Shown: one piece after another, positions 1-64,000 of the stretch | How the letters are laid out: every line of letters starts with the position of its first letter | How positions within the stretch are numbered: the stretch's first letter is position 1 | Assembly (NCBI GenBank): GCA_030447925.1 | Contig: JAUJNX010000001.1 | Location: 272,037-336,036 of the forward strand | DNA length: 64,000 nucleotides | Origin: Egibacteraceae bacterium | Lineage (GTDB): Bacteria; Actinomycetota; Nitriliruptoria; Euzebyales; Egibacteraceae | Direction of reading: 5' to 3' | Made by a program: the position numbers and the translations under genes | Notes under the pieces: generated by a model | What the model saw: the letters and a program-made list of their open reading frames with translations, nothing else | The model's database searches: none | What the model was told of the DNA's origin: nothing

Positions 1-25
1 GGGCCGCCTCGGCCCGGCCGCGGAC

Positions 26-1249
26 CTAGGCGCGGGAGGGTCGCACGCCCTCCGGCTGCCCGTCCCGCACGAGGGGTGTGATGAGGGCCGCCAGCGCGAC
101 CATGGGCGCGATGACGGTGAGGGCGACGGGCAGGCCGAACGCCTCGGCGAGGAAGCCGATGGTCGGCGGGGCGAGCAGGATGCCCCCGTAGCCCAGCGTG
201 GCGGCGAACGCGATGCCGCTGGGACCGCCGATCGCGCCCGCGCGCGCCAACGCGACCGGGAAGATGTTTGCCATGCCGAGCCCGGTCACCAGGAGGCCCG
301 CGAAGACCGGCACGAGGTCGGTGCCGAGGGCGCTGAGCAGCGCACCGGCCGCCGAAACCACGGCCCCGACCACCACCACGCGGTCCTGCCCGAACCGCTC
401 CAGCAGCCGCGCCCCGACCAGACGCCCGACGGTGAGCGCCAGCGCGACCGTGGCGTACCCGGCGGCCGCCACCGTCGGTCCTGCGCCCAGGTCCCGCGCC
501 AGGTGCAGCGGCACCCAGTTGTCCAGCGCGCCCTGGCTGTAGGCGGCGCCCAGCGCGATGACCGCCAGCAGCGCGACGGCCGCGCGCCCGGGCCGAGCAC
601 TATCGGCGGCCGGCGGCACGTCCGTCGCAGGCGCCGCGCCGGTCGGGGGCGGCGGGTCCGCGCGGGTCATTAGGCGCCGTGCCAGGACCGCGGTGACCAG
701 CAGGGCCAGTGGCGCGATGACGAGCATGTGCCGGGTGGGGGTGAGGTACGGCGCCAGCAGGCCGCCCACCCCCGCCCCGGCGAGGCTCCCGACGCTGTTC
801 GCGGCGTGGAACCCCGGCATGATCGGGCGGCGCACCAGGGCGATGAGGTCCACCGCCGCGCTGTTGAGGGCGACGTCGATGCCGCCGAACGCCACCCCGA
901 AGGGCACCAGCGCGATGCCGAGCGCGAGCGGCGTCGCGGCCCGGGGCGGCAAGGTGATGCTCACCGCGAACAGCAGGGCCGCGGCGATCGTCACCTGGCG
1001 GCTGCCGAACCGCTCGCACAGCCTGCCGGTCACCAGCATCGTCGCCACCGCGGCGCCGGACATGCACAGCAGCGCGAGTCCCAGCGCACCGGGCGTCGCG
1101 TCGACCTGCTCGCTGACGGCGGGGATGCGCACGGCCCACCCGGCGTAGAGGAAGCCCGCGAGCGCGAAGAAGGCGGTGAGGGCGACGCGACGCCGCGCGA
1201 GGGCCGGGACCGGCGCGTGCCGGGAGGTGTCGGACGTGGCCGTGGTCAT
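26..1249 (-). CDS. MFS transporter
   Basis: A 407-residue integral membrane protein of the major facilitator superfamily, most likely an exporter of small molecules. About twelve hydrophobic segments fall into two halves separated by a hydrophilic Pro/Ala-rich linker near residues 195-220, the usual 6+6 layout. Conserved-looking features are RLCERFGSRQ after the second segment (the loop 2-3 signature region) and RLVGARLLERFGQDR in the matching place of the second half. Substrate cannot be told. The ATG start lies 79 bp downstream of the sulfurylase/kinase stop, so it may be transcribed with the genes upstream on the minus strand. Confidence 0.9.
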   Translation of the reverse strand: MTTATSDTSRHAPVPALARRRVALTAFFALAGFLYAGWAVRIPAVSEQVDATPGALGLALLCMSGAAVATMLVTGRLCERFGSRQVTIAAALLFAVSITLPPRAATPLALGIALVPFGVAFGGIDVALNSAAVDLIALVRRPIMPGFHAANSVGSLAGAGVGGLLAPYLTPTRHMLVIAPLALLVTAVLARRLMTRADPPPPTGAAPATDVPPAADSARPGRAAVALLAVIALGAAYSQGALDNWVPLHLARDLGAGPTVAAAGYATVALALTVGRLVGARLLERFGQDRVVVVGAVVSAAGALLSALGTDLVPVFAGLLVTGLGMANIFPVALARAGAIGGPSGIAFAATLGYGGILLAPPTIGFLAEAFGLPVALTVIAPMVALAALITPLVRDGQPEGVRPSRA

Positions 1250-1328
1250 CAGGGTGCACCCCGGGTCCTGGCCTGCCGGGCTGGCAGGGCACGAGCGGTG
1301 GACGATGATACGTACGGTATTGCCGGAT

Positions 1329-3044
1329 CTAGCGGGTGAGGTAGCCCTCGCGCTCGAGGTGCAGCAGGATCTCCTGCGCGGCCTCCTCGGGCGTCAGCGC
1401 GGTGGTGTCGAGCACGATCTCGGCGTCCGCGGGTGCTTCGTAGGGGTCGGAGATGCCGGTGAACTCTGGGATCAGCCCCGCGCGGGCCTTGGCGTACAGC
1501 CCTTTGCGGTCGCGCTGCTCGCAGACCTCCAGCGGCGTGTCGACGTGCACCAAGACGAAGCCGCCGCCGGGCTGGACCATCTCGCGGACGGCCCGGCGGG
1601 TGCCGTCGTAGGGCGCGATGGGGGCGCAGACCGCGATCCCGCCGGCGCGGGTGATCTCGCTGGCGACGAAGCCGATCCGGCGGATGTTGAGGTCGCGGTG
1701 CTCCTTGGAGAACCCCAGCTCGGAGGACAGGTGCTTGCGGACGACGTCGCCGTCCAGCATCGTCACGCTGCGCCCGCCGCGCTCCAGCAGCTTGACCAGC
1801 AGCACGTTGGCGATGGTGGACTTGCCTGAGCCCGACAGCCCGGTGAAGAACACCGTGAAGCCCTGGGCGGCGCGCGGCGGGTGGGTGCGGCGCAGCTCCT
1901 CGGCGACCTCGGGGAACGTGAACCAGGTGGGGATCTCGCGGCCCTCGGCCAGGCGCGCGCGCAGCTGGGTGCCCGAGATCGTCGTGGGGGTGACCCCGGC
2001 GGGGACCTCGTCGTCGGGGACGTAGCGGTCCTCGTCGGCCAGGTAGACCATCATCCGGAACGGCACCATCGCCACGCCGAGCTCGTCGGCGTGGGCCGCC
2101 AGCAGTTCCTGCGCGTCGTAGGGGCCGTAGAACGGCTGCCCGTCGGCGCCGTTGCCCGGGCCCGCGTGGTCGCGCCCCACGATCAGGTGGGAGCAGCCGT
2201 AGTTCTTGCGGATGATCGCGTGCCAGACGGCCTCGCGCGGGCCGGCCATGCGCATCGCCAGCGGCAGCAGCGACAGCATCGCGGTGTCGCGGGGGTAGCG
2301 CCGCAGCAGCGCCTCGTAGCAGCGCACCCGCGTGTAGTGGTCGATGTCGCCGGGCTTGGTCATGCCCACGACCGGGTGGACCAGGAGGTTGGCGCCGGCC
2401 TCGGCCGCCGCGCGCAGCGTCAGCTCCTGGTGCGCGCGGTGCATCGGGTTGCGGGTCTGGAAGGCCACGACCCTGCGCCAGCCCAGCTCGGCGAACGCCG
2501 CGCGCGTCTGCGCGGGGGTGCGGCGCAGGGTGCGGAAGTCGTAGTGCTCGGGGGTGCGGACCGCCTCGACGCGCCCGCCCACATAGACCGGGTTGGACCG
2601 CCCCAGCAGGTGGGCGACGCCGGGGTGGGTGGTGTCGGTGGTGCCGAACACGGCCTCGGCCTCGGCCTCGCGGTCGGGGCGGTACAGCTCCTGGACCGAC
2701 ACGGCGGCGAGCAGCACGCCCTCCGGGTCGCGCAGGGCCAGCACCGCGCCCGGCTCCAGCCGCTCGGCGACCTGCTCGGGCACGTCCAGGGTGACCGGGA
2801 TCGGCCACAGGGTGCCGTCGGCCAGGCGCATCCCCGCGAGCACGGCCGCGTGGTCCGCGCTGCCCAGGAACCCGCGCAGCGGGGAGAACCCGCCGACGGC
2901 GAGCAGCTCCACGTCGCACAGCTGGCGCGGCGTCAGGTCCCACGAGACCCAGTCGCGCGACGCCGCGCGCAGGTCGGCGGCGCGCTGCTCGTCGACCAGC
3001 AGCTCTGTCAGCGCGCCGCCGTGCGGCGCGACGAGATGCTCCAC
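1329..3044 (-). CDS. Bifunctional sulfate adenylyltransferase / adenylylsulfate kinase
   Basis: Makes PAPS from sulfate in two ATP-dependent steps: ATP sulfurylase then APS kinase. Residues 1-390 are a Sat domain, with the PUA-like N-terminal part, the ATP-site motif QTRNPMHRAH near 195-205 and GRDHAGPG near 289. Residues 400-571 are a CysC domain with P-loop GLSGSGKST near 403, DGDVVRKHL, and RDLNIRRIGFVA. All key motifs look intact. The start is GTG at 3044, preceded by a G-rich Shine-Dalgarno-like run. No cysN or cysD neighbour is present. PAPS supply would serve sulfotransferases, such as the candidate encoded at 46-47 kb, or reductive assimilation. The stop of the alditol oxidase lies 53 bp upstream. 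Confidence 0.93.
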   Translation of the reverse strand: MEHLVAPHGGALTELLVDEQRAADLRAASRDWVSWDLTPRQLCDVELLAVGGFSPLRGFLGSADHAAVLAGMRLADGTLWPIPVTLDVPEQVAERLEPGAVLALRDPEGVLLAAVSVQELYRPDREAEAEAVFGTTDTTHPGVAHLLGRSNPVYVGGRVEAVRTPEHYDFRTLRRTPAQTRAAFAELGWRRVVAFQTRNPMHRAHQELTLRAAAEAGANLLVHPVVGMTKPGDIDHYTRVRCYEALLRRYPRDTAMLSLLPLAMRMAGPREAVWHAIIRKNYGCSHLIVGRDHAGPGNGADGQPFYGPYDAQELLAAHADELGVAMVPFRMMVYLADEDRYVPDDEVPAGVTPTTISGTQLRARLAEGREIPTWFTFPEVAEELRRTHPPRAAQGFTVFFTGLSGSGKSTIANVLLVKLLERGGRSVTMLDGDVVRKHLSSELGFSKEHRDLNIRRIGFVASEITRAGGIAVCAPIAPYDGTRRAVREMVQPGGGFVLVHVDTPLEVCEQRDRKGLYAKARAGLIPEFTGISDPYEAPADAEIVLDTTALTPEEAAQEILLHLEREGYLTR

Positions 3045-3097
3045 GCTGTGCCCCCAGGGGGGTGGGGGGTGGGGGGGGCTGGCCGGGGTGCCCGCGA

Positions 3098-4378
3098 TCA
3101 GGTCGCGGGCAGATGGCGCGCGAGAAAGTCGTTGCCGAACTTGTCACCCGGGTCGTAGCGCCGCCGCAGGGCGGCGAAGTCGTCCATGCGGTCGTAGCGC
3201 TGCCGCAGCGCCTCCGGCGCGGTGGTGAAGACCTTCCCCCAATGGGGGCGCGCGGCGAACGGCGCGAGCTGCTCCTCCACGAGCGCGACGACGGCCAGCA
3301 CCGCCGCCGCGTCGGCGACCCATGTGAAGTGGATGCTCACGCTGTCCCGCCCGTAGGAGGGGCTCAACCAGAGACGGTCGGCGGCGATCGTGCGGATCTC
3401 GCAGATCTGCAGGACCGGGGCGATGCGGTCGCGGACGCGCGCGACGGCGCGCAGCGCCGGCACCGCGTCGGCGCGGTCGATCAGGTACTCGGACTGGAGC
3501 TCCTCCCCGGAGCTGGGGGTGAACTCCGGGCGGAAGTGGGGCAGGCGCGCGAACCAGGGGCCGGGGGCGTCCATCTGGGGGTTGCAGCTGGCCGGGGAGA
3601 TGACGTGGACCGGGTGCCGGGGCGCGTCGGCGGGGCGGGCGCTGAACCACGGTTCCCCGAGCACGGCCGGCGGCGGCTCGTCGACGCGGCGCTTCACCCA
3701 GACCTGGGTCAGGCGGGGCGCCCGCCAGTCGGTGAACAGGCTGACGCTGTAGGCGGCGCCGACCAGCGCGTCGAAGTGGTCGTCCAGGACCTCCATCGGC
3801 AGGCCCTCGTAGACGCGCTGGGCGACGTCGTAGGTGGGGACGAGCTCGAGGGTGAGCGCCGCGACCACGCCGAGCGCGCCGAGGCCGACGACCGCCCCCT
3901 CCAGCTCTCCGCCCTCGAGGGTCACGAGGTCGCCGTCGGCGGTGACCACCTCGAGCCGGCGGACGGCGGTCGCGAGGCCCCCGTTGCGGACGCCGGACCC
4001 GTGCGTGCCGGTGGCGCACGCCCCGGCCACCGAGATGTGCGGCAGGGAGCCGAGGTTGCGCAGGGCGAAGCCCCGCTCCTGCACCCGCTCCGCGACCTCC
4101 GCGTAGCGCATGCCGCCGGGGACGCGCACCATCGCCGCCGCGCTGTCGACGTCGACCTCCGGCGGCATCGACGCCAGCGAGACGAGGACGCCGGGGGAGT
4201 CGGGCAGGTCGTTGAACGAGTGCCGCGTGCCGGACGCCCGGATGCGCGGCGAGGCGGCGACCAGTGCGCGGAGCTCGTCGAGGGACGCGGGCCGGTGGAT
4301 GGCGCCGGCGTGGTAGGTGACGTTCCCGGCCCAGTTCCTGGCCGCGGTCGTCACCGGCACGGTGTCGGATCCCGCCAT
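3098..4378 (-). CDS. FAD-linked alditol/xylitol oxidase family protein
   Basis: A 426-residue VAO-family flavoenzyme with an FAD-binding N-terminal half and a D-arabinono-1,4-lactone-oxidase-type C-terminal half. GTRHSFND near residue 51 matches the region where the histidine of Streptomyces AldO carries covalent FAD; ACATGTHGSG near 118 is the flavin-loop motif; HWGKVF near the C-terminus is the usual family ending. Expected chemistry is oxidation of a polyol at C1 to an aldose with O2, giving H2O2. The ATG at 4378 shares its A with the TGA of the GH13 gene (TGATG), which decides the start; the frame is open further upstream but reads as shadow. It sits last in the long sugar operon, so its substrate may be a polyol made or released by the upstream enzymes. 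Confidence 0.9.
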   Translation of the reverse strand: MAGSDTVPVTTAARNWAGNVTYHAGAIHRPASLDELRALVAASPRIRASGTRHSFNDLPDSPGVLVSLASMPPEVDVDSAAAMVRVPGGMRYAEVAERVQERGFALRNLGSLPHISVAGACATGTHGSGVRNGGLATAVRRLEVVTADGDLVTLEGGELEGAVVGLGALGVVAALTLELVPTYDVAQRVYEGLPMEVLDDHFDALVGAAYSVSLFTDWRAPRLTQVWVKRRVDEPPPAVLGEPWFSARPADAPRHPVHVISPASCNPQMDAPGPWFARLPHFRPEFTPSSGEELQSEYLIDRADAVPALRAVARVRDRIAPVLQICEIRTIAADRLWLSPSYGRDSVSIHFTWVADAAAVLAVVALVEEQLAPFAARPHWGKVFTTAPEALRQRYDRMDDFAALRRRYDPGDKFGNDFLARHLPAT

Positions 4379-5985
4379 CACGAACCCTCCTCGTCGTGGA
4401 GCCGTACGACGACCCCCTCGTCGGGGGCGAGCAGCAGCGGGCCGCGGAGGTCGACGTCCCGGCCCTCCCGCCCGGGGCGGGTCGACAGCTCGACCCGCCC
4501 GCCGCACCCCAGGTCGTCCGGCAGGTCGACCCACGCCGCGCCGGACGAGAAGTTCAGCGCGACCAGCAGGCGCTCCCCCGGCGCCTCGCGCAGGTACCCG
4601 AAGTGGTCGTCACCTGCGGTCAGGGGCCGGTAGGTCCCCCGCCGCAGGGCCGCCGACCGCTTGCGGAACCAGATGAGGCGGCGGTACAGGCCGAGCAGCG
4701 AGCGGGGGTCGGCCGCCTGGTCGGCGACGTTCACCTCCGCGAGGTCCGGGCCGGCGGGCAGCCAGGGCGTCCCCGACGAGAACCCCGCCCCCGTCGCGTC
4801 CCACTGCATCGGGCTGCGCACCGGGTCGCGGCCGTCGACGTCGTGCACCCGTCCGGGGGGCGGCGGGACGTTGGTCATCCCGATCTCCTCGCCGTAGTAC
4901 ACGCAGGGGACGCCGCGCAGCGTCATCTGCAGCAGCGCGGCGACGCGCGCGCGCCGGGGACCGCCGAACCGGTAGGCCGTGCGCGGGATGTCGTGGGTGG
5001 AGAGCGCGTGGGTCGGCAGCGCCCCCGGCCGCATGAGGGCCGCCAGCCCGTCCACGACCTCGCGGAAGGCGGTCCCGTTCCACGGCTGCTCCCACAGGGC
5101 GAGGTGGAACGCGGTGTGCATGCCGTCCCCGCCGAAGTAGTCGACGAGCCGGCGGTCGTCGCTCATCGGCACCTCGCCGAGCGCGACCCGCCCCCCGTAG
5201 CCGTCTAGCACCGCGCGCAGCTCGCGGAGGACGTCGTGCACCTCGGGGAGGTCGAGGTTGCGCTGGCGCAGCGCCGGGTGCGACAGGTGACGGCGTGCTT
5301 GCGCGATCTCCGCCGGGTTGTCGAGCAGGTCGATGTCCTTCATGATCCGGTGGACGGCGTCCACGCGGAAGCCGTCGACACCGCGGTCCAGCCAGAAGCG
5401 CCAGATCCGGCGCATCTCCTCGCGCACCTCCGGGTTGCGCCAGTTGAGGTCGGGCTGCTCCGGCATGAAGCTGTGCAGGTAGAACTGCTCCGTCCCCTCG
5501 TCCCAGGACCAGGCGCTCCCGCACTCCTCGAAGGAGCTGAGCCAGTTGTTGGGGGGCGCGCCGTCGGGGCGGGGGTCGGCCCAGATGTACCAGGAGCGCT
5601 TCGGGTGGTCGCGCCGGGAGCGCGCGTCGACGAACCACGGGTGCTCGATCGACGTGTGGTTCATGACGAGGTCGACGAGGATGCGGATGCCGCGGTCGTG
5701 GGCCGCAGCGAGCAGCTCGTCGAAGTCGGCGAGCGTCCCGTACGCGCGGTCGACGGCGATGTGGTCGCTGATGTCGTAGCCGACGTCGTGCTGGGGCGAC
5801 GGGTAGAAGGGCGACAGCCAGATCGCGTCGACGCCGAGGGACGCCGGCGTCCCGTCGTTGAGGTGGTCGAGGCGGGCGGTGATGCCCCGCAGGTCGCCGA
5901 CGCCGTCGCCGTCGGAGTCGGCGAAGCTGCGGACGTACACCTCGTACAGGACGGCTTCGCGCCACCACTCCTGGTCGGGCACCAC
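4378..5985 (-). CDS. GH13 alpha-glucosidase / oligo-1,6-glucosidase family enzyme
   Basis: A 535-residue cytoplasmic glycoside hydrolase (no signal peptide). The (beta/alpha)8 barrel carries the GH13 conserved regions in order: DLVMNHTS, GFRVDAVH with the nucleophile Asp, ALGEV with the acid/base Glu, and STHDIPR holding the transition-state-stabilising Asp (more often NHD). A C-terminal beta domain follows. Members of this subgroup hydrolyse alpha-glucosides such as isomaltose, maltose or trehalose derivatives. The GTG start follows an AGGAGATC ribosome site. It lies 6 bp after the aldo-keto reductase and overlaps the oxidase start by one base, so all three are co-translated. With TreT upstream, it may act on a trehalose-type glucoside. 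Confidence 0.92.
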   Translation of the reverse strand: MVPDQEWWREAVLYEVYVRSFADSDGDGVGDLRGITARLDHLNDGTPASLGVDAIWLSPFYPSPQHDVGYDISDHIAVDRAYGTLADFDELLAAAHDRGIRILVDLVMNHTSIEHPWFVDARSRRDHPKRSWYIWADPRPDGAPPNNWLSSFEECGSAWSWDEGTEQFYLHSFMPEQPDLNWRNPEVREEMRRIWRFWLDRGVDGFRVDAVHRIMKDIDLLDNPAEIAQARRHLSHPALRQRNLDLPEVHDVLRELRAVLDGYGGRVALGEVPMSDDRRLVDYFGGDGMHTAFHLALWEQPWNGTAFREVVDGLAALMRPGALPTHALSTHDIPRTAYRFGGPRRARVAALLQMTLRGVPCVYYGEEIGMTNVPPPPGRVHDVDGRDPVRSPMQWDATGAGFSSGTPWLPAGPDLAEVNVADQAADPRSLLGLYRRLIWFRKRSAALRRGTYRPLTAGDDHFGYLREAPGERLLVALNFSSGAAWVDLPDDLGCGGRVELSTRPGREGRDVDLRGPLLLAPDEGVVVRLHDEEGS

Positions 5986-5991
5986 GATCTC

Positions 5992-6966
5992 CTACGCGTC
6001 GACGGTGGTCATGTCCGGGTAGCGGTCGCCGGCCGCGCGGCCGCGGGGGGCGACCGCGTCGAGCGCGGCCAGGTCCTCCGGGGTGAGCCGCAGGGCGGTG
6101 GCCGCGACGTTCTCCTCCAGGCGGTCCACGCGCTTCGTGCCGGGGATGGGGACGATGTCGTCGCCCTGGGCCAGCACCCACGCGAGCGCCAGCTGGGTGG
6201 CGGTCACCCCCTTCGCGGCCGCCAGCTGGGCGACGCGGTCGACGAGGCCGACGTTGTGGCGGAGGTGCTCCGACTGGAACCGGGGCAGCGTGCGGCGGAA
6301 GTCGCCGGGCCCGAGGTCGTCGCTGCCGGTGATCCTCCCCGACAGCAGACCGCGTCCCAGGGGCGAGTAGGCGATGAAGCCGATGCCCAGCTCGCGCAGC
6401 GCGCCGAGCAGCGCCACCTCCGGGTCCCGGCTGAGCAGCGAGTACTCCGTCTGCACCGCGGCGACCGGGTGGACGGCGTGGGCCCGGCGGACCGTCGCCG
6501 GCGAGGCCTCGGAGATGGCGAGGTGGCGCACCTTGCCCTGCCGGACCAGGTCGGCCATCGCGCCCCAGGTCTCCTCGACCGGGGTGGCGCGGTCGACCCG
6601 GTGCTGGCAGTAGACGTCGATGGCGTCGATGCCCAACCGGCGCAGCGACCCCTCGCAGGAGGTGCGGACGTACTCCGGCCGGCCGTTGACGCCGACCACC
6701 CGGCCGGCGCCGTCCTTCACGTTGCCGAACTTGGTCGCCACGACGACGCGTTCCCGGCGGCCGCGCACGGCGCGCCCCACGAGCTCCTCGTTCGCGTAGG
6801 GACCGTACATGTCGGCCGTGTCCAGCAGCGTCACCCCGAGGTCGATCGCGCGGTGGATCGTGCGGATCGACTCGGCCTCGTCGGCGGGGCCGTAGAACTG
6901 CGACATCCCCATGCAACCCAGCCCGAGGTCGCCGACCACCGGACCGCCGCGGCCCAGCGCCCGCAT
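5992..6966 (-). CDS. Aldo-keto reductase (AKR13-like)
   Basis: A 324-residue NADP(H)-dependent oxidoreductase with a TIM-barrel fold. [14 protein letters not shown] contains the catalytic Asp and Tyr, ATKFGN the catalytic Lys, and CQHRVD the catalytic His region; [11 protein letters not shown] and PIPGTKR are family cofactor-site motifs. It resembles the YakC/AKR13 group that reduces aldehydes and sugar-derived carbonyls. ATG at 6966 overlaps the TGA of the upstream glycosyltransferase fragment (TGATG). In this operon it could interconvert an aldose and a polyol, feeding the alditol oxidase two genes downstream; that is inference from context. Confidence 0.92.
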
Positions 6967-7661
6967 CAGCCGACCCCCGCGCCGGCGAGCTGCTCCACGA
7001 CGGCGCCCCAGTCCAGGAGGTGCCGATCGGGCAGGAAGCGTTCGTGCACCCGGCGCCGCGCGCCGGCGCCGAGCCGCTCGGCGAGGTCGTCGTCCGCGAG
7101 CAGGGCGCGGATCAGCCGCCCCGTCGCGGCCACGTCCCGGGGGTCGTCGACGAGCAGGCCCGACTCACCCGGCACGACCTGCTCGCGCAACCCCCCGACC
7201 GCGCTGGCGACGAGGGGGCGGGCCTTCCACATCGCCTCGGTGGCGGTGAGGCCGAAGCCCTCGGCCAGGCTCTTCTGCACGACGACCGCCGCGTGCCGCT
7301 GGAGGGCGTTCACGACCACGGCGTTCTCGCGGGGATCGTCCATCGGCAGGCACACCAGCTGCACCCGCGCGCGCTGCTCGGGCGGCAGCGCGGCCCACTC
7401 CGCCCGGCAGGCGTCGAACACCTCCGCGGCCTCCGGGTCGTCGGCCACCCCGGCGACCTCCGAGCCGGCCAGGGTGAGGTGGGCGCGGATGTCGCCGGCG
7501 GCGAGGAAGGCGCGGAGCACGCCACCCATGTCCTTGAGCCGGTCCCAGCGCGACAGCTGCAGGACCATCGGCACGTCGGGCGCGGGCGGCGGGCCGTCGC
7601 GCACGACGGCGGCGGGCCGCCGCACCTCGACCGGGTCGCCCACCGGCGCCGGCAGGGTCAT
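6966..7661 (-). CDS. treT: TreT-like trehalose glycosyltransferase, C-terminal half (separate frame)
   Basis: The nucleotide-sugar-binding half (231 residues) of a GT-B glycosyltransferase of the trehalose synthase TreT type. It has [11 protein letters not shown] at the start of the C-terminal Rossmann domain and the EX7E motif EGFGLTATE typical of retaining GT4 enzymes, followed by [10 protein letters not shown]. The ATG at 7661 overlaps the TGA of the N-terminal half in an ATGA arrangement, but no clear Shine-Dalgarno precedes it. The alignment-like continuity of the two products (…GVLDGA then LPAPVGDP…) suggests that one ancestral gene was broken by a 2-nt slip in a GCGCGG run, or that the assembly has an error there. 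Whether two chains reassemble is unknown. Confidence 0.8.
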
Positions 7662-8380
7662 CGGCAGGGCCGCGCCCCGTCGAGCACCCCGACGGCCCGG
7701 AGGAGCGCCGTGGCCGTCGAGCGGTCCAGGGCCATGTTCTTGGGGCTGCACGGGTCGATCGACGGCGGGATGACGTGCGGGCGCGGGGCCCACGCCGGCA
7801 CGTGGCCAGCCGTGAGGAACACCGTGGCGTCGGCGACCTCGACGAACCGCCGGGCGAACGCCCAGCCGTCGCGGGTGTGCGCGTTCGCCACGTCGCTGCC
7901 GGTGTGCCCCCGCCACACCACGGTGGCGCCGAGGGCCTTGGCGGCGGCGACGAGCCCCGCGGGCTGCGCCTCGTGCACGATGACGAGGTCGCCCGGGCGC
8001 ACCCGCGCGCCCAGGGCCTCGGCGTTCGCCGCGGTGGTGCGCCGGTAGTGGTCGAGCTCCGCCGGCCCGAGCGGGCCCCCGTCGCCGGCCGCCCCGTACA
8101 CGCGGGTGCACAGCCGCTTGGTGATCGCGAAGAAGGCCGGGTCGCCGTCGATGACGAGCCAGCGGGCGTCGAGTCCCAGGGCCCGTGCGAGCGGCACCTG
8201 GGTCTGGAGGAGCTCGGCCACCCCGCCACCGGTGGCGGTCGAGTTCACGTTCCACACCGTGCGGCCGTCGAGCAGCCGCGCGGCCCGGTCGGCGCCGGCC
8301 CGCAGCCGCGCCGTGCGCGCGTCGCCGAGCACCCCGGCGTAGGCCGTGAGGGGCGCGGGGCGCAGCTCGACCTCACGCAC
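7658..8380 (-). CDS. treT: TreT-like trehalose glycosyltransferase, N-terminal half (separate frame)
   Basis: The acceptor-binding half (240 residues). VNSTATGGGVAELLQ and the later VIPPSIDP and SPKNMALD segments are typical of TreT, which joins a glucosyl unit from NDP-glucose to glucose to give trehalose. The best start is GTG at 8380, overlapping the ThDP gene's TGA by 8 bp; a frame open to 8440 would run into that gene. The frame ends at TGA 7658-7660, immediately after VLDGARPCR, where intact homologues continue into the second domain. See the paired entry for the C-terminal half. Sequencing error, programmed frameshift and true split genes are all still possible. Confidence 0.8.
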   Translation of the reverse strand: MREVELRPAPLTAYAGVLGDARTARLRAGADRAARLLDGRTVWNVNSTATGGGVAELLQTQVPLARALGLDARWLVIDGDPAFFAITKRLCTRVYGAAGDGGPLGPAELDHYRRTTAANAEALGARVRPGDLVIVHEAQPAGLVAAAKALGATVVWRGHTGSDVANAHTRDGWAFARRFVEVADATVFLTAGHVPAWAPRPHVIPPSIDPCSPKNMALDRSTATALLRAVGVLDGARPCR

Positions 8381-11300
8381 GGGCGGCCCCCTGCGCGACC
8401 GGCTGGCTGGCCCGCTCGAAGCCCTCGGTGATCCACACACCCGTCCAGAAGTCGGGTTCGGACGGCAGCAGGAGCTCCACCAGCGTGGGCCCCCCGTGCT
8501 CCGCGGCGGCGCGCAGGGCGCGGGTGAGCGTGTCGAGCTGCATGGCGGTCCGGTCCCGGTCGAGCCACGAGCAGAGATCGACCCGCCAGCTCTGGACCCC
8601 CAACGCGGTCGCGATGTCGGTGTAGTTCATCCCGCCCGCGTTGTCGAGGTAGACGTTCGTCCCGCCGTCCAGCCACCCGGACGGCCGCGACTGCTTGCGC
8701 AGCGACACGCTGCCGCCGTTGTTGCACACCAGGAACGTCACCGGGGCGCCCTCCTGCACCGCTGCGACGAGCCCCTGCATGCTGTTCGTGAAGCCCTGGT
8801 CGCCCAGCGAGCAGAGCACCTTGACCGACGGCTCCCCCAGCGCGAGACCGGTGGCGACGGTGATGCCGCCGCCGACGAAGCCGCCGTGGTCGCCGAAGAC
8901 CCGCATGCCGGGGGGCAGCACGTCGTACTCCTCCGCCAGCAGGCCGCCGAACATCTGGCTGTCGTCGACCAGCACGACCGGCTTGGGCGAGCGGGTCGCT
9001 ACGTCCCCGATGGCCCGCGCCACGCCGGTGCGGATCACGGCGGCCGCCGCCGGCACCTCCGGTCCCCGCGGCCGGTCCCGCTCCGGCACGTCGTACCAGC
9101 GCTCCCGCGCCCGGCCGTCGTCGCGGCCGCCCGCCAGGTCGGTCAGCGCCGTCACGACGTCGCCGTCGACCAGCACGTCGTCGGCCCCCAGGTAGCCGTT
9201 CTTGCGGACCGCCTCCGGGTTGGACGTCAACGCCACCTTGCGGCACGGGGGCAGGGTCCCGATGACGCGCGGGTACATGTTGCGGTCCTCCACCGTCACG
9301 AGGAGGTCGGCGGCGTCCAGCAGCGCCTGGTGGGCCGGGTCGCCTGGGTCGTACCAGCCGAGGAACCCCGGCACCTCGTCGTCCGTGAGCCGCTCGAACA
9401 GCATGGGCCCGCGCCGGTACTTGAGCTGGAGCACCGGCGCACCGGTCCGGGCGCAGAAGGCGGCGAGCGCGGGGCGGACGCCTTCGTGGACCAGCGCGTA
9501 GTCGTCGACCAGGACCACCGGGCGCTCGGCGCGGTGGACCAGCGCCCGCGCGGCGGCCAGGGCGTCGGCGTCGTGGCGGACCGAGGGCTCGGCGCCGATC
9601 CCGGCGATCGCCGCGAGCGGCACCCACGCGGCCTCGGCCACGTCCTGGGGCAGGCCGAACAGCACCGGCCCGTGCGGCCGCTGGTGGACGTCGCGCAGGG
9701 ACCTCGCGAGCCCCTCCGCGAAGGCCGCGGCCGCCGCGTCGCGGCCGGCGGCGTCGGCGGGCACCGGCCCCGCCTGGTACCACGACTTGGCGAAGTGGCC
9801 CGCGGCGGGGAGCAGGTCCGGCTCGCCGTGCGGCGGCAGGAACGGCGCGGAGCCGGTGGAGGGCATGCCGACGACGGTCAGGACGCCGACCTCGTTGCGC
9901 CGGATGTCCGCCAGCGCCCCCAGCGCGTTGGTCAGGCCGCGCGCCGCGTGGAGGACGGCGACGCCGTTGCCGGGGCGCAGTCGGCTCGCTCCGCCCGCCT
10001 CGAACATGCTCTCGCGGTCCCCGCGGCCGTTGACGAGCAGGTGCAGCCGGGCGAGGGCGTCGCACAGCGCCAACTCGGACGTGCCCGCGTAGGCGAACGC
10101 GATGCCCGCCCGGGCGCGGGCCAGCGCCAGCGCGACCGCCTCCGCCCCGGTCAGCAGGACCTCCTCCCGGGTCGCGAGCGCGTCGTCGACCACATGTTCG
10201 ACGGCGGACGGCGAGGCGCGCAGGACCGCGGCGACGGCCTGCACGAAGGCGTCCCGGCCGCGGTCCTCGATGAGGCCGTAGGTCAGCGCCCGGGGTCCGC
10301 CGCCCGGTCGGGTCAGCAGGGCCTGCACCATCGCGCGTGCGGTCGGGTGCGCCGCGCGAGCGGCCTGGATCTCGGAGGGGTACAGGCCGAAGACGGTGAG
10401 CGGGCCGTCGTCCACCCGGTGGGCCTGGGCCCGGACGCGGACGTCCAGCGCCCCGGCCTCGTCGAGCTCGTCGAAGGCGAGCCCGCCGTCCTGCGCCAGC
10501 GTCACCCGCAGCGTGTAGGTGCCCGGCTGCGAGGGGACGCGCGCCCGCACCGTGACCGCGGTGACGGACTCGGGGGGCAGCGAGCGCGGCAGCGCCGCGT
10601 TGATCGTCTGCGTCGGGACCACCGCCCCGCCGGCGTCGTACCACCGGGGGCCGACGCGGACGGGGTACGGCGGCGCCGGCGTGAGCAGCCCCGGCCCGAC
10701 GTTGCGCACCGTGCACTCGAGCGTCAGCAGGCTCCCCGCCTCCACGCCGTCCTCAACGGGGCGCGCGAGCGCGACGACGGCGCGGCACTCGGCGTCCGAC
10801 AGCGGGTCCCCGATGGCCCACAGCCGGCGCGGTCGCACGCCCAGGCGCTCGAACATCGCCCGCTGCCCCTGCTCGTGCGCCCGAGTGGCGTTCGCACCGA
10901 AGGCCAGCCGCGCCCCGTCGACGAGCGCCACCGGCGCGATCGCGAGCGCGTACACCTCCCGCGCCGGCAGGTCGACCACGCCCGCCAGCGCCCACTCCGC
11001 CCGGTCCACGACCGCGACACCCGCCGTCTCGACGGACGTCGCCGCGTGCCGGTGCGGGCTGAGCCCCACGAACAGGTACCGGTCGGTGACGGCCAGACCG
11101 CGCGGCCAGCCGGGCAGCGCCAGCCGGCGCGTCACCTCCCCCGTCGCCTCCGCGATCTCCACGACATCCCCGGCCGCCGAGTCGCAGACGATCCACGTCC
11201 CGTCCTCGTGGTGGGGGTTGTGCGGGGCGCGCAGCCCGTCGAGCAGCGGCTCGCCGGTCTCGAGGTCCACCACGCGCCCGCTGGCCGGGCGGCCCTCCTC

Positions 11301-11795
11301 GTCCCACCCGCGCCGGCGCAGGAACTCCCCGAAGCCGCAGACGGCGATCCGCTCGCCGTACCGCGCGAGGCTGTTGAGGTGCCAGCTGTCGGCCTCGCCC
11401 GGCGCCCGCCAGCGCGTCACGACCTCCCCGCCGGGCGCGACCCGGTGGACCTCGTTCTGGGTGGTCGCCACGACCAGCACGTCCCCATCGACCGCGAGGA
11501 TGTCGTGGGGCGCCGACACGCCGTCCAGCCGGTGGTAGCGGCGGACCCCCGACGCGTCGTAGACGACGAGCTCGGCGGGGCTGCCGTCGGCGCTCCACAG
11601 GCACCGGTACAGCAGGCCGTCCGCGGCGTGGAGACCGGAGCTCGACACGCGGTCGACGTCCTCGACCACCCTGCCGATGGCGAACAGCCCGCCGCCGATC
11701 GTCTGGTGGGCGTCGAAGCACGACACGACGAGCTGCCGGTCCTCGGGGAGGTGCTCGTCGAGGCTCGTGAGCCTCTGGGTGGACAGATCCGTCAT
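8373..11795 (-). CDS. Three-part fusion: propeller-like domain, Ig-like domain, ThDP-dependent enzyme
   Basis: An 1140-residue protein. Residues 1-345 form a repeat-rich, beta-propeller-like region (SCFDAHQTIGGG, WHLNSLA, PHNPHHEDG, GWPRGLA), reminiscent of the DUF4915/TIGR03032 group. Residues 355-450 look like an Ig-type accessory domain (TVRNVGPG … PSQPGTYTLRVTL). From about 465 to 1125 it is a thiamine-diphosphate enzyme of the acetolactate-synthase class: GDHGGFVGGG near 968, then GDQGF … NNGG as the ThDP/Mg motif. No membrane or export signal is seen. ATG 11795 is chosen because it overlaps the aldolase TGA (TGATG) and has GGAGGGAG upstream. The fusion is unusual; substrate unknown, but the operon points to a phosphorylated or keto sugar. 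Confidence 0.75.
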   Translation of the reverse strand: MTDLSTQRLTSLDEHLPEDRQLVVSCFDAHQTIGGGLFAIGRVVEDVDRVSSSGLHAADGLLYRCLWSADGSPAELVVYDASGVRRYHRLDGVSAPHDILAVDGDVLVVATTQNEVHRVAPGGEVVTRWRAPGEADSWHLNSLARYGERIAVCGFGEFLRRRGWDEEGRPASGRVVDLETGEPLLDGLRAPHNPHHEDGTWIVCDSAAGDVVEIAEATGEVTRRLALPGWPRGLAVTDRYLFVGLSPHRHAATSVETAGVAVVDRAEWALAGVVDLPAREVYALAIAPVALVDGARLAFGANATRAHEQGQRAMFERLGVRPRRLWAIGDPLSDAECRAVVALARPVEDGVEAGSLLTLECTVRNVGPGLLTPAPPYPVRVGPRWYDAGGAVVPTQTINAALPRSLPPESVTAVTVRARVPSQPGTYTLRVTLAQDGGLAFDELDEAGALDVRVRAQAHRVDDGPLTVFGLYPSEIQAARAAHPTARAMVQALLTRPGGGPRALTYGLIEDRGRDAFVQAVAAVLRASPSAVEHVVDDALATREEVLLTGAEAVALALARARAGIAFAYAGTSELALCDALARLHLLVNGRGDRESMFEAGGASRLRPGNGVAVLHAARGLTNALGALADIRRNEVGVLTVVGMPSTGSAPFLPPHGEPDLLPAAGHFAKSWYQAGPVPADAAGRDAAAAAFAEGLARSLRDVHQRPHGPVLFGLPQDVAEAAWVPLAAIAGIGAEPSVRHDADALAAARALVHRAERPVVLVDDYALVHEGVRPALAAFCARTGAPVLQLKYRRGPMLFERLTDDEVPGFLGWYDPGDPAHQALLDAADLLVTVEDRNMYPRVIGTLPPCRKVALTSNPEAVRKNGYLGADDVLVDGDVVTALTDLAGGRDDGRARERWYDVPERDRPRGPEVPAAAAVIRTGVARAIGDVATRSPKPVVLVDDSQMFGGLLAEEYDVLPPGMRVFGDHGGFVGGGITVATGLALGEPSVKVLCSLGDQGFTNSMQGLVAAVQEGAPVTFLVCNNGGSVSLRKQSRPSGWLDGGTNVYLDNAGGMNYTDIATALGVQSWRVDLCSWLDRDRTAMQLDTLTRALRAAAEHGGPTLVELLLPSEPDFWTGVWITEGFERASQPVAQGAARA

Positions 11796-13621
11796 CAGGC
11801 CGCTCCCTCCGCTGGTTCCTGCCACGACGCGAGCACCGTGGCCCTCCAGGTGTTGCTGGTCGTGACGAAGGCCGCGGCCGCCGCGACCTCGCGTGCCGTC
11901 CCGCCGGCGAGGCCGAGGACCGTCACGCCGTGATGGGCACGGCGGGCCTCCAGCGCGGCCACCTGCGCGGCGAGCTCCTCACGCGTCCAGCCCGCGTTGG
12001 CGAGCACCGCCCAGCCGCCGAGGTGCTGGCGGACCAGGACCGGCAGCGCGGCCGGGACGACACCGCCCCAGCGGGTGAGGTCCACGACCACGTCGAAGCC
12101 GCCGTAGGCGAGGACGGCGCCCGCGACCACCTCGTCGGGCTCGTCGCCGTCGACGGCGACGACCCGGCGCTCGCCGAAGCGCGCGCTCAGCGCGGCGGCC
12201 CCCGCGGCCAGCCGGGGCCCGCCGGTCCCACCGACCGCCACGTGCGCGTCGGCCGCGGCGAGCCGCTCGGCGACGGCGACCGTGCGCTCGTCGTCGGCGC
12301 CGACGACAAGGAGCACCGTGCCGGCGAGAGGGCCGTCGGGGGGGCGGAGCTGCGGCTTGAGTCGGATCAGGGGCCAGTACTCGTCGCCGAACCCCTGCGC
12401 CTCCGTCAGGGACGCGTAGCCGCCCGCCGCGTCCGCCGCCCGGATGACCGCCACGCTCTGACCCAGGTGGTCGGCGCACAGCCGCGCGGCCGACGCGTCC
12501 GCACCGGCGCAGACCGCCCCCAGCCCGGGCATCAGCACCGCGCGGGGCGCCGAGGCCGGCGGGTGCTCCTCCGCGCGCGACGCCACGTGCCGCCGGTAGG
12601 CCTCGACGTACCAGCGGCGATGGGCGGCGACGTCGTCGAGCAGGGCGGCCGCGGGGTCGTCCGCCGACGCCAGGCGGGACACCAGCGGCCGGTACCCGGT
12701 CGTGACGACGTGGTCGGGGCAGCCCGGCCCCCGAGCGGTGAGCTCCGGGCCACGGACCGACGAGGCGAACGCGACCGCCTCCGCCGAGGTGTCGACGTGC
12801 AGGACGGGGCCGCCCCTCCTCCCCTGGGCGACCGCCCCGCGGAGCACGGGCAGGACCTCGACGAGCAGACGGCGGGCCGCGGCGTCCGGGAGCGGCGGGA
12901 CCGCCGTGCCGCCGAGGTCCGGCGGCCGCCGGACGGCCCGCTCGAGCGCCCGGGTGGCGCGCGCCACCGCCTCCAGCGCGTTGCGGTAGCAGCGCTCGCT
13001 GGTGTCGGCCCACGTGAACAGGCCGTGGTTCGCGAGCAGGACGAACCGGCAGGCTGGCTGCCGCGCGACCCGGTCCGCGATCTCCCGGGCGACGCCGACG
13101 TCGAACTGCCGGTAGTCGAACCAGATGGCCTCGTCGCCGAACTCGGCGCGGGCGCGGTCGCGCCCGTCCGGGATCGCCGTCAGGGCGATGACGGCGTCGG
13201 GGTGGCTGTGGTCGACGTGCGCGGCGGGGAGGAACGCGTGGGTGAGGGTCTCGATCCCCGGCCGCCGCTGCTCCCCGGTCAGCCCGCAGGCGATGAGGTG
13301 GTCGACCATCTCCCGCTCGGTCACCGCGCCGCCGTGGCGCAGGAGGCGCAGGTCGTCGAGCCGCAGGGCGGGGAAGTCGGCCGGCGTGGTGGTGGCCCCG
13401 TCGCATCCCCAGGCGCTCATCCACAGCACCTCGGTCAGCGCGCCCCGGTGGTCGACCACCGTGCCCTTCGCCGAGAAGTTGCCGCCGCCCTGCCGCGTGA
13501 GCGCGGGGTCGGCACCGACCAGGTGGGATCGGTGCAGGACCGCGTCGCGGCCCGTCAGGGCCGCCGCCGCGGCGTCCCAGGCGTCGACCGGTGGCCGGAG
13601 CAGTCTCGTCGTCGTCGCCAC
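11795..13621 (-). CDS. Class II aldolase with degenerate C-terminal SDR-like domain
   Basis: A 608-residue protein. The first 390 residues match the class II aldolase/adducin fold as in rhamnulose-1-phosphate aldolase/dehydrogenase fusions: GGNFSAKG near the substrate phosphate site, HVDHSHPDA near 137 providing two metal ligands, and NHGLFTW near 197 the third. The C-terminal ~190 residues align in position with the SDR domain of the bifunctional family but lack its GxxxGxG motif (VVGADDERT instead) and the YxxxK pair, and are short, so dehydrogenase activity is doubtful. GTG start at 13621 with GGGGGG upstream. Aldol cleavage of a keto-sugar phosphate to DHAP plus an aldehyde is the expected reaction. 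Confidence 0.82.
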   Translation of the reverse strand: MATTTRLLRPPVDAWDAAAAALTGRDAVLHRSHLVGADPALTRQGGGNFSAKGTVVDHRGALTEVLWMSAWGCDGATTTPADFPALRLDDLRLLRHGGAVTEREMVDHLIACGLTGEQRRPGIETLTHAFLPAAHVDHSHPDAVIALTAIPDGRDRARAEFGDEAIWFDYRQFDVGVAREIADRVARQPACRFVLLANHGLFTWADTSERCYRNALEAVARATRALERAVRRPPDLGGTAVPPLPDAAARRLLVEVLPVLRGAVAQGRRGGPVLHVDTSAEAVAFASSVRGPELTARGPGCPDHVVTTGYRPLVSRLASADDPAAALLDDVAAHRRWYVEAYRRHVASRAEEHPPASAPRAVLMPGLGAVCAGADASAARLCADHLGQSVAVIRAADAAGGYASLTEAQGFGDEYWPLIRLKPQLRPPDGPLAGTVLLVVGADDERTVAVAERLAAADAHVAVGGTGGPRLAAGAAALSARFGERRVVAVDGDEPDEVVAGAVLAYGGFDVVVDLTRWGGVVPAALPVLVRQHLGGWAVLANAGWTREELAAQVAALEARRAHHGVTVLGLAGGTAREVAAAAAFVTTSNTWRATVLASWQEPAEGAA

Positions 13622-13654
13622 GCGTTCCCCCCGTCTCGCTGCCGTGGGCCGGGC

Positions 13655-14359
13655 TCAACCCGGCGGTGCCGGGGTCGGTGCGGAGAGGAGGAGCCGGCGG
13701 CCCGACCCGACGACCAGCGACGGGGGGGAGGACGCGAGCTCCACCTCACCGAGGTGGCGGACGACGGCCACGGCGCCGGCGTCGAGCATCGTCCGCTCGC
13801 GCTCGGGCGGGGCGAGCGCCACGCACGACGCGCCGGCGCGGACGGCCGAGGTGACACCGCTGAGCGCGTCCTCGAACACGAGGCACCGCGAGATCGGCAC
13901 CCCCAGCCGTTCGGCCGCCAGGAGGTAGCAGCCGGGATCGGGCTTCCCGGCCGTGACGTCCTCCGCGCGGACCTGCACGCGGAAGACGTCGTCGAGGCCG
14001 AGCTGCCGGAGGACGGCGGCGGCCTTCCAGTGCTGCGCCCCCGTGACGAGCGCCAGGGGCATCCCGGCCGCGTGCAGGCCGCGCAGCACCTCGAGGGCCC
14101 CGCGGACGGGCGTGTAGCGCAGGTGCTCGTCGTTGATCCGCAGCCGCCGGTAGACGTCGGGATACCGGTCCGGTGGGATCTGCGGGAACAGCTCGCGGAG
14201 CGTGTGGTCCGCGTGGCGGCCGTAGACGTGGCGGTCGAGGTCCTCGCGGGTGAGGGCCCCGCCGCCCTCCGACCGGGCCAGGTCCTGCCAGAAGCGGGCC
14301 ACCGAGAGCTCGGTGTCCACGACGACGCCGTCCATGTCGAACAGCACTGCTCCGTACAT
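13655..14359 (-). CDS. HAD-superfamily phosphatase / beta-phosphoglucomutase-like
   Basis: A 234-residue soluble hydrolase. FDMDGVVVDTE is HAD motif I with the Asp nucleophile, VTGA supplies motif II (Thr), GKPDPGCYLLAA holds the motif III Lys, and VFEDALSGV is motif IV. A helical cap between motifs I and II puts it in subclass I, the group of beta-phosphoglucomutases and sugar phosphatases. The internal ATG at 14359 is preferred over an upstream start because a GGGGGG site lies before it and HAD proteins start a few residues ahead of motif I. It lies 33 bp from the aldolase and 31 bp from the transaldolase, so a sugar-phosphate substrate within this operon is likely. Confidence 0.9.
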   Translation of the reverse strand: MYGAVLFDMDGVVVDTELSVARFWQDLARSEGGGALTREDLDRHVYGRHADHTLRELFPQIPPDRYPDVYRRLRINDEHLRYTPVRGALEVLRGLHAAGMPLALVTGAQHWKAAAVLRQLGLDDVFRVQVRAEDVTAGKPDPGCYLLAAERLGVPISRCLVFEDALSGVTSAVRAGASCVALAPPERERTMLDAGAVAVVRHLGEVELASSPPSLVVGSGRRLLLSAPTPAPPG

Positions 14360-14390
14360 CACGACCCCCCGGTCGTCATGGCCGCCGCCG

Positions 14391-15056
14391 TCAGCCGGCG
14401 GCGGCGGCCTCCAGCGGTATCGGGTCATCCGCGCGGTACTCGGCGTCGAAGGCCTGCTCGGCCTCCCGGGACGCCGGGTGGTCCACGAGCTGCCGGAGGA
14501 CCGCCAGCGGCGCGGTGACGGCGTCGGCCCCGTCGACGAACGCCGCGACCGCCTGCCCCACGTGCTTGACGGACGCGGCCACGATCCGGGTCCGCCCGCT
14601 GCGCACGCGGGCGAGCTCCGCGATTAGCTGGTCGGTCGTGCGGACGTCCCGAGCGGCGCGGTCCACGTAAGGGATGACCGCGTGGCACCCGAGCGCCTCC
14701 GCCACGAGCATCGCGGCCGGTGACTGAGCGGCGGTGAGCGCGACCCGCGCCCCCCGAGCGGACAGCTCGGCGGCGAGCGCGGCCCCGCGCGTCGTGGCGG
14801 GCAGCTTGAGGATGACGCGCGCGCGGTCCAGCGCCACCGCGGCGAGCGCCTCGCGCTGATCGTCGCCGTAGGCGCCCGTCGGTTGGTAGTAGATCTCGTC
14901 GAAGGTGATCGACCCCAGGACGAGCTCCAGGTGCGCCAGCGGCTGCGCGGTGACTTTGCGCAGGAGCGTGGGGTTCGTCGTCACGCCGCGGACGAAGCCC
15001 AGCTCGACGGCGCCCCGGAGGTCATCGAGGTCGGCGGAGTCCAGGTACAGCGACAC
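14391..15056 (-). CDS. Transaldolase / fructose-6-phosphate aldolase-like protein
   Basis: A 221-residue class I aldolase of the small transaldolase/FSA family. YLDSADLDDL and GVTTNPTLLRK open the TIM barrel, VILKLPAT carries the Schiff-base Lys, ALTAAQS and VIPYVDR follow as in FSA and TalC. The full length agrees with FSA (about 220 residues) rather than with classical transaldolase. GTG start at 15056, only 3 bp after the stop of the exported peptide gene. It would transfer or condense a dihydroxyacetone unit, complementing the class II aldolase two genes on. Confidence 0.9.
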   Translation of the reverse strand: MSLYLDSADLDDLRGAVELGFVRGVTTNPTLLRKVTAQPLAHLELVLGSITFDEIYYQPTGAYGDDQREALAAVALDRARVILKLPATTRGAALAAELSARGARVALTAAQSPAAMLVAEALGCHAVIPYVDRAARDVRTTDQLIAELARVRSGRTRIVAASVKHVGQAVAAFVDGADAVTAPLAVLRQLVDHPASREAEQAFDAEYRADDPIPLEAAAAG

Positions 15057-15059
15057 GGG

Positions 15060-15239
15060 TCAGTCCCAGCCCGTGTCGTACGTGCCGTTGCGGAGCCCGG
15101 CGACGAGTTGCGCCTCCTCCACGGACTCGGCGACCGGGACGACGGCGGTGGTCGCCCGGCTGCCGTGCGCCGACGACCCCGCCCCCCAACCCAGCAGCAG
15201 CAGCAGCGCACCGGCGAGGGCGCGGCGAAGCAAACCCAT
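15060..15239 (-). CDS. Small exported peptide of unknown function
   Basis: A 59-residue product with MGLLRRA, a leucine-rich hydrophobic core (ALLLLLGWG) and a polar remainder, so a signal peptide or a single membrane anchor leaving about 30 mature residues. ATG 15239 is chosen because GGGAG lies six bases upstream; an ATG further up has no such site. It is the first reading frame of the operon and is separated by 3 bp from the transaldolase, so it may act as a leader cistron. I do not recognise a family. Confidence 0.55.
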   Translation of the reverse strand: MGLLRRALAGALLLLLGWGAGSSAHGSRATTAVVPVAESVEEAQLVAGLRNGTYDTGWD

Positions 15240-15397
15240 TGTTTTCTCCCAAGTCATGTTCCGACCAATGAATACCAATTGCTGCGCCGCGATGAGCTTG
15301 CCCTAACAACCGGCGACTCGTCACGAGAAAGGCGGTGTCCTACACTCGCCTGGCCGAAAGCGGACGCAGTCGGCGGGCGCCCGGTGAGGACAGCGAC

Positions 15398-16438
15398 GTG
15401 ACCGAGGCCGGTTGGGACCCTCCCGCGCTCGACGAGGTCGCCCGCGCGGTCTACGCGCGCGTGGTGATGGACGGCGGCGCGGAGCGCGACGGCCTGGTCG
15501 CCCGCGTCGGCCTCCGCCCGGAGGACGTCGACCGCGCCTGCGAGGTGCTCATCGACCTCCGGCTGCTGGTGCCGGGACCGGAGCCCCGGACGCTGCTCCC
15601 GTCGGACCCGGAGGTCGCGGAGGCCGAGCTGACGCTCCCGCTGGAGCAGGACATCCAGCAGCGGCGGCAGGCGGTGGTGCGCACCCAGCGGCAGCTCCAG
15701 GCGATGATCCCCGTCTACCAGAGCAGCCGCCAGCCGGTGCGCCACGACGAGGACATCCGCACGGTCGACGACCCTGCCGAGGTGCGGCGCGAGCTCGTCG
15801 CGGCCAGCCGGGACTGCGCGGAGGAGGCGCTGACCATGCAGCCGGGCGGGATCCGCCGCAGCGGCACGCTGGCCGACGCGATGACGCGCGACCTCGCCAT
15901 GCTCGAGCGCGGGGTGCGCATGCGGATCCTGTACCAGCACACCGCCCGGGCGAGCCTGGCGGTCCGCCGCTACGTGCGGCGGGTGGTGGACGCCGGGGCG
16001 GAGGTGCGCACCACCACCGAGCCGTTCGAGCGCCTCATCATCTTCGACCGGCGGGTCGCCTTCGTCCCCCAGCCCCGGACCGAGGGGCGGACGCCCGGGG
16101 CGGTGATCGTCACCCAACCGGTTCTCGTCGCGTTCCTGCGCCGCGTGCAGGAGAACCACTGGCTCGGCGGCCAGGACTTCGACGCGCAGGAGGTGCACGA
16201 CGAGTACCGCACCGACGACCTCGAGCGGTCGATCCTGCGGCTCATGGCCCTCGGCCTCAAGGACGACGCGGTCGCCCGCCGCCTGGGCATGTCGACGCGG
16301 ACCTGCAGGCGCCACGTCTCGTCGATCCTCGACGAGCTGGGCGCCACCAGCCGCTTCCAGGCGGGGGTGCTCGCGGCCGCGCGCGAGCTGGTGCCGCCCC
16401 CCGAGGAAGCCGACCCAGCCGGGCCGGGCGGCGACTGA
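15398..16438 (+). CDS. TrmB/LuxR-type transcriptional regulator
   Basis: A 346-residue DNA-binding regulator. The first 70 residues resemble a TrmB-like winged helix (ERDGLVARVGLRPEDVDRA), the middle resembles the effector domain often found with it (MRILYQHTARAS, EPFERLIIFDRR), and the last 65 are a LuxR-type helix-turn-helix (ILRLMALGLKDDAVARRLG, TRTCRRHVSSIL). GTG at 15398 is preceded by GGTGAGGAC; a start at 15335 in the same frame would add 21 residues. It is divergent from the sugar operon across about 160 bp and is the obvious candidate to control it, possibly in response to a sugar or sugar phosphate. Confidence 0.85.
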   Translation: MTEAGWDPPALDEVARAVYARVVMDGGAERDGLVARVGLRPEDVDRACEVLIDLRLLVPGPEPRTLLPSDPEVAEAELTLPLEQDIQQRRQAVVRTQRQLQAMIPVYQSSRQPVRHDEDIRTVDDPAEVRRELVAASRDCAEEALTMQPGGIRRSGTLADAMTRDLAMLERGVRMRILYQHTARASLAVRRYVRRVVDAGAEVRTTTEPFERLIIFDRRVAFVPQPRTEGRTPGAVIVTQPVLVAFLRRVQENHWLGGQDFDAQEVHDEYRTDDLERSILRLMALGLKDDAVARRLGMSTRTCRRHVSSILDELGATSRFQAGVLAAARELVPPPEEADPAGPGGD

Positions 16439-16829
16439 GCGGTCCGCCGCCCCGGTGGCGGCGCGGCCGGCGGTCGGCGCGTGGACCGCGCACCGCGAGC
16501 GCGCGGATCCGCGCGTCCTCCGCCACGCCCGCCCCGCCGCGGGCTAGCGACAGGAGGCGGGCGGTGGCGGTCGAGCTGCAGGTTGGGAGCAGCTTCTGGG
16601 AGCGCTGCGCCAACCGTCAGAGGTCGAGGGGCGGGCCACCTACGACGCCGACTCAGGACGTCTGGTCTCGCTGGAGCTGCGGCGCGTCGCGGCCGCGCTC
16701 CAGCTCCCCCTGCACGAGGAGTCCCAGCAGTTCTGGAGGCACCGCTCCGCACAGGAGCTCGCCCCGGCTGCGGTCGGCACCTGCCGCCTCAGATCCTGAG
16801 ATCGACGCCCTCCTGACGGCTCTGCAGGC
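16439..16829 (+). other. Gap with an unrecognised decayed coding stretch
   Basis: No intact gene is seen. A plus-strand frame from about 16602 to 16800 reads protein-like (EGRATYDADSGR, LVSLELRRVAAALQL) and another plus frame ends in LLTALQA with its TGA overlapping the PIN remnant's GTG, as an antitoxin gene would. The two frames would have to be joined by a frameshift to make one product, so this is probably the corpse of the antitoxin partner. Confidence 0.3.
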
Positions 16830-16995
16830 GTGACGCCAGAGGACGTTCCCGACGGCCCGCTGCTTCTCGATACCGACGTGTTCTCTTGGCTGTTGTCTGC
16901 CCGCTACCGGCACGAGGAGTTCCGGGAGCTGGTCGCCGGCCACCAGCTCGTGCTCGCCTTCGCCACCGTAGGCGAGCTCCGGGCCGGCGCCGCCG
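16830..16995 (+). pseudogene. PIN-domain toxin remnant (VapC-like N-terminus)
   Basis: GTG at 16830 begins LLLDTDVFSWLL, the first acidic motif of PIN ribonucleases (DTDVFS), and continues to AFATVGELRAGA, the second acidic position. After about 55 residues the frame turns into Arg/Gly-rich antisense of clpP, so roughly the last two thirds of the domain, including the third and fourth acidic residues, is missing. The GTGA overlap with the preceding frame is the usual antitoxin-toxin coupling. Decayed type II toxin-antitoxin pair. Confidence 0.6.
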
Positions 16996-17022
16996 CTGGC
17001 CCTGGCGGCGCCGGGAGTGAGC

Positions 17023-17649
17023 TCAGGCGGCGCTGGCGATGGCGGGGCGGGCTTCCTCCTGCGCTCGGCGGGAGGCGAGGACGTCGTCGACGAGTCCGTA
17101 GGCGAGGGCTGCGTCGGCGGTGAGGATGAAGTCGCGGTCGGTGTCGCCGGTGATGCGCGCGAGCGGCTGGCCGGTGCGGGCCGCGAGCAGCCCGTCGGAT
17201 ACCTCGCGCAGCCGCTGGATCTCGCGCGCCTGGATGGCGATGTCGCTGGCCTGCCCCTCGGAGCCGCCGTGCGGCTGGTGCAGGAGCACCCTGCTGTGCG
17301 GCAGCGCGGCGCGCTTGCCCGGCGCGCCCGCCGCCAGCACGACGGCGGCGGCGCTCGCGGCCTGGCCCATGACGGTCGTGGCCACGTCGGGCCGGACGAA
17401 GTCCATGGTGTCGATGATCCCGAGCATCGCCGTCACCGACCCGCCGGGGGAGTTGATGTACAGGTTGATGTCGCGCTCCGGGTCCTCGCCCTCCAGGTGG
17501 ATCAGCTGGGCCATGATGAGGTTCGCGACGGCGTCGTCGATCGGCGTGCCGAGGAACACGATGCGCTGGCCGAGCAGCCGCGAGTACAGGTCGAAGCTGC
17601 GCTCGCCGCGGCTGGTCTGCTCGACGACGACGGGGACGAGGACGCTCAT
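17023..17649 (-). CDS. clpP: ATP-dependent Clp protease proteolytic subunit
   Basis: A 208-residue serine peptidase that assembles into the Clp tetradecamer and degrades proteins delivered by ClpA/C/X-type unfoldases. [10 protein letters not shown] is the substrate-loop motif; GQAASAAAV holds the nucleophile Ser99 (usually GQAASMGA); LLHQPHGG holds His124; TDRDF near 171-173 holds the Asp. The catalytic set is therefore present although the Ser loop is atypical. ATG at 17649 is preferred; the frame is open far upstream but reads as shadow. No clpX or second clpP adjoins it, so it is likely an accessory copy. Confidence 0.92.
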
Positions 17650-17673
17650 GGGGCCTCCGCAGGCGCTAGTCTT

Positions 17674-17689
17674 GCAACACTCCGGTTGC
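17674..17689. promoter_or_regulatory. Inverted repeat in the clpP / SRPBCC-arsR divergent region
   Basis: GCAAC and GTTGC form a 5-bp inverted repeat with a 6-base spacer, and GCAAC recurs at 17720-17724. The site lies between two divergent transcription units, one of which encodes an ArsR-type repressor, so it may be that repressor's operator. Short and unproven. Confidence 0.3.
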
Positions 17690-17749
17690 GCGTCAGCGTA
17701 GGGGCGCGACCGATGATGTGCAACGATGGATTTGCAGGTCGGGGGAGCC

Positions 17750-18226
17750 GTGAGTGCCGAGCAGCAGGTCACGCGCAGCGTCGAGGTGTCCGCGGAGCCC
17801 GCGCGCGTGTGGGAGTCCCTGACCGACCCGTCCCGCCTGGGCCGCTGGCTGGACGCCGAGGTCGAGCTCGACGTGCGTCCCGGCGGCGAGGGCGTCGTGC
17901 GCGAGGCCGGGGGCCCCGTCCGGCGCGTGGCGGTCGAACAGGTCGACCCGCCCGGGCGCCTGGTCTTCCACTGGTGGCCCGCGGACCGCCACGGCCGCAC
18001 GCCGGCGGAGTCCGGCGCCACGACCGTCGAGATCGCGGTCACCCCCAGCGCGGCCGGCGCGCGCGTGACGGTGACCGAGACCGCTCCCCGCGGCCCCGTC
18101 GCCCTCGTCGGGCAGGGGGCCGCGCGCGACCTCGCCTCGCGCAGGGGCGTGCTCGCGGCCGCCGTGGCCGGGCCGGGCGGGCGCCACCTCGCCGGGGTGG
18201 GGCGGGCCGGGCGTGGGCGGGCCTGA
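17750..18226 (+). CDS. SRPBCC / AHSA1-like domain protein
   Basis: About 158 residues of the START/Bet v1-like fold. [19 protein letters not shown] is the usual N-terminal strand-helix, followed by [16 protein letters not shown] and [12 protein letters not shown] typical of the AHSA1 (Aha1-like) branch; [10 protein letters not shown] and ARVTVTET are the last strands. The C-terminal 40 residues are Gly/Arg/Ala-rich and may not fold. GTG 17750 is taken as start because GGGGGAG precedes it; ATG 17726 is possible. The end overlaps the start of the ArsR gene by 14 bp. ArsR-SRPBCC pairs are common in actinobacteria; the ligand is unknown. Confidence 0.75.
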
Positions 18227-18530
18227 CCGGACCGGGGCGGTGTTCGCCGCTCTCGCCGACCCGACCCGGCGCGACCTGCTCGCGCGGCTGTCCAGCGGTG
18301 GTCCCAGCACCGCCACGGCCCTGGCCGCCGGCCTGCCCGTCACGCGCCAGGCGGTCGCCCGGCACCTGCTCGTCCTCGCCGACGCGGGCCTGGTGCGCGG
18401 CGCGCGCGCCGGTCGCGAGACCCGTTACCGGGTCACACCCGAGCCCCTCGCCGACGCCGTGTCGTGGATGACCGCGGTGGGCGCTGACTGGGACCGGCGG
18501 CTGGCCGCCCTCCGCGACCTGCTGGCCTGA
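18213..18530 (+). CDS. ArsR-family transcriptional regulator
   Basis: A 105-residue winged-helix repressor: [17 protein letters not shown], then [18 protein letters not shown] as the recognition helix region, and [15 protein letters not shown] as the wing. There are no paired Cys residues, so it is not a thiol metal sensor of the classical type. It is translated from a GTG inside the end of the SRPBCC gene and probably autoregulates that pair. Confidence 0.9.
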
Positions 18531-18657
18531 CGCCGTCCAGCGCTGCGCGAGGGCGTCGGCCGGCACCCTGCCCGCGACTGTCCGGGCGCAACGTTCGCGA
18601 AGACCGGCTGCGGGAACAGCTCGGAGATGCGCCTCGCCCAGGCGCATGGGGTGCAGC

Positions 18658-19527
18658 CTAGAAGGTGACGTCGGTGCTGATGGCCTCGAAGCGGTCGAGG
18701 TCGGCGAGGACGCCGGTCAGCTTGGACCGGATGCCGTCCACGGCGTCGGCGCCGAGCGGCAGTCGCAGCGGCGCGTCGGGGGCGTCGAGGGCCCACAGGA
18801 TCGCGGCGGCCGCCTTGGCGGGGTCGCCGGGCTGGTTGCCGGCGCTGCCGGTCAGGCCGGCGCGGACCGCGCCCACGGTGTCGTCGTAGGCGGGGTTTGG
18901 CGCCGACTGGTGCAGGGCGGCGCCGGCGAAGCCAGTGCGGAACGATCCGGGTTCGACGATGAGGACGCGGATGCCGTGGGGAGCGACCTCGGCGGCGAGC
19001 GCGTCGCTGAAGCCTTCCAGGGCGTACTTGGTCGCGCAGTAGGCGGAGAAGCCGGGGTAGGCGACCTGGCCGCCGAAGGAGGACATCTGCACGATCGCCC
19101 CAGACCGCCGGGCTCGCATCGAGGGCAGCGCGGCGCGCACCAGCGTCGCGGGCCCGAAGACGTGGACCTCGAAGATCTCGCGCAGCTCGGCGTCGGTGGT
19201 TTCCTCCACGGCGCCGACCTGGCCGTGGCCGGCGTTGTTCACCAGCACGTCCAGCCGGCCGAAGCGGTCCAGCACGGCGCGGACGACATCGGGCGCCTGC
19301 TGCGGGTCGGTGAGGTCCAACTCGAGCGTCACGGCGCGGCCGTCGGGCGCGGCATCCGCCCAGTCCGCCAGTGCGTCCTGCCGGCGAGCGGTGCCCACCA
19401 CGGCGTCGCCAGCGGCGAGGGCGGCGGCGGCGACCGCCCGGCCGAACCCCGACGACGCCCCGGTGACCAGCCACACCCGCCGCGGCAAGGACCGCTCGGA
19501 CTCCCAGGCCGCGGTGGGGACGGTCAT
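18658..19527 (-). CDS. Short-chain dehydrogenase/reductase
   Basis: A 289-residue classical SDR. VTGASSGFGRAVA is the TGxxxGxG nucleotide-binding motif, NNAGHG the structural NAG motif, MSSFGG the catalytic Ser region, and YCATKYALEG the catalytic YxxxK. Length and the VEPGSFRTGF loop fit the oxidoreductase group that includes YbbO-like enzymes. The internal ATG at 19527 is chosen because upstream codons read as non-coding. Substrate unknown. It stands alone, with a terminator of the next gene upstream. Confidence 0.92.
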   Translation of the reverse strand: MTVPTAAWESERSLPRRVWLVTGASSGFGRAVAAAALAAGDAVVGTARRQDALADWADAAPDGRAVTLELDLTDPQQAPDVVRAVLDRFGRLDVLVNNAGHGQVGAVEETTDAELREIFEVHVFGPATLVRAALPSMRARRSGAIVQMSSFGGQVAYPGFSAYCATKYALEGFSDALAAEVAPHGIRVLIVEPGSFRTGFAGAALHQSAPNPAYDDTVGAVRAGLTGSAGNQPGDPAKAAAAILWALDAPDAPLRLPLGADAVDGIRSKLTGVLADLDRFEAISTDVTF

Positions 19528-19833
19528 GGGATCGGTGGGGGGTTCAGTGCGGCGGTCATGGTCAGCGACTCCTCGGGTCCACTGCGAGGGTGGCGGCTTG
19601 CTCCTAGAGTGTGGCGCGGCCGCGACCAGGGCGAGAAGGTACAGCAGCCGCGAGCAGCGCACCGCACCCAGCCTCGACCCCCACGTGCACACCCTGCTCG
19701 GGCAGCCTGCGCACCGGTCAAGGGGACGACTGCGACCGGCTGGGGTCCGGCGGCCGCCCTCCTGGTCGGCGGCCACGACGCGGGCGTGGTCGAGCAGGTG
19801 CAGCGGGACTGGGACGGTGGTCGGACTGATGCC

Positions 19834-19869
19834 AAGGGCCGTGGCCGCACACCGCCGACCACGGCCCTT
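19834..19869 (-). terminator. Hairpin terminator after the secreted-protein gene
   Basis: An 11-bp perfect stem, AAGGGCCGTGG against CCACGGCCCTT with a 14-base loop, 45 bp downstream of the stop at 19915. No long T-run follows, as is usual in high-GC actinobacteria. Confidence 0.6.
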
Positions 19870-19904
19870 CGAGCGCCGACCGGACCGGGCTGGAAAGCCC
19901 GTCC

Positions 19905-19929
19905 GGCGAGACCGTCAGGAGTCCGGGAG
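19905..19929. repeat. 25-bp direct repeat, copy 1
   Basis: Identical over 25 bases to 20623-20647, and both copies are preceded by CCGGACCGG 13-16 bases earlier. This copy contains the last codons and stop of the secreted-protein gene (minus strand, LPDS-stop). The other copy lies upstream of that gene, suggesting the tail of a lost duplicate. Confidence 0.85.
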
Positions 19930-20334
19930 CAGTCGGTTGACGCCCGGGCCGTACACCGCGTACACCCGCAGCGGACCGACCACGTTGGGGAACCGCTCAC
20001 CCGCTACCCGGAAGCCGTGCGCGGCGTTGCCGCCGCAAGCACGGGCGATGGCGGGTTCGCGCTGCTGGTTGGCCGGAACGCCGAACAGCAGGCCCCGCTG
20101 GTCGTAGATGTCGATCCGCAGCACCCGACGCGGCTCGGCCGGCACGCAGGCCCACCCCGCCACGACGTAGTTGTTGATCCCGTCGCGGTCTGGGTCGTTG
20201 ATGGTCCGCTGATCGACGAACCCGACGATCCTCGGCGCTGCGTCGGCGGGGGATGCGAACCCGCCGGCCAGCAGTCCCGCCGCCGCCAGCACGGCCAGCG
20301 CCGCTCTCAGCATCACTCGCATGTTTGACGTCAT
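19915..20334 (-). CDS. Secreted protein with actinobacterial GWAC-type domain
   Basis: About 139 residues. A signal peptide (MLRAALAVLAAAGLLAGG … ADAA) is followed by a roughly 105-residue beta-rich domain with VAGWACVP, VLRIDIYDQRG, EPAIARACG and AAHGFRV. The GWA … HGF pattern is common in exported actinobacterial proteins and often occurs as repeated modules; here there is one. Two Cys may form a disulfide. Start could be ATG 20334, 20322 or 20313; 20334 is given as the longest. The gene lies between two copies of a 25-bp direct repeat and beside insertion-sequence debris. Confidence 0.7.
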   Translation of the reverse strand: MTSNMRVMLRAALAVLAAAGLLAGGFASPADAAPRIVGFVDQRTINDPDRDGINNYVVAGWACVPAEPRRVLRIDIYDQRGLLFGVPANQQREPAIARACGGNAAHGFRVAGERFPNVVGPLRVYAVYGPGVNRLLPDS

Positions 20335-20622
20335 ACTCGTGACGGACAACCTTGATCCTCTCGTCTGTCTCTCGCTTGACGTGCGCGAAGATTCTACGCA
20401 CGAAGCAGAGCGGCGGGCGGCGACGTAAGAATCCGTAAGGGTCAAACCATCCAAATCGCTGCAAATAGGCTGTACGCGGGCGATGGAACCGTCCCGACGT
20501 GGAGCGTCCATGGCAGGGCGCGCGGGGCCGGTGTGCGGACCACGGCCGTGACCCCACCGTTCCGCCGCCCGCCGATCAGGCCCTTGCCTGGAGACCCCAC
20601 CCGGACCGGCAGGAGCGACCCT

Positions 20623-20647
20623 GGCGAGACCGTCAGGAGTCCGGGAG
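20623..20647. repeat. 25-bp direct repeat, copy 2
   Basis: Exact match to 19905-19929, about 290 bp upstream of the secreted-protein start. On the minus strand it again spells LPDS and a stop, so it looks like the 3' end of a vanished tandem paralogue. The transposase remnant begins about 55 bp further on. Confidence 0.85.
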
Positions 20648-20703
20648 ACCGCACCGAGGGTGATGCGGGTGACCGTCGGTCGCGGCGGCGGGCGGATCGG
20701 GAG

Positions 20704-20919
20704 GGGATCGGGCGGTCCCGCGGCGGGCTGAGCACCAAGATCCATCTGCTGGCCGACGCCCGCGGTCGGCCGCTGGCCAGGGTCACCACCGCCGGCCAGC
20801 GCGGCGACGCGCTGGCCGCCGGGCCGCTGCTGGACCGGCTCAAGGTCCGCCGGCCAGGGCGGGGCCGGCCGCGGACCCGGCCGGGCCGGCTGCTGGGCGA
20901 CAAGGCCTACTCCAGCCGG
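20704..20919 (+). pseudogene. IS5-family transposase remnant
   Basis: An internal piece of about 72 codons. GRSRGGLSTKIHLLADARG and GDKAYSSR are hallmark stretches of IS5/IS427-group transposases, the latter containing the second catalytic Asp. The N-terminal domain, first Asp and the final Glu region are absent, and the frame then runs into unrelated sequence at about 20920. Terminal inverted repeats are not recognisable. A dead insertion-sequence fragment. Confidence 0.75.
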
Positions 20920-20926
20920 CTCGCCG

Positions 20927-21226
20927 GAGCTCGATGCGGCGTGGCGGGCAGTCCTCGACATCGCCGCAGCGACCGACCCCCTGACCCCGACATGGACCCT
21001 CGTCGGCGGACTCATGGTCGCCGTCCACGCCATGCAGGCCGGGGAAGCCCTGCTCCTCGGGTTGCTCGATGACCCGTTCGAGACCCGCGAGGAATTGGGG
21101 AAGAGCGATCGTCAACTCCTGCTCCGGGCCTCAACGGTTTTGGTGGAAACGCATCTGGCTTGGGCCGCGACGCAGCGGGGGACTGACGGGAGGCTCGCGC
21201 TGGAGATCCTCGTGCAGGCGCCTTGA
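20927..21226 (+). pseudogene. Nucleotidyltransferase-like fragment joined to unrecognised sequence
   Basis: In a different frame from the transposase piece, codons from 20927 read ELDAAWRAVLDIAA and TWTLVGGLMVAVHAMQAG. The LVGGLMVAVH segment resembles the start of AbiEii/DUF6036-type nucleotidyltransferases, where arginine and DxD motifs should follow but do not. Instead about 50 codons (EALLLGLLDDPFETREELG …) run to a stop. There is no good start upstream because the transposase remnant abuts. Probably a junction of two broken genes. Confidence 0.4.
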
Positions 21227-21725
21227 GCTAGCCCAACGCCGCGAGCGCCCAGATCGACGCCGTGTGACCGAGCCGCAAGGGGCTCCGCCTTGGTCGGGGC
21301 CGTCGTGGGCCGCGAGATAATGGCACCCGATGGGAGCGGACGGGCTCGCCCGAAGACGTCCGAAGAACGAAGCCGCGGGTCAGGTGGAGGAGCGGCTCCG
21401 TGACCTGCGGGGACGCGGGCGGCTGGTCCGGGTTTGCAAGGCGGAGGTCACCGGTTCGATTCCCCCAGGGTCCACCCCCGCTGACCATCGGAAACGCTGC
21501 GGAGTCAAAGCGGGGTGATCGCCGGGCGGCGAGGGGCGGGGACTGGACGGCGGCGACCAGGCCAGCCACCACCACGAGCGCGGCCACCGAGACGAGTGCC
21601 GGAACCACAGCGACGCCCGCGGCCGCGAGCGTGCCGACCATCCCGGCGGGCATGAGCAGGAGGCCCGTGGCGGCGAGCTTGGACATCGGTGGGAAAAGGG
21701 TCTGCGGGCGTGGCCGTGCCTCCGC
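21227..21725. other. Non-coding junction region between IS debris and marR
   Basis: Apart from the tRNA-like remnant, this stretch holds a minus-strand frame starting at 21686 whose first 50 residues are strongly hydrophobic (LLLMPAGMVG, VAALVVVAGLVAA), then becomes antisense of the tRNA-like sequence. This looks like the start of a membrane-protein gene downstream of marR that has been cut off. Nothing else convincing is seen. Confidence 0.35.
21424..21476 (+). tRNA. Decayed 3' half of a tRNA-Ala(UGC)-like gene
   Basis: The stretch includes an anticodon-loop-like TTTGCAA (21433-21439), a variable-region-like GGAGGTC, T-loop TTCGATT and ends GGGTCCACC. Anticodon and T stems do not pair fully and no 5' half (acceptor, D arm) is found upstream, so it cannot be a functional tRNA. 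Such 3' halves are often left at attachment sites of elements that integrate into tRNA genes. Confidence 0.35.
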
Positions 21726-22235
21726 CTAGGTGTCCGTGGCCCCGGGTCGCTGCCGCTGGGGTTCCTTGAGCGCCCGTGGGGGGCGCGGCAGCGTGCTGGC
21801 GGCGATCTCGTGCGAGGCGGCCACCAGCCGCAGCAGGGTGGTCAGCTGGTCGCGCTGGGCCGCGTCCAGGCCGGCGAACAGCTCCGCGCTGTGGTCGGCG
21901 GCGACCTGGCGCAGATGGTCGAGCAGCCGCCGCCCCTCCGCGGTGAGGTGCAGGGCGTAGGCGCGACGGTCGCTGTCGTTGCGCCGCCGCTCGACCAGGC
22001 CGCGGCGGTCCAGCTCGTCGACGATCGCGACCATGCGGCTGGGTGCGATCCGCAGCAGCTCGCCGATGTGCTGCTGCGAGCGGCCCTCCAGCGCGGCCAG
22101 CGACCGCAGCACACCCACGTGCCGTGGCTCCAGTCCCAGCGGCGCCAGCCGTTCGGCGAACCGCCCGGCCGCGTGCGATCCCAGCTGCACCAGCAGCAGC
22201 GCCGGGTCGCTCGCGGGTTCCCGATCCTGATTCAC
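21726..22235 (-). CDS. MarR-family transcriptional regulator
   Basis: A 169-residue winged-helix regulator: HVGVLRSLAALEGRSQQHIGELLRI as helices 2-3, SRMVAIVDELDRRGLVERRRN as recognition helix and wing start, DSDRRAYALHLTAEGRR as the wing and following helix. Divergent from a membrane protein gene over 80 bp, the usual arrangement for a MarR repressor of its neighbour. No Cys sensors are visible; the ligand is unknown. Confidence 0.92.
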   Translation of the reverse strand: MNQDREPASDPALLLVQLGSHAAGRFAERLAPLGLEPRHVGVLRSLAALEGRSQQHIGELLRIAPSRMVAIVDELDRRGLVERRRNDSDRRAYALHLTAEGRRLLDHLRQVAADHSAELFAGLDAAQRDQLTTLLRLVAASHEIAASTLPRPPRALKEPQRQRPGATDT

Positions 22236-22252
22236 GCGTGGAAGGGTAGCAC

Positions 22253-22292
22253 TCAGGAACCATTCTCTGTTAGAACCATGTACGTCAGGAAC
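22253..22292. promoter_or_regulatory. Candidate MarR operator: paired direct repeats
   Basis: TCAGGAAC occurs at 22253-22260 and 22285-22292, 32 bp (three helical turns) apart, within the 80-bp divergent region between marR and the membrane protein. Related GAACC elements occur at 22258, 22273 and 22299. Confidence 0.35.
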
Positions 22293-22315
22293 AGGTCCGA
22301 ACCGGGAGCTCCCCG

Positions 22316-23047
22316 ATGACCACCACGACCACGACGACCGCCACGACCAGCAGCCGACGACGCGGTCAGGGTGGTCCGCCGCTGCTGCTGCCCGCCGGCG
22401 CCTTCGCCGCCCTGTTCGTCGCCAGCCTCGTCGCCTTGGGTGTGCTGGGGGAGGGCACCTTCCCGTCGCCGTTCGCCGACGCCGACCGGATCGCCGGGTA
22501 CGTCTCCGGTAACCGCACCGCCCTGCAGGTCACCGGCACCCTGCAGTTCGCCGCGGCGGTCCCGCTCGCGGTCCTGGCGGGCACGGCGGCCTCGCGCCTG
22601 CAGCACCTCGGCGTCCGGGCCCCCGGGGTCACCATCGCCTTCGGCGGCGGCACCTTCAGCGCCGCGTTCCTCGCCCTCTCGGGACTGTTGCAGTGGACAC
22701 TCGCGAGGCCGGCGGTGCAGGCGGAGCCGGGCGTCGTGCGAGCGCTCCACGACCTGACCTTCGTCACCGGCGGGCCGGCGCACGCGGTGGGCCTCGGCCT
22801 GCTCGTGGCCGGGATCGCCGTGCCGGCGTTCCTGCTCCGCCTCCTTCCCCGCTGGATGGGGATCGCGGGCCTGGTGATCGCGGTCCTGGCCGAGCTGTCC
22901 ACCCTCGTGCTGGTCGCGCCGGCCGCCGCGGTCCTGATGCCCCTCAGCCGCTTCCCGGGCCTGCTGTGGCTCCTCGGCGCCGCTGCGGCGTTGCCGAGGA
23001 ACCGGACCAACGCCAGTGCCACCAACCCAGCGGCCACCCGCCGCTGA
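22316..23047 (+). CDS. DUF4386-like membrane protein
   Basis: A 243-residue protein with about six or seven hydrophobic segments. The Thr-rich N-terminus (residues 2-13) is cytoplasmic-looking low complexity. The pattern FADADRIAGYVSGN between the first two segments, the LQWTLARP segment and the DLTFVTGGPAHAV stretch resemble DUF4386-type proteins found beside MarR or TetR regulators. Transport of an unknown compound or membrane homeostasis is possible. Under likely control of the divergent MarR. Confidence 0.7.
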   Translation: MTTTTTTTATTSSRRRGQGGPPLLLPAGAFAALFVASLVALGVLGEGTFPSPFADADRIAGYVSGNRTALQVTGTLQFAAAVPLAVLAGTAASRLQHLGVRAPGVTIAFGGGTFSAAFLALSGLLQWTLARPAVQAEPGVVRALHDLTFVTGGPAHAVGLGLLVAGIAVPAFLLRLLPRWMGIAGLVIAVLAELSTLVLVAPAAAVLMPLSRFPGLLWLLGAAAALPRNRTNASATNPAATRR

Positions 23048-23145
23048 CGCCGGCCCAGAGGTCGGAGGAGACCGCCATGAACGTGCCCACCGCCGCCGCC
23101 GAGTCTCCCGCGCTCTGCTATGGCAATAGCAGTGCCCTCCATGCC

Positions 23146-23949
23146 TCAGCGAGCGACCTCCACGGTCATCTCCATGCCGGGGTGGATGCTGCAGAACAGC
23201 GGGTAGGTGCCCGGCTGGTCGTAGGGGCCGACGGTGAGGGTCTGGCCGTCCTCGACCTCCACGTCCTCCAGGGGGGGCGCCCCGGTTGTCGAGGGTACGG
23301 ACCCGCCCTCGTCCCAGCTGCCGTAGGCGAGCACGTGCGGTACGCCGTCCGCCTGGTCGCGCATGGTGACGCTGCTCCCGGCCGTGATCTGCACGACCGT
23401 GGGCTCGAATACCGTCGGCGCGAGCGTGGTCGTCGTCGCGCCCCCGACCGGGGCGGTTCCGGCCGTGGTCCACACACCCCAGCCGATCAGCAGGGCGCCG
23501 GCCAGCAGCCCGCCCGATGCACTCAGGAAGGGCGCGGTCCACCCCGGCATCCCACGCGTCGATCGGGCGGACGCCGACACGCCGGTGACCAGCGCGACGA
23601 CGCCGGCCACGACGATCGTGGCCGTCAACGCGAACGGCGTGTACTCCTGCGGATGGGTGAGGTGGTACCGGCTGAAGGGCTGGAAGAACGGCCCGCCGAG
23701 GCACACCCCCGCGGCGATCAGGCCGCCGATCCCCGGCGCCGGACGCCAGGGCACGGCCGCGAGCGCGCCCGCCACCAGGAGCACCGCGGTGATCACGACC
23801 AGAGCCACGTCGAACTCGGCCAGCGCCGCCAGCCCCAGGAAGCACAGCGCCGCCAGCGCGATGGCACCACTGGCGACGGCGCCCAGGGCGCGGCCCCATC
23901 GCCTGCGCTCCCGCGCCGCGGCTTGGGCCCCCCCGTCAATCGTCTCCAC
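23146..23949 (-). CDS. Membrane-anchored cupredoxin-like protein
   Basis: A 267-residue protein. Four hydrophobic segments (residues about 20-40, 42-65, 75-130 and 145-165) precede an exported C-terminal domain of about 100 residues. That domain has the type 1 copper ligand set: VPHVL for the first His and FCSIHPGMEM for Cys, His and Met. It should bind copper on the outer face of the membrane and carry electrons or protect against copper. The N-terminal membrane part differs from soluble plastocyanin-like proteins. ATG start at 23949. Confidence 0.85.
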   Translation of the reverse strand: METIDGGAQAAARERRRWGRALGAVASGAIALAALCFLGLAALAEFDVALVVITAVLLVAGALAAVPWRPAPGIGGLIAAGVCLGGPFFQPFSRYHLTHPQEYTPFALTATIVVAGVVALVTGVSASARSTRGMPGWTAPFLSASGGLLAGALLIGWGVWTTAGTAPVGGATTTTLAPTVFEPTVVQITAGSSVTMRDQADGVPHVLAYGSWDEGGSVPSTTGAPPLEDVEVEDGQTLTVGPYDQPGTYPLFCSIHPGMEMTVEVAR

Positions 23950-24429
23950 ATCCTCCCCGACCGTCCGCGCCGGCGCGTCGCGCCCGCCGTAGTAGATACC
24001 TCCGCGCGGTCGGATGATTCACCAGGGGAGCGTCGAGGGGTGGCGGGCATCCGGGGGCGTCGGCGTAGGCGGTGCAGGCCGCGTCGACCATCGCCACCGG
24101 GGCGCCGACGCCGCCAGGTAGCGCAGGCCCTTCTGGACCAGGCGCACGGGGAGGTTCGGCGCCCACTGCCGGTCGAGCATGAGGCCCCGCGCGCGCTCGG
24201 CGGCGGGGCTGACGACCGGCAGATGGTCGTCGACATCCGCGGCCAGCACGTCGACCAGACGGTGCGGCAGGACCTGGCCCGTAGGATCGGCGAGGCATCG
24301 GGCGCCGCCGCCGGCGGCGACCAGATCCGGTTCCGGCGCTAGTGACAGGGCGGCGATGACGATCGAGATCCAGGTCGGGAACACGGTGGCGGCGGAGGCC
24401 GCCGCACCCGTCCGCATGGCCTGAGCCGG
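23950..24429. other. 480-bp gap without an assignable gene
   Basis: No complete gene is seen. A minus-strand frame reads protein-like for about 60 codons near 24110-24290 (VLPHRLVDVLAADVDDHL, LPVRLVQKGLRYLAAS) but has no plausible start or known motif, so it may be the tail of a lost gene. The promoter of the plus-strand sulfatase must lie at the right end. Confidence 0.4.
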
Positions 24430-25713
24430 GTGGCCGTGCGGCGCGGGGCCGATGTGGTGACGCGCGGGGCGGGGCCGGCGCGGGCCAACGTCGTGGTCGT
24501 GCTGATCGACGACCTCGGCTGGCCGCAGCTGGGGTGCTACGGCAGCACGTTCAACGCGACGCCCCACATCGACCGGCTCGCGCGCGGGGGCACGCGCTTC
24601 ACCGCGGCCTACACCGCCGCGCCGGTCTGCTCGCCGACCCGGGCGAGCCTGCTGACCGGCAGGTACCCCGCGCGCCTGGGCATCACCAACTTCCTGGGAC
24701 CATCGGGGTCCAACCACCTGCGCCCCGGCCAGGTGACCCTGCCGGGACGGCTCCGCGACGCCGGCTACACCTCCGCGCTGGTCGGCAAGTGGCACCTCAC
24801 CGAGCAGTACGACGGCCCCTACCGCGAGCGCCGGGGCAACCCGTTCGCTCACGGGTTCGACCAGGTGCGGGTGTCGGAGACGCGGTACATCGGCGACGGC
24901 GACTACTGGCCGCCCTACGCGTTCGCGCCGGACGTGCCGACGCGCCGCGACGGCGAGTACCTGACCGACCGGCTGGCCGAGGAGGCCGGCGAGTTCCTCG
25001 AGCAGCAGCGGGACCGCCCGTTCCTGCTCTACCTGGCGCACTACGCGGTCCACACCCGGCTGGACGCCCGCCCGGAGCTGGTCGACCGGTTCAGCCGCGC
25101 GGCGGGCGCGGGCAGTGGCGGCCGCAACCCGGTCCTCGCGGCGATGCTCGCCAGCGTCGACGACCAGGTCGGCGGGCTGGTGGCGACGCTGGACCGGCTG
25201 GGGCTCACCGACCGGACGGTCGTCATCGTCACCTCCGACAACGGCGGCGAGGAGGACGTGTCGCCCAACGCGCCGCTGCGCGCCGGCAAGTGGTCCCTCT
25301 ACGAGGGCGGCATCCGCGTCCCGTTCGTCGTGGCCGGTCCCGGCGTGCGGGCGGGCGCGACGTCGCCGGTCCCCATCCACACCGCCGACGTCCTGCCCAC
25401 CCTGCTGGAGCTGACCGGCGTGGGCGACCCGCCCGCCGGCACCGACGGGCGCAGCTTCGCCGCGGCGCTGCGCGGCGCCGGCCCGGAGGAGCGCCCTGAC
25501 GCCCTGTACTGGTACTACCCGCACTCCGGCACCCCGATGGCCGCGGTCCGCCAGGGCGACGACAAGCTCGTCCTGTTGCTGGCGACCGGCCGGGTGGAGC
25601 TCTACGACCTCCGCGCCGATCCGGGCGAGACCCGCGACCGCGCCGAGGCGGAGCCGCGGCGGGTCCGGGCCCTGCGCCGGCTGCTCGACGCCCACCTCGA
25701 CGAGGTGCGCTGA
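24430..25713 (+). CDS. Sulfatase (arylsulfatase family)
   Basis: A 427-residue sulfatase. IDDLGWPQLGCYG gives the first metal Asp pair; CSPTRASLLTGR contains the C-x-P-x-R signature whose Cys (near 67) becomes formylglycine; GKWHL and TSDNGG provide further metal and substrate ligands. No export signal is evident, so it may act in the cytoplasm or leave with another system. It needs a formylglycine-generating enzyme or anaerobic maturase, which is not in this window. GTG start at 24430. Released sulfate could feed the ATP sulfurylase at 1.3 kb. Confidence 0.93.
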   Translation: MAVRRGADVVTRGAGPARANVVVVLIDDLGWPQLGCYGSTFNATPHIDRLARGGTRFTAAYTAAPVCSPTRASLLTGRYPARLGITNFLGPSGSNHLRPGQVTLPGRLRDAGYTSALVGKWHLTEQYDGPYRERRGNPFAHGFDQVRVSETRYIGDGDYWPPYAFAPDVPTRRDGEYLTDRLAEEAGEFLEQQRDRPFLLYLAHYAVHTRLDARPELVDRFSRAAGAGSGGRNPVLAAMLASVDDQVGGLVATLDRLGLTDRTVVIVTSDNGGEEDVSPNAPLRAGKWSLYEGGIRVPFVVAGPGVRAGATSPVPIHTADVLPTLLELTGVGDPPAGTDGRSFAAALRGAGPEERPDALYWYYPHSGTPMAAVRQGDDKLVLLLATGRVELYDLRADPGETRDRAEAEPRRVRALRRLLDAHLDEVR

Positions 25714-26324
25714 CGCCTGCGGGACGGCGCGGAGCGGCGCCGGCGCCGGGCCGGGGCGCTCCTCAGGGGTGGGGTGCGGTCGCGGTCAGGCCGCGGTCGA
25801 CGTCCCTGGGGGGTCGCGTCCTCCGTGGCCCCCGGCGCGTCCTCGGTGGCGCCGGGGCCGCCGAAGCCGCCGAAGCCGCCGGGGCCGCCGGGGCCGCCGG
25901 GGCCGCCGAAGCCGCCCCGGCCGTGGCCGCCGCGGGGGCCGAACCCGCGCCCGAGCACGCCGGCCTCCTCCGCGGCGAGCAGCGCGTCGGCCTGCTCCTG
26001 GGTCAGGTCGCCCGCGGCGACGGCCTCGGCGAGCCGCTCCTCCAGCGCGGCGCGCCGCTCCGCCGCGCGCTCCTCCATCAGCCGGGTCCGGACTGTGTCC
26101 AGCGCGGCGGCCACGGTCTCCTCGTCGATGCCGAGCTCCTCGGCCAGCGCGGCCGCGAACTGCTGCTCGCGCTCGGCGGCGCGGGCCTCGCGGTGTTCGG
26201 CGGTCGGCTCCTCCCCGGTGGTGGGCGACTCGGTCGCGTCCCGGGCCAGCGCCGGGACGGCGGCCCCCAGCAGCAGGACCCCGGTGACCCCGAGGCCCGC
26301 CAGTGCACGTCGGTCGATCTTCAC
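25602..26324 (-). CDS. Exported glycine-rich protein
   Basis: Signal peptide (ALAGLGVTGVLLLGAAVPALA), then a charged helical region of about 90 residues with LAEELGIDEETVAAALD and the helix-loop pattern DLTQEQADALLAAEEAG, then a Gly/Phe-rich tract of FGGPGG-type repeats. GTG 26324 has AGGAGATC just before it. The true C-terminus is uncertain: after the Gly tract the frame becomes Arg/Pro/Ser-rich and overlaps the 3' end of the convergent sulfatase gene by 112 bp, as if a frameshift near 25810 had removed an earlier stop. Function unknown; similar exported helical proteins are common in actinobacteria. Confidence 0.6.
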   Translation of the reverse strand: MKIDRRALAGLGVTGVLLLGAAVPALARDATESPTTGEEPTAEHREARAAEREQQFAAALAEELGIDEETVAAALDTVRTRLMEERAAERRAALEERLAEAVAAGDLTQEQADALLAAEEAGVLGRGFGPRGGHGRGGFGGPGGPGGPGGFGGFGGPGATEDAPGATEDATPQGRRPRPDRDRTPPLRSAPARRRRRSAPSRRRQRTSSRWASSSRRRARTRRGSASARSRVSPGSARRS

Positions 26325-26422
26325 GTCGATCTCCTGTTCCAGGTGGGCGGTGCGGTGACGGGGACCACCGTGACCGGGCCTCCTGGGACGACCCTGGGAA
26401 CGGGCGGGGAGTTCGCCGGGCC

Positions 26423-26989
26423 CTAGCTCGGGGCCGCGCCGGCGGGGACGAGGGCGTCGAGGGGCCACTCGAAGTGGATGGTGCCGCCGCCGTCGTCCCA
26501 GACCTCGCGGACCTGCAGGGACCGCCAGAACGCCTCCGCGCCGGGGACGGCCGCATCGGTGTGCAGGCACAGCAGCCGGTAGCCCGCCTCCGCGGCCCAC
26601 GCGGTCGCGGCGGCGACCAGGCGCCGCGCGAGGCCCTGCCGGCGGTGCTCGCGCGCGATCCACACCCGCGCGATCTGGCCCACGTCGTCCCCGGCGTAGC
26701 GCGCGGACAGCCAGGCGGGGTGCGGCGGGGTCCCGGGACCGTCGGCGCGGACCGCGGCGCACCCGGCCACGGCCCCGTCCGGGGCGACGGCGACGAACAG
26801 CGCCTGGCGGGGGTGGTCCAGGTAGGCCGCCGCCAGCGCGGCCTCGTCCCAGATGTCCCAGTGCCAGTCGGCCCGCAGCCCGTAGCCGAGGTCCTCCGCG
26901 AGGACGCGGTGGAGCAGGGCCTTGGCGGCGGGCAGGTCGGCCGCGTCCGCGCGGCGGATGTCCAGGGGCGGATGGGCGGCGCCGGCCAT
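26423..26989 (-). CDS. GNAT-family N-acetyltransferase
   Basis: A 188-residue acetyl-CoA-dependent acyltransferase. QIARVWIAREHRRQGLARRLV is the family core: beta-4 followed by the pyrophosphate-binding loop R-R-x-Q-G-L-A/G. LFVAVAPDGAVAGCAAV supplies the preceding strands and AEAFWRSLQV the C-terminal helix region. Acceptor unknown. ATG 26989; the next gene is divergent. Confidence 0.88.
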   Translation of the reverse strand: MAGAAHPPLDIRRADAADLPAAKALLHRVLAEDLGYGLRADWHWDIWDEAALAAAYLDHPRQALFVAVAPDGAVAGCAAVRADGPGTPPHPAWLSARYAGDDVGQIARVWIAREHRRQGLARRLVAAATAWAAEAGYRLLCLHTDAAVPGAEAFWRSLQVREVWDDGGGTIHFEWPLDALVPAGAAPS

Positions 26990-27096
26990 CGGCCTCCCTT
27001 CGAGATCAGATGAAAACGGATGTCGACGCAGGCTAGCCGGTGGAGCGCCGTCACCGACCAGTTACGCACAGTAATGGAATGTGCGAGACTGTCGCC

Positions 27097-30435
<3,339 letters not shown>

Positions 30436-30532
30436 GCACCGCCCCGCTCCACCGGGACAGATTCCCCAATTCTGTTGAACGGCTCCTTCCTACCCTGCCA
30501 ACAAGGGACGGATCGACGAGGTGGGAGCCGGC

Positions 30533-33500
30533 ATGGGCACGCGACCGATGCGACGCAGCGGGGCGCTCCTGCTGGCCCTCGCCACGGCCATGACGCTGCT
30601 GCCCGCGGTGGCGGCCGGCGCGGAGCCGCCCGAGGGGTTCCGGGAGGTCACCGTGCTCCGCGACCTCACCAACCCGACGGCGGTGGAGTTCCTCCCCGGC
30701 GGGGCCGTGCTGGTGGCCGAGAAGAGCGGGCTGGTCCAGCGCTTCGACAGCCTGACCGACCCCTCGCCGACGGTCGTGGCGGACCTGCGCCGCCAGGTGC
30801 ACAACTTCTGGGACCGCGGGCTGCTCGACATCGCCGTGCACCCCGACCCGGCGACGCCCTACCTCTACGCGCTGTACACCCACGACGCGCCGGTCGGCGG
30901 GACCGCGCCGCGCTGGGGCACCGCGACGAGCGTCGGGGACCCCTGCCCGTCCCCGCCCGGCGCGACCGAGGACGGCTGCGTGGTCAGCGGGCGCCTGTCG
31001 CGCCTGCCCCTGCGCGCCGACGGCACCGGGCCCGAGCAGGTGCTGATCGAGGACTGGTGCCAGCAGTACCCCAGCCACTCGGTGGGCGCGCTGGCCTTCG
31101 GGTCCGACGGCGCCCTGTACGTCAGCGGCGGCGACGGCGCCAGCTTCACCTTCGTCGACTACGGCCAGGAGGGCGCCCCGACCAACGCGTGCGGCGACCC
31201 GCCCGGGCCGGTCGGTTCCACCCCCACGCCCCCCACGGCCGAGGGCGGCGCGCTGCGCAGCCAGGACCTGCGCACCGGCGGCGACCCGCTGGGCCTGGAC
31301 GGCGCGCTGCTGCGCGTCGACCCCGCCACCGGGCTGGGGATGCCCGACAACCCGCTGGCCGGCAGCGCCGACGTCAACGCCCGCCGGGTCATCGCCCACG
31401 GCTTCCGCAACCCGTTCCGCCTCGCCGTGCGCCCCGGCACCGACGAGGTCTGGGTCGGCGACGTCGGCTGGGGCGGGACCGAGGAGGTCAACCGCATCGC
31501 CGACGCGGACGACGCGACGGTCGAGAACTTCGGCTGGCCCTGCTTCGAGGGCGGCGGCCCGCAGTCGGCGTACAGCGGGGCGGGCCTGTCGATCTGCCAG
31601 GGCCTGGCCACGCCGGGGCTGGTGACGCCCCCCGCGATCAGCTACCGCCACAACCAGGACATCGCGCCGGGCGTCTGCCGGGCGGGCAGCTCGTCGGTGT
31701 CCGGCGTCGCCTTCTACGAGGGCGGGCGCTACCCCGACGCCTACGACGGCGCGCTGTTCTACAGCGACTACTCCCGCAACTGCATCATGGTCGCCCCCCG
31801 CGGCGCGAACGGCCTGCCCGACCAGGCCCAGGCGCGCCCGTTCGTGACCGGCGCCGCGGGACCCGTGGCCCTCACCACCGGTCCGGGCGGGGACCTGTAC
31901 TACGTCGACCTCATGGGCGGCACCGTGCGCCGGATCGAGTACGTCGGCACCGAGACGCCCGTCTGCGCGGACGGGGAGTTCCTCGCGCAGTACTTCGCCA
32001 ACCGCACGCTGTCGGGGACCCCCGCGGCCCAGCGCTGCGAGGCCGAGATCCAGCACGACTGGGGCGGGGGGGCGCCGCTGCCCGGTGTGCCCGCGGACAA
32101 CTTCTCGGTTCGCTGGACGGGACGGCCCACCTTCGAGGGCGGCGACGTCGCCTTCACCGCGGTCGCCGACGACGGGGTGCGCGTGCGCCTGGACGGCGAG
32201 ACCGTGCTGGATGCCTGGAGGGACCAGGCCCCGACCCGCTACGTGGCCGAGCGCCAGGTGACCGCCGGTCCGCACGACGTCGTCGTGGAGTACTACGAGG
32301 CCACCGGCGGGGCGGTCGCCCGGTTCAGCTGGGAGGAGACGGTGGTCGAGGCGGCCCCCGTCGCCACCATCGCGGCGCCCACCGGCGACGTGCGCTGGCG
32401 GGTCGGGGACGACGTCCCCTTCTCCGGCGGGGCGACCGACGCGCAGGACGGCACCCTCGGGGCGGCGTCGCTGACCTGGACCCTGCTGCTGCACCACTGC
32501 CCGTCGGACTGCCACATCCACCCCGTCGAGGAGTTCCCCGGCGTGGCCGCCGGTGCCTTCACCGCGCTGGACCACGACCACCCGTCGTGGCTGGAGCTGC
32601 AGCTCACCGCGACCGACTCCAGCGGGCTGACCGGCACCGACAGCGTGCGGCTCGACCCGGTCACCGTGGACCTGGCCTTCCGCTCGCAGCCCGAGGGGCT
32701 GCAGCTGGCCGTGGGCAGCGAGGTCGCGACGACCCCGTTCTCCCGCACGGTGATCGCCGGGTCGCTGAACTCGGTGAGCGCACCGTCGCCGCAGCAGCTG
32801 GGCGGCGTGGACCACCAGTTCCGCTCGTGGTCCGACGGCGGCGAGCAGAGCCACACCATCACCGCCGACGCCGACGCCACCTACACGGCGACCTACGACC
32901 GCGCCCCCGAGGGCTGCCCCGCCGGCTCCTACCGCGCCGAGTACTTCGGCAACCGCACCCTGTCCGGTCCGCCCGCGGCCACGGCGTGCGAGGCCGCCAT
33001 CGACCACGACTGGGGCGTCGGCCCCCTGGTGCCCGAGATCGGCGTGAACAACGCCTCGGCGCGCTGGACCAGCACCCAGACCTTCCCCGGCGGGGACGTG
33101 GTCTTCCGCGCCACCGCGGACGACGGGGTGCGGGTGTTCCTGGACGGGGCGCTCGTGCTGGACGGCTGGAAGGACCAGGCGGCGAAGACCTACGAGGAGG
33201 TCGTCGCGGTCTCCGCGGGGCCCCACGACGTGACCGTCGAGTACTACGAGGCCTACGGCGACGCCGTCGCCCGCTTCGAGTGGGAGCCCGTCAGCACCGG
33301 GGTGTCCTGCGCTGCGGGCGAGTACCGGGCCGAGTACTTCCGCAACCCGACCCTCACCGGCACCCCCGCCGCGGTGCGCTGCGAGGCGGCCATCGACAAC
33401 GACTGGGGCGCGGGCGCGCCGCTGCCCGGGTTCCCCACCAGCCGGTTCTCGGTGCGGTGGACCGGGCGGCCGTCGTTCCCCGGCGGGGACGTGCGCTTCG

Positions 33501-34084
33501 CGGTGACCGGCGATGACGGCGTCCGCATGCGGCTGGACGGCGTGACGGTCCTGGACGGCTGGAAGGACCAGGCGGCCAAGACCTACGAGGACGTCGTCGC
33601 GGTCCCCGCCGGCGCCCACGAGGTGGTCGTCGAGTACTACGAGGCCTACGGCGACGCCGTCGCCCGCTTCGAGTGGGAGCCGCTGACCGGCGGCGGGGTG
33701 ACCTGCGCCGTCGGGGAGTTCCGCGCCGAGTACTTCCGCAACCGGACCCTGACGGGTGAGCCGGCGGTCGTCCGCTGCGAGCCGGCGGTGGACCATGACT
33801 GGGGCCAGGGGGGGCCGCTGCCCGGCTTCGCCACCAGCAACTTCTCCGTGCGCTGGACCGGCACCCACCAGTTCCCGGGCGGCGCGACGACCTTCTCGGC
33901 CACCGCCGACGACGGCGTCCGCCTCCGCCTGGACGGCGCGACGGTCCTGGACGGCTGGAAGGACCAGGCAGCCACGGCCTACCGCCGAACGGTCCCGGTC
34001 GCGGCGGGCGCCCACGAGGTGGTCGTCGAGTACTACGAGGCCTACGGCGACGCGGTCGCGCGGGCCGGCTGGACGCCGGGGTAG
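30533..34084 (+). CDS. Secreted glucose/sorbosone dehydrogenase-like protein with four PA14 domains
   Basis: A 1183-residue exported protein. Signal peptide (ALLLALATAMTLLPAVAAG), then a six-bladed sorbosone/glucose dehydrogenase-like propeller (about 35-470; GLLDIAVHPD, HGFRNPFRLAV, EVWVGDVGWG). PA14-like modules start near 480, 795, 925 and 1055; between the first and second are about 190 residues of PKD/Ig-like sequence. Each PA14 begins C-x-x-G-x-(F/Y) … YF-x-N and contains a TADDGVR-type strand and YYEA(Y/T)G. PA14 modules usually bind carbohydrate. ATG 30533 has GGGAG upstream. Probably an extracellular sugar oxidoreductase that docks on polysaccharide; PQQ dependence is inferred from the family. 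Confidence 0.9.
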   Translation: MGTRPMRRSGALLLALATAMTLLPAVAAGAEPPEGFREVTVLRDLTNPTAVEFLPGGAVLVAEKSGLVQRFDSLTDPSPTVVADLRRQVHNFWDRGLLDIAVHPDPATPYLYALYTHDAPVGGTAPRWGTATSVGDPCPSPPGATEDGCVVSGRLSRLPLRADGTGPEQVLIEDWCQQYPSHSVGALAFGSDGALYVSGGDGASFTFVDYGQEGAPTNACGDPPGPVGSTPTPPTAEGGALRSQDLRTGGDPLGLDGALLRVDPATGLGMPDNPLAGSADVNARRVIAHGFRNPFRLAVRPGTDEVWVGDVGWGGTEEVNRIADADDATVENFGWPCFEGGGPQSAYSGAGLSICQGLATPGLVTPPAISYRHNQDIAPGVCRAGSSSVSGVAFYEGGRYPDAYDGALFYSDYSRNCIMVAPRGANGLPDQAQARPFVTGAAGPVALTTGPGGDLYYVDLMGGTVRRIEYVGTETPVCADGEFLAQYFANRTLSGTPAAQRCEAEIQHDWGGGAPLPGVPADNFSVRWTGRPTFEGGDVAFTAVADDGVRVRLDGETVLDAWRDQAPTRYVAERQVTAGPHDVVVEYYEATGGAVARFSWEETVVEAAPVATIAAPTGDVRWRVGDDVPFSGGATDAQDGTLGAASLTWTLLLHHCPSDCHIHPVEEFPGVAAGAFTALDHDHPSWLELQLTATDSSGLTGTDSVRLDPVTVDLAFRSQPEGLQLAVGSEVATTPFSRTVIAGSLNSVSAPSPQQLGGVDHQFRSWSDGGEQSHTITADADATYTATYDRAPEGCPAGSYRAEYFGNRTLSGPPAATACEAAIDHDWGVGPLVPEIGVNNASARWTSTQTFPGGDVVFRATADDGVRVFLDGALVLDGWKDQAAKTYEEVVAVSAGPHDVTVEYYEAYGDAVARFEWEPVSTGVSCAAGEYRAEYFRNPTLTGTPAAVRCEAAIDNDWGAGAPLPGFPTSRFSVRWTGRPSFPGGDVRFAVTGDDGVRMRLDGVTVLDGWKDQAAKTYEDVVAVPAGAHEVVVEYYEAYGDAVARFEWEPLTGGGVTCAVGEFRAEYFRNRTLTGEPAVVRCEPAVDHDWGQGGPLPGFATSNFSVRWTGTHQFPGGATTFSATADDGVRLRLDGATVLDGWKDQAATAYRRTVPVAAGAHEVVVEYYEAYGDAVARAGWTPG
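31965..34078 (+). repeat. Four PA14-coding repeats, three in direct tandem
   Basis: Units start at about 31965, 32915, 33305 and 33700, roughly 390 bp each. Units 2-4 are contiguous and share long near-identical DNA, e.g. GACGGCTGGAAGGACCAGGC is found at 33160s, 33550s and 33950s, and GAGTACTACGAGGCCTACGG near each end. This indicates recent internal duplication, with gene conversion possible; the first unit is more diverged and set apart by an Ig-like insert. Confidence 0.85.
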
Positions 34085-34124
34085 GCGGGGCGGACGGGCG
34101 CTACTCCCCGCCCGCCGAGATCAC

Positions 34125-34152
34125 GAGGGCCCGCCGGCGACGGCGGGCCCTC
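34125..34152 (+). terminator. Strong hairpin terminator
   Basis: A perfect 12-bp G+C-rich stem (GAGGGCCCGCCG / CGGCGGGCCCTC) with a GCGA tetraloop, 41 bp after the PA14 protein stop. Confidence 0.85.
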
Positions 34153-34274
34153 GCGCTGCGGGCGCACCGGATCGGCCAGGGGCAGGCGGCCGGGCGGCCC
34201 TGGTCCTCCCCCGACCGGGGTCGTACGCTGCCCGGTAACCACCACAACTGGTCTCGAACCGAACTGGAGTCTGG

Positions 34275-36239
34275 ATGCCGCGTCGCAGCCGGTTGATCCT
34301 CGCGTGCGCCCTCGCCATGGTCATGGCGTTCGCGAGCAGTGCCGGAGCTCACCCCGACCACCCCGACGGACCCCGGTCCACCCAGGAGGACTTCCCCGGC
34401 GAGGGTGTCCTGGGTGTCAGCGGGTCCAAGCAGCACAGCGAGGACGACGGGCACCTGCCGGCCCGGCAGGACAACGTGCGCCTGGTCGGCAAGGCCCAGG
34501 TCGCCGACCGCAGCGCCGAGCAGGTCGGCATCGAGGGGCGCATCGCCGACGTCGCCGCGTACGGCGACCACGCCTACCTCGGCGCCTACTTCGAGCCCTC
34601 CTGCGACGCCGGTGGCGTGCACGTCATGGACATCGCCGACCCGGCCAACCCGGCGGAGGTCCAGGACGCGTTCATCCCGGCCAAGACCGGCCAGTTCGTC
34701 GGGGAGGGCGTCCAGGTCCTGGCGTACCGCAACCGCTACTTCGAGGGTCCGGTGCTGTTCCACAGCAACGAGACCTGCGGCGACCCCGCCCCCGGCGAGC
34801 CGGTCGAGAACTCCGGTGGCGGCATCTCCCTGTGGGACGTCAACAACCCCGAGGACCCGTCGCCCCTCGCGCAGAACGCGGGTGACCTGCAGTCCGAGAC
34901 CGGCACCGTCCAGCCGCGCGCGAACGACGTGCACTCGGTGTTCGCCTGGCACAACAGCATCTCCCGGCGGACCTACGCGGTGCTCCTGGACTCCCAGACC
35001 CCCGTCCTGGACATCCTCGACGTGACCGACCCGCGCAACCCCGTGCTGGTCACCAACTCGCTGGACCTCACCCGGGACCCGTTCAACGTGCAGCAGGACG
35101 CGCCGGAGAACCTCAACGAGGTCTTCGCGCACGACGCCAGCGTGAAGCGCGTCGGCCTGCGCTACGTCATGACCGTGGACCTGTGGGACGGCGGGTACGT
35201 GCTGCTCGACGTCACCGACCCGGCCCGCTCGACGCTGATCGACGAGACCGACTACGCCCAGCAGGACGAGGAGCAGGCCCAGCGCGGGCGGGTGAACCCG
35301 CCGGAGGGCAACGCCCACCAGTCCGAGATCAGCCCCGACAACCGCTTCGTCATCGGCACCGACGAGGACTTCGCGCCGTTCGAGATCACCGCCACGGTGG
35401 ACTCGGGCCCGTTCGCCGGCACCGAGTTCGTCGGCGTGCAGTCCGGTGACAGCCCGACCCTCACCGAGGACACCTCGATCACCGGGCCCACCACGTTCCT
35501 GGGGCTGGCCTGCGGTGACCCGGCGGCCCTCCCGGCGGGCACGGGCACCGCGGTCGTCGAGCGCGGCGTCTGCTCCTTCCAGGAGAAGCTCGACAACGCC
35601 GCGACCCTGGGCTACAGCGCGGTGATCGTGTTCAACAGCGTGCGCGAGGACTGCGACGCGCTGCTGAACCCGCTGGCCGCCAGCGAGACGGTGCCGTTCT
35701 TCTTCGTCGACCGCGCCACCGGCCTGCAGATCCTCGGGCAGGAGTTCGACCCGGCGGGCGTCTGCACGACCGAGGTCGCGACCGAGGTCGGCGCGGCCGG
35801 TGCCGACATCACCATCGCCGCCCGGTTCAACGGGTGGGGGTACGTGCGGCTGTTCGACACCGACCTGAAGCGCACCCGCGCGGGGGTGGTGGCGGACCAG
35901 CGCCAGGTCGACACCTACGCCATCCCCGAGGCGCAGGACCCGGCCTACGCCGTCGGCTTCGGTGACCTGTCGGTGCACGAGGTCGCGATCGACCCGGACC
36001 CGGAGGACAGGCTGGCGTACTTCTCCTACTACGCGGGCGGGTTCCGCGTGGCGGAGTACGGCGACGGCGGCCTCCGCGAGGTCGGCGCCTTCATCGACGA
36101 GGGCGGCAGCAACTTCTGGGGCGTCGAGGTCCACGAGGTCGGCGGCGAGCAGTACGTGCTGGCCAGCGACCGCGACTACGGGCTGTACATCTTCCAGTAC
36201 GACCCGGCCGTGGACGGCCCGGAGAACGACGCGCGCTAG
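34275..36239 (+). CDS. Secreted LVIVD-repeat protein with inserted PA domain
   Basis: A 654-residue exported protein. Signal peptide (RLILACALAMVMAFASSAGA), then propeller-like repeats with VHVMDIADPANPAEV, LDILDVTDPRNPVLV and VLLDVTDPARSTLID, the spacing typical of LVIVD repeats. At about 365-515 there is a protease-associated (PA) domain: VVERGVCSFQEKLDNA and VIVFNSV. The end returns to propeller (YFSYYAGGFRVAEYG). LVIVD proteins are usually cell-surface and adhesive or scaffold-like; no catalytic residues are evident. Terminators lie on both sides, so it is monocistronic. ATG 34275. Confidence 0.85.
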   Translation: MPRRSRLILACALAMVMAFASSAGAHPDHPDGPRSTQEDFPGEGVLGVSGSKQHSEDDGHLPARQDNVRLVGKAQVADRSAEQVGIEGRIADVAAYGDHAYLGAYFEPSCDAGGVHVMDIADPANPAEVQDAFIPAKTGQFVGEGVQVLAYRNRYFEGPVLFHSNETCGDPAPGEPVENSGGGISLWDVNNPEDPSPLAQNAGDLQSETGTVQPRANDVHSVFAWHNSISRRTYAVLLDSQTPVLDILDVTDPRNPVLVTNSLDLTRDPFNVQQDAPENLNEVFAHDASVKRVGLRYVMTVDLWDGGYVLLDVTDPARSTLIDETDYAQQDEEQAQRGRVNPPEGNAHQSEISPDNRFVIGTDEDFAPFEITATVDSGPFAGTEFVGVQSGDSPTLTEDTSITGPTTFLGLACGDPAALPAGTGTAVVERGVCSFQEKLDNAATLGYSAVIVFNSVREDCDALLNPLAASETVPFFFVDRATGLQILGQEFDPAGVCTTEVATEVGAAGADITIAARFNGWGYVRLFDTDLKRTRAGVVADQRQVDTYAIPEAQDPAYAVGFGDLSVHEVAIDPDPEDRLAYFSYYAGGFRVAEYGDGGLREVGAFIDEGGSNFWGVEVHEVGGEQYVLASDRDYGLYIFQYDPAVDGPENDAR

Positions 36240-36251
36240 GAGCGGTCCCCG

Positions 36252-36287
36252 CGAGGCCCCCTCGACCCCCGGGTCGAGGGGGCCTCG
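36252..36287 (+). terminator. Strong hairpin terminator
   Basis: A perfect 17-bp stem (CGAGGCCCCCTCGACCC paired with its complement) with a 2-base CC spacer, 12 bp after the LVIVD protein stop. Confidence 0.9.
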
Positions 36288-36449
36288 TCCCGTCGGCGCC
36301 CGCTCTCACAGCGATGGAACTCCCCGTCTGTGACTCGTCCCCAGACTTGTCCCCACCTGGGGATGACGGGATGCGGGCCGGGTGACGGCGGGGCGCCTTG
36401 GGTACGGGTCGGACCCGGTCGAGAACCGTCACCCTGCTTCGGAGGCTGC

Positions 36450-37283
36450 ATGGCAACGCTCCCCGTCGGCATCGAGAACGGCGCGCCGATCGAGCTGTAC
36501 TACGAGGACCACGGGGCGGGCCCGCCCGTCGTCCTGATCCACGGCTGGCCGCTTAGCGGCCGGTCCTGGGAGCGCCAGGTGCCGGCGCTGGTCGACGCGG
36601 GTCACCGGGTCGTGACCTACGACCGGCGCGGGTTCGGCAGCTCGTCCCAGCCCTGGGACGGCTACGACTACGACACGTTCACCGCCGACCTCCACGCCCT
36701 CCTGGAGCACCTCGACCTCAACGACGTGACGCTGGTCGGGTTCTCCATGGGCGGCGGCGAGGTCGCGCGCTACCTGGGCACCCACGGCAGCACCCGCGTG
36801 TCCCGGGCGGTGCTCGCCGCCGCGGTCCCGCCGTACCTGTACAAGTCCGCCGACAACCCGGGCGGCGGCCTCGACGACGCCACCATCGCGCAGTTCCAGG
36901 GCGCGGTGACCGGCGACCGGCTCGCGTTCCTGGAGCAGTTCACCCAGGACTTCTTCAGCGCGGGAGGCCAGCTGCTCGTCAGCGAGCCCCAGCGCCAGTA
37001 CGCCCGCGACATCGCCGCGTTCGCGTCCGCGAAGGGCACGCTGGACTGCATCGCGGCATGGGGCACGACCGACTTCCGCGACGACCTGGCCGCGATCGAC
37101 GTCCCCACCCTGGTCATCCACGGCGACAGCGACGGGATCGTCCCGTTCGAGGTCAGCGGGCAGCGCACCGCCGACACCATCGCGGGCAGCACGCTCGTCG
37201 TTGTCGAGGGCGGCCCGCACGGGCTCAACGCGACCCACGCGGACGAGTTCAACCGCGCGCTCCTGGACTTCCTGGCCGGCTGA
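36450..37283 (+). CDS. Alpha/beta hydrolase (non-haem chloroperoxidase/arylesterase type)
   Basis: A 277-residue cytosolic hydrolase. VVLIHGWPLSGRSWE holds the oxyanion-hole HGW, GFSMGGGE the nucleophile elbow (Ser near 99), HGDSDGIVPFE the acid Asp, and GGPHGLN the catalytic His. The RRGFGSSSQPWDGYDYDTF stretch is diagnostic for the cofactor-free haloperoxidase/arylesterase branch. ATG 36450 has GGAGG just upstream. Physiological substrate is probably an ester or lactone. Confidence 0.92.
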   Translation: MATLPVGIENGAPIELYYEDHGAGPPVVLIHGWPLSGRSWERQVPALVDAGHRVVTYDRRGFGSSSQPWDGYDYDTFTADLHALLEHLDLNDVTLVGFSMGGGEVARYLGTHGSTRVSRAVLAAAVPPYLYKSADNPGGGLDDATIAQFQGAVTGDRLAFLEQFTQDFFSAGGQLLVSEPQRQYARDIAAFASAKGTLDCIAAWGTTDFRDDLAAIDVPTLVIHGDSDGIVPFEVSGQRTADTIAGSTLVVVEGGPHGLNATHADEFNRALLDFLAG

Positions 37284-37287
37284 GCCC

Positions 37288-38085
37288 TCAGCCCGGGCGG
37301 GTCCCGGTGATCAGCAGGTACTCGGCGGCGACCTCGACGGCGCCGCCGGGACCCGCCTGGGCGGCGTAGAACGCCTCGACGGCGTCGAACATCTCCGCGC
37401 CCCGCCCGTCCGGCAGGGCGGCCGCCGCCGCGACATGCGCCGGGGAGTGGCGCTCCAGGAACGCCCGCGCCGCGGCGGCGGACGGGAAGTGCCACGGCAG
37501 CGCCGCCGTGCGGACCGCCACATCGGCGAACGGCCCTGCCAGCAGGGCCCGCGCGGTGGCCGGGTCCCCCCAGTCGAAGGGGCGGTGCCGGCGGTCCGCG
37601 TCGGGGAAGAACCCCAGGACGACGTCGGTCATCCGGGCCATGTGCCCGCCCGCCGTCCACGCGGTCAGCCCGACCCGCCCGCCCGGGCGCAGGACCCGGT
37701 GCAACTCCGCGACCGCACGCTCCGGGCGGGGCGCGAAGATCACCCCGAACGCCGACGCCGCGACGTCGTACGCGCCGTCCCCACCGCCCAGGTCCTCGGC
37801 GTCGGCGGCGACCCAGGTGACGGCCAGCCCCGCCGCCTCCGCCCGCGCCCGCCCCAGCTCCAGCATGCGCGGCGTGATGTCGGACGCGGTGACCTCCGCC
37901 CCGCGCCGGGCGGCCGCCAGCGCGACGTTGCCGGTGCCCGCCGCCACGTCCAGGACCCGGTCGCCGGGCCCGACCGCCAGGGCGTCGACCAGCGCCGCCG
38001 CCGCCGGCTCCAGCCGCGCCGCCGTCGGGCCGTAGTCCGCACCGGCCCACGTCGCCTGGACCCGCGCCCGCGCCGTCTCGTCCAT
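37288..38085 (-). CDS. SAM-dependent methyltransferase
   Basis: A 265-residue class I methyltransferase. LDVAAGTGNVALAAA is motif I (SAM-binding), ASDITPRML the acidic strand 2 end, VAADAEDL motif II, and LRPGGRVGL the post-II loop of the Methyltransf_11 group. Start ATG 38085 just before RARVQATW. Substrate unknown. It converges on the hydrolase with 4 bp between stops. Confidence 0.88.
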   Translation of the reverse strand: MDETARARVQATWAGADYGPTAARLEPAAAALVDALAVGPGDRVLDVAAGTGNVALAAARRGAEVTASDITPRMLELGRARAEAAGLAVTWVAADAEDLGGGDGAYDVAASAFGVIFAPRPERAVAELHRVLRPGGRVGLTAWTAGGHMARMTDVVLGFFPDADRRHRPFDWGDPATARALLAGPFADVAVRTAALPWHFPSAAAARAFLERHSPAHVAAAAALPDGRGAEMFDAVEAFYAAQAGPGGAVEVAAEYLLITGTRPG

Positions 38086-38393
38086 ACCGGGCAGCCTAGA
38101 GCGCGGGGCCCGCTGGTGAGCCGCCCGGCGTCGGAGGTGCACCCCTCTGCCGCGTCGCCGGGTCGCGTGGTCGACCGCCGCCCGGTGCCCGGGGGGCGCC
38201 GCAGGGGCCGCGGCGCCGACCGTGCGGGCGGGACCAGCTTCGCGGCGTCGCGCTGCACGACGCAGTGCGGCTGGGGCTGGCGGGGTCCGACAACCACCTG
38301 TACCGCGCCTACACCAAGCTGCGGATCGCCGGCCGCGACGAGCTCCCCGCCGTCCTCGACCCCTGACCCCGCCGGTCGCCGTCGGCGGGACGA
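38086..38393. other. Gap with a C-terminal coding fragment
   Basis: No intact gene. On the plus strand about 38231-38366 reads DQLRGVALHDAVRLGLAGSD, then LYRAYTKLRIAGRDELPAVL and a TGA; it has no start and nothing recognisable precedes it, so it appears to be the tail of a deleted gene. Confidence 0.4.
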
Positions 38394-39866
38394 TCAGGGG
38401 CGGCAGGTGCCGCAGGGGCTGAGCCCGGCGGCGGCGGCCGCCTCGCGGGAGAGCGGGCGCGTGGTGGGGCCCGCCATGCGGCACCCCTGCCGGTGGTAGC
38501 GCTTCCCGCCGGTGGCGGCGTGGACCAGGTCCTCGTCGACCAGCGCCGCCACGGTCACGGCCCCACCGCCCGCCGCCGCCGGCACCGCCGCGACCGGCAG
38601 CTCCGCCGCCGCCCCATCGCCCGCCGACGCCCCCGCATCCTCGGGCGCCCCCGCCCCCGCCACCGGGGCGGGGGCGGTGCGTGCAGGGGTGGTGATGGCG
38701 GGGGGTGGCAGGGTCGGGGCGCTGGGGCGAGGGGGCGGGGCGGTGCGGAAGGCGGGGCGCTCGATGCTGCCGAGGGCGGGCGGGGGCAGGAGGGGGGCCG
38801 TGGGGCGGGCGGGGCGGGGGGCCGGCGGGACGGTCGGCTCGACCGTCCCCGCGGTCGCCGTCAGCCGCGGCTCCGCGATCCGCCCGTCACCGCGCCCGCC
38901 GCCGCCATTCCCGTGGGCGCCACCGCGCCGCTCGACGGCGTCCTCGGCCCGCCAGGCGCGCCAGTAGGTCCCCAGGCGCGCGACGTACGCCTTCGGGGCC
39001 TCGGCGTAGAGCCGGTCGCCGAGCAGCAGCGCCTCCGCCTGCAGCGCCCACCGGCGCGCGTCGAGGATCGCGAGCAGCCCGTCCAGGTCGACGCCGAGGG
39101 CGCCCGCGTCCCCGGTCAGCGTGGCGCGCAGGTTCGCCAGGTCGTGGTCGTCGCCGAGCAGCTCCGACAGGCGCTGCGCCTCGGCCGCGACCTGCTCCAT
39201 CGGCGCGGGCCAGACGGACTCCAGCAGCCGCGTGTGGTACCAGCCGTCCTTCACCCGCCGCCGCCAGGCGTGCAGGTTGTCCGCCGTCGGCTTGCGCCCC
39301 GCGGCCGCCCGCGCGTCCAGGCCGCGCGCGTACTCGCGCCCCAGCCCGCCGCGCAGCGCCTTCCACCCGCCGCGGTCCAGGTCCAGCCGGGCCAGCCGGT
39401 CGCGCGCCGCGGCCAGCCGCTCGGCGACCGCCGCGGCGGTACCGCCCTGGCCCAGCACGGCCTCGCCCGCGGCCTGGCGCCGGTCGTCCAGCACCTCCCG
39501 CACGCGGGCCCACACCCGCGGCGCCACGTCGCCCTCGTCGGCGGCCCGCAGCCGGTCCAGCGCGGTGACCGCGACCTGCGCGTCGCGCGGCCCCGACAGC
39601 TCCCGCGCCGCGGCGCGCAGGCGGTCGTTCTCCTTGCGGTAGGTCTTCGCAGCCAGCTCGCCGCGGACCAGGCGCAGGGCGGACCGCGCCTTCTTCACGT
39701 GCTTGCGGGCGCCGTGGACGGCCTCGACGCGGTCCCCGCCGGTGGCGGTCAGCTTCGCGACGGCGCCGTCCAGCTGCTCGGTGACGACGCGGAGCACCCC
39801 GGTCCGCACCGACTCCCCGCGCTCCAACCGATACCCCACGCCGTCTCCCGTTCCCTCGCCCGTCAT
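38394..39866 (-). CDS. CHAD-domain protein with C-terminal Ada-like zinc motif
   Basis: A 490-residue protein. Residues 15-310 are a CHAD domain, an all-helical polyphosphate-binding fold with conserved basic His/Arg/Lys: VHGARKHVKKARSALRLVR and LHAWRRRVKDGWYH. A 130-residue Pro/Ala-rich linker follows. The last 40 residues contain YHRQGCRMAG … GLSPCGTCRP, an H/C + C-x-x-C arrangement like the zinc site of Ada-type or nuclease-associated motifs. Likely attached to polyphosphate granules; the tail may bind zinc and nucleic acid. The following gene is an Mrr-like nuclease with 22 bp between. Confidence 0.85.
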   Translation of the reverse strand: MTGEGTGDGVGYRLERGESVRTGVLRVVTEQLDGAVAKLTATGGDRVEAVHGARKHVKKARSALRLVRGELAAKTYRKENDRLRAAARELSGPRDAQVAVTALDRLRAADEGDVAPRVWARVREVLDDRRQAAGEAVLGQGGTAAAVAERLAAARDRLARLDLDRGGWKALRGGLGREYARGLDARAAAGRKPTADNLHAWRRRVKDGWYHTRLLESVWPAPMEQVAAEAQRLSELLGDDHDLANLRATLTGDAGALGVDLDGLLAILDARRWALQAEALLLGDRLYAEAPKAYVARLGTYWRAWRAEDAVERRGGAHGNGGGGRGDGRIAEPRLTATAGTVEPTVPPAPRPARPTAPLLPPPALGSIERPAFRTAPPPRPSAPTLPPPAITTPARTAPAPVAGAGAPEDAGASAGDGAAAELPVAAVPAAAGGGAVTVAALVDEDLVHAATGGKRYHRQGCRMAGPTTRPLSREAAAAAGLSPCGTCRP

Positions 39867-39888
39867 CTCCCGTTCATGCTAAGCGCGA

Positions 39889-40782
39889 TCAGCCGACCAG
39901 GACGGCGGCGGCGGGCAGCCAGCAGGACCCGGTCTCGTTGGCGTGGCGCTTCTTGCGGCGCAGGAGGTCGTCCAGGCGCAGGCGCTGGTCGAGCACCGCC
40001 ATCAGGTCCGCCCCGTCGACGGTCAGGAACGGCGTGGAGTGGCGGTACTCCTCGATGGCGGCTGCGGTGAACCCGTTGACGCTCACGAAGATGCCCAGCG
40101 CGTTCTTGCCCTTGCGCCGGACCTTGGCGGCGAACACGTCGAGCGTGGCGCGGTCGGTCGGCTTGCGCCGCCACTTGGCCTCCACGACGTAGTCGTCGGT
40201 GTCGAAGGTCAGCGCCCCGTCCAGCTCCTCGCGCTCCAGGCGGTAGGACAGCCGCGGGTCCAGGTCGAACAGCGCGAACAGGTCGTGCAGGAAGGTCTCG
40301 AACGCCCCGCCACGGGCCGCGGCGTCGGTCCCCGCCTGCAGGGCCAGGAAGCGTTCGCGCAGGTCCGCGAGCCCCTCCGCCAGCGCGCGGCCGGCGCTGG
40401 CGGCCGACCGCGCCCGCTCCTGGTCGGCGAGCAGCGCGCGCCACCGCCGGACCTCCGCGACGGCCCGGCGCGCCTCGTCGATGCGGACCGGCGCGTCGTC
40501 GAGGTCCTCCATGTCCGAGAAGCGCTCGCGGGCGGCGAGGTCCTCGATCAGCGCCACGGTGGTCGCGCGGTAGCGGTCCCCACCGGCGACCAGCCGGTCG
40601 ACCAGCGCATCGGTGACCTCGCGCTTGGGCGCCGCGAAGTCCAGGCCCGCCAGCAGCTCGGGGTGCTCGCGCAGCGCGGCGCGCAGGAACGCCTCGAACG
40701 GGCGCTTGTACCAGAAGACCACGGGAAGGGCGTCGCGCAGGGCCTGGAAGGCCCCCGCCGCGATCCTCCCCGCCCCCTGCAC
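39889..40782 (-). CDS. Mrr-like restriction endonuclease-fold protein
   Basis: A 297-residue protein. The N-terminal 170 residues are helical and charged; the C-terminal part is an Mrr_cat-type PD-(D/E)XK nuclease: LDGALTFDTDDYVVEAKWR holds the Asp and E-x-K catalytic residues, and VRRKGKNALGIFVSVNGF follows as in Mrr. It should cleave DNA, perhaps modified DNA, or act in repair. No methyltransferase or specificity subunit adjoins, so it is not a complete type I or II system. It lies directly upstream of the CHAD gene. Confidence 0.82.
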   Translation of the reverse strand: MQGAGRIAAGAFQALRDALPVVFWYKRPFEAFLRAALREHPELLAGLDFAAPKREVTDALVDRLVAGGDRYRATTVALIEDLAARERFSDMEDLDDAPVRIDEARRAVAEVRRWRALLADQERARSAASAGRALAEGLADLRERFLALQAGTDAAARGGAFETFLHDLFALFDLDPRLSYRLEREELDGALTFDTDDYVVEAKWRRKPTDRATLDVFAAKVRRKGKNALGIFVSVNGFTAAAIEEYRHSTPFLTVDGADLMAVLDQRLRLDDLLRRKKRHANETGSCWLPAAAVLVG

Positions 40783-40918
40783 CCCCCGGATGGTACGAGC
40801 TGGCCGACCGCCCGTCCGCGCGCCGCGAGATTGCCCCTACCGGTCAGTAATGGCTCCGCTAAAGTCCTCGAACCCCCCCACAAGGGGGAAGAGCCATCCT
40901 CATACTGGAGAGGACGCA

Positions 40919-43363
40919 GTGCGCAAACTCGCGGTCGGGCTCACCAGCCTGACACTCGCACTCAGCTCCACCGCCGCTCTGGCGGGTCCCAGCCTCGCGG
41001 CGCCACCCACCGGGGCCGGGCTGCAGGTGACCGACAGCCGCACCGACGAGCTCCCCAACGCGCTGGAGGACAAGCGCCGCGACCTGCGCGAGCAGGCCCT
41101 GAACGCCGTCCTGGCCGGCGAGGTCGACACCGAGCAGCGCGGGGTCAGCACCGTGGTCAACCTCGCCGAGGTCGCTCCCGACCCCGCCACCGCCTCCGCG
41201 CAGCGCCGCGCGGCCGCCGCCGTCGACGAGGACCAGTACGTCGAGCTCGCCCGCGAGACGACGGACCGCATCTTCGTCGTGCTCGCGGAGTTCGGGGACG
41301 AGCGCCACCCGGACTTCCCCGACCAGGACACCGACCCCACCACCGAGGGCCCCGCCGTCTTCGAGGGCCCGCTCCACAACCAGATCCCCGAGCCCGACCG
41401 GTCGGTGGACAACTCCACGGTCTGGCAGCCCGACTACGACCGGGAGCACTACGAGGAGCTGTACTTCTCGCAGGACCCGGGCGCCGAGTCCGTCGCCCAG
41501 TACTACGAGCGACAGTCGTCGGGCCGCTACAGCGTCGAGGGCACCGTCACCGACTGGGTCAAGGTCCGCTACAACGAGGCCCGGTACGGCCGCAGCGACG
41601 ACGACCCCGACGACGAGAACGGCGACGACCCGGCGGTCTGCGCCAGCAACGTGTGCAACACGACCTGGCAGCTGGTCAACGACGCCGTCGACCAGTGGGT
41701 CGCCGACCAGTCGGCCGCGGGCCGCACCGAGGACGAGATCGAGGCGGAGCTCGCGACCTTCGACGAGTGGGACCGCTACGACGGCGACGGCGACGGCGAC
41801 TTCAACGAGTCCGACGGCTACATCGACCACTTCCAGATCGTCCACGCCGGCGGCGACCAGGCCGACGGTGACCCGTTCCAGGGCGAGGACGCCATCTGGA
41901 GCCACCGGTGGTACGCCTTCGGCACCGACTTCGGCCTGACCGGTCCGGAGCGCAACCCCTTCGGCGGCGCCGAGATCGGCGAGACCGACATCTGGGTCGG
42001 CGACTACACGATCCAGCCGGAGAACGGCGGGCGCAGCGTCTTCAAGCACGAGTACGGCCACGACCTGGGGCTGCCGGACCACTACGACACCGCCGGCGGC
42101 GGCGACAACAACGGCACCGGCTGGTGGACGCTGATGTCCCAGAGCCGCGTCAGGGCCGAGGGCGACGTCGGCATCGGCACCCGAGCCGCGGACCTGTCGG
42201 CGTGGGACAAGCTCCAGCTCGGGTGGCTGGACTACGAGGTCGCGCTGGCCGGCCAGGACCGCCGCTACGTCCTCGGGCCCCACGAGTACAACACCGACGA
42301 CCCGCAGGCCCTCGTCGTCGTGCTCCCCGACAAGGAGGTCACGACCGAGCTGGGTGCGCCGTTCGCCGGGGAGAACCAGTACTGGTCCGGCAGTGGCGAC
42401 AACCTGTCGAACACGATGACCAGGACCCTCGACCTCACCGCGGCCACAACCTCGGCGAGCATGTCGCTCAAGGCGCGCTACGAGATCGAGGAGGGCTACG
42501 ACTACCTCTACGCCGAGGCGTCCCTCGACGGCGGCGCGACCTGGACGGCGCTCGACGGCACCGTGGACGGCGAGCCCTTCGGGCGCGACGCCAGCGGCAC
42601 GCCCGCCATCGACGGCTCGACCGGGGGCGCCTGGGTCGACATGGTCATCCCCATGGACGTCGCGGTGGGGAGGACCGTGGAGTTCCGCTTCCGCTACCAG
42701 ACCGACAGCGGCCTGGCGCTGCCCGGCTTCTTCGCCGACGACATCACCGTGACCGCCGACGGTGTCACGGTCCTCCAGGACGGCGCCGAGGACGGCGGCG
42801 AGGGCTGGGTGCTGGACGGCTTCACGACGACGACCGGCACCGAGGTCGCCCTGTTCGAGCACTACTACATCGCGTCGCACCGGACGTATGAGTCCTACGA
42901 CCAGTACCTGCGGACCGGCCCCTACAACTTCGGCTTCGGGCCGGAGCAGCCCGACCGGGTCGAGTTCTTCCCCTACCAGGACGGGCTCCTGGTGTCGTAC
43001 TGGGACACCTCCCAGTCCGACAACAACACCACCCAGCACCCCGGCGAGGGGCTGATCCTGCCGATCGACTCCCGCCCGGAGCCCATCTACAACCTGGCCG
43101 GCGAGCCGTGGCGCGGCCGCATCCAGGTCTACGACGCGCCGTTCAGCCGCGACCGGGCGGACTCGTTCACCCTGCACGTCGCGGGCGAGCCGAGCTACAT
43201 CCGGGGCCAGCGCGGGGTGCCGCTGTTCGACGACACCCGCTCCTACTGGAACGAGGCGCTGCCCTTCACCGGGGTGAAGACGCCGGGCGTCGGCGTCGGC
43301 CTGCGCGTCCTGCGCACCGAGGGCACCGAGATGACGGTCCGCCTCCTCCCCACCGGCGACTGA
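40919..43363 (+). CDS. Secreted M6 (immune inhibitor A-like) metallopeptidase
   Basis: An 814-residue exported protease. Signal peptide (LTLALSSTAALAGPSLA), an N-terminal propeptide to about 110, then the catalytic domain with zinc motif HEYGHDLGLPDHYD near 376 (HExxH plus downstream ligand region), and C-terminal immune-inhibitor-A-type beta domains (about 480-800; TDSGLALPGFFADDITV). Acidic D/G-rich stretches (DGDGDGDFNESDG) suggest calcium binding. GTG 40919 has GGAGAGGAC before it and is preferred over longer frames that would overlap the Mrr gene. Extracellular protein degradation. Confidence 0.93.
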   Translation: MRKLAVGLTSLTLALSSTAALAGPSLAAPPTGAGLQVTDSRTDELPNALEDKRRDLREQALNAVLAGEVDTEQRGVSTVVNLAEVAPDPATASAQRRAAAAVDEDQYVELARETTDRIFVVLAEFGDERHPDFPDQDTDPTTEGPAVFEGPLHNQIPEPDRSVDNSTVWQPDYDREHYEELYFSQDPGAESVAQYYERQSSGRYSVEGTVTDWVKVRYNEARYGRSDDDPDDENGDDPAVCASNVCNTTWQLVNDAVDQWVADQSAAGRTEDEIEAELATFDEWDRYDGDGDGDFNESDGYIDHFQIVHAGGDQADGDPFQGEDAIWSHRWYAFGTDFGLTGPERNPFGGAEIGETDIWVGDYTIQPENGGRSVFKHEYGHDLGLPDHYDTAGGGDNNGTGWWTLMSQSRVRAEGDVGIGTRAADLSAWDKLQLGWLDYEVALAGQDRRYVLGPHEYNTDDPQALVVVLPDKEVTTELGAPFAGENQYWSGSGDNLSNTMTRTLDLTAATTSASMSLKARYEIEEGYDYLYAEASLDGGATWTALDGTVDGEPFGRDASGTPAIDGSTGGAWVDMVIPMDVAVGRTVEFRFRYQTDSGLALPGFFADDITVTADGVTVLQDGAEDGGEGWVLDGFTTTTGTEVALFEHYYIASHRTYESYDQYLRTGPYNFGFGPEQPDRVEFFPYQDGLLVSYWDTSQSDNNTTQHPGEGLILPIDSRPEPIYNLAGEPWRGRIQVYDAPFSRDRADSFTLHVAGEPSYIRGQRGVPLFDDTRSYWNEALPFTGVKTPGVGVGLRVLRTEGTEMTVRLLPTGD

Positions 43364-43389
43364 CCCGCCACCGCACCGCCCGACCGACC

Positions 43390-43419
43390 GGGGCCGGGGA
43401 GCGACCGCTCCCCGGCCCC
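43390..43419. terminator. Bidirectional hairpin terminator
   Basis: A 14-bp G+C-rich inverted repeat (GGGGCCGGGGAGCG / CGCTCCCCGGCCCC) between the convergent M6 peptidase and gabD genes, 27 and 5 bp from the two stops. Confidence 0.8.
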
Positions 43420-43423
43420 CGCG

Positions 43424-44890
43424 TCACAGGCCGAGGGCGACGTACTTGGGGGAGAGGTACTCCTCGATGCCCTCGGAGCCGCCCTCGCGGCCGAAGCCGG
43501 ACTGCTTCACGCCGCCGAAGGGGCCGGCGGGGTTGGACACGGTGCCCTTGTTGAGCCCGACCATGCCGACCTGCAGGCCCTCGATGACGCGGAAGGCGCG
43601 CTCCAGGCCCTGGGTGTAGGCGTAGGCGACCAGCCCGTACTCGGTGGCGTTGGCCTGCGCCAGGGCCTCGTCCTCGCTGTCGAAGGTGGTGACGGGGGCG
43701 ACCGGCCCGAAGATCTCCTCGCGCAGGACCGCGGCGTCCGCGGGGACCTGGCCCAGGACGGTGGGCGGGTAGAAGTAGCCGGGGCCGTCGACGCGCTCGC
43801 CGCCGACGACGACCTTGGCGCCGCGGCCGACCGCGTCGTCGACCAGCTCGGCCACCTTGTCGCGCTGCTCGGCGTTGACCAGCGGGCCGACGTCGACGCC
43901 GTCGTCGGTGCCGCGCCCGACGGTCAGCGCGCCGAGGCGCTCGCCGAGGCGGGCGGTGAACTCGTCGGCGATCGACTCGTGCACGTGGAAGCGGTTGGCG
44001 GCCACGCAGGACTCGCCCATGTTGCGCATCTTGGCGATGACGGCCCCGTCGACGGCCGCGTCGAGGTCGGCGTCGTCGAAGACCAGGAACGGTGCATTGC
44101 CGCCCAGCTCCATGGACAGGCGCAGCAGGCGGTCCGACGCCTGGGCCATGAGGCTGCGCCCGACCTCGGTCGACCCGGTGAAGGTGAGCTTGCGGGTGCG
44201 CTCGTCCTCGATGAGGGGCTTCACCACCGCCGACGACGACGAGCTGGTCACCAGGTTCAGCACGCCCGGCGGCAGGCCCGCCTCCTCGAGCAGCTCGACC
44301 AGCGCCAGCATCGACAGCGGGGTCGAGCTGGCCGGCTTCATCACCATGGTGCAGCCGGCCGCCACCGCCGGGCCGATCTTGCGGGTGCCCATGGCCAGCG
44401 GGAAGTTCCAGGGCGTGACCATGACGCACGGCCCCACCGCCTGGCGCATCACCAGCACCCGGCCGTCACCCGCGGGGGAGTCCATCCACCGCCCGCCGAT
44501 GCGGACGGCCTCCTCGGAGAACCAGCGGAAGAACTCGGCCGCGTAGGTGATCTCCGAGCGCGACTCCGCGAGCGACTTGCCCATCTCCAGGGTCATGAGC
44601 AGCGCGAGGTCGTCGCGCCGGGCCACCATCGCCTCGAACGCGCGGCGCAGGATCTCCCCGCGCTCCCGCGGGGCGGTCCCCTGCCACGCGGCCTGCGCGG
44701 CGACCGCGGCGTCCAGGGCCGCGACCGCGTCCTCCGGGGTGCCGTCGGCGACGTGCACCAGGTCCTGCTCGGTCGAGGGGTCCTCGACCGCGAAGGTGGC
44801 GCCGCCGGTGGCGTCACGCCACCGGCCGCCGATGTACAGCTGCGTGGGGACCCCGTCGAGGACCCGCTGCTCGTCCGCCCTGGTCGTCAT
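43424..44890 (-). CDS. gabD: NAD(P)-dependent succinate-semialdehyde dehydrogenase
   Basis: A 488-residue aldehyde dehydrogenase of the GabD branch. TPWNFPLAMGTRKIGPA is the Rossmann/catalytic Asn stretch, FTGSTEVGR the cofactor loop, MELGGNAPF holds the general-base Glu, and NMGESCVAANR the nucleophile Cys. It oxidises succinate semialdehyde to succinate in GABA catabolism; a broad aldehyde range is possible. A DUF2795-like gene lies 27 bp upstream in the same direction. Confidence 0.93.
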   Translation of the reverse strand: MTTRADEQRVLDGVPTQLYIGGRWRDATGGATFAVEDPSTEQDLVHVADGTPEDAVAALDAAVAAQAAWQGTAPRERGEILRRAFEAMVARRDDLALLMTLEMGKSLAESRSEITYAAEFFRWFSEEAVRIGGRWMDSPAGDGRVLVMRQAVGPCVMVTPWNFPLAMGTRKIGPAVAAGCTMVMKPASSTPLSMLALVELLEEAGLPPGVLNLVTSSSSSAVVKPLIEDERTRKLTFTGSTEVGRSLMAQASDRLLRLSMELGGNAPFLVFDDADLDAAVDGAVIAKMRNMGESCVAANRFHVHESIADEFTARLGERLGALTVGRGTDDGVDVGPLVNAEQRDKVAELVDDAVGRGAKVVVGGERVDGPGYFYPPTVLGQVPADAAVLREEIFGPVAPVTTFDSEDEALAQANATEYGLVAYAYTQGLERAFRVIEGLQVGMVGLNKGTVSNPAGPFGGVKQSGFGREGGSEGIEEYLSPKYVALGL

Positions 44891-44917
44891 CCCCCAAGCA
44901 TGCCCCAGGGCGGCGCG

Positions 44918-45379
44918 TCAGTCGTCGTCGGCGGGGCCGCCGAGGTGGGACTTCAGCTCCTGCATGACCTTGTTCGGCCCGTTGACCTGGCCGAGGCCGC
45001 GCAGCGCGTCGACCAGATCGTCGTCCGCGCCGTTGGAGCGGGCGAGGTCGGCCAGCGCCGGGCCGTCCATCGGGTAGTCCGCGCCCTTGAGGGCCTTCTG
45101 GACCTCCGTGACCTGCCAGGCGGGACCCTCGATGTCCTTGGTCTCGCGCTGGGTCGGGCCGTCGGGGGTGGGGCCGCCGAGCGCGTCCTCCTGCGCGGAG
45201 AGCTCGTGCATCACGGCGTTGGGGCCGCTGAACTCGTCCTTCTTCAGCGCGCGCAACGTCGCCACCAGCTCCGCGTCGGCGCCGTTGGACTCGGCGTGGT
45301 CCGCCAGGTCGTCCGACGAACCCGGGTAGTCGAAGCCCTTGAGGCTCTTCTGCACTTCCGTCACCTGGAACTTGGCCAT
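44918..45379 (-). CDS. Tandem DUF2795-like protein
   Basis: A 153-residue acidic protein made of two similar halves. Each begins F/WQVTEVQKxLKGxDYP and continues with LADLARSNGADDDLVDALR (or its counterpart) and GPN-x-VM-x-EL. This repeat unit matches DUF2795-type small helical proteins of actinobacteria. Function is unknown; a DNA- or membrane-associated role is only a guess. ATG 45379. Confidence 0.85.
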   Translation of the reverse strand: MAKFQVTEVQKSLKGFDYPGSSDDLADHAESNGADAELVATLRALKKDEFSGPNAVMHELSAQEDALGGPTPDGPTQRETKDIEGPAWQVTEVQKALKGADYPMDGPALADLARSNGADDDLVDALRGLGQVNGPNKVMQELKSHLGGPADDD

Positions 45380-45439
45380 GGGCGCGGCGTACCCACCGCG
45401 CCGGGGCTCAATCGTCCGCGCCCTGGTTACCATCGCGCG

Positions 45440-46213
45440 ATGGCGGAGCTGATCGGGTACGCGGTCGACGGCGGGGTGGCGCGGGTCACGCTGGACTCCC
45501 CGGCCAACCGCAACGCGCTGTCGGTCGCGCTGCTCACCGAGCTGCTCGCGGCGGTCGAGGCCGCGCTGGCCGACGGCGCCGTGCGCGTCCTGGTCCTGAC
45601 CGGGACGGGTCCGGTGTTCTGCCCCGGGGTGGACCTGAAGGAGCAGCGCCGCGCGAACGAGGCCGGGGTCCCCGCACCCGCCCCGCGGCTGATGACCCAG
45701 CTGTTCACGGCGCTGGTCGAGGCCCCCAAGCCGGTCGTCGCCCGGGTCAACGGCCACACCCGCGCCGGGGGGATGGGGGTCGTGGGTGCCTGCGACATCG
45801 CCGTGGCCCCCCGGTCGGCCACCTTCGGCTTCACCGAGGTGCGCGTCGGTGTCGTCCCCGCGGTGATCTCGGTGACGACCCTGCCGCACCTGACCTCGCG
45901 CGCCGCCGCCGAGCTGTACCTGACCGGCGAGGTCTTCGACGCCGCCCGCGCCGCCGAGGCCGGCCTGCTGACCCGGGCGGTCGCCGACGACGCCCTCGAC
46001 GCCGAGGTCGACCGCGTGGTCGCCGCCCTGCGCCAGGCGGGGCCGGCGGCGATCGGTGAGACCAAGCGCCTCCTGCACCGCCCTGCCCGCCCCCTCCCCG
46101 AGGTCTTCGAGGACCTCCTGGCCCTGTCGGAGTCCCGCTTCGCCTCCGCGGAAGCCCTGGAGGGCATGCGCGCCTTCACCGAGAAGCGCCCCCCCTCCTG
46201 GACCACCACCTGA
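45440..46213 (+). CDS. Enoyl-CoA hydratase/isomerase family protein
   Basis: A 257-residue crotonase. ARVTLDSPANRNALS, then LTGTGPVFCPGVDL supplies the first oxyanion-hole NH region; NGHTRAGGMGVVGACDIAV the second with catalytic-loop residues; FGFTEVRVGVVPA gives the Glu position. It hydrates or isomerises an enoyl-CoA, probably in fatty or aromatic acid breakdown. ATG 45440; divergent from the DUF2795 gene. The foreign island begins about 100 bp past its stop. Confidence 0.9.
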   Translation: MAELIGYAVDGGVARVTLDSPANRNALSVALLTELLAAVEAALADGAVRVLVLTGTGPVFCPGVDLKEQRRANEAGVPAPAPRLMTQLFTALVEAPKPVVARVNGHTRAGGMGVVGACDIAVAPRSATFGFTEVRVGVVPAVISVTTLPHLTSRAAAELYLTGEVFDAARAAEAGLLTRAVADDALDAEVDRVVAALRQAGPAAIGETKRLLHRPARPLPEVFEDLLALSESRFASAEALEGMRAFTEKRPPSWTTT

Positions 46214-46314
46214 CCCGAGCCGCCGCGTCAGCAGGCGTTGCAGGGAGCTCCACTGAGCTGAGCTGAGGGGCCACGCGTGCGGTGGGCGGGTCTCAGCTCC
46301 AGCCGTGGGCCCCA

Positions 46315-47112
46315 TCACTCCGCGCGGGAGGGGCAGCGACCGCAGTTGCAATCACCCAGATACGCGGCCGTGATCTCCGCGACCGCCCGGTTGAGTTCGC
46401 GGGCCTCCGGGTGGCTTGCCAGGGCCTGCCGGTAACGATCGTCGTCCCGGAAGTGACGCCATCGCTTCAAGACGCCCATGTCCTGGCCACGCCCGTCGTA
46501 GGCGCGGAGGTCGAAGGAGCTCCCGAAGCCATAGCCACTGACCTCGTTCAAGCCCTGGTCGCTGTTCGGCCCGAGGCCTAGCGCGGCGAAGACCTCGTCG
46601 CGGTAACAGCGGCTCTGGAACCACAAGGGGTAGTTGATGGCGCCGCTCGTCGGGTCAGGCTCTCGCACGTAGTCGCGCGCGTACTCCACCCACATGCACG
46701 CAAGTTCTTCGTAGGAGATGGTCATGACCGAGCGCCGCAGACCTCGCTCCTCCAAGCCCTCGTACATCTTGATACGGCTGGCGATGAGGTTGGGGAGATC
46801 CCGCAGTATGTAGCGGGTGGTGCTCGACTTCGGGCGTGCGGCGTAGTGCGGCACTCCTGGGATCTGCGTGTACCCGATGTCCTGGTAGCTGTAGATGGTG
46901 AGGCCGACCCAACGGGTCGGAGCAAAGAGCGGGTCGCCATACTGGGGGACCTTTGGCGGTTCCATGCGGTCGTCATGGACGTCGTTGAAATGTCGTGTCC
47001 TGCGTCCATTATTGGCCGCGCAGGCGATGATCCATCCCAGCACCGCGTGGTTGCCGCTACGGCGAAGCCCGAAGAAGTGGAGCTCGTCCGCCGCCCGATC
47101 GGACACCGTCAC
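46315..47112 (-). CDS. Sulfotransferase-like P-loop protein
   Basis: A 265-residue protein. GLRRSGNHAVLGWI near residues 15-28 resembles the PAPS 5'-phosphosulfate loop (RSG-type) of sulfotransferases, and RYILRDLPNLIASRI fits the 3'-phosphate-binding R…S region. The rest is not diagnostic; two Cys pairs sit at the end (DCNCGRC) and might bind metal. GTG 47112 overlaps the TGA of the LysRS-like gene in a GTGA junction, so the two are translationally coupled. PAPS could come from the enzyme at 1.3-3 kb. Last gene of the island operon; G+C well below that of its neighbours outside. Confidence 0.6.
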   Translation of the reverse strand: MTVSDRAADELHFFGLRRSGNHAVLGWIIACAANNGRRTRHFNDVHDDRMEPPKVPQYGDPLFAPTRWVGLTIYSYQDIGYTQIPGVPHYAARPKSSTTRYILRDLPNLIASRIKMYEGLEERGLRRSVMTISYEELACMWVEYARDYVREPDPTSGAINYPLWFQSRCYRDEVFAALGLGPNSDQGLNEVSGYGFGSSFDLRAYDGRGQDMGVLKRWRHFRDDDRYRQALASHPEARELNRAVAEITAAYLGDCNCGRCPSRAE

Positions 47113-48431
47113 CGGACCGGAACGGGGATGACTTCATCGATTCGAGCGTCGGTTAGGAGCGCTTGGAACCTGTCCAGCCCCATGCCGATGCCGTACATCT
47201 GCGGCAGGCCCATGCGGCAGGCCTGGATGAGCCGGGGGTCCTCAACGGTCGCGTCTTCCTTCGCCTCCTTCGCCTGCGCGGCAAGATTCTGCTGGAGCCG
47301 CACTGGGTCGATCAGCTCGTTGTACGCCTTCACGACCTCGTGGCCGCGGAAGACGACTTGAAAACTGTCAGCGATGGCCGGCTGGTCCGGCAGGGGCGCA
47401 GCGAGCGGCATCTGTCTGCTGAGATAGCCTGTGACTATCGTCACGCCTGTGAGCCGCGGGCGCACTGCCCGCTTGAACAGGTAGTCCAGCAATCCGGAGA
47501 CATACAGCTCCGCGGTCTCCGGATCAAGTATGTTGTGCTGCTTGAGGTAGGACTGGAGAAGGTGCAGTTGCCCGGCCTCGTCCTCCTCGACGAGCTTACC
47601 TAGATCGATATCCAGGTACTCTTCGAACAGGTCGGAGTAGCTACGCGTCGGCGCGTTACCGAAGTTGACGCGATCCGCGCCGTTTATTGCCGCGGCGGCC
47701 CTATCAAGCAGTTCGAGCGACACGGCGACGGCCGCGGGTCGGTCCATGTGGGCCGTATACATCTCTAAGCTGGTGAACTCGGGGTGATGGACCGGACTCT
47801 TGCCCTCGTTGCGAAAGCTGCGGCCGATCTCGTACACCTTTGGCAGGCCAGTGCGGGCCATTTCGAACTTGAGATCGATCTCAGTAGCGATCCTCAGGTG
47901 GTAGACCTCGCCGTTGAAATTGGCCGTGGTCTCGAAGGTCCGAGCGGCAGCACCGGATGCCTGGCGCTGCAACATGCTCGTCTCCATCTCGATGTAGCCG
48001 ATGTTGTCGAGCCAGTTCCGTAGCACCTGGCGGGAGCGCTGGCGATCACGCAGCACCTGGATGTGCGCGGCCTGCCGCTCGTGCCGTTCGGCCTCGTCCG
48101 CACCCGGCCATCGAGGGACCTCGCTGACAGCCTCGACCTGAAAAGAATCAGTGAACAGGGTGATCTGCCCTAAGCCCCGTCGCTTGCTGAGCGCAGATTC
48201 GTCCAGGTGACCTGTGGCGGTCACGATGTCACCGATGTTCGGCGGCGTCAGCGCTTTGTGCTCCTGACCGTCTCCCGCCGGACGTGTTACCGCTATCTGC
48301 TGGAGTGGCTGTCCCGGCAAGCCGACGTCAAAAAATATACTCCCTCTATGTTCACGGACAGCCAGCACCTGCCCGCTCACCGTCACTCCACGGCTGTCGC
48401 GCATCATCTGCACGTCGGACGCAATCGACAT
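47109..48431 (-). CDS. Class II aminoacyl-tRNA synthetase paralogue, LysRS-like
   Basis: A 440-residue protein with an OB-fold N-terminal domain (VTVSGQVLAVREHRGSIFF) and a class IIb catalytic domain. Motif 2 is YEIGRSFRNEGKSPVHHPEF and motif 3 GIGMGLDRFQALL, both with the ATP-binding Arg. It is about 60 residues shorter than housekeeping LysRS and differs at several active-site neighbours (SPVHHPEF rather than SxRHNPEF). It could charge tRNA, but in this operon it more likely activates lysine or a similar amino acid for another acceptor, as EpmA/PoxA does. The upstream AlaRS-like gene ends 30 bp before it. Low-GC codon use unlike flanks. Confidence 0.85.
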   Translation of the reverse strand: MSIASDVQMMRDSRGVTVSGQVLAVREHRGSIFFDVGLPGQPLQQIAVTRPAGDGQEHKALTPPNIGDIVTATGHLDESALSKRRGLGQITLFTDSFQVEAVSEVPRWPGADEAERHERQAAHIQVLRDRQRSRQVLRNWLDNIGYIEMETSMLQRQASGAAARTFETTANFNGEVYHLRIATEIDLKFEMARTGLPKVYEIGRSFRNEGKSPVHHPEFTSLEMYTAHMDRPAAVAVSLELLDRAAAAINGADRVNFGNAPTRSYSDLFEEYLDIDLGKLVEEDEAGQLHLLQSYLKQHNILDPETAELYVSGLLDYLFKRAVRPRLTGVTIVTGYLSRQMPLAAPLPDQPAIADSFQVVFRGHEVVKAYNELIDPVRLQQNLAAQAKEAKEDATVEDPRLIQACRMGLPQMYGIGMGLDRFQALLTDARIDEVIPVPVR

Positions 48432-48461
48432 CGTGTTCGTCGCTATCCAGTCCTGGGTCAG

Positions 48462-49685
48462 CTATCGCGCTGCATGGTGAGCGCGCTCAACGACGGCAAG
48501 TTCTTCTGCCAATAGAAGGGGAGGCAGCCCGTCACGAGAAAGAGGAGGGAGTCGCTCATGGATCCGCAGTATAGAGGTGGCTTTGTTGGCGTGGTCGAAG
48601 ACGTGGCCCTGGCGCTGGGCCTGCGCCCGGCGTCTGTCCAGCCAGCGGCCCGGTCGGCCACGGTCCGCGGCCGCCAAGACCGCTTGCAGGGATTCGTAAC
48701 GATTGCGTAGCATGAGCAAGGCGCGGTCGGCAACCTCGCGCTCCAGCCGCTCCGTCTCGGTCCAAGCCACGGCGAGGCTTCGGACGTCATCCGCCGACAG
48801 GCCGAGGATCTCGCGTTGCACCAAGACGGAGCGGGTGGCGGCATGTACGCCATGCTGCGTGGACGACAGGGGGTGGGGTTGGCGCTCGTTCGCTAGGACA
48901 ACCAGGAGTCCTTGCAGCGCTTCCAGCAAGTTGAGCAGCCGCGGATGCCGGGACCGCTCCGACCCGATTCCGAAGCGCCGCATCATCTCGTCGTCCAGGT
49001 ACGCGCCGGCCGTTCCGTGCATCGCCAGCGAGGTTGCCTCCAGGCCGCCCCCGAAGTCCACCCCGGTGACGGCTCCTGTGGAACCTCGCGTCACAACGAT
49101 GTTGCCCGCCAGCGCCCACGAACCGCCTTGTGGCCGCGCCCACACTTCCAACCCTGCGCCCGTGACGCCACCCCCGTACTTCTTGGTGCGGCGGCCACCT
49201 CGTGAGGGCAGGCCGTTCTCCGGCGAGGCGTCCTCGTACGCGCCTACGTTGAGATCTCGGCCGAGTCGCTCGCTCCAGCGACCGAGGACCTCACGATCGG
49301 CCATGAACAGGATGTCCGGCCGCCCTGCGCCGCAGAGGGCAAACGCCTCTTGGGCCAGCGCGCCATGCAGGGCCACCCTCTCTCCCACGCCTCGCTCGTC
49401 AGTTGACGCATAGCCGCCGTACATGTCGAACAGAGACCTTCTCAGCCCCCGTTCCGCTGCGTGCAGTCCCCCGAGGTCTCTCGCTCGAAAGCAGCGCTGC
49501 ACCATGACGGAGCCGGGCTCGAAGCTCTGGCCGCGGAGCGCCCGCCGGTAGTTGCTCACCGTGCAGGCCGCGAACACGGTGTGCCCGTCTTGGCGGTACA
49601 AGGGGCCAGCCTGAACCGTTGGCAGGCCAGCCCGGTTGTGCACGTCGATGTAGCTGGCCAGGAACCGCTGCGCCTTTTCGTTCAT
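48462..49685 (-). CDS. AlaRS catalytic-domain-like protein
   Basis: A 407-residue protein recognisable only by motifs as an alanyl-tRNA-synthetase-type class II core. FAACTVSNYRRALRG parallels the FTNAGMxQFKPxFLG element, VMVQRCFRARDLGGL parallels QKCIRxGGKHND (motif 2), GLEVWARPQGG parallels EIWNLVF, and VDFGGGLEATSLAMHG parallels motif 3 (VDTGMGLER), but the motif-3 Arg is replaced by Ala. The last 130 residues are helical and unlike the AlaRS tRNA-binding part, and there is no editing or C-Ala domain. It may make an aminoacyl-adenylate, bind a ligand or be inactive. Overlapping operon: 16 bp after the gene upstream. Confidence 0.6.
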   Translation of the reverse strand: MNEKAQRFLASYIDVHNRAGLPTVQAGPLYRQDGHTVFAACTVSNYRRALRGQSFEPGSVMVQRCFRARDLGGLHAAERGLRRSLFDMYGGYASTDERGVGERVALHGALAQEAFALCGAGRPDILFMADREVLGRWSERLGRDLNVGAYEDASPENGLPSRGGRRTKKYGGGVTGAGLEVWARPQGGSWALAGNIVVTRGSTGAVTGVDFGGGLEATSLAMHGTAGAYLDDEMMRRFGIGSERSRHPRLLNLLEALQGLLVVLANERQPHPLSSTQHGVHAATRSVLVQREILGLSADDVRSLAVAWTETERLEREVADRALLMLRNRYESLQAVLAAADRGRPGRWLDRRRAQAQRQGHVFDHANKATSILRIHERLPPLSRDGLPPLLLAEELAVVERAHHAAR

Positions 49686-49701
49686 GTCGCCTGACTAGCG
49701 G

Positions 49702-50490
49702 TCAGAGGACCCGAGGGTCCTTGGGGGCGACGAAGAACCGGAGATGGTCGCGCCAGCCGCGCTGCGGAGCGAGTGGGGCCTCGTGCAGGAGCGTTCGCGC
49801 GTCTCCGTAGTACAGCTCGAGGTCGGGGATCTGCCATGCAGGCAGCGCCTCGCCCGCGGCGTTCAGCGCCGTCTGGTCGCTCAGCGGGTCCAGGTAGCGG
49901 TAGCTGCCCTCCCGCGCCACCGTGCCGCCGCCACGGGCGATGAAGCCAATGAGGCAAGGTCCCGCGTGCACCAGGTCCAGATGGGGGCCGAAGCGATCCG
50001 CGCTGACGTTAGCGGCGAGATCAGTGGTCCCGGAGAACACGGGCTGGACCCCGTTCTCCGTCGGCCTCGTCTCCGGACCGCGATATGTGCGCTTGTGCTC
50101 CATAAGGAGGCCGACGCGCCTGGGTGCGGCGGGATCGTGGAACTCGGCGTCACACACTGCGCCACCCATGCCCAGGCCGACCACCCGGGCGAGCAGTGCC
50201 GCCGCTTCCCAGTAGTCCTCCGAGCCGCTTGGCATGTTCTCGACGGTGGTCCAGCCCAGGCGACTCTTGTAGGACCGGACGACGGCGTCAGCCGTGAAAC
50301 CGAGCAGCGCGTCGGTGGCGTCGACGTCAGACACCAGCGCCAGGCAGCGGTTGATCTGGCAGCGCGGCTGATCCTCGAGGAGGGGCTGCACCAGCCGCGC
50401 GTCGAGCGGCAGTTGCCGGACGGCGGACAGGACTGTCTGGCCGGGCACCGGCCGCCGCCCTGGTAGTGCTCCAAATTCATGTACGGGCAT
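49702..50490 (-). CDS. Unrecognised 262-residue protein of the aaRS-like island
   Basis: First gene of the minus-strand operon. ATG 50490 has GAGGTG eight bases upstream and is chosen over longer starts (50568, 50697). The sequence is soluble-looking, mixed alpha/beta, without signal peptide. Distinctive stretches are INRCLALVSDVDATDALLGF, WTTVENMPSGSEDYWEAA, GLLMEHKRTYRG and RYLDPLSDQTALNA. The EHKR and YLDP segments could be active-site-like but match no family I know. The next gene starts 16 bp after its stop. Confidence 0.6.
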   Translation of the reverse strand: MPVHEFGALPGRRPVPGQTVLSAVRQLPLDARLVQPLLEDQPRCQINRCLALVSDVDATDALLGFTADAVVRSYKSRLGWTTVENMPSGSEDYWEAAALLARVVGLGMGGAVCDAEFHDPAAPRRVGLLMEHKRTYRGPETRPTENGVQPVFSGTTDLAANVSADRFGPHLDLVHAGPCLIGFIARGGGTVAREGSYRYLDPLSDQTALNAAGEALPAWQIPDLELYYGDARTLLHEAPLAPQRGWRDHLRFFVAPKDPRVL

Positions 50491-50773
50491 CGTTGAGCAC
50501 CTCGCGATCACAGGTGGTGACCAGACGTAGATCTCACGGGAGCCGCAGACCGCTGAAGGTACCGTCATCCGCCGCTCATGCTCAATGCCGCCCCGACGGT
50601 GACACCGTGGTCGTCGCGGCGAGCGGCGTGACCTCCCGCCCCGGGCACGACGGAGCGTAATGGACAGATAGCGCTGCGAGACCATTCGGACGGCCAAGGA
50701 CCGGCAACGCTAGGCGATAGTCTCCTGGACTGGTGCGCAGTCCTTGGGTGCCATCACGCGGGAAGGAGGTTGT

Positions 50774-52276
50774 GTGCTAGCGCAGGGCGTTTCGTTGATG
50801 CTGATCGGGTGCGGGCGGCATGCCACGCGTACGTACCTACCCGTCCTGTGCGACGTCGGCATCGGACTGCGGAGCATCGTCGTCGTAGACCTTGCGGAGC
50901 AACTGCCCGAGATCCGCTCATTGCTGGCTGACCGCTTCGGACATCTCGCCGCCCGCGCCGCCTATGTATCGGTGACGGGACGCGACGCTCGACTCATGAG
51001 CGAGAGCTCGGTACTGCCGCCGGGCATCGCAGAAGCGTTGGACGAGGCACGCCGACAGCACTCCATCGACCGGGTTCTGATCTGCACCGCACCTGATTCG
51101 CACCTGGCCTACGCCGACTGGGCGCTGCGACGCTACCTGCACATCTTGATGGAGAAGCCGATCTCGGCGCCGATGCACCTGCGAACAAGTGTGCAAGCTG
51201 TCGGTCGGGTGTGGTCGGACTACGCCTACCTGCACCGTCTGCTCATCGCCCAGCGCAGGGCCCAGCCCGACCTCGTGTTCAACATCATGGCGCAGCGGCG
51301 ATACCACGTCGGCTTTCAGGCCGTACTCGGCCACATCCAGCAGATTGCTGACGACCACGGCGTCGGCGTCACCGCCTTCCAGTCGCTCCATTCCGACGGG
51401 CAGTGGCGTCCACCATTCGAGATGATCGCGCAGGACTATCACGGCTACAACAGCGGGCACGGCAAGGGGCTGCACTCGGGTTACCATGCCATCGACGTGA
51501 CGGACCGAATCGTTCAGCTGTCTCAGTCGCATCGCCTCGAACCCGAAGTGCACGCCAACTTCGTCTACCCCGGCGACTATCTTGCGGCCTTCGCTGTGCG
51601 CGACCAGTACGGCATGCTTGGGCAGGAGGTGAGCGAAGCGGAAGCCGAGCGTGCGGAGGAGGAGTTGGCCGGCGCGCAGGGGGTCAGGTATGGCGAGGTA
51701 AGCGGCCATCTATCCGTCGCGTACAGGGATCCTCGCGGCCGGAAGACCTCTGCCGGAACCGTCGCGCTCCTGCACGATGGCGTGTCGCAGCGAGGTTGGG
51801 CGCATGCGCACAAAGAGGACCTCTATCAGAACGGCCGGGTGCGCCAGGAGTCGCACTACTATGCCTCGGGGCCACTCCAGGTCATCCAGGTCAGCGCCAA
51901 CGAGGGGCGGGAGCGCAGACAGGGCAATATGCGGGGTGATGAGAACTCCTACGACTTCGTCATCGATGTCTACAGGAACGCGGCCGCGATGAAGGGTGAG
52001 CTGCCGTACCAGCGGCTCGGGATCGGAGAACTCTACCGTGATCGCGGCTTGGTGATGGGCGACCCAATGAAAGACGCCCGCCGGTACGCCCTCCTCGACT
52101 TCTTCAACTGCATAGGCAGCGGCCGCACGAGCTCAACGTCCGATTACACCTCGCACGAGAGCACCGTGCGCATTCTGGCGAAGATGTATGAAAGCGCGCT
52201 TCGCCAGAGCGATCATTCCCAGTACCACCGCTTCGATACAGCCGTTGCTGTGCCGCTGCCGCACTCTGCTCCTTGA
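50774..52276 (+). CDS. Gfo/Idh/MocA-family oxidoreductase
   Basis: A 500-residue NAD(P)-dependent dehydrogenase. LIGCGRHATRTYLPVL near the start is the dinucleotide-binding GxGxxA-type loop, ICTAPDSHLAYADWAL the middle, and LMEKPISAP near 125 contains the EKP catalytic Lys motif. YHGYNSGHGKGLHSGYHAID carries His/Asp residues suited to substrate binding. It is longer than typical members (about 350), with extra C-terminal sequence (residues 300-420). GTG 50774 has AAGGAGG 4 bases upstream, which decides the start. Divergent from the aaRS-like operon across 283 bp. Substrate is likely a sugar, inositol or sugar-like carbonyl. Confidence 0.85.
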   Translation: MLAQGVSLMLIGCGRHATRTYLPVLCDVGIGLRSIVVVDLAEQLPEIRSLLADRFGHLAARAAYVSVTGRDARLMSESSVLPPGIAEALDEARRQHSIDRVLICTAPDSHLAYADWALRRYLHILMEKPISAPMHLRTSVQAVGRVWSDYAYLHRLLIAQRRAQPDLVFNIMAQRRYHVGFQAVLGHIQQIADDHGVGVTAFQSLHSDGQWRPPFEMIAQDYHGYNSGHGKGLHSGYHAIDVTDRIVQLSQSHRLEPEVHANFVYPGDYLAAFAVRDQYGMLGQEVSEAEAERAEEELAGAQGVRYGEVSGHLSVAYRDPRGRKTSAGTVALLHDGVSQRGWAHAHKEDLYQNGRVRQESHYYASGPLQVIQVSANEGRERRQGNMRGDENSYDFVIDVYRNAAAMKGELPYQRLGIGELYRDRGLVMGDPMKDARRYALLDFFNCIGSGRTSSTSDYTSHESTVRILAKMYESALRQSDHSQYHRFDTAVAVPLPHSAP

Positions 52277-52424
52277 CCCCGTCCGGATCGCGAGCGAGTG
52301 GCGCCGCTTGGGTGCTCGGCGTCGCGGTGGACCGCGAGCCAGGCGTCGCCCTGGAGACCGACGCCCGCGGGGTCGGCTGCACGGGCTCGGGGGCGGCCAT
52401 GCCGGCAGGTGCAGCGAGAGGGGA

Positions 52425-52850
52425 TCAGGTGAGGCGTTCGGGGGGTTGGGGGCCGGCGGTGAGCAGGGCGGTGCGCCAGGGGTCGGGCCAGGGGACGGGG
52501 GTGCCGCCGCCGCGGTCGACCAGGACGCAGACCAGGTCGCCGGCCGCGGCGACCCGTTCGCCGCGGCGGACCGCGAAGCGGTAGGTGATCGAGGTGCGGC
52601 CCACGGCGGTGACGGCCAGCTCGATGTCAACGAGCTGGTGGAAGTACAGCGCGGCGGGGAACTCGACGGCGGCGCGGACCCGCGGGGTGCGGCCGAAGGT
52701 CTGCTCGCGGATCCCGAGGCGGTCGTGGAGCACCGCCTCGGCGGCCTCGACCAGCCGCCACACCGTGGCGTTGTGGTAGTGGCCGGACGCGTCGGTGTCG
52801 ATCCAGTCGATCCGGCGCTGCACGACCACCGAGGCCAGCCCCTGCTCCAT
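52425..52850 (-). CDS. 4-Hydroxybenzoyl-CoA thioesterase-like hotdog protein
   Basis: A 141-residue hotdog-fold thioesterase. RRIDWIDTDASGHYHNATVW is the family hallmark with the catalytic Asp in the (D/E)TDxxGHxNN-type motif, and RTSITYRFAVRRG the central strand. It hydrolyses acyl-CoA thioesters. It is divergent from paaA, sharing the palindromic operator region, so a role in phenylacetyl-CoA or ring-opened CoA intermediates is likely, comparable to PaaI/PaaY thioesterases. ATG 52850. Confidence 0.88.
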   Translation of the reverse strand: MEQGLASVVVQRRIDWIDTDASGHYHNATVWRLVEAAEAVLHDRLGIREQTFGRTPRVRAAVEFPAALYFHQLVDIELAVTAVGRTSITYRFAVRRGERVAAAGDLVCVLVDRGGGTPVPWPDPWRTALLTAGPQPPERLT

Positions 52851-52868
52851 GACGCGGCACCTTACCCC

Positions 52869-52898
52869 TTGACCTCTGTCTGACCGGTCAGATAAACT
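52869..52898 (+). promoter_or_regulatory. paaA promoter with palindromic operator
   Basis: TTGACC (52869-52874) and GATAAA (52891-52896) make a sigma70-like promoter with a 16-base spacer just before paaA. Within it lies the perfect 14-bp palindrome TCTGACCGGTCAGA (52879-52892), overlapping the start of the -10. This is the expected layout for a TetR-type repressor that senses a CoA thioester. Confidence 0.65.
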
Positions 52899-52904
52899 CC
52901 GACC

Positions 52905-53825
52905 ATGACGACCGAGGGAGAGCTCCTCGAGCGGCTGGGGGCCGGGAAGCTGGTCGAGGGCCCGCAGCACGCGACCGAGGCCTACGTCAGGGCGCTCACG
53001 CGCACGCTGATCGTGTCCGGCGACACGGAGCTGATCAGCGCCCCCGCCTACCTCCGCGCCGCCCAGCACGCGCCGTCGACGGGTGCGTACATGACGGTCG
53101 TGAGCATGATCCAGGACGAGATCGGCCACGCCCACATCGCCTACCGCATGCTGCGCGACCTCGGCGTGGACGCCGACGCGCTGGTGTACGAGCGCGAGGC
53201 GTCGGACTGGCGCTACCCCTACGCCTTCGACGTCCCGCTGGACTCCTGGGCCGAGCTGGTCGTCGCCAACGGCTTCTACGACCGCGCCGGCTACTGCCTG
53301 CTCGGCGACGTCCACGAGCACACCAGCTACGGCCCGTGGAAGCGCGCGCTGGTCAAGGTCGAGTACGAGGAGAACTTCCACCTCCGCCACGGGGAGCGCT
53401 GGATGGGCATCTACGCCGCCGATCCGGACCGCAAGCGCGATCTGCAGGCCGCGGTCGACTGGATGTTCCCGCTGACCCTGGAGTGGTTCGGGCTGCCCGA
53501 CCACCTCAAGCGCCACAGCGGCCAGCTCTCCTACGGGCTGAAGGGCCGCAGCAACGACGAGCTGCGCCAGCGCTGGATGTCCACCGCCGTCCCGCTGTGC
53601 GAGAAGCTCGGTCTGGACGTGCCGGCCCACCGCGACGAGGCGACCGGCACCTACGTCATCGACTGCCCCTTCCCCATGGCCTTCGACGAGGAGGCCAAGC
53701 GCTGGGACACCTCCCGCGCGGTCTCCTGGGACGACGTCATGGTCCGCTGGAAGGCCCGCGGGCCGGCCAACGAGGAGTTCGTGGCCAAGGTCCAGCGCGG
53801 CTACAAGCAACTGGTGGCGGCGTGA
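52905..53825 (+). CDS. paaA: Phenylacetyl-CoA epoxygenase catalytic subunit PaaA
   Basis: A 306-residue ferritin-like diiron oxygenase. The two metal-binding helices carry QDEIGHAHIAYR and EYEENFHLRHGE, giving the E-x-x-H ligands, and SYGPWKRALVKVEYEENF is conserved in PaaA. Together with PaaC and a reductase it inserts oxygen into phenylacetyl-CoA to form the 1,2-epoxide. ATG 52905. The next gene begins in a GTGA overlap. TetR family genes are at 58.6 and 61.9 kb but none is adjacent. Confidence 0.93.
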   Translation: MTTEGELLERLGAGKLVEGPQHATEAYVRALTRTLIVSGDTELISAPAYLRAAQHAPSTGAYMTVVSMIQDEIGHAHIAYRMLRDLGVDADALVYEREASDWRYPYAFDVPLDSWAELVVANGFYDRAGYCLLGDVHEHTSYGPWKRALVKVEYEENFHLRHGERWMGIYAADPDRKRDLQAAVDWMFPLTLEWFGLPDHLKRHSGQLSYGLKGRSNDELRQRWMSTAVPLCEKLGLDVPAHRDEATGTYVIDCPFPMAFDEEAKRWDTSRAVSWDDVMVRWKARGPANEEFVAKVQRGYKQLVAA

Positions 53826-54133
53826 GCGCCGTGACCGCGGACCGGGTGCGCGCGGCGCTCGCCGACGTCTGCGACCCGGAGCTGCCGGTCAGCGTCGTCG
53901 ACCTCGGCCTGATCCGCGGGATCGACGTCGACGGCGGCGCGGTGACGGTGCGCATGACCTTCACCTCGATCGCGTGCCCGTGCACCGAGGTCCTCAAGGA
54001 GGACGTCGCCGCGGCCGTCGGCGCCCTGGACGGCGTCACCGCCGCGCTCGTCGAGGAGGTCTTCGAGCCCTGGTCGCGCGCCGACCTCACCGACGAGGGC
54101 CGCCTGATCCTGCGGGCCCTGGCGGTCGTCTAG
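53822..54133 (+). CDS. paaD: PaaD N-terminal part: MIP18/DUF59 domain protein
   Basis: A 103-residue protein with DPELPVSVVDLGLIRGI and MTFTSIACPCTEVLKEDV, the DUF59/MIP18 core including the Cys-x-Cys-like pair in ACPC used for Fe-S cluster assembly. In E. coli PaaD this domain is followed by a zinc ribbon; here the ribbon is a separate frame (55206-55388). GTG start in a GTGA overlap with paaA. Needed for maturation of the epoxygenase reductase or oxygenase. Confidence 0.88.
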   Translation: MSAVTADRVRAALADVCDPELPVSVVDLGLIRGIDVDGGAVTVRMTFTSIACPCTEVLKEDVAAAVGALDGVTAALVEEVFEPWSRADLTDEGRLILRALAVV

Positions 54134-54334
54134 GTGACCGGGCCGACCGTCCAGCCCTACGAGGTCTTCGCCCGCCACGCCCGCGACGCCGCCGCGTCCC
54201 ACATCGGCCTGGTCCAGGCCGCGTCGCCCGCCGACGCCGGGGTGTTCGCCTACACGATCTTCGACGAGCGCAAGTGGGCCGAGCTGTTCGTCGTCCCCCG
54301 CGCGGCCCTCGTCGCGGTCGTCCGGCCGGACTGA
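54134..54334 (+). CDS. paaB: PaaB-like small subunit 1
   Basis: A 66-residue protein beginning YEVFARHARDAAASHIGLV, the PaaB start (YEVF-R), then FDERKWAELFVVPRAAL, similar to the PaaB C-terminal strand. PaaB is a structural subunit of the epoxygenase complex. GTG start directly abuts the paaD stop. Confidence 0.75.
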   Translation: MTGPTVQPYEVFARHARDAAASHIGLVQAASPADAGVFAYTIFDERKWAELFVVPRAALVAVVRPD

Positions 54335-54337
54335 CCC

Positions 54338-54526
54338 GTGGCCGAGCACCTCGTGTACGGCCGGTCGGACTGGGAGCAGCCCCTGACCCACCAGGGGTCG
54401 GTGGAGGCGGACTCGCCGGAGGCCGCGCGGGCGGCGGCACTGGAGCGCTTCGGCCCCGACTGGGTCGAGCTGACCGTCTTCCCCGCCGACGCCGTGGTCT
54501 GGGTCCTGCGCGAGGAGCGGTCGTGA
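54338..54526 (+). CDS. paaB: PaaB-like small subunit 2
   Basis: A 62-residue protein (EHLVYGRSDWEQPLTHQGSV, SPEAARAAALERFGPDWVEL, TVFPADAVVWVLRE) with the same strand-helix pattern as PaaB-like proteins: VxADSPEAARxxA then a hydrophobic strand. GTG start 3 bp after the first copy. The last codons overlap the paaC start by 4 bp (GTGA). The pair may form a heteromer in place of one PaaB. Confidence 0.65.
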   Translation: MAEHLVYGRSDWEQPLTHQGSVEADSPEAARAAALERFGPDWVELTVFPADAVVWVLREERS

Positions 54527-55290
54527 GCGACGGGGGCGCCCAGCGCGGCCTGGTCAACCTGCTCGTGGTCCTGGCGGACAACAAGTGGTCGCTGGGGCGG
54601 CACCTGTCGGAGTGGGCGGTCGGTGCACCGGTCCTGGAGACCGGGGTGGCGACCGCCGCGATCGCGCAGGGGCACATGGGCCAGGCGCGGGTGCTCTACC
54701 CGCTGCTCGAGGAGCTCGGCTCGACCCTGGGCAGCGCCGACGAGCGCACCCGGCGCTACCAGGTCGCCGCGCTGGACCACCCGTTCCCGACCTGGGCGCA
54801 CGTCGTGGCCGCGCTGCTCGCCGTCGACGGCGCGCTCAACAGCCTGCTGCTGTCCCTGCGCGGCTCGTCCCACGAGCAGCTCGCGCGCCGGGTCGGGCGC
54901 ATGCTGGAGGAGGAGCGCTTCCAGCGCGACTTCGCCGAGGGCCGGGTCCACGAGTTGTCGGCGTTCCCCCCCGGGACCGCTCAGCTGCAGGCGGCTCTCG
55001 ACGCGGTCCTGCCGGAGATGCTGTGCTGGTTCGGGCCAGCGGGCGAGGAGGGCGTCGCGGCCCTGGCCGCCGCCGGGCTGCTGGACGGCGACGGCGACCG
55101 CTGGCGCCAGCGCTACCTGGACCGCGTGGGACCCGTGCTGCTCGAGATCGGCGTGGACCTCCCGGCCCGCCGGGCCGGCTCGACCTGGGAGATCGACGAC
55201 CTGCCATGGGACCGGTGGAACCCCCTCCAGCGCCGCCTCGCGAGCCCGTCGCCTGCCCCTGGTGCGGCGCTGCCGACGTCGAGCGCCTGA
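54523..55290 (+). CDS. paaC: Phenylacetyl-CoA epoxygenase structural subunit PaaC
   Basis: A 255-residue ferritin-like paralogue of PaaA without most metal ligands. NLLVVLADNKWSLGRHLSEW is the typical PaaC start (LADD/NKL-LG-RLSEW), and AAIAQGHMGQARVLYPLL occupies the metal-helix position where the E-x-x-H is not kept. GTG 54523 overlaps the preceding frame. The C-terminal 28 codons are shared with the next frame, the zinc ribbon. Forms the structural scaffold for PaaA. Confidence 0.88.
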   Translation: MSDGGAQRGLVNLLVVLADNKWSLGRHLSEWAVGAPVLETGVATAAIAQGHMGQARVLYPLLEELGSTLGSADERTRRYQVAALDHPFPTWAHVVAALLAVDGALNSLLLSLRGSSHEQLARRVGRMLEEERFQRDFAEGRVHELSAFPPGTAQLQAALDAVLPEMLCWFGPAGEEGVAALAAAGLLDGDGDRWRQRYLDRVGPVLLEIGVDLPARRAGSTWEIDDLPWDRWNPLQRRLASPSPAPGAALPTSSA

Positions 55291-55388
55291 ACGCGTTCGG
55301 CCCGATGCACATGGCCGAGCAATGGTTCTGCCGCTCGTGCCACTCCCCGTTCGAACGCGTCCGCCACCGCGGCGACCCCGACGACTAG
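55206..55388 (+). CDS. Stand-alone zinc ribbon, counterpart of the PaaD C-terminus
   Basis: A 60-residue protein starting at ATG 55206 inside paaC in another frame. CPWCGAADVERLNAFGP … AEQWFCRSCHSPF is a four-Cys zinc-ribbon whose sequence parallels the C-terminal part of classical PaaD (CPxCGS … FG … CxxCxEPF). An 85-bp overlap with paaC suggests translational coupling. Its separation from the DUF59 domain four genes upstream is unusual. Confidence 0.75.
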   Translation: MGPVEPPPAPPREPVACPWCGAADVERLNAFGPMHMAEQWFCRSCHSPFERVRHRGDPDD

Positions 55389-55639
55389 GACCGCGTCGCC
55401 GGCGTTCCGCGGGGCGCGGACGGGCTGCGGCGCATCGCGGCCTCCTCCCACTCCCGGCGGTGGTCCCAGGCGTCGGCGACCGAGCGGAACCTGCGCACCC
55501 CGCGGGGCCCGGCGGCGTCGTGGCCGAACGCTCGGGACGCCTCCGACAGCGCGCAGGCGGCCCGCAACCCCGCGAGCGCCGTGTCGGCCGGCGGGGGCGC
55601 CGGCATGTCGGACACCGACCGGTAGCGCCGCACCGGCAT
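55385..55639 (-). CDS. Small protein paired with nucleotidyltransferase fragment
   Basis: An 84-residue polar protein: RRYRSVSDMPAPPPAD at the N-terminus and RRFRSVADAWDHRREWEE in the middle, so the R-(Y/F)-R-S-V motif occurs twice. Small proteins with such an RSV-x-xMP start often accompany actinobacterial nucleotidyltransferases. ATG 55639 lies 2 bp downstream of the fragment's stop. Function not assigned. Confidence 0.5.
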   Translation of the reverse strand: MPVRRYRSVSDMPAPPPADTALAGLRAACALSEASRAFGHDAAGPRGVRRFRSVADAWDHRREWEEAAMRRSPSAPRGTPATRS

Positions 55640-55641
55640 GG

Positions 55642-55815
55642 TCAGCCCTCCTCCAACCGGAAGGCCCGCCGGAGCCGTGCCGCGTCGTCGGCATCCCGTG
55701 GACGAACGGTGTCGCGCTTCATCGCGTACAGGGTACGCGGCGTCACCACAGCCACCTCGAGTTCGCCGATGCGCACCCGCTCCACCTCGAGGTCGGCGAA
55801 GGCGAACGCCTCTGC
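55642..55815 (-). pseudogene. C-terminal fragment of a DUF6036/AbiEii-type nucleotidyltransferase
   Basis: About 58 codons: FAFADLEVERVRIGELEVAV, then TPRTLYAMKRDTVRPRDADD and LRRAFRLEEG. The LYxMKRDTVRP motif is typical of the C-terminal part of these proteins. The nucleotidyltransferase core with GSxAxxxR and DxD motifs is missing because the aarF promoter region lies immediately upstream. Truncated remnant of a toxin-like module. Confidence 0.6.
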
Positions 55816-55938
55816 GGCCGGCGGTGAGCGCGCCTCGCGGGCGGGCGAGCACCGCAAGGTGGCGGGGGCGCGCGCCACGCCCGCGTGGGTGGGGTGGGCC
55901 CGCGGCGGTCGGGTGCGAACGCCAGTACAACGGCGTCC

Positions 55939-57294
55939 ATGAGTGACCTGGGTGGGCGGCTGCGGCGGACGGCGAAGCTGGCTCGGCTGGGGGCCACCGC
56001 CGGGTGGGGCGTGCTGGCGGCGCGCCGGGGGGACGGCGCGACCAGCCTCCAGCGCCACGCCGAGGTCGCCGAGGCGATGCTCACGACCCTCGGCGGCATG
56101 AAGGGCGCCGCGATGAAGGTCGGCCAGATGCTGTCCTTCGTCGACCTGGACGCCGACCCCGAGACCTCCGCGGCGTACCGCAGCCGCCTGGAGGCGCTGC
56201 AGGACGCCGCCCCGCCGTCGGACCCGGGGCTGATCGCCGCCGTCGTCGAGGAGCAGTACGGCGCCCCCGCCGACCGCGTCTTCGCCCGCTGGGACCCCGA
56301 GCCGTTCGCCGTCGCCTCGATCGGCCAGGTCCACCGCGCGCGGCTGCACGCCGGCGAGGAGGTCGTGGTCAAGGTCCAGCACCCGGGCATCGCCGAGGCC
56401 GTCGAGGCCGACCTCGGCAACCTGGACCGGCTGGCGGGCCTCGCGCGCATCGCCAACCCGCGCCTGCGCCCCGGCCCCCTGGTCGCCGAGGTCCGCGAGC
56501 GCATCTCCGCGGAGCTGGACTACCAGCAGGAGGCCCAGTTCCAGCAGGCCTTCGTCGACCGCTACGCCGGCCACCCGAACGTGGTCGTGCCGCGGGTGTT
56601 CCACGACCTCTGCCGCCCGCGCGTCCTGGTCACCGGGTACGCGGCGGGCCGGCGCTTCGGGGAGATGCTGGCCACGGCCTCCCGGGCCGACCGCGACCGC
56701 TACGGCGAGATCGTGTTCCGCTTCGTCTTCGGGTCGCTGTACCGGTTCCGCGTCTTCAACGCCGACCCGCACCCGGGCAACTTCCTGTTCCCCGGCGACG
56801 GCACCGTGGTGTTCCTGGACTACGGCTGCACCAAGACGTTCCCGTCGGAGGCGCGGGCGCGCCTGCGCGCGGTCCACCGGGCCGTGACCGCCGAGGACCC
56901 CGCCGGGCTGGAGCCGGCGCTGCGCGGCGCCGGCATCCTGCCCGAGGGCGCCGACGTCGACATCGCCACCGTCCTGCGCTGGTTCCGCCTCGCCCACGAG
57001 CCGATGAACGCCGACGCCCCCGCCACCTACACCCCCGACTACGCCCGCCGCCTGGCCGCCGCCACCACCGACCCGCGGTCGGAGTACCAGGAGGCGCTGG
57101 CCCGCCTGGCGATGCCGGCGGACTACCTGCTGCTCAACCGCATCACCTTCGGCGTGAACAGCCTCCTCGCGCGCATGGAGCCGACCGCCAACTGGCACGC
57201 GATCATGCGCGAGCTGCGCGAGTCCGGCCCCCCCGAGACCCCCCTCGGCGAGGAGGAAGCCCGCTGGCTGACCGCCTCCCCCCACGCCGCCTGA
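55939..57294 (+). CDS. ABC1/AarF (UbiB-like) atypical kinase
   Basis: A 451-residue soluble kinase-like ATPase. KVGQMLSF is the KxGQ motif that occludes the active site, VVVKVQHPGI the nucleotide-binding Lys, ELDYQQEAQF the ExD motif, NADPHPGNFLF the catalytic loop, and VFLDYGCTK the metal-binding DFG-equivalent (DYG). UbiB homologues help lipid-soluble quinone synthesis or lipid handling. ATG 55939. Transcribed alone; convergent remnant follows. Confidence 0.93.
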   Translation: MSDLGGRLRRTAKLARLGATAGWGVLAARRGDGATSLQRHAEVAEAMLTTLGGMKGAAMKVGQMLSFVDLDADPETSAAYRSRLEALQDAAPPSDPGLIAAVVEEQYGAPADRVFARWDPEPFAVASIGQVHRARLHAGEEVVVKVQHPGIAEAVEADLGNLDRLAGLARIANPRLRPGPLVAEVRERISAELDYQQEAQFQQAFVDRYAGHPNVVVPRVFHDLCRPRVLVTGYAAGRRFGEMLATASRADRDRYGEIVFRFVFGSLYRFRVFNADPHPGNFLFPGDGTVVFLDYGCTKTFPSEARARLRAVHRAVTAEDPAGLEPALRGAGILPEGADVDIATVLRWFRLAHEPMNADAPATYTPDYARRLAAATTDPRSEYQEALARLAMPADYLLLNRITFGVNSLLARMEPTANWHAIMRELRESGPPETPLGEEEARWLTASPHAA

Positions 57295-57301
57295 CCGCTC
57301 C

Positions 57302-57736
57302 TCACGATCCCAGCGGGGTCGTCGCCAGCCGCTCGGGAGTTCCCGTACCGCCGGGACGGCGGCGTCGAGGCGGAGCGCCAGCGCCCGCAGCCGCAGGACA
57401 TCGAGCGCGGCCTGCGTCCGCACGGCGATCTCCAGCGCCTCGCCGGCGAGGGCGGCGGCCTGCTCCGGCTCGTGCCGGACGGCGTGGACCCGGGCCAGGC
57501 TGATGTCGATCACCGCCAGTCGGCGGGGCCGCTCGGATGGAACCAGGTCGCGCTGTCGCTGCAGCAGCCGACGCGAGGCGCGCACGCAGTTGACTGAGTC
57601 GCCCGCGCGCGGCGGCCGCGGCCGCGCGCATCTCCTGGGGGCGCCGGCCCGGGCCCAGGACCCACAGCGCGCCATGCGCGTGCGCTGCCGCCTCGTCCAA
57701 CTCCTCCAGAAGTCGTCGGAGCGCCGCCCTGTCCAC
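57302..57736 (-). pseudogene. Remnant of a TPR-containing regulator-like gene
   Basis: On the minus strand two frames carry protein-like pieces: one reads MDRAALRRLLEELDEAAAHA, and another from about 57540 down reads LAVIDISLARVHAVRHEPEQ, then AAALAGEALEIAVRTQAALDV and LRLRALALRLDAAVPAVREL, a helical repeat like the C-terminus of actinobacterial XRE/TPR regulators. They would need to be joined by a frameshift, and the DNA-binding part is missing. A broken gene. Confidence 0.5.
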
Positions 57737-57786
57737 GTGCGCCTCCTCGTCCGGGTGAGTGGCAGCCTAGAGCGACAATCCGGCTC

Positions 57787-58644
57787 ATGGACCATCACGA
57801 CGCGCGACCGCACCGGGTGGGGTTGGCGGCGCTCCACCACGACCCCGCGGGGTCGTGGGCGCCACGGCTGGAGCGGCACCTGCTCGCCCTCGGCTCGCTG
57901 TTCACCGGGATGACGGTCCTCCGATCGGCCGCCACCGACGACCGCCTGCTGCGCGCGCACGGGGTCAGGACCGAGGTCGACCCGCCGGTCGCCGGGCCGG
58001 CGCGCATCGGCCACCTGCGCGTCGCGGTGCTCGGGGCCGCGCTGGCGCAGGGAGCGCGGCCGCTGCTGTTCTGCGACCTCGACCGGCTGCTGGTCTGGAT
58101 CCGCGACCGGCCGGGGGAGCTGGCCTCCGCGGTCGCCGAGGTCGGGCGAGCGGACTGCACCGTCTTCGGTCGCACGCCGCCCGCGTTCGCGTCCCATCCC
58201 CGGGTCCAGCGGGACACCGAGGGGCTCGTGAACGAGGTCTACGGCATCGCGACGGGTACCGGATGGGACATCACGGCGGCCGCCCGGGGCCTCAGCGCTC
58301 GGGCTGCGCGCCTGCTCGCCGCCTCCGAGACCGGCCGGTACGGCGTCGGGACCGATGCCGCCTGGCCGCTGCGGGTGCGGTCGGAGTCGGGGCTGACGCT
58401 GGCCTACCGCGAGGTGGAGGGACTGCGCTTCGAGTCCGCGGACGGCGCCGGCGACGAGGTGGAGCGGGCAGGCGGTGTCGCCGCATGGATGCGGGCGCGT
58501 GACGAGGACGCCGATGGCTGGGCCCAGCGCGTCGCCTTCGCGCGCCAGACCGTGACGGCCATCCGCGATCTCGCCCCCCTCGGGGGTCCGCCTGGCGGCC
58601 TCAGTCCGCCGGCGCCGACAGGTAGCGCAGGCAGAGGCGGGTGA
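57787..58644 (+). CDS. Hypothetical protein with a DxD-like motif
   Basis: A 285-residue soluble protein. HRVGLAALHHDPAGSW, then ARIGHLRVAVLGAALAQG, PLLFCDLDRLLVWIRDRPGE and VFGRTPPAFASHPRVQRDTE are its clearest stretches. FCDLDRLL looks like the acidic DxD motif of GT-A glycosyltransferases or a HAD-like Asp pair, but other motifs do not follow. ATG 57787. The 3' end overlaps the convergent TetR gene by 44 bp. Function not assigned. Confidence 0.6.
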   Translation: MDHHDARPHRVGLAALHHDPAGSWAPRLERHLLALGSLFTGMTVLRSAATDDRLLRAHGVRTEVDPPVAGPARIGHLRVAVLGAALAQGARPLLFCDLDRLLVWIRDRPGELASAVAEVGRADCTVFGRTPPAFASHPRVQRDTEGLVNEVYGIATGTGWDITAAARGLSARAARLLAASETGRYGVGTDAAWPLRVRSESGLTLAYREVEGLRFESADGAGDEVERAGGVAAWMRARDEDADGWAQRVAFARQTVTAIRDLAPLGGPPGGLSPPAPTGSAGRGG

Positions 58645-59233
58645 GCTCGGTGGCGCAGGTGTCGGGGGTGCGGTCCGGCGGTGGGGCGAGGACCACGCGG
58701 TGGACGAGCTCCTCCACCGCGCGGACCGTGATGAGCGCCGCAAGGTCGGGGTCGGGGCCGCCCGCCCCGAGGCGGCGGAGGTGGGCGGCCAGCTCGGCGG
58801 CCATCGCGTCCTCCAGGCGGGCGAGGACCGCCCGGAGCTCCGGCGTTCGCGGGGCCTCGTCCCACAGCAGGCGGTGCAGGGACGGGTCCTGCCGGTTGAG
58901 CGCGACGGTCGCGTCGACCAGGGTCCGGACGAGGTCCGCCAGCGGCGGGGCCTCGGCGCGCAGGCGCGCGGCGATCTCGCCCAGCCCGTCCACGGCCTGG
59001 TGCAGGTGCTCCTCCGCCAGCGCGACGAGCAGGGCGTCCTTGTTCGGGAAGTACTGGTAGAGCGTGCCGATCGACACGCCCGCGCGCGCGGCGATGTGGT
59101 TCGTGGTGGCCCCCGCGTACCCGGCCTCGCTGAAGACCTGAGCAGCCGCCTCCAGCACGAAGCCCACGGTGGCGCGGCTGCGACGCTGCAACGGCCGCCT
59201 GCGCGCCGCCAGGGCCGTCGCTTGGCGTGCCAC
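58601..59233 (-). CDS. TetR-family transcriptional regulator
   Basis: A 210-residue regulator. FVLEAAAQVFSEAGYAGATTNHIAARAGVSIGTLYQYFPNKDAL is the DNA-binding domain in the TetR pattern (given here as adjoining pieces VFSEAGYAGATT and GVSIGTLYQYFPNK). The C-terminal ligand domain is helical. GTG 59233 has GAGGGG upstream and is chosen over longer frames. Divergent from an SRPBCC gene, with an inverted repeat between them. Confidence 0.92.
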   Translation of the reverse strand: MARQATALAARRRPLQRRSRATVGFVLEAAAQVFSEAGYAGATTNHIAARAGVSIGTLYQYFPNKDALLVALAEEHLHQAVDGLGEIAARLRAEAPPLADLVRTLVDATVALNRQDPSLHRLLWDEAPRTPELRAVLARLEDAMAAELAAHLRRLGAGGPDPDLAALITVRAVEELVHRVVLAPPPDRTPDTCATELTRLCLRYLSAPAD

Positions 59234-59262
59234 GGCATCCCCTCGAACGCGAGTAGCTGAAC

Positions 59263-59277
59263 CTGAGCGATGCTCAG
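59263..59277. promoter_or_regulatory. Candidate TetR operator
   Basis: CTGAGC-GAT-GCTCAG, a 6-bp perfect inverted repeat with a 3-base spacer, in the 84-bp divergent region between the TetR gene and the SRPBCC gene. Size and place fit autoregulation. Confidence 0.5.
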
Positions 59278-59317
59278 ATGATAGGGCTCGCAAGCACCAC
59301 CGAACGAGGAGGACGGC

Positions 59318-59797
59318 GTGGCGGACCTGCGGATCACCACGGTGCTGGCGGCTCCCGCGGACCGCGTCTGGTGCGCCGCGCAGCAGCCGGCCACCCTGGC
59401 CCACGTCGCCAGGGGGCTGCTCACCTTCCCCGACCTAGAGGGCCGCCAGGACCCGTGGCGCGAGGGCGAGACCGTGACGACGCGGATGCGGCTGTTCGGG
59501 CTGGTGCCCCTCTGGTGGCACCGCCTGACCGTGGAGCGGGTGGACCACGAGGCCCGCGAGCTGCGCAGCGACGAGTCCGGCGGCCTCGTGCGCAGCTGGC
59601 GCCACCGGATCGCCGTCGAGGCGCTCACCGGCATCACCGCTCGCTACACCGACGAGCTCTGGATCGACGCGGGCCCGCTGACCGGCCCCGTCCAGGCCTT
59701 CGCCTGGCTCCTCTATCACCACCGCCAGCGCCGCTGGCGCGCCTGGGCACGCCTCCCGTGGCCAGTCGGGACCGCTCAGCCGGCGGCCGGGGCGTAG
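59318..59797 (+). CDS. SRPBCC-family protein
   Basis: A 159-residue Bet v1/START-like protein: TTVLAAPADRVWCAAQQPATL as strand 1 and helix 1, GRQDPWREGETVTTRMRLFG, HRLTVERVDHEARELRSDE, and YHHRQRRWRAWARLP at the C-terminal helix. It probably binds a hydrophobic ligand. GTG start with GAGGAGG ahead. Controlled, by position, by the divergent TetR. Its 3' end overlaps the convergent methyltransferase by 22 bp. Confidence 0.75.
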   Translation: MADLRITTVLAAPADRVWCAAQQPATLAHVARGLLTFPDLEGRQDPWREGETVTTRMRLFGLVPLWWHRLTVERVDHEARELRSDESGGLVRSWRHRIAVEALTGITARYTDELWIDAGPLTGPVQAFAWLLYHHRQRRWRAWARLPWPVGTAQPAAGA

Positions 59798-60282
59798 GGC
59801 CGCAGGCGGGGGAGCCACTTGCGGACGTGGCGGCGGTAGTGCAGGTACGGGGCGCCGAAGGCGGCGGTCAGCTGGCGCTCCTCCCAGCGCGCGGTCGACG
59901 CGAGGTACACCAGCGTGAGCACCGGCAGGAGGGCGGGCAGCGCGGCGTCCAGGGCCAGGGCCTCCGCGCTGCTGAGCAGCACCATCGCGATCGCCTGCGG
60001 GTTGCGGACGTGGCGGTACGGCCCGGCGACGACGAGGGCCCGCGTGGGGTCCAGCGGCAGCGGCGTCCCGCGACCCCTGACCACCAGCAGGTAGCCCGCG
60101 CCGAGGGCCAGCGCCAGCCCCGCGGCCGCCAGTACGCCCGCCGCCAGGAGGAACGGCGCGGGCCGCAGCGCCACCACGAGCCGCCCGCGCTCGGCGACGA
60201 GCAGCGCGGCCGGCAGGGCCACCAGCCACCCCGCCCCGATCATGGCCAGGTAGGCCAGCGCCCGCGCCCAGACCGGTGGCAC
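59776..60282 (-). CDS. Isoprenylcysteine/phospholipid methyltransferase-like membrane protein
   Basis: A 168-residue protein with four or five hydrophobic segments. GPYRHVRNPQAIAMVL and EERQLTAAFGAPYLHYRRHV are the SAM-binding C-terminal motifs of ICMT/PEMT-type integral membrane methyltransferases (GPY-x-x-xRNP … EE-x-x-L-x-x-x-FG-x-x-Y-x-x-Y). Target may be a lipid or thiol. It lies 8 bp after the DUF2071 gene. Confidence 0.85.
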   Translation of the reverse strand: MPPVWARALAYLAMIGAGWLVALPAALLVAERGRLVVALRPAPFLLAAGVLAAAGLALALGAGYLLVVRGRGTPLPLDPTRALVVAGPYRHVRNPQAIAMVLLSSAEALALDAALPALLPVLTLVYLASTARWEERQLTAAFGAPYLHYRRHVRKWLPRLRPYAPAAG

Positions 60283-60290
60283 GGCGTCCC

Positions 60291-61019
60291 TCAGACCGTG
60301 GCGCCTGCGCGCACGGGGCGGCCGATCCGCACGTCCACCCCAGGGGAGTGGTGCGCCAGGGGCTCACCCGTCGCCGGGGGCAGCCCGGCCGCCCGCAGCA
60401 GGACGTCGTCGGCCTCCACGACCTCGGCCCGCTCCAGGGGCCAGGGCGCGTGCCAGGCGTGGGCGACGCGCATGGGCCGGCCCGCGCTGAACAGCAGCCA
60501 GCGGGCGGTGAGGAAGTGGTCCCGGGCGTCCAGCTCCGTTGCCGCGTAGGGAGTGCCCACGCGCACGGTCACGCGGCTCTCCGGCAGCGGACGCCCCGGC
60601 CAGCGCCGGCGGCAGCGGTAGCGCAGGGTCGAGCCCCGGCGCTCCAGGCTCATGGCGGACCAGAAGTAGGGGAGCTGGTAGGTCGCCCGCGCGACGACCA
60701 CGGCCCCCGCGCGCTCGGCGTCCAGGGAGAAGAACCAGATCCCCGACCGGCCCGCCGCGTCGGTGACGTAGGTCCGCACGTTGGTCTCGCAGAACCGCGA
60801 CAGCCACGGCACCGAGGCGGTCCCCGGCAGGGCGACGCGCATGAAGAAGGGCACCAGCCCCACCCAGGCGTCGCCGTCGAACGTCTCGACGCGCAGCCCC
60901 GGCGGGAGCAGCCGCTGCACCGCCTCGGGCGCGAACCGCCAGTGCAGGAAGGTCAGCGTCTCCCAGCGGTGCAGCATCACCGGGCGGTCGATCAGGTGGG
61001 GTGAGGAAGCGACATCCAT
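60291..61019 (-). CDS. DUF2071 (YqjF-like) protein
   Basis: A 242-residue cytosolic protein of the DUF2071/YqjF family: LTFLHWRFAPEAVQRLLPPG near the start, DAWVGLVPFFMR, and NVRTYVTDAAGRSGIWFFSL, the characteristic sequence. Fold resembles acetoacetate decarboxylase; function is not established. ATG 61019 chosen at the usual family start. Operon with the methyltransferase. Confidence 0.85.
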   Translation of the reverse strand: MDVASSPHLIDRPVMLHRWETLTFLHWRFAPEAVQRLLPPGLRVETFDGDAWVGLVPFFMRVALPGTASVPWLSRFCETNVRTYVTDAAGRSGIWFFSLDAERAGAVVVARATYQLPYFWSAMSLERRGSTLRYRCRRRWPGRPLPESRVTVRVGTPYAATELDARDHFLTARWLLFSAGRPMRVAHAWHAPWPLERAEVVEADDVLLRAAGLPPATGEPLAHHSPGVDVRIGRPVRAGATV

Positions 61020-61231
61020 GGCGGTGGCCCCGGGTCCTGGGCGAGCTGCGGACGACGTGGGCGCGGCACCCGCGCGCGCCCTCGCCGGCCCGCCCACCCG
61101 GCAGGACACTAGGAGCCCGGCCGCCCGGCCGCCACCCGCTCCGCCCGCGTTACGGTGGAAGCTGCAGGCGACCGGCTCGGCGGCGGCGCCCACCACGGCC
61201 CCTGGCCACGCCGTCATGCTATGGTCACCAT

Positions 61232-61510
61232 ATGGCGCGTCAGACGCTGGTCCAGCTCACCGACCCCCTCGTGGAGCGGCTCGACCGCCGTGCGGCTCGC
61301 GAGGGGGTGTCGCGGTCGCAGGTGATCCGCGACGCGGTGGAGGCGTACCTGCGCGACGACCAGGATGCCGAGATCGCCCGGCGGTACCGGGCGGGGTACC
61401 GGCGCGTCCCCGCCGGCACCCCGGACGAGTGGGGCGACGCCGAGGCGTTCCACTCGGGCCTCGCGCGCGCCCGGGAGCAGGAGCGCAGGCCAGAGGACGG
61501 CGGGTGGTGA
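61232..61510 (+). CDS. Ribbon-helix-helix antitoxin
   Basis: A 92-residue protein whose N-terminal 45 residues form a ribbon-helix-helix: RQTLVQLTDPLVERLDRRAA and GVSRSQVIRDAVEAYLRD. The C-terminal segment (AEIARRYRAGYRRVPAGTPD) would wrap the toxin. ATG 61232; the TGA overlaps the toxin GTG (GTGA), the usual coupling. Represses its own promoter in the family. Confidence 0.85.
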   Translation: MARQTLVQLTDPLVERLDRRAAREGVSRSQVIRDAVEAYLRDDQDAEIARRYRAGYRRVPAGTPDEWGDAEAFHSGLARAREQERRPEDGGW

Positions 61511-61836
61511 GCAGCTCGCGACGTCTGGCCCGGGGCCAGATGTGGTGGGTCGAGCTGCCGGAGATCGGCCGGCGCCCCGCGGTGGTCCTCACGCGCGGGG
61601 AAGCGCTCGGGGTCCTTCCGCGGGTGCTGGTCGCCACCGCCACGACCTCCGTCCGCGACCTGCCGACCGAGGTGCACCTGTCACGTGCGGAGGACGGGGC
61701 GCCCCGCGACTGCGTGCTCAACCTGGACCTGCCCGAGCAGGCCTACCGCTCCCAGTTGGTCGACTACATCACCACCCTGTCCGACGCGCGCATGGCCCAG
61801 GTGTGCCGCGCGCTCGCGATCGCCGTCGACTGCTGA
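61507..61836 (+). CDS. mazF: PemK/MazF-family mRNA interferase toxin
   Basis: A 109-residue endoribonuclease. RGQMWWVELPEIGRRPAVVL is the family N-terminus (RG-x-W-x-V … RP-x-VV), VATATTSVRDLPTEV the conserved TS region with the catalytic Thr/Ser, and CVLNLDLPEQAYRSQL fits the middle strand. Complete in length and with its antitoxin intact, unlike other toxin remains in the window. Confidence 0.9.
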   Translation: MSSSRRLARGQMWWVELPEIGRRPAVVLTRGEALGVLPRVLVATATTSVRDLPTEVHLSRAEDGAPRDCVLNLDLPEQAYRSQLVDYITTLSDARMAQVCRALAIAVDC

Positions 61837-61851
61837 TCAGCCCGGAGGGCG

Positions 61852-62484
61852 TCAGCGGCCGGAGCCCGCACGCGCAGCGGGCGCACCGACCTGGGGTGCG
61901 GGCGCCGCGGAGAGGTAGGCGAGGAGGGCGCGGGTGGTGGTGGCGCGGTAGCGGTCGTAGGTGGCGTCGCGGTCGGCCTCGGTGAGCCACTGGACGAACA
62001 GGCCGTCGATGATGGCGCGCACGACGCGCGCGGCCTCGTCGAGGTCGGGGACCGCGAAGGACCGCGCGACGTCGGCGTACAGCGCGTTGACGATCTCGTC
62101 GAAGGTCGTGCTGACCTGCTGGAACGCGTCGAGGCGTGCGGCGTAGTCGACGAGGTCGAGGTAGGCGACGTAGTAGCGGCGGTTCGCCTCGGGGTCGACG
62201 AAGATCGCGTCGACCATCGCCACCACCTGCTCCTGCGGCGTGGCGGCGGCCGCCAGCCCGCCCTGGATGCGCTCGGCGACGCGGGACAGCACCCACCGCA
62301 TCGTCGACAGGATCAGGTTCTCCTTGGTCTTGAAGTAGTACGACGGCACGCCCTTGCTGACCCCGGCCGCGTCGGCGACGTCCTGCAGCGAGATGCCGTG
62401 GACGCCCTTGTCACCGATCACCCGGTAGGCGCTGCGGATCAGCTCCACCTCGCGCGGGGACAGGTCGTGGTCCAGCGTGACCAT
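61852..62484 (-). CDS. TetR-family transcriptional regulator (CoA-metabolism type)
   Basis: A 210-residue regulator. IRSAYRVIGDKGVHGISLQD and VADAAGVSKGVPSYYFKTKE are the helix-turn-helix; the ligand domain has the BetI/FadR-like helical pattern (VVAMVDAIFVDPEANRRY). ATG 62484 overlaps the hydratase TGA (TGATG), so it is the last gene of the aldehyde dehydrogenase/crotonase operon and probably autoregulates it. A possible regulator of the paa operator at 52.88 kb. Confidence 0.92.
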   Translation of the reverse strand: MVTLDHDLSPREVELIRSAYRVIGDKGVHGISLQDVADAAGVSKGVPSYYFKTKENLILSTMRWVLSRVAERIQGGLAAAATPQEQVVAMVDAIFVDPEANRRYYVAYLDLVDYAARLDAFQQVSTTFDEIVNALYADVARSFAVPDLDEAARVVRAIIDGLFVQWLTEADRDATYDRYRATTTRALLAYLSAAPAPQVGAPAARAGSGR

Positions 62485-63245
62485 CACGCGCCCGTGAACG
62501 TGGGCGGGCGCTTGTCCAGGAACGCCTGCATGCCCTCGCGCCCGTCGGCCGAGGCGAACAGCGGCGCGACGAGGTCCAGCTCCAGCTCCAGCGCCTCGGG
62601 CAGGGGCAGCTCCGCGCCGCGGTGCACCGCGGCCTTGATGGCCGCCAGGGCCAGCGGGGCCGCCGACGCCAGCTGCGCGGCGAAGCCCTCCGTCGTCGCG
62701 GTCAGCTCCTGGGCCGGGACCAGCCGGTCGAGCACGCCCAGGTCGTGGGCCTCCTGCGGGCTCATCGGCGCGCCGGTGAGCATCCGGTCCAGCGCCCGCC
62801 CGCGCCCGATCAGCCGGGGCAGGCGCTGGGTCCCGCCGGTCCCCGGCAGCAGGCCGAGGGTGACCTCGGGCAGCCCGATCCGGTAGCGCCCCTCCGCGCC
62901 GAAGCGCAGGTCGCACGCCAGCGCGATCTCCAGCCCGCCGCCCAGGGCGTGGCCGGCGATCTCGGCGACGAACACCTTGGGCGACGCCGCGATCGCGTCC
63001 AGGGTCCGGTGCGCGAGGCGGACCATGGCCATGTTCGCGTCGGCGTCGCGCTCGGCAAAGGCCCTCACGTCCGCCCCGGCCGAGAAGAACTTCTCGACCC
63101 CGCTGCGCACGATCACCGCCCGCACCGCGTCGTCGGTGGAGGCGGCGGCCACCGCCGCGCCCAGCTCCTCCACGAACCCCTGGTCGTAGGAGTTCGCCGG
63201 GGGGCGGGCCAGCGTGATGACGCCGTCCTGATAGGCCACCGCCAT
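62484..63245 (-). CDS. Enoyl-CoA hydratase
   Basis: A 253-residue crotonase. VIVRSGVEKFFSAGADVRAF holds the first oxyanion-hole loop, AGHALGGGLEIALACDLRF the second with GGG, and RIGLPEVTLGLLPGTGGTQR the catalytic Glu pair region (E in LPEV; E/T variations common). Both catalytic Glu sites look usable. It overlaps the TetR gene downstream and starts 2 bp after the aldehyde dehydrogenase stop, ATG 63245. Confidence 0.93.
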   Translation of the reverse strand: MAVAYQDGVITLARPPANSYDQGFVEELGAAVAAASTDDAVRAVIVRSGVEKFFSAGADVRAFAERDADANMAMVRLAHRTLDAIAASPKVFVAEIAGHALGGGLEIALACDLRFGAEGRYRIGLPEVTLGLLPGTGGTQRLPRLIGRGRALDRMLTGAPMSPQEAHDLGVLDRLVPAQELTATTEGFAAQLASAAPLALAAIKAAVHRGAELPLPEALELELDLVAPLFASADGREGMQAFLDKRPPTFTGA

Positions 63246-63247
63246 GG

Positions 63248-64000
63248 CTAGCCCAGCCCGCCGACCACGGCCGACTTCAGCTCGACGTACTCGTCCAGGG
63301 ACTCCACGCCGTGCTCCTTGCCGACCCCGGAGCCCTTCACACCCCCGAAGGGCATCTCGTCGTAGCCGTAGTGCAGCTGGTTGACCCAGGTGATCCCCGC
63401 CTCGACCTCCTGGGTCGCGCGGTGGATCGCCTTGGCGTCGGTCGTCCAGATCGAGGACCCCAGGCCGTAGTCGCTGTCGTTGGCCAGGCGGATGGCCTCG
63501 TCCAGGTCCGACACCCGGAAGACCGGCAGGACCGGCCCGAAGGTCTCCTCGCGCACCACGCGCGAGTCGTGCGGGGCGTCGACGACGATCGTCGGCTCGA
63601 AGAAGTGGCCGGTGTCGCGGCCCTCCGGCACCCCGCCGCCGACGACGACCTTGGCGCCGCGGTCGACGGCGTCGGCGAGCTGGTCGGCCAGGACGTCGCG
63701 CTGGCGGGCCAGATGCAGCGGGCCGATGCGGATGTGGGGCTTCTCCGCCTTCTCCCACCCCGGCCCCGGCTGGTAGCGCGACACCCGCCCGGCGAGCTTG
63801 TCGAGGAACGCGTCGTAGACCTCGTCGAACACGTAGGCGCGCTTGGGGGCCAGGCACGCCTGGCCCGCGTTCCAGTAGCGCCCGATGGCGATCGACTTCG
63901 CGGCCTCGTCGAGGTCGGCGTCGGGGCAGACGATGGTCGGGTCCGACCCGCCCAGCTCCAGGCTGACGCGGGCGAAGCGCGGCCCGGCCAGCTCCATGAT
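63248..64000 (-). CDS. Aldehyde dehydrogenase (3' part; 5' end beyond window)
   Basis: The C-terminal 250 residues of an NAD(P)-dependent aldehyde dehydrogenase. SLELGGSDPTIVCPDAD carries the general-base Glu, NAGQACLAPKR the nucleophile Cys, and EETFGPVLPVFRV and GGVKGSGVGKEHG are the usual C-terminal motifs. The Rossmann-fold half lies outside the window. With the hydratase and TetR it forms an operon that probably handles a carboxylic-acid or aldehyde intermediate of a CoA pathway. Confidence 0.93.
   Translation of the reverse strand: MMELAGPRFARVSLELGGSDPTIVCPDADLDEAAKSIAIGRYWNAGQACLAPKRAYVFDEVYDAFLDKLAGRVSRYQPGPGWEKAEKPHIRIGPLHLARQRDVLADQLADAVDRGAKVVVGGGVPEGRDTGHFFEPTIVVDAPHDSRVVREETFGPVLPVFRVSDLDEAIRLANDSDYGLGSSIWTTDAKAIHRATQEVEAGITWVNQLHYGYDEMPFGGVKGSGVGKEHGVESLDEYVELKSAVVGGLG

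Follow-up and report, generated by a model that had tools for sequence, protein, structure and literature searches.

A five-gene island of foreign composition in an Egibacteraceae genome as a possible aminoacyl-tRNA-dependent biosynthetic cluster with LysRS- and AlaRS-related proteins

The 64,000-nucleotide stretch of Egibacteraceae DNA analysed in this study (the window) contains an island of five genes at positions 46315-52276, of which A to D are located on the minus strand and E is divergent on the plus strand. The genes of the minus strand are closely spaced, with 16 bp between D and C, 30 bp between C and B, and a GTGA overlap of 4 bp joining A and B. The intergenic region between D and E (50491-50773), as read from the sequence, is presumed to be a promoter region. 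Each of the five frames is uninterrupted and has a plausible start and plausible spacing. The coordinates, strands and operon geometry given in a preliminary description of this DNA were correct when checked in the sequence, and its G+C counts for three 60-base lines (37/60, 34/60 and 47/60) were exact on recount.

The composition of the island is foreign. At 65.1%, its G+C content is lower than the 75.0% of the remaining window, in agreement with the drop described previously, and it lies below that of all 462 overlapping island-length segments that do not touch the island (72.5 to 77.1%); the drop therefore exceeds local variation. GC3 is 0.77-0.83 for the five island genes, compared with a mean of 0.970 and a minimum of 0.918 for 43 other gene calls, a set confined to calls with a coding score above 30, after lower-scoring calls were dropped, and produced by a gene caller that favours high GC3. 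One of the dropped calls (57787-58644) has a GC3 of 0.902. With regard to marks of insertion, no obvious repeat and no nearby tRNA was found at the island flanks, and no empty site was demonstrated in relatives.

Gene A (46315-47112, minus strand; 265 aa) is sulfotransferase-like by motif only, its segments GLRRSGNHA and LRDLPNLIASR being taken here as a 5'-PSB-type loop and a 3'-PB-type segment, respectively. Most residues of both PAPS-loop-like segments are invariant in an alignment of three sequences, and no family match for A was found in Pfam, NCBIfam or the PDB. Relatives with 27-32% identity occur in four plasmid records, in one of which (Paracoccus) the neighbouring plasmid genes include glycosyltransferases and one annotated as a sulfotransferase. 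Three APS-kinase matches above the cut-off were found in the host, of which two span the full length and are nearly identical, and a PAPS-synthesis gene is present in the window about 43 kb from the island.

Gene E (50774-52276, plus strand; 500 aa) encodes a Gfo/Idh/MocA-family oxidoreductase (PF01408, E = 3.6e-6), in which the NAD-binding domain scores 28.1 bits, above the cut-off of 24, and the K and P of an E/D-K-P segment are invariant in a seven-row alignment. Seven of nine plasmid records matching E aligned over at least 80% of its length, and 75 E-type loci were found in public genomes. Gene D (49702-50490, minus strand; 262 aa) is an orphan with no Pfam or PDB match up to E = 10 and, with a longer reading of the gene, none in plasmids; its predicted structure reached a pLDDT of only 32.6. 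An H-x-D ... H ... R arrangement noticed by eye in D perhaps resembles that of Fe(II)/2-oxoglutarate oxygenases. For both genes the ends (52276 and 49702) and strands assigned earlier stand, but not the lengths: E most likely starts at the GTG at 50774 behind a GGAGG, giving 500 rather than 510 aa, and D at the ATG at 50490, giving 262 rather than 331 aa.

Gene B (47109-48431, minus strand; 440 aa) encodes a LysRS-like class II aaRS paralogue (PF00152, E = 1.3e-43) in which motifs 2 and 3 are present and the OB-fold region is divergent, the OB-like region giving a weak Pfam match (E = 0.067). Its top PDB match is a LysRS (3a74), and it keeps 22 of the 34 positions that are invariant among 17 LysRS sequences, these being the members of 18 supplied loci that passed a motif filter. 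Judged by its sequence, B descends from LysRS. It is not the housekeeping enzyme, as two LysRS NCBIfam models gave 221 and 203 bits, below their cut-offs of 468 and 428, and a separate LysRS with 34% identity to B is encoded elsewhere in the genome (G000:C11:69606-70895). It also stays below the cut-off for the EF-P lysyl ligase EpmA, with 131.8 bits against 286.9. A scan with B found no relatives on viral contigs.

Gene C (48462-49685, minus strand; 407 aa) was recognized by profile comparison as a truncated AlaRS-like protein. It matched nothing in Pfam, NCBIfam or PADLOC and gave one chance hit in the PDB (E = 0.3); shuffles scored as well as C against a housekeeping AlaRS profile, and only marginally worse against the first four relatives. 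A profile built from eight remote relatives and excluding C, run against the five window proteins, recovered C at E = 1.8e-9, and hhalign gave 87.0% (0/100 shuffles as high) and 95.6% (0/150). These comparisons assign C to an AlaRS-derived family, whose other members, from Omnitrophota, Parcubacteria-phylum and Streptomyces genomes, share 15-21% identity with it; five of seven members tested missed the Pfam AlaRS cut-off. An alignment with AlaRS and the relatives indicates catalytic and tRNA-recognition parts, with the editing domain absent. Motif 3 of C reads GGGLEA and has lost its Arg, which is replaced in all nine members (C has Ala, seven relatives have Thr and one has Met); the GPCGP segment is likewise altered in 9/9. 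The Asp preceding motif 3 is kept in C, and is Glu in five relatives and Gly in three. The predicted structure of C reached a pLDDT of only 36. The gene set described earlier is upheld: DNA of foreign composition that encodes two paralogues derived from class II aaRS, of which C is much altered, together with an orphan, a Gfo/Idh protein and a sulfotransferase-like protein.

In two of the eight C-type loci (L073 and L074), the relative of C lies directly beside a ProRS and a relative of E, and in L074 AlaRS-like, aaRS, Gfo/Idh and radical-SAM genes form a tandem array separated by 94, 65 and 60 bp. These loci are about 90% identical and reflect one lineage or misbinning, so that recurrence of the trio amounts to approximately one event beyond the window. 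Co-occurrence, which had been suggested as a check, was thus found for an AlaRS-like gene, a full class II aaRS and a Gfo/Idh gene in two other MAGs; no other locus was found to carry all five genes. An AlaRS-like gene was found in only two of the 75 E-type loci; another locus, L083, contains AsnRS-like, ProRS-like and S51 genes. The other six C-type loci (L163, L164 and L173-L176) have an S66 (MccF-type) peptidase gene within 6 kb, accompanied in five by an AsnRS-like paralogue not more than about 9 kb distant (both raw counts) and in four by an ATP-grasp gene. No relative of E or A was found in these six loci at E = 1e-4, and at the same threshold two S66 queries and one S51 query detected no such immunity peptidase in the 64 kb window. 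Literature searches found no published description of clusters combining an Arg-less AlaRS-like protein with an S66 peptidase.

The best explanation, to which a probability of approximately 0.4 is given, is that the island arrived by horizontal transfer as a small biosynthetic cluster in which an amino acid is put onto a small, probably sulfated acceptor via aminoacyl-tRNA. It fits ascamycin, the nearest characterized system, whose single pathway includes a sulfotransferase and a full aaRS together with an AlaRS-like enzyme that is truncated. Each catalytic step, the use of lysine, the acceptor, the order of the steps and a resistance role of B are what we infer in the following scheme. B would activate lysine or a lysine-like amino acid and charge tRNA, and may double as a product-tolerant copy conferring self-resistance. 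C, whose own amino-acid activation would be gone with the motif-3 Arg for ATP binding and the editing domain, would, in the manner of AcmF, take the aminoacyl group off tRNA and join it to the acceptor. The acceptor would be sulfated by A with host PAPS, oxidized by E as a sugar- or nucleoside-type substrate and perhaps tailored by D as an oxygenase. In favour of this reading are the AlaRS descent of C, the replacement of the motif-3 Arg throughout its family, the aaRS, S66 peptidase or E-type genes near C-type genes, the difference of B from the housekeeping LysRS and the APS-kinase matches of the host. Against it stand the complete set not being found at other loci, the near-single recurrence of the trio, the rarity of AlaRS-like genes in E-type loci, the missing S66/S51 matches in the window, the missing family matches of A and D, the shuffle-level score of C against AlaRS itself and the Asp that C, unlike all eight relatives, keeps before motif 3. 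Also against it, none of the five island proteins matched nucleoside-biosynthesis, sulfamate-forming or transport families in Pfam and NCBIfam. The product had previously been proposed to be aminoacylated, possibly sulfated and derived from a sugar or inositol; the biosynthetic part of this proposal fits ascamycin, but the sugar or inositol part gains no support from the relatives of E, which are found in very different clusters. Going beyond this scheme, the product may imitate an aminoacyl-adenylate, although with rather low probability.

Alternatively, B and C may act on a macromolecule (a protein, lipid or surface glycan) that A, D and E also modify, with B activating lysine as EpmA does for EF-P and C serving as an adaptor like HisZ. 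The relationship of B to the LysRS/EpmA branch and the plasmid setting of the Paracoccus relative of A are consistent with such a function. However, EpmA is not known to have an OB-like region, whereas B retains a weak one and falls short of the EpmA cut-off; Pfam linked none of the five island proteins to EF-P, MprF or a lipid transferase, and the MccF-type peptidases and ATP-grasp ligases near relatives of C suggest small molecules, which leaves a macromolecular target unlikely. Little probability is likewise given to a chance assembly of foreign genes, in which B would be a surplus LysRS or one that resists an antibiotic, and C would be carried along without any connection to it. Additional copies of an aaRS are an established kind of resistance gene, and such an assembly would accord with a full set found only at this locus and with the rarity of AlaRS-like genes in E-type loci, but the tight operon with its overlap and short gaps, the uniform foreign composition and the L074 tandem argue against it.

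The missing motif-3 Arg and the strong divergence of C from its relatives could also indicate a decaying cluster, in which C is inactive and the island makes nothing any more. This is quite improbable given the five open, plausibly spaced frames, and the Arg is also missing in all eight remote relatives, as expected for a changed function; no close relatives of C were found. Two tRNA-enzyme relatives inside an island of foreign composition would also suit a tRNA-directed defence or toxin-antidote module, as the preliminary description had considered, with C or B acting on tRNA in phage infection. This is very unlikely: a PADLOC scan of the island proteins, as distinct from flanking genes, gave a single match over part of B (E = 0.017), the clusters around relatives of C look metabolic, and relatives on viral contigs were absent both in one scan with the L074 relative of C and in that with B.

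The reading as a biosynthetic cluster can be extended, tentatively and with rather low probability, to a lysyl branch of unrecognized, phylum-crossing clusters built around Arg-less AlaRS-derived aminoacyltransferases and an aaRS or aaRS-like partner. Such clusters would make an aminoacyl-nucleotide-like aaRS inhibitor, to which the producer would be immune through an S66/S51 peptidase or an aaRS that tolerates it, B in the present case. If this is true, the producers would include bacteria of the Candidate Phyla Radiation and perhaps archaea, groups for which antibiotic production is hardly known. Furthermore, if C and its relatives act like AcmF, the dispersed family would offer a handle for aminoacyl-tRNA-dependent natural products, in which the adjoining aaRS or peptidase gene hints at the target and at how the producer protects itself. 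The family would then illustrate how a synthetase can give up activation yet keep acyl transfer, and its members make this question of aaRS evolution accessible to tests.

Among known systems, VlmL/VlmA, LysX-type fusions and SbzA are described as aaRS paralogues in biosynthesis or lipid aminoacylation (PMC2922099, PMC9113183, PMC12945691). They share with the island a pathway-dedicated aaRS or aaRS-like paralogue, but their aminoacyl transferases are of MprF/GNAT fold or IleRS-like, whereas C is AlaRS-derived. Microcin C clusters are linked to the island through S66/S51 peptidases near relatives of its genes, not in the window itself; the S66 enzyme MccF and the S51 enzyme MccG cleave toxic aminoacyl-nucleotides (PMC9239234). 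None of the five island proteins matched a ThiF family in Pfam. The S66-associated C-type clusters share the AlaRS-derived family with the island, and five of six have a second aaRS-like gene.

The nearest characterized enzyme to C, and in the literature found the sole characterized AlaRS-derived aminoacyltransferase, is AcmF of the ascamycin pathway in Streptomyces sp. 80H647, which is set beside C by its published description. According to that description, AcmF is AlaRS-like but truncated, retaining only the aminoacylation and tRNA-recognition parts, has lost most activation residues and moves Ala from tRNA onto a nucleoside sulfamate, while AcmD, a full AlaRS, serves as charger and more resistant copy (PMC12945691). 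The likeness to C consists of truncation, the absence of an editing domain and the loss of activation residues. The AcmF changes N219Q and D232E are apparently absent from C, which keeps Asn and Asp there if the columns are equivalent as assumed; Glu is found at the assumed D232E column in five of the eight relatives. The partner aaRS is AlaRS in ascamycin and LysRS-like in the island. The acm cluster table includes the sulfotransferase AcmK and lists sulfate-activation, amidinotransferase, radical-SAM and export genes (PMC4257720). The five island genes are without these, 0/5 proteins matching amidinotransferase, radical-SAM or sulfate-activation families in Pfam and NCBIfam, and include Gfo/Idh and orphan genes unlike the acm cluster. 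The earlier statement that no described system has this gene set therefore holds for the full set, found nowhere else, but ascamycin is similar in part, in that the acm cluster and the island both combine an aaRS-derived transferase, a full aaRS and a sulfotransferase or sulfotransferase-like gene.

Five genes at window positions 46315-52276 form the island under study, and the coordinates and the description of it that had been proposed from the sequence were found to be accurate, including the operon geometry. Genes A (sulfotransferase-like), B (LysRS-like), C (AlaRS-derived) and D (an orphan) share the minus strand, where two junctions are gaps of 16 and 30 bp and the third is a GTGA overlap, and gene E, encoding a Gfo/Idh protein, is divergent from them on the plus strand; starts were placed at 50490 (minus) for D and 50774 (plus) for E. 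The drop in G+C noted in the preliminary description is also real, the island having 65.1% compared with 75.0% outside, where the lowest of 462 windows of the same length has 72.5%. Furthermore, GC3 is 0.77-0.83 in the five genes, and 43 other gene calls whose coding score exceeds 30 have 0.918 or more, in a comparison made with a caller that favours high GC3 and leaving out lower-scoring calls, one of which has 0.902. The island is flanked by ordinary genes, which according to Pfam encode an aldehyde dehydrogenase at one end and a PaaA-type protein at the other; a DUF2795-like protein, an enoyl-CoA hydratase and a thioesterase are further neighbours, recognized by eye from their translations only. 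The island ends show neither an obvious flanking repeat nor a tRNA in the vicinity. In an empty-site comparison, the flanking PaaA gene was present in four of 21 genomes, one of which was the host (a 4.66 Mb assembly, judged from its G+C and gene content to be probably an actinobacterium), and in the two stretches that were read the other flanks were without a close counterpart.

Gene B matches PF00152 (E = 1.3e-43), and its best models and solved structures are those of LysRS. Since it keeps 22 of the 34 positions that are invariant in 17 LysRS from relatives, scores far under the LysRS cut-offs and is 34% identical to a second LysRS in the host genome, B is, judged by its sequence, a diverged extra LysRS paralogue. 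Motif 2 (FRNEG), motif 3 (GIGMGLDR) and the ELIDP segment are retained, and the protein may well be an active enzyme. Viral contigs searched with B yielded nothing useful, and a LysRS match on a Streptomyces plasmid (H10) was rejected as a relative because its locus (L070) looks like a LysX-type fusion.

Gene C had no match in any model or structure library searched, and searches of plasmids and of the collection of genome contigs were without result. The first hint of its identity was a resemblance, by eye, to the N-terminal 400 residues of AlaRS. When C was compared directly with an AlaRS profile, the expected segment (45-96, motif 2) came out on top, yet the score of 24.6 was no better than that of shuffled sequences (up to 25.0 in ten shuffles). 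For this profile 20 loci were fetched and 19 given, of which it holds 13, since a row had to show the motif-3 pattern to be retained; the arginine of this motif is therefore present in it by construction.

The link between C and AlaRS came through relatives of gene E. A collection in which each of 84,980 species is represented by a single genome was searched with a seven-row alignment of E. The 75 related loci obtained belong to archaea, Patescibacteria, Omnitrophota, Bacilli, Clostridia, Chloroflexi, Chlamydiae, Streptomyces and other groups. In two of these loci, L073 (Omnitrophota) and L074 (Parcubacteria), genes for an AlaRS-like protein, a ProRS, the E relative and a radical-SAM/SPASM protein stand in tandem, the distances between them in L074 being 94, 65 and 60 bp; the AlaRS-like protein has 337 aa and matches PF01411 just under the cut-off (E ~1e-6). 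Because these AlaRS-like proteins are 90% and the ProRS 87% identical, the two loci count as one lineage (or one is misbinned), and the profile used found no AlaRS-like gene in the other 73. The genome of L073 (G419) contains a second, weaker match to the ProRS and may thus have the clustered ProRS as an additional copy, and in the genome of L074 (G418) no second match turned up.

With the L074 AlaRS-like protein as query, two further copies were obtained, both in one of the 332 genomes of its phylum (G508), as well as five weaker matches (E 4e-8 to 6e-7, frames of 571-646 aa) that are outside the family count; viral contigs gave nothing useful. A profile of L074-type proteins together with C gave eight matches in 246 Streptomyces genomes, comprising four proteins without the motif-3 arginine (L173-L176), three truncated ones with motif 3 intact (L178-L180) and one full-length AlaRS (L177). 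The four were first found with this profile, and leaving C out of the profile still recovers them from 145 ORFs with E values of 4.3e-30 or better. With L073, L074 and the two copies in G508 (L163 and L164) they make up the eight remote relatives of C considered here. The truncated proteins that keep the arginine (GLGLERL), of 388-401 aa, were left out of the eight, and their surroundings are seemingly unrelated (L178:8619-9785, L179:9542-10708 and L180:8364-9569).

A profile of the eight relatives, built without C, recovers C from the five window proteins with E = 1.8e-9; B, which ranks second, has 0.26. Alignment of C with the eight rows by hhalign gave 87.0% and a score of 50.5, where none of 100 shuffles exceeded 24.0, and with eleven rows 95.6% and 68.3, where 150 shuffles reached at most 22.9; with only four rows the result was marginal, the score of 26.8 lying little above the highest for 200 shuffles (25.9) and for 200 other ORFs (25.5). 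In all nine aligned proteins another residue takes the place of the motif-3 arginine (G-x-G-L-E-R), namely Ala in C, Thr in seven of the relatives and Met in the eighth, and the GPCGP segment is altered in 9/9. The Asp preceding motif 3 is kept in C, but five relatives have Glu there and three have Gly. All nine have 274-453 aa and are without the editing domain. The structure predicted for C from a three-row alignment is of low confidence (pLDDT 36.0).

Apart from the host itself, a search for C in 61 relatives and 396 same-phylum genomes gave eight weak matches spread over seven genomes, and the seven of these loci examined (five of them twice) looked like chance and were rejected. When C was among the rows of the profile, matches at E 1e-5 were obtained in 360 of 386 same-phylum genomes, and most of the matches listed are in frames as long as an AlaRS. 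A family-level score was reached in the window alone (3e-102; next 1e-18), and C-type genes are therefore rare in same-phylum genomes.

An S66 (MccF-type) peptidase gene is present in six of the eight loci (L163, L164 and L173-L176) and an AsnRS-like class II paralogue in five (L163 and L173-L176), these being raw counts of an association without a background rate. 'AsnRS-like' is our own label for proteins to which Pfam assigns PF00152 (D, K and N synthetases), and in L173 the match is cut by the end of the stretch, ~9 kb from the AlaRS-like gene. The peptidase gene adjoins the AlaRS-like gene in L163, L164 and L176 and is up to 6 kb off in L173. An ATP-grasp gene is found in L173-L176 and a methyltransferase in L174 and L175 (by eye also in L163), a fused GlyRS adjoins the AlaRS-like gene in L176, and no aaRS gene was recognized in L164; the remaining two loci, L073 and L074, have the ProRS and the E relative. 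Streptomyces clusters with all of the Arg-less AlaRS-like, AsnRS-like, S66 and ATP-grasp genes extend over L174:4607-13098, L175:1888-11444 and L176:5575-15247. G508 is one small genome, from the phylum of the Parcubacteria genome, and carries two separate pairs of AlaRS-like and S66 genes (L163:7433-11381 and L164:9489-11319). MccF (S66) and MccG (S51) are described as destroying toxic aminoacyl-nucleotides (PMC9239234), which suggests a connection of the C family with compounds of this kind.

Gene E lies in a wide Gfo/Idh subfamily with changing partners and so does not name the substrate. At E 1e-10 it was found in the host only among 396 same-phylum genomes, and viral contigs searched with its alignment gave nothing useful. 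As a marker of the system, E alone was rejected, since the six full-length plasmid loci read (of seven) hold another conserved cluster. These streptomycete plasmid loci (L010, L011, L012, L013, L065 and L066) encode, with differing annotation and small variations, a CoA ester lyase, MaoC, GNAT, an aminoglycoside-phosphotransferase-like protein, Ldh-type and LLM oxidoreductases, the E relative, a second phosphotransferase, an NAGPA-like protein and a PIG-L deacetylase, and we know of no counterpart to this cluster. In a Nanoarchaeales MAG (L083:2179-9709), behind the E relative come two genes that by eye are thymidylate-kinase-like and NUDIX-like, and the products of a facing operon are AsnRS-like and ProRS-like proteins, a methyltransferase and an S51 peptidase; this AsnRS-like protein is a relative (27%, E 5e-20) of the AsnRS-like proteins in the S66 clusters. 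The LysRS and ProRS genes near the E relative in L088 were rejected as such a cluster because the ProRS is the only one found in that genome at E 1e-10. The E relatives at L088:10001-11953 and L097:9920-11740 have a C-terminal extension, NUDIX-like by eye in L088, and 21 loci from MAGs of Bacilli and other Firmicutes or Tenericutes share a gene that is LysR-type-regulator-like by eye.

For D, nothing was found in plasmids, Pfam or the PDB; its single-sequence predicted structure is of low confidence (pLDDT 32.6), and by eye it has a possible oxygenase-like H-x-D...H...R pattern. Gene A has no family match, and a search in phages was without result; largely invariant segments common to it and two relatives are like two PAPS-binding loops. 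PAPS should be available, since the host has two near-identical genes of the ATP-sulfurylase/APS-kinase type, in which the APS kinase is assigned by a Pfam model and the remainder by eye. One, of 571 aa, is at window 1329-3044 on the minus strand and the other at ~286.0-287.7 kb of contig C26 of the host genome (G000); the 1.74-kb copies are 99.4-99.7% identical and represent a recent duplication in this genome.

In a literature search mostly without subscription papers, neither the gene set of the island nor C-type clusters outside ascamycin were found to be described, and AcmF of ascamycin biosynthesis is the only characterized AlaRS-like transferase in the literature searched. AcmF is reported to be truncated, to be without most activation residues and to move Ala from Ala-tRNA to dealanylascamycin, and AcmD is a full AlaRS that charges tRNA and is less sensitive to the product than the ordinary AlaRS (PMC12945691); the acm cluster includes a sulfotransferase (PMC4257720). 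Because B, C and A match the roles of AcmD, AcmF and the acm sulfotransferase as described there, we propose that the island may perform tRNA-dependent aminoacylation of a sulfated acceptor, with C working like AcmF, a tentative reading to which we assign a probability of roughly 0.4. C is likened to AcmF by role and description, not by sequence, and the island differs from the acm cluster in having a LysRS (B) where acm has an AlaRS.
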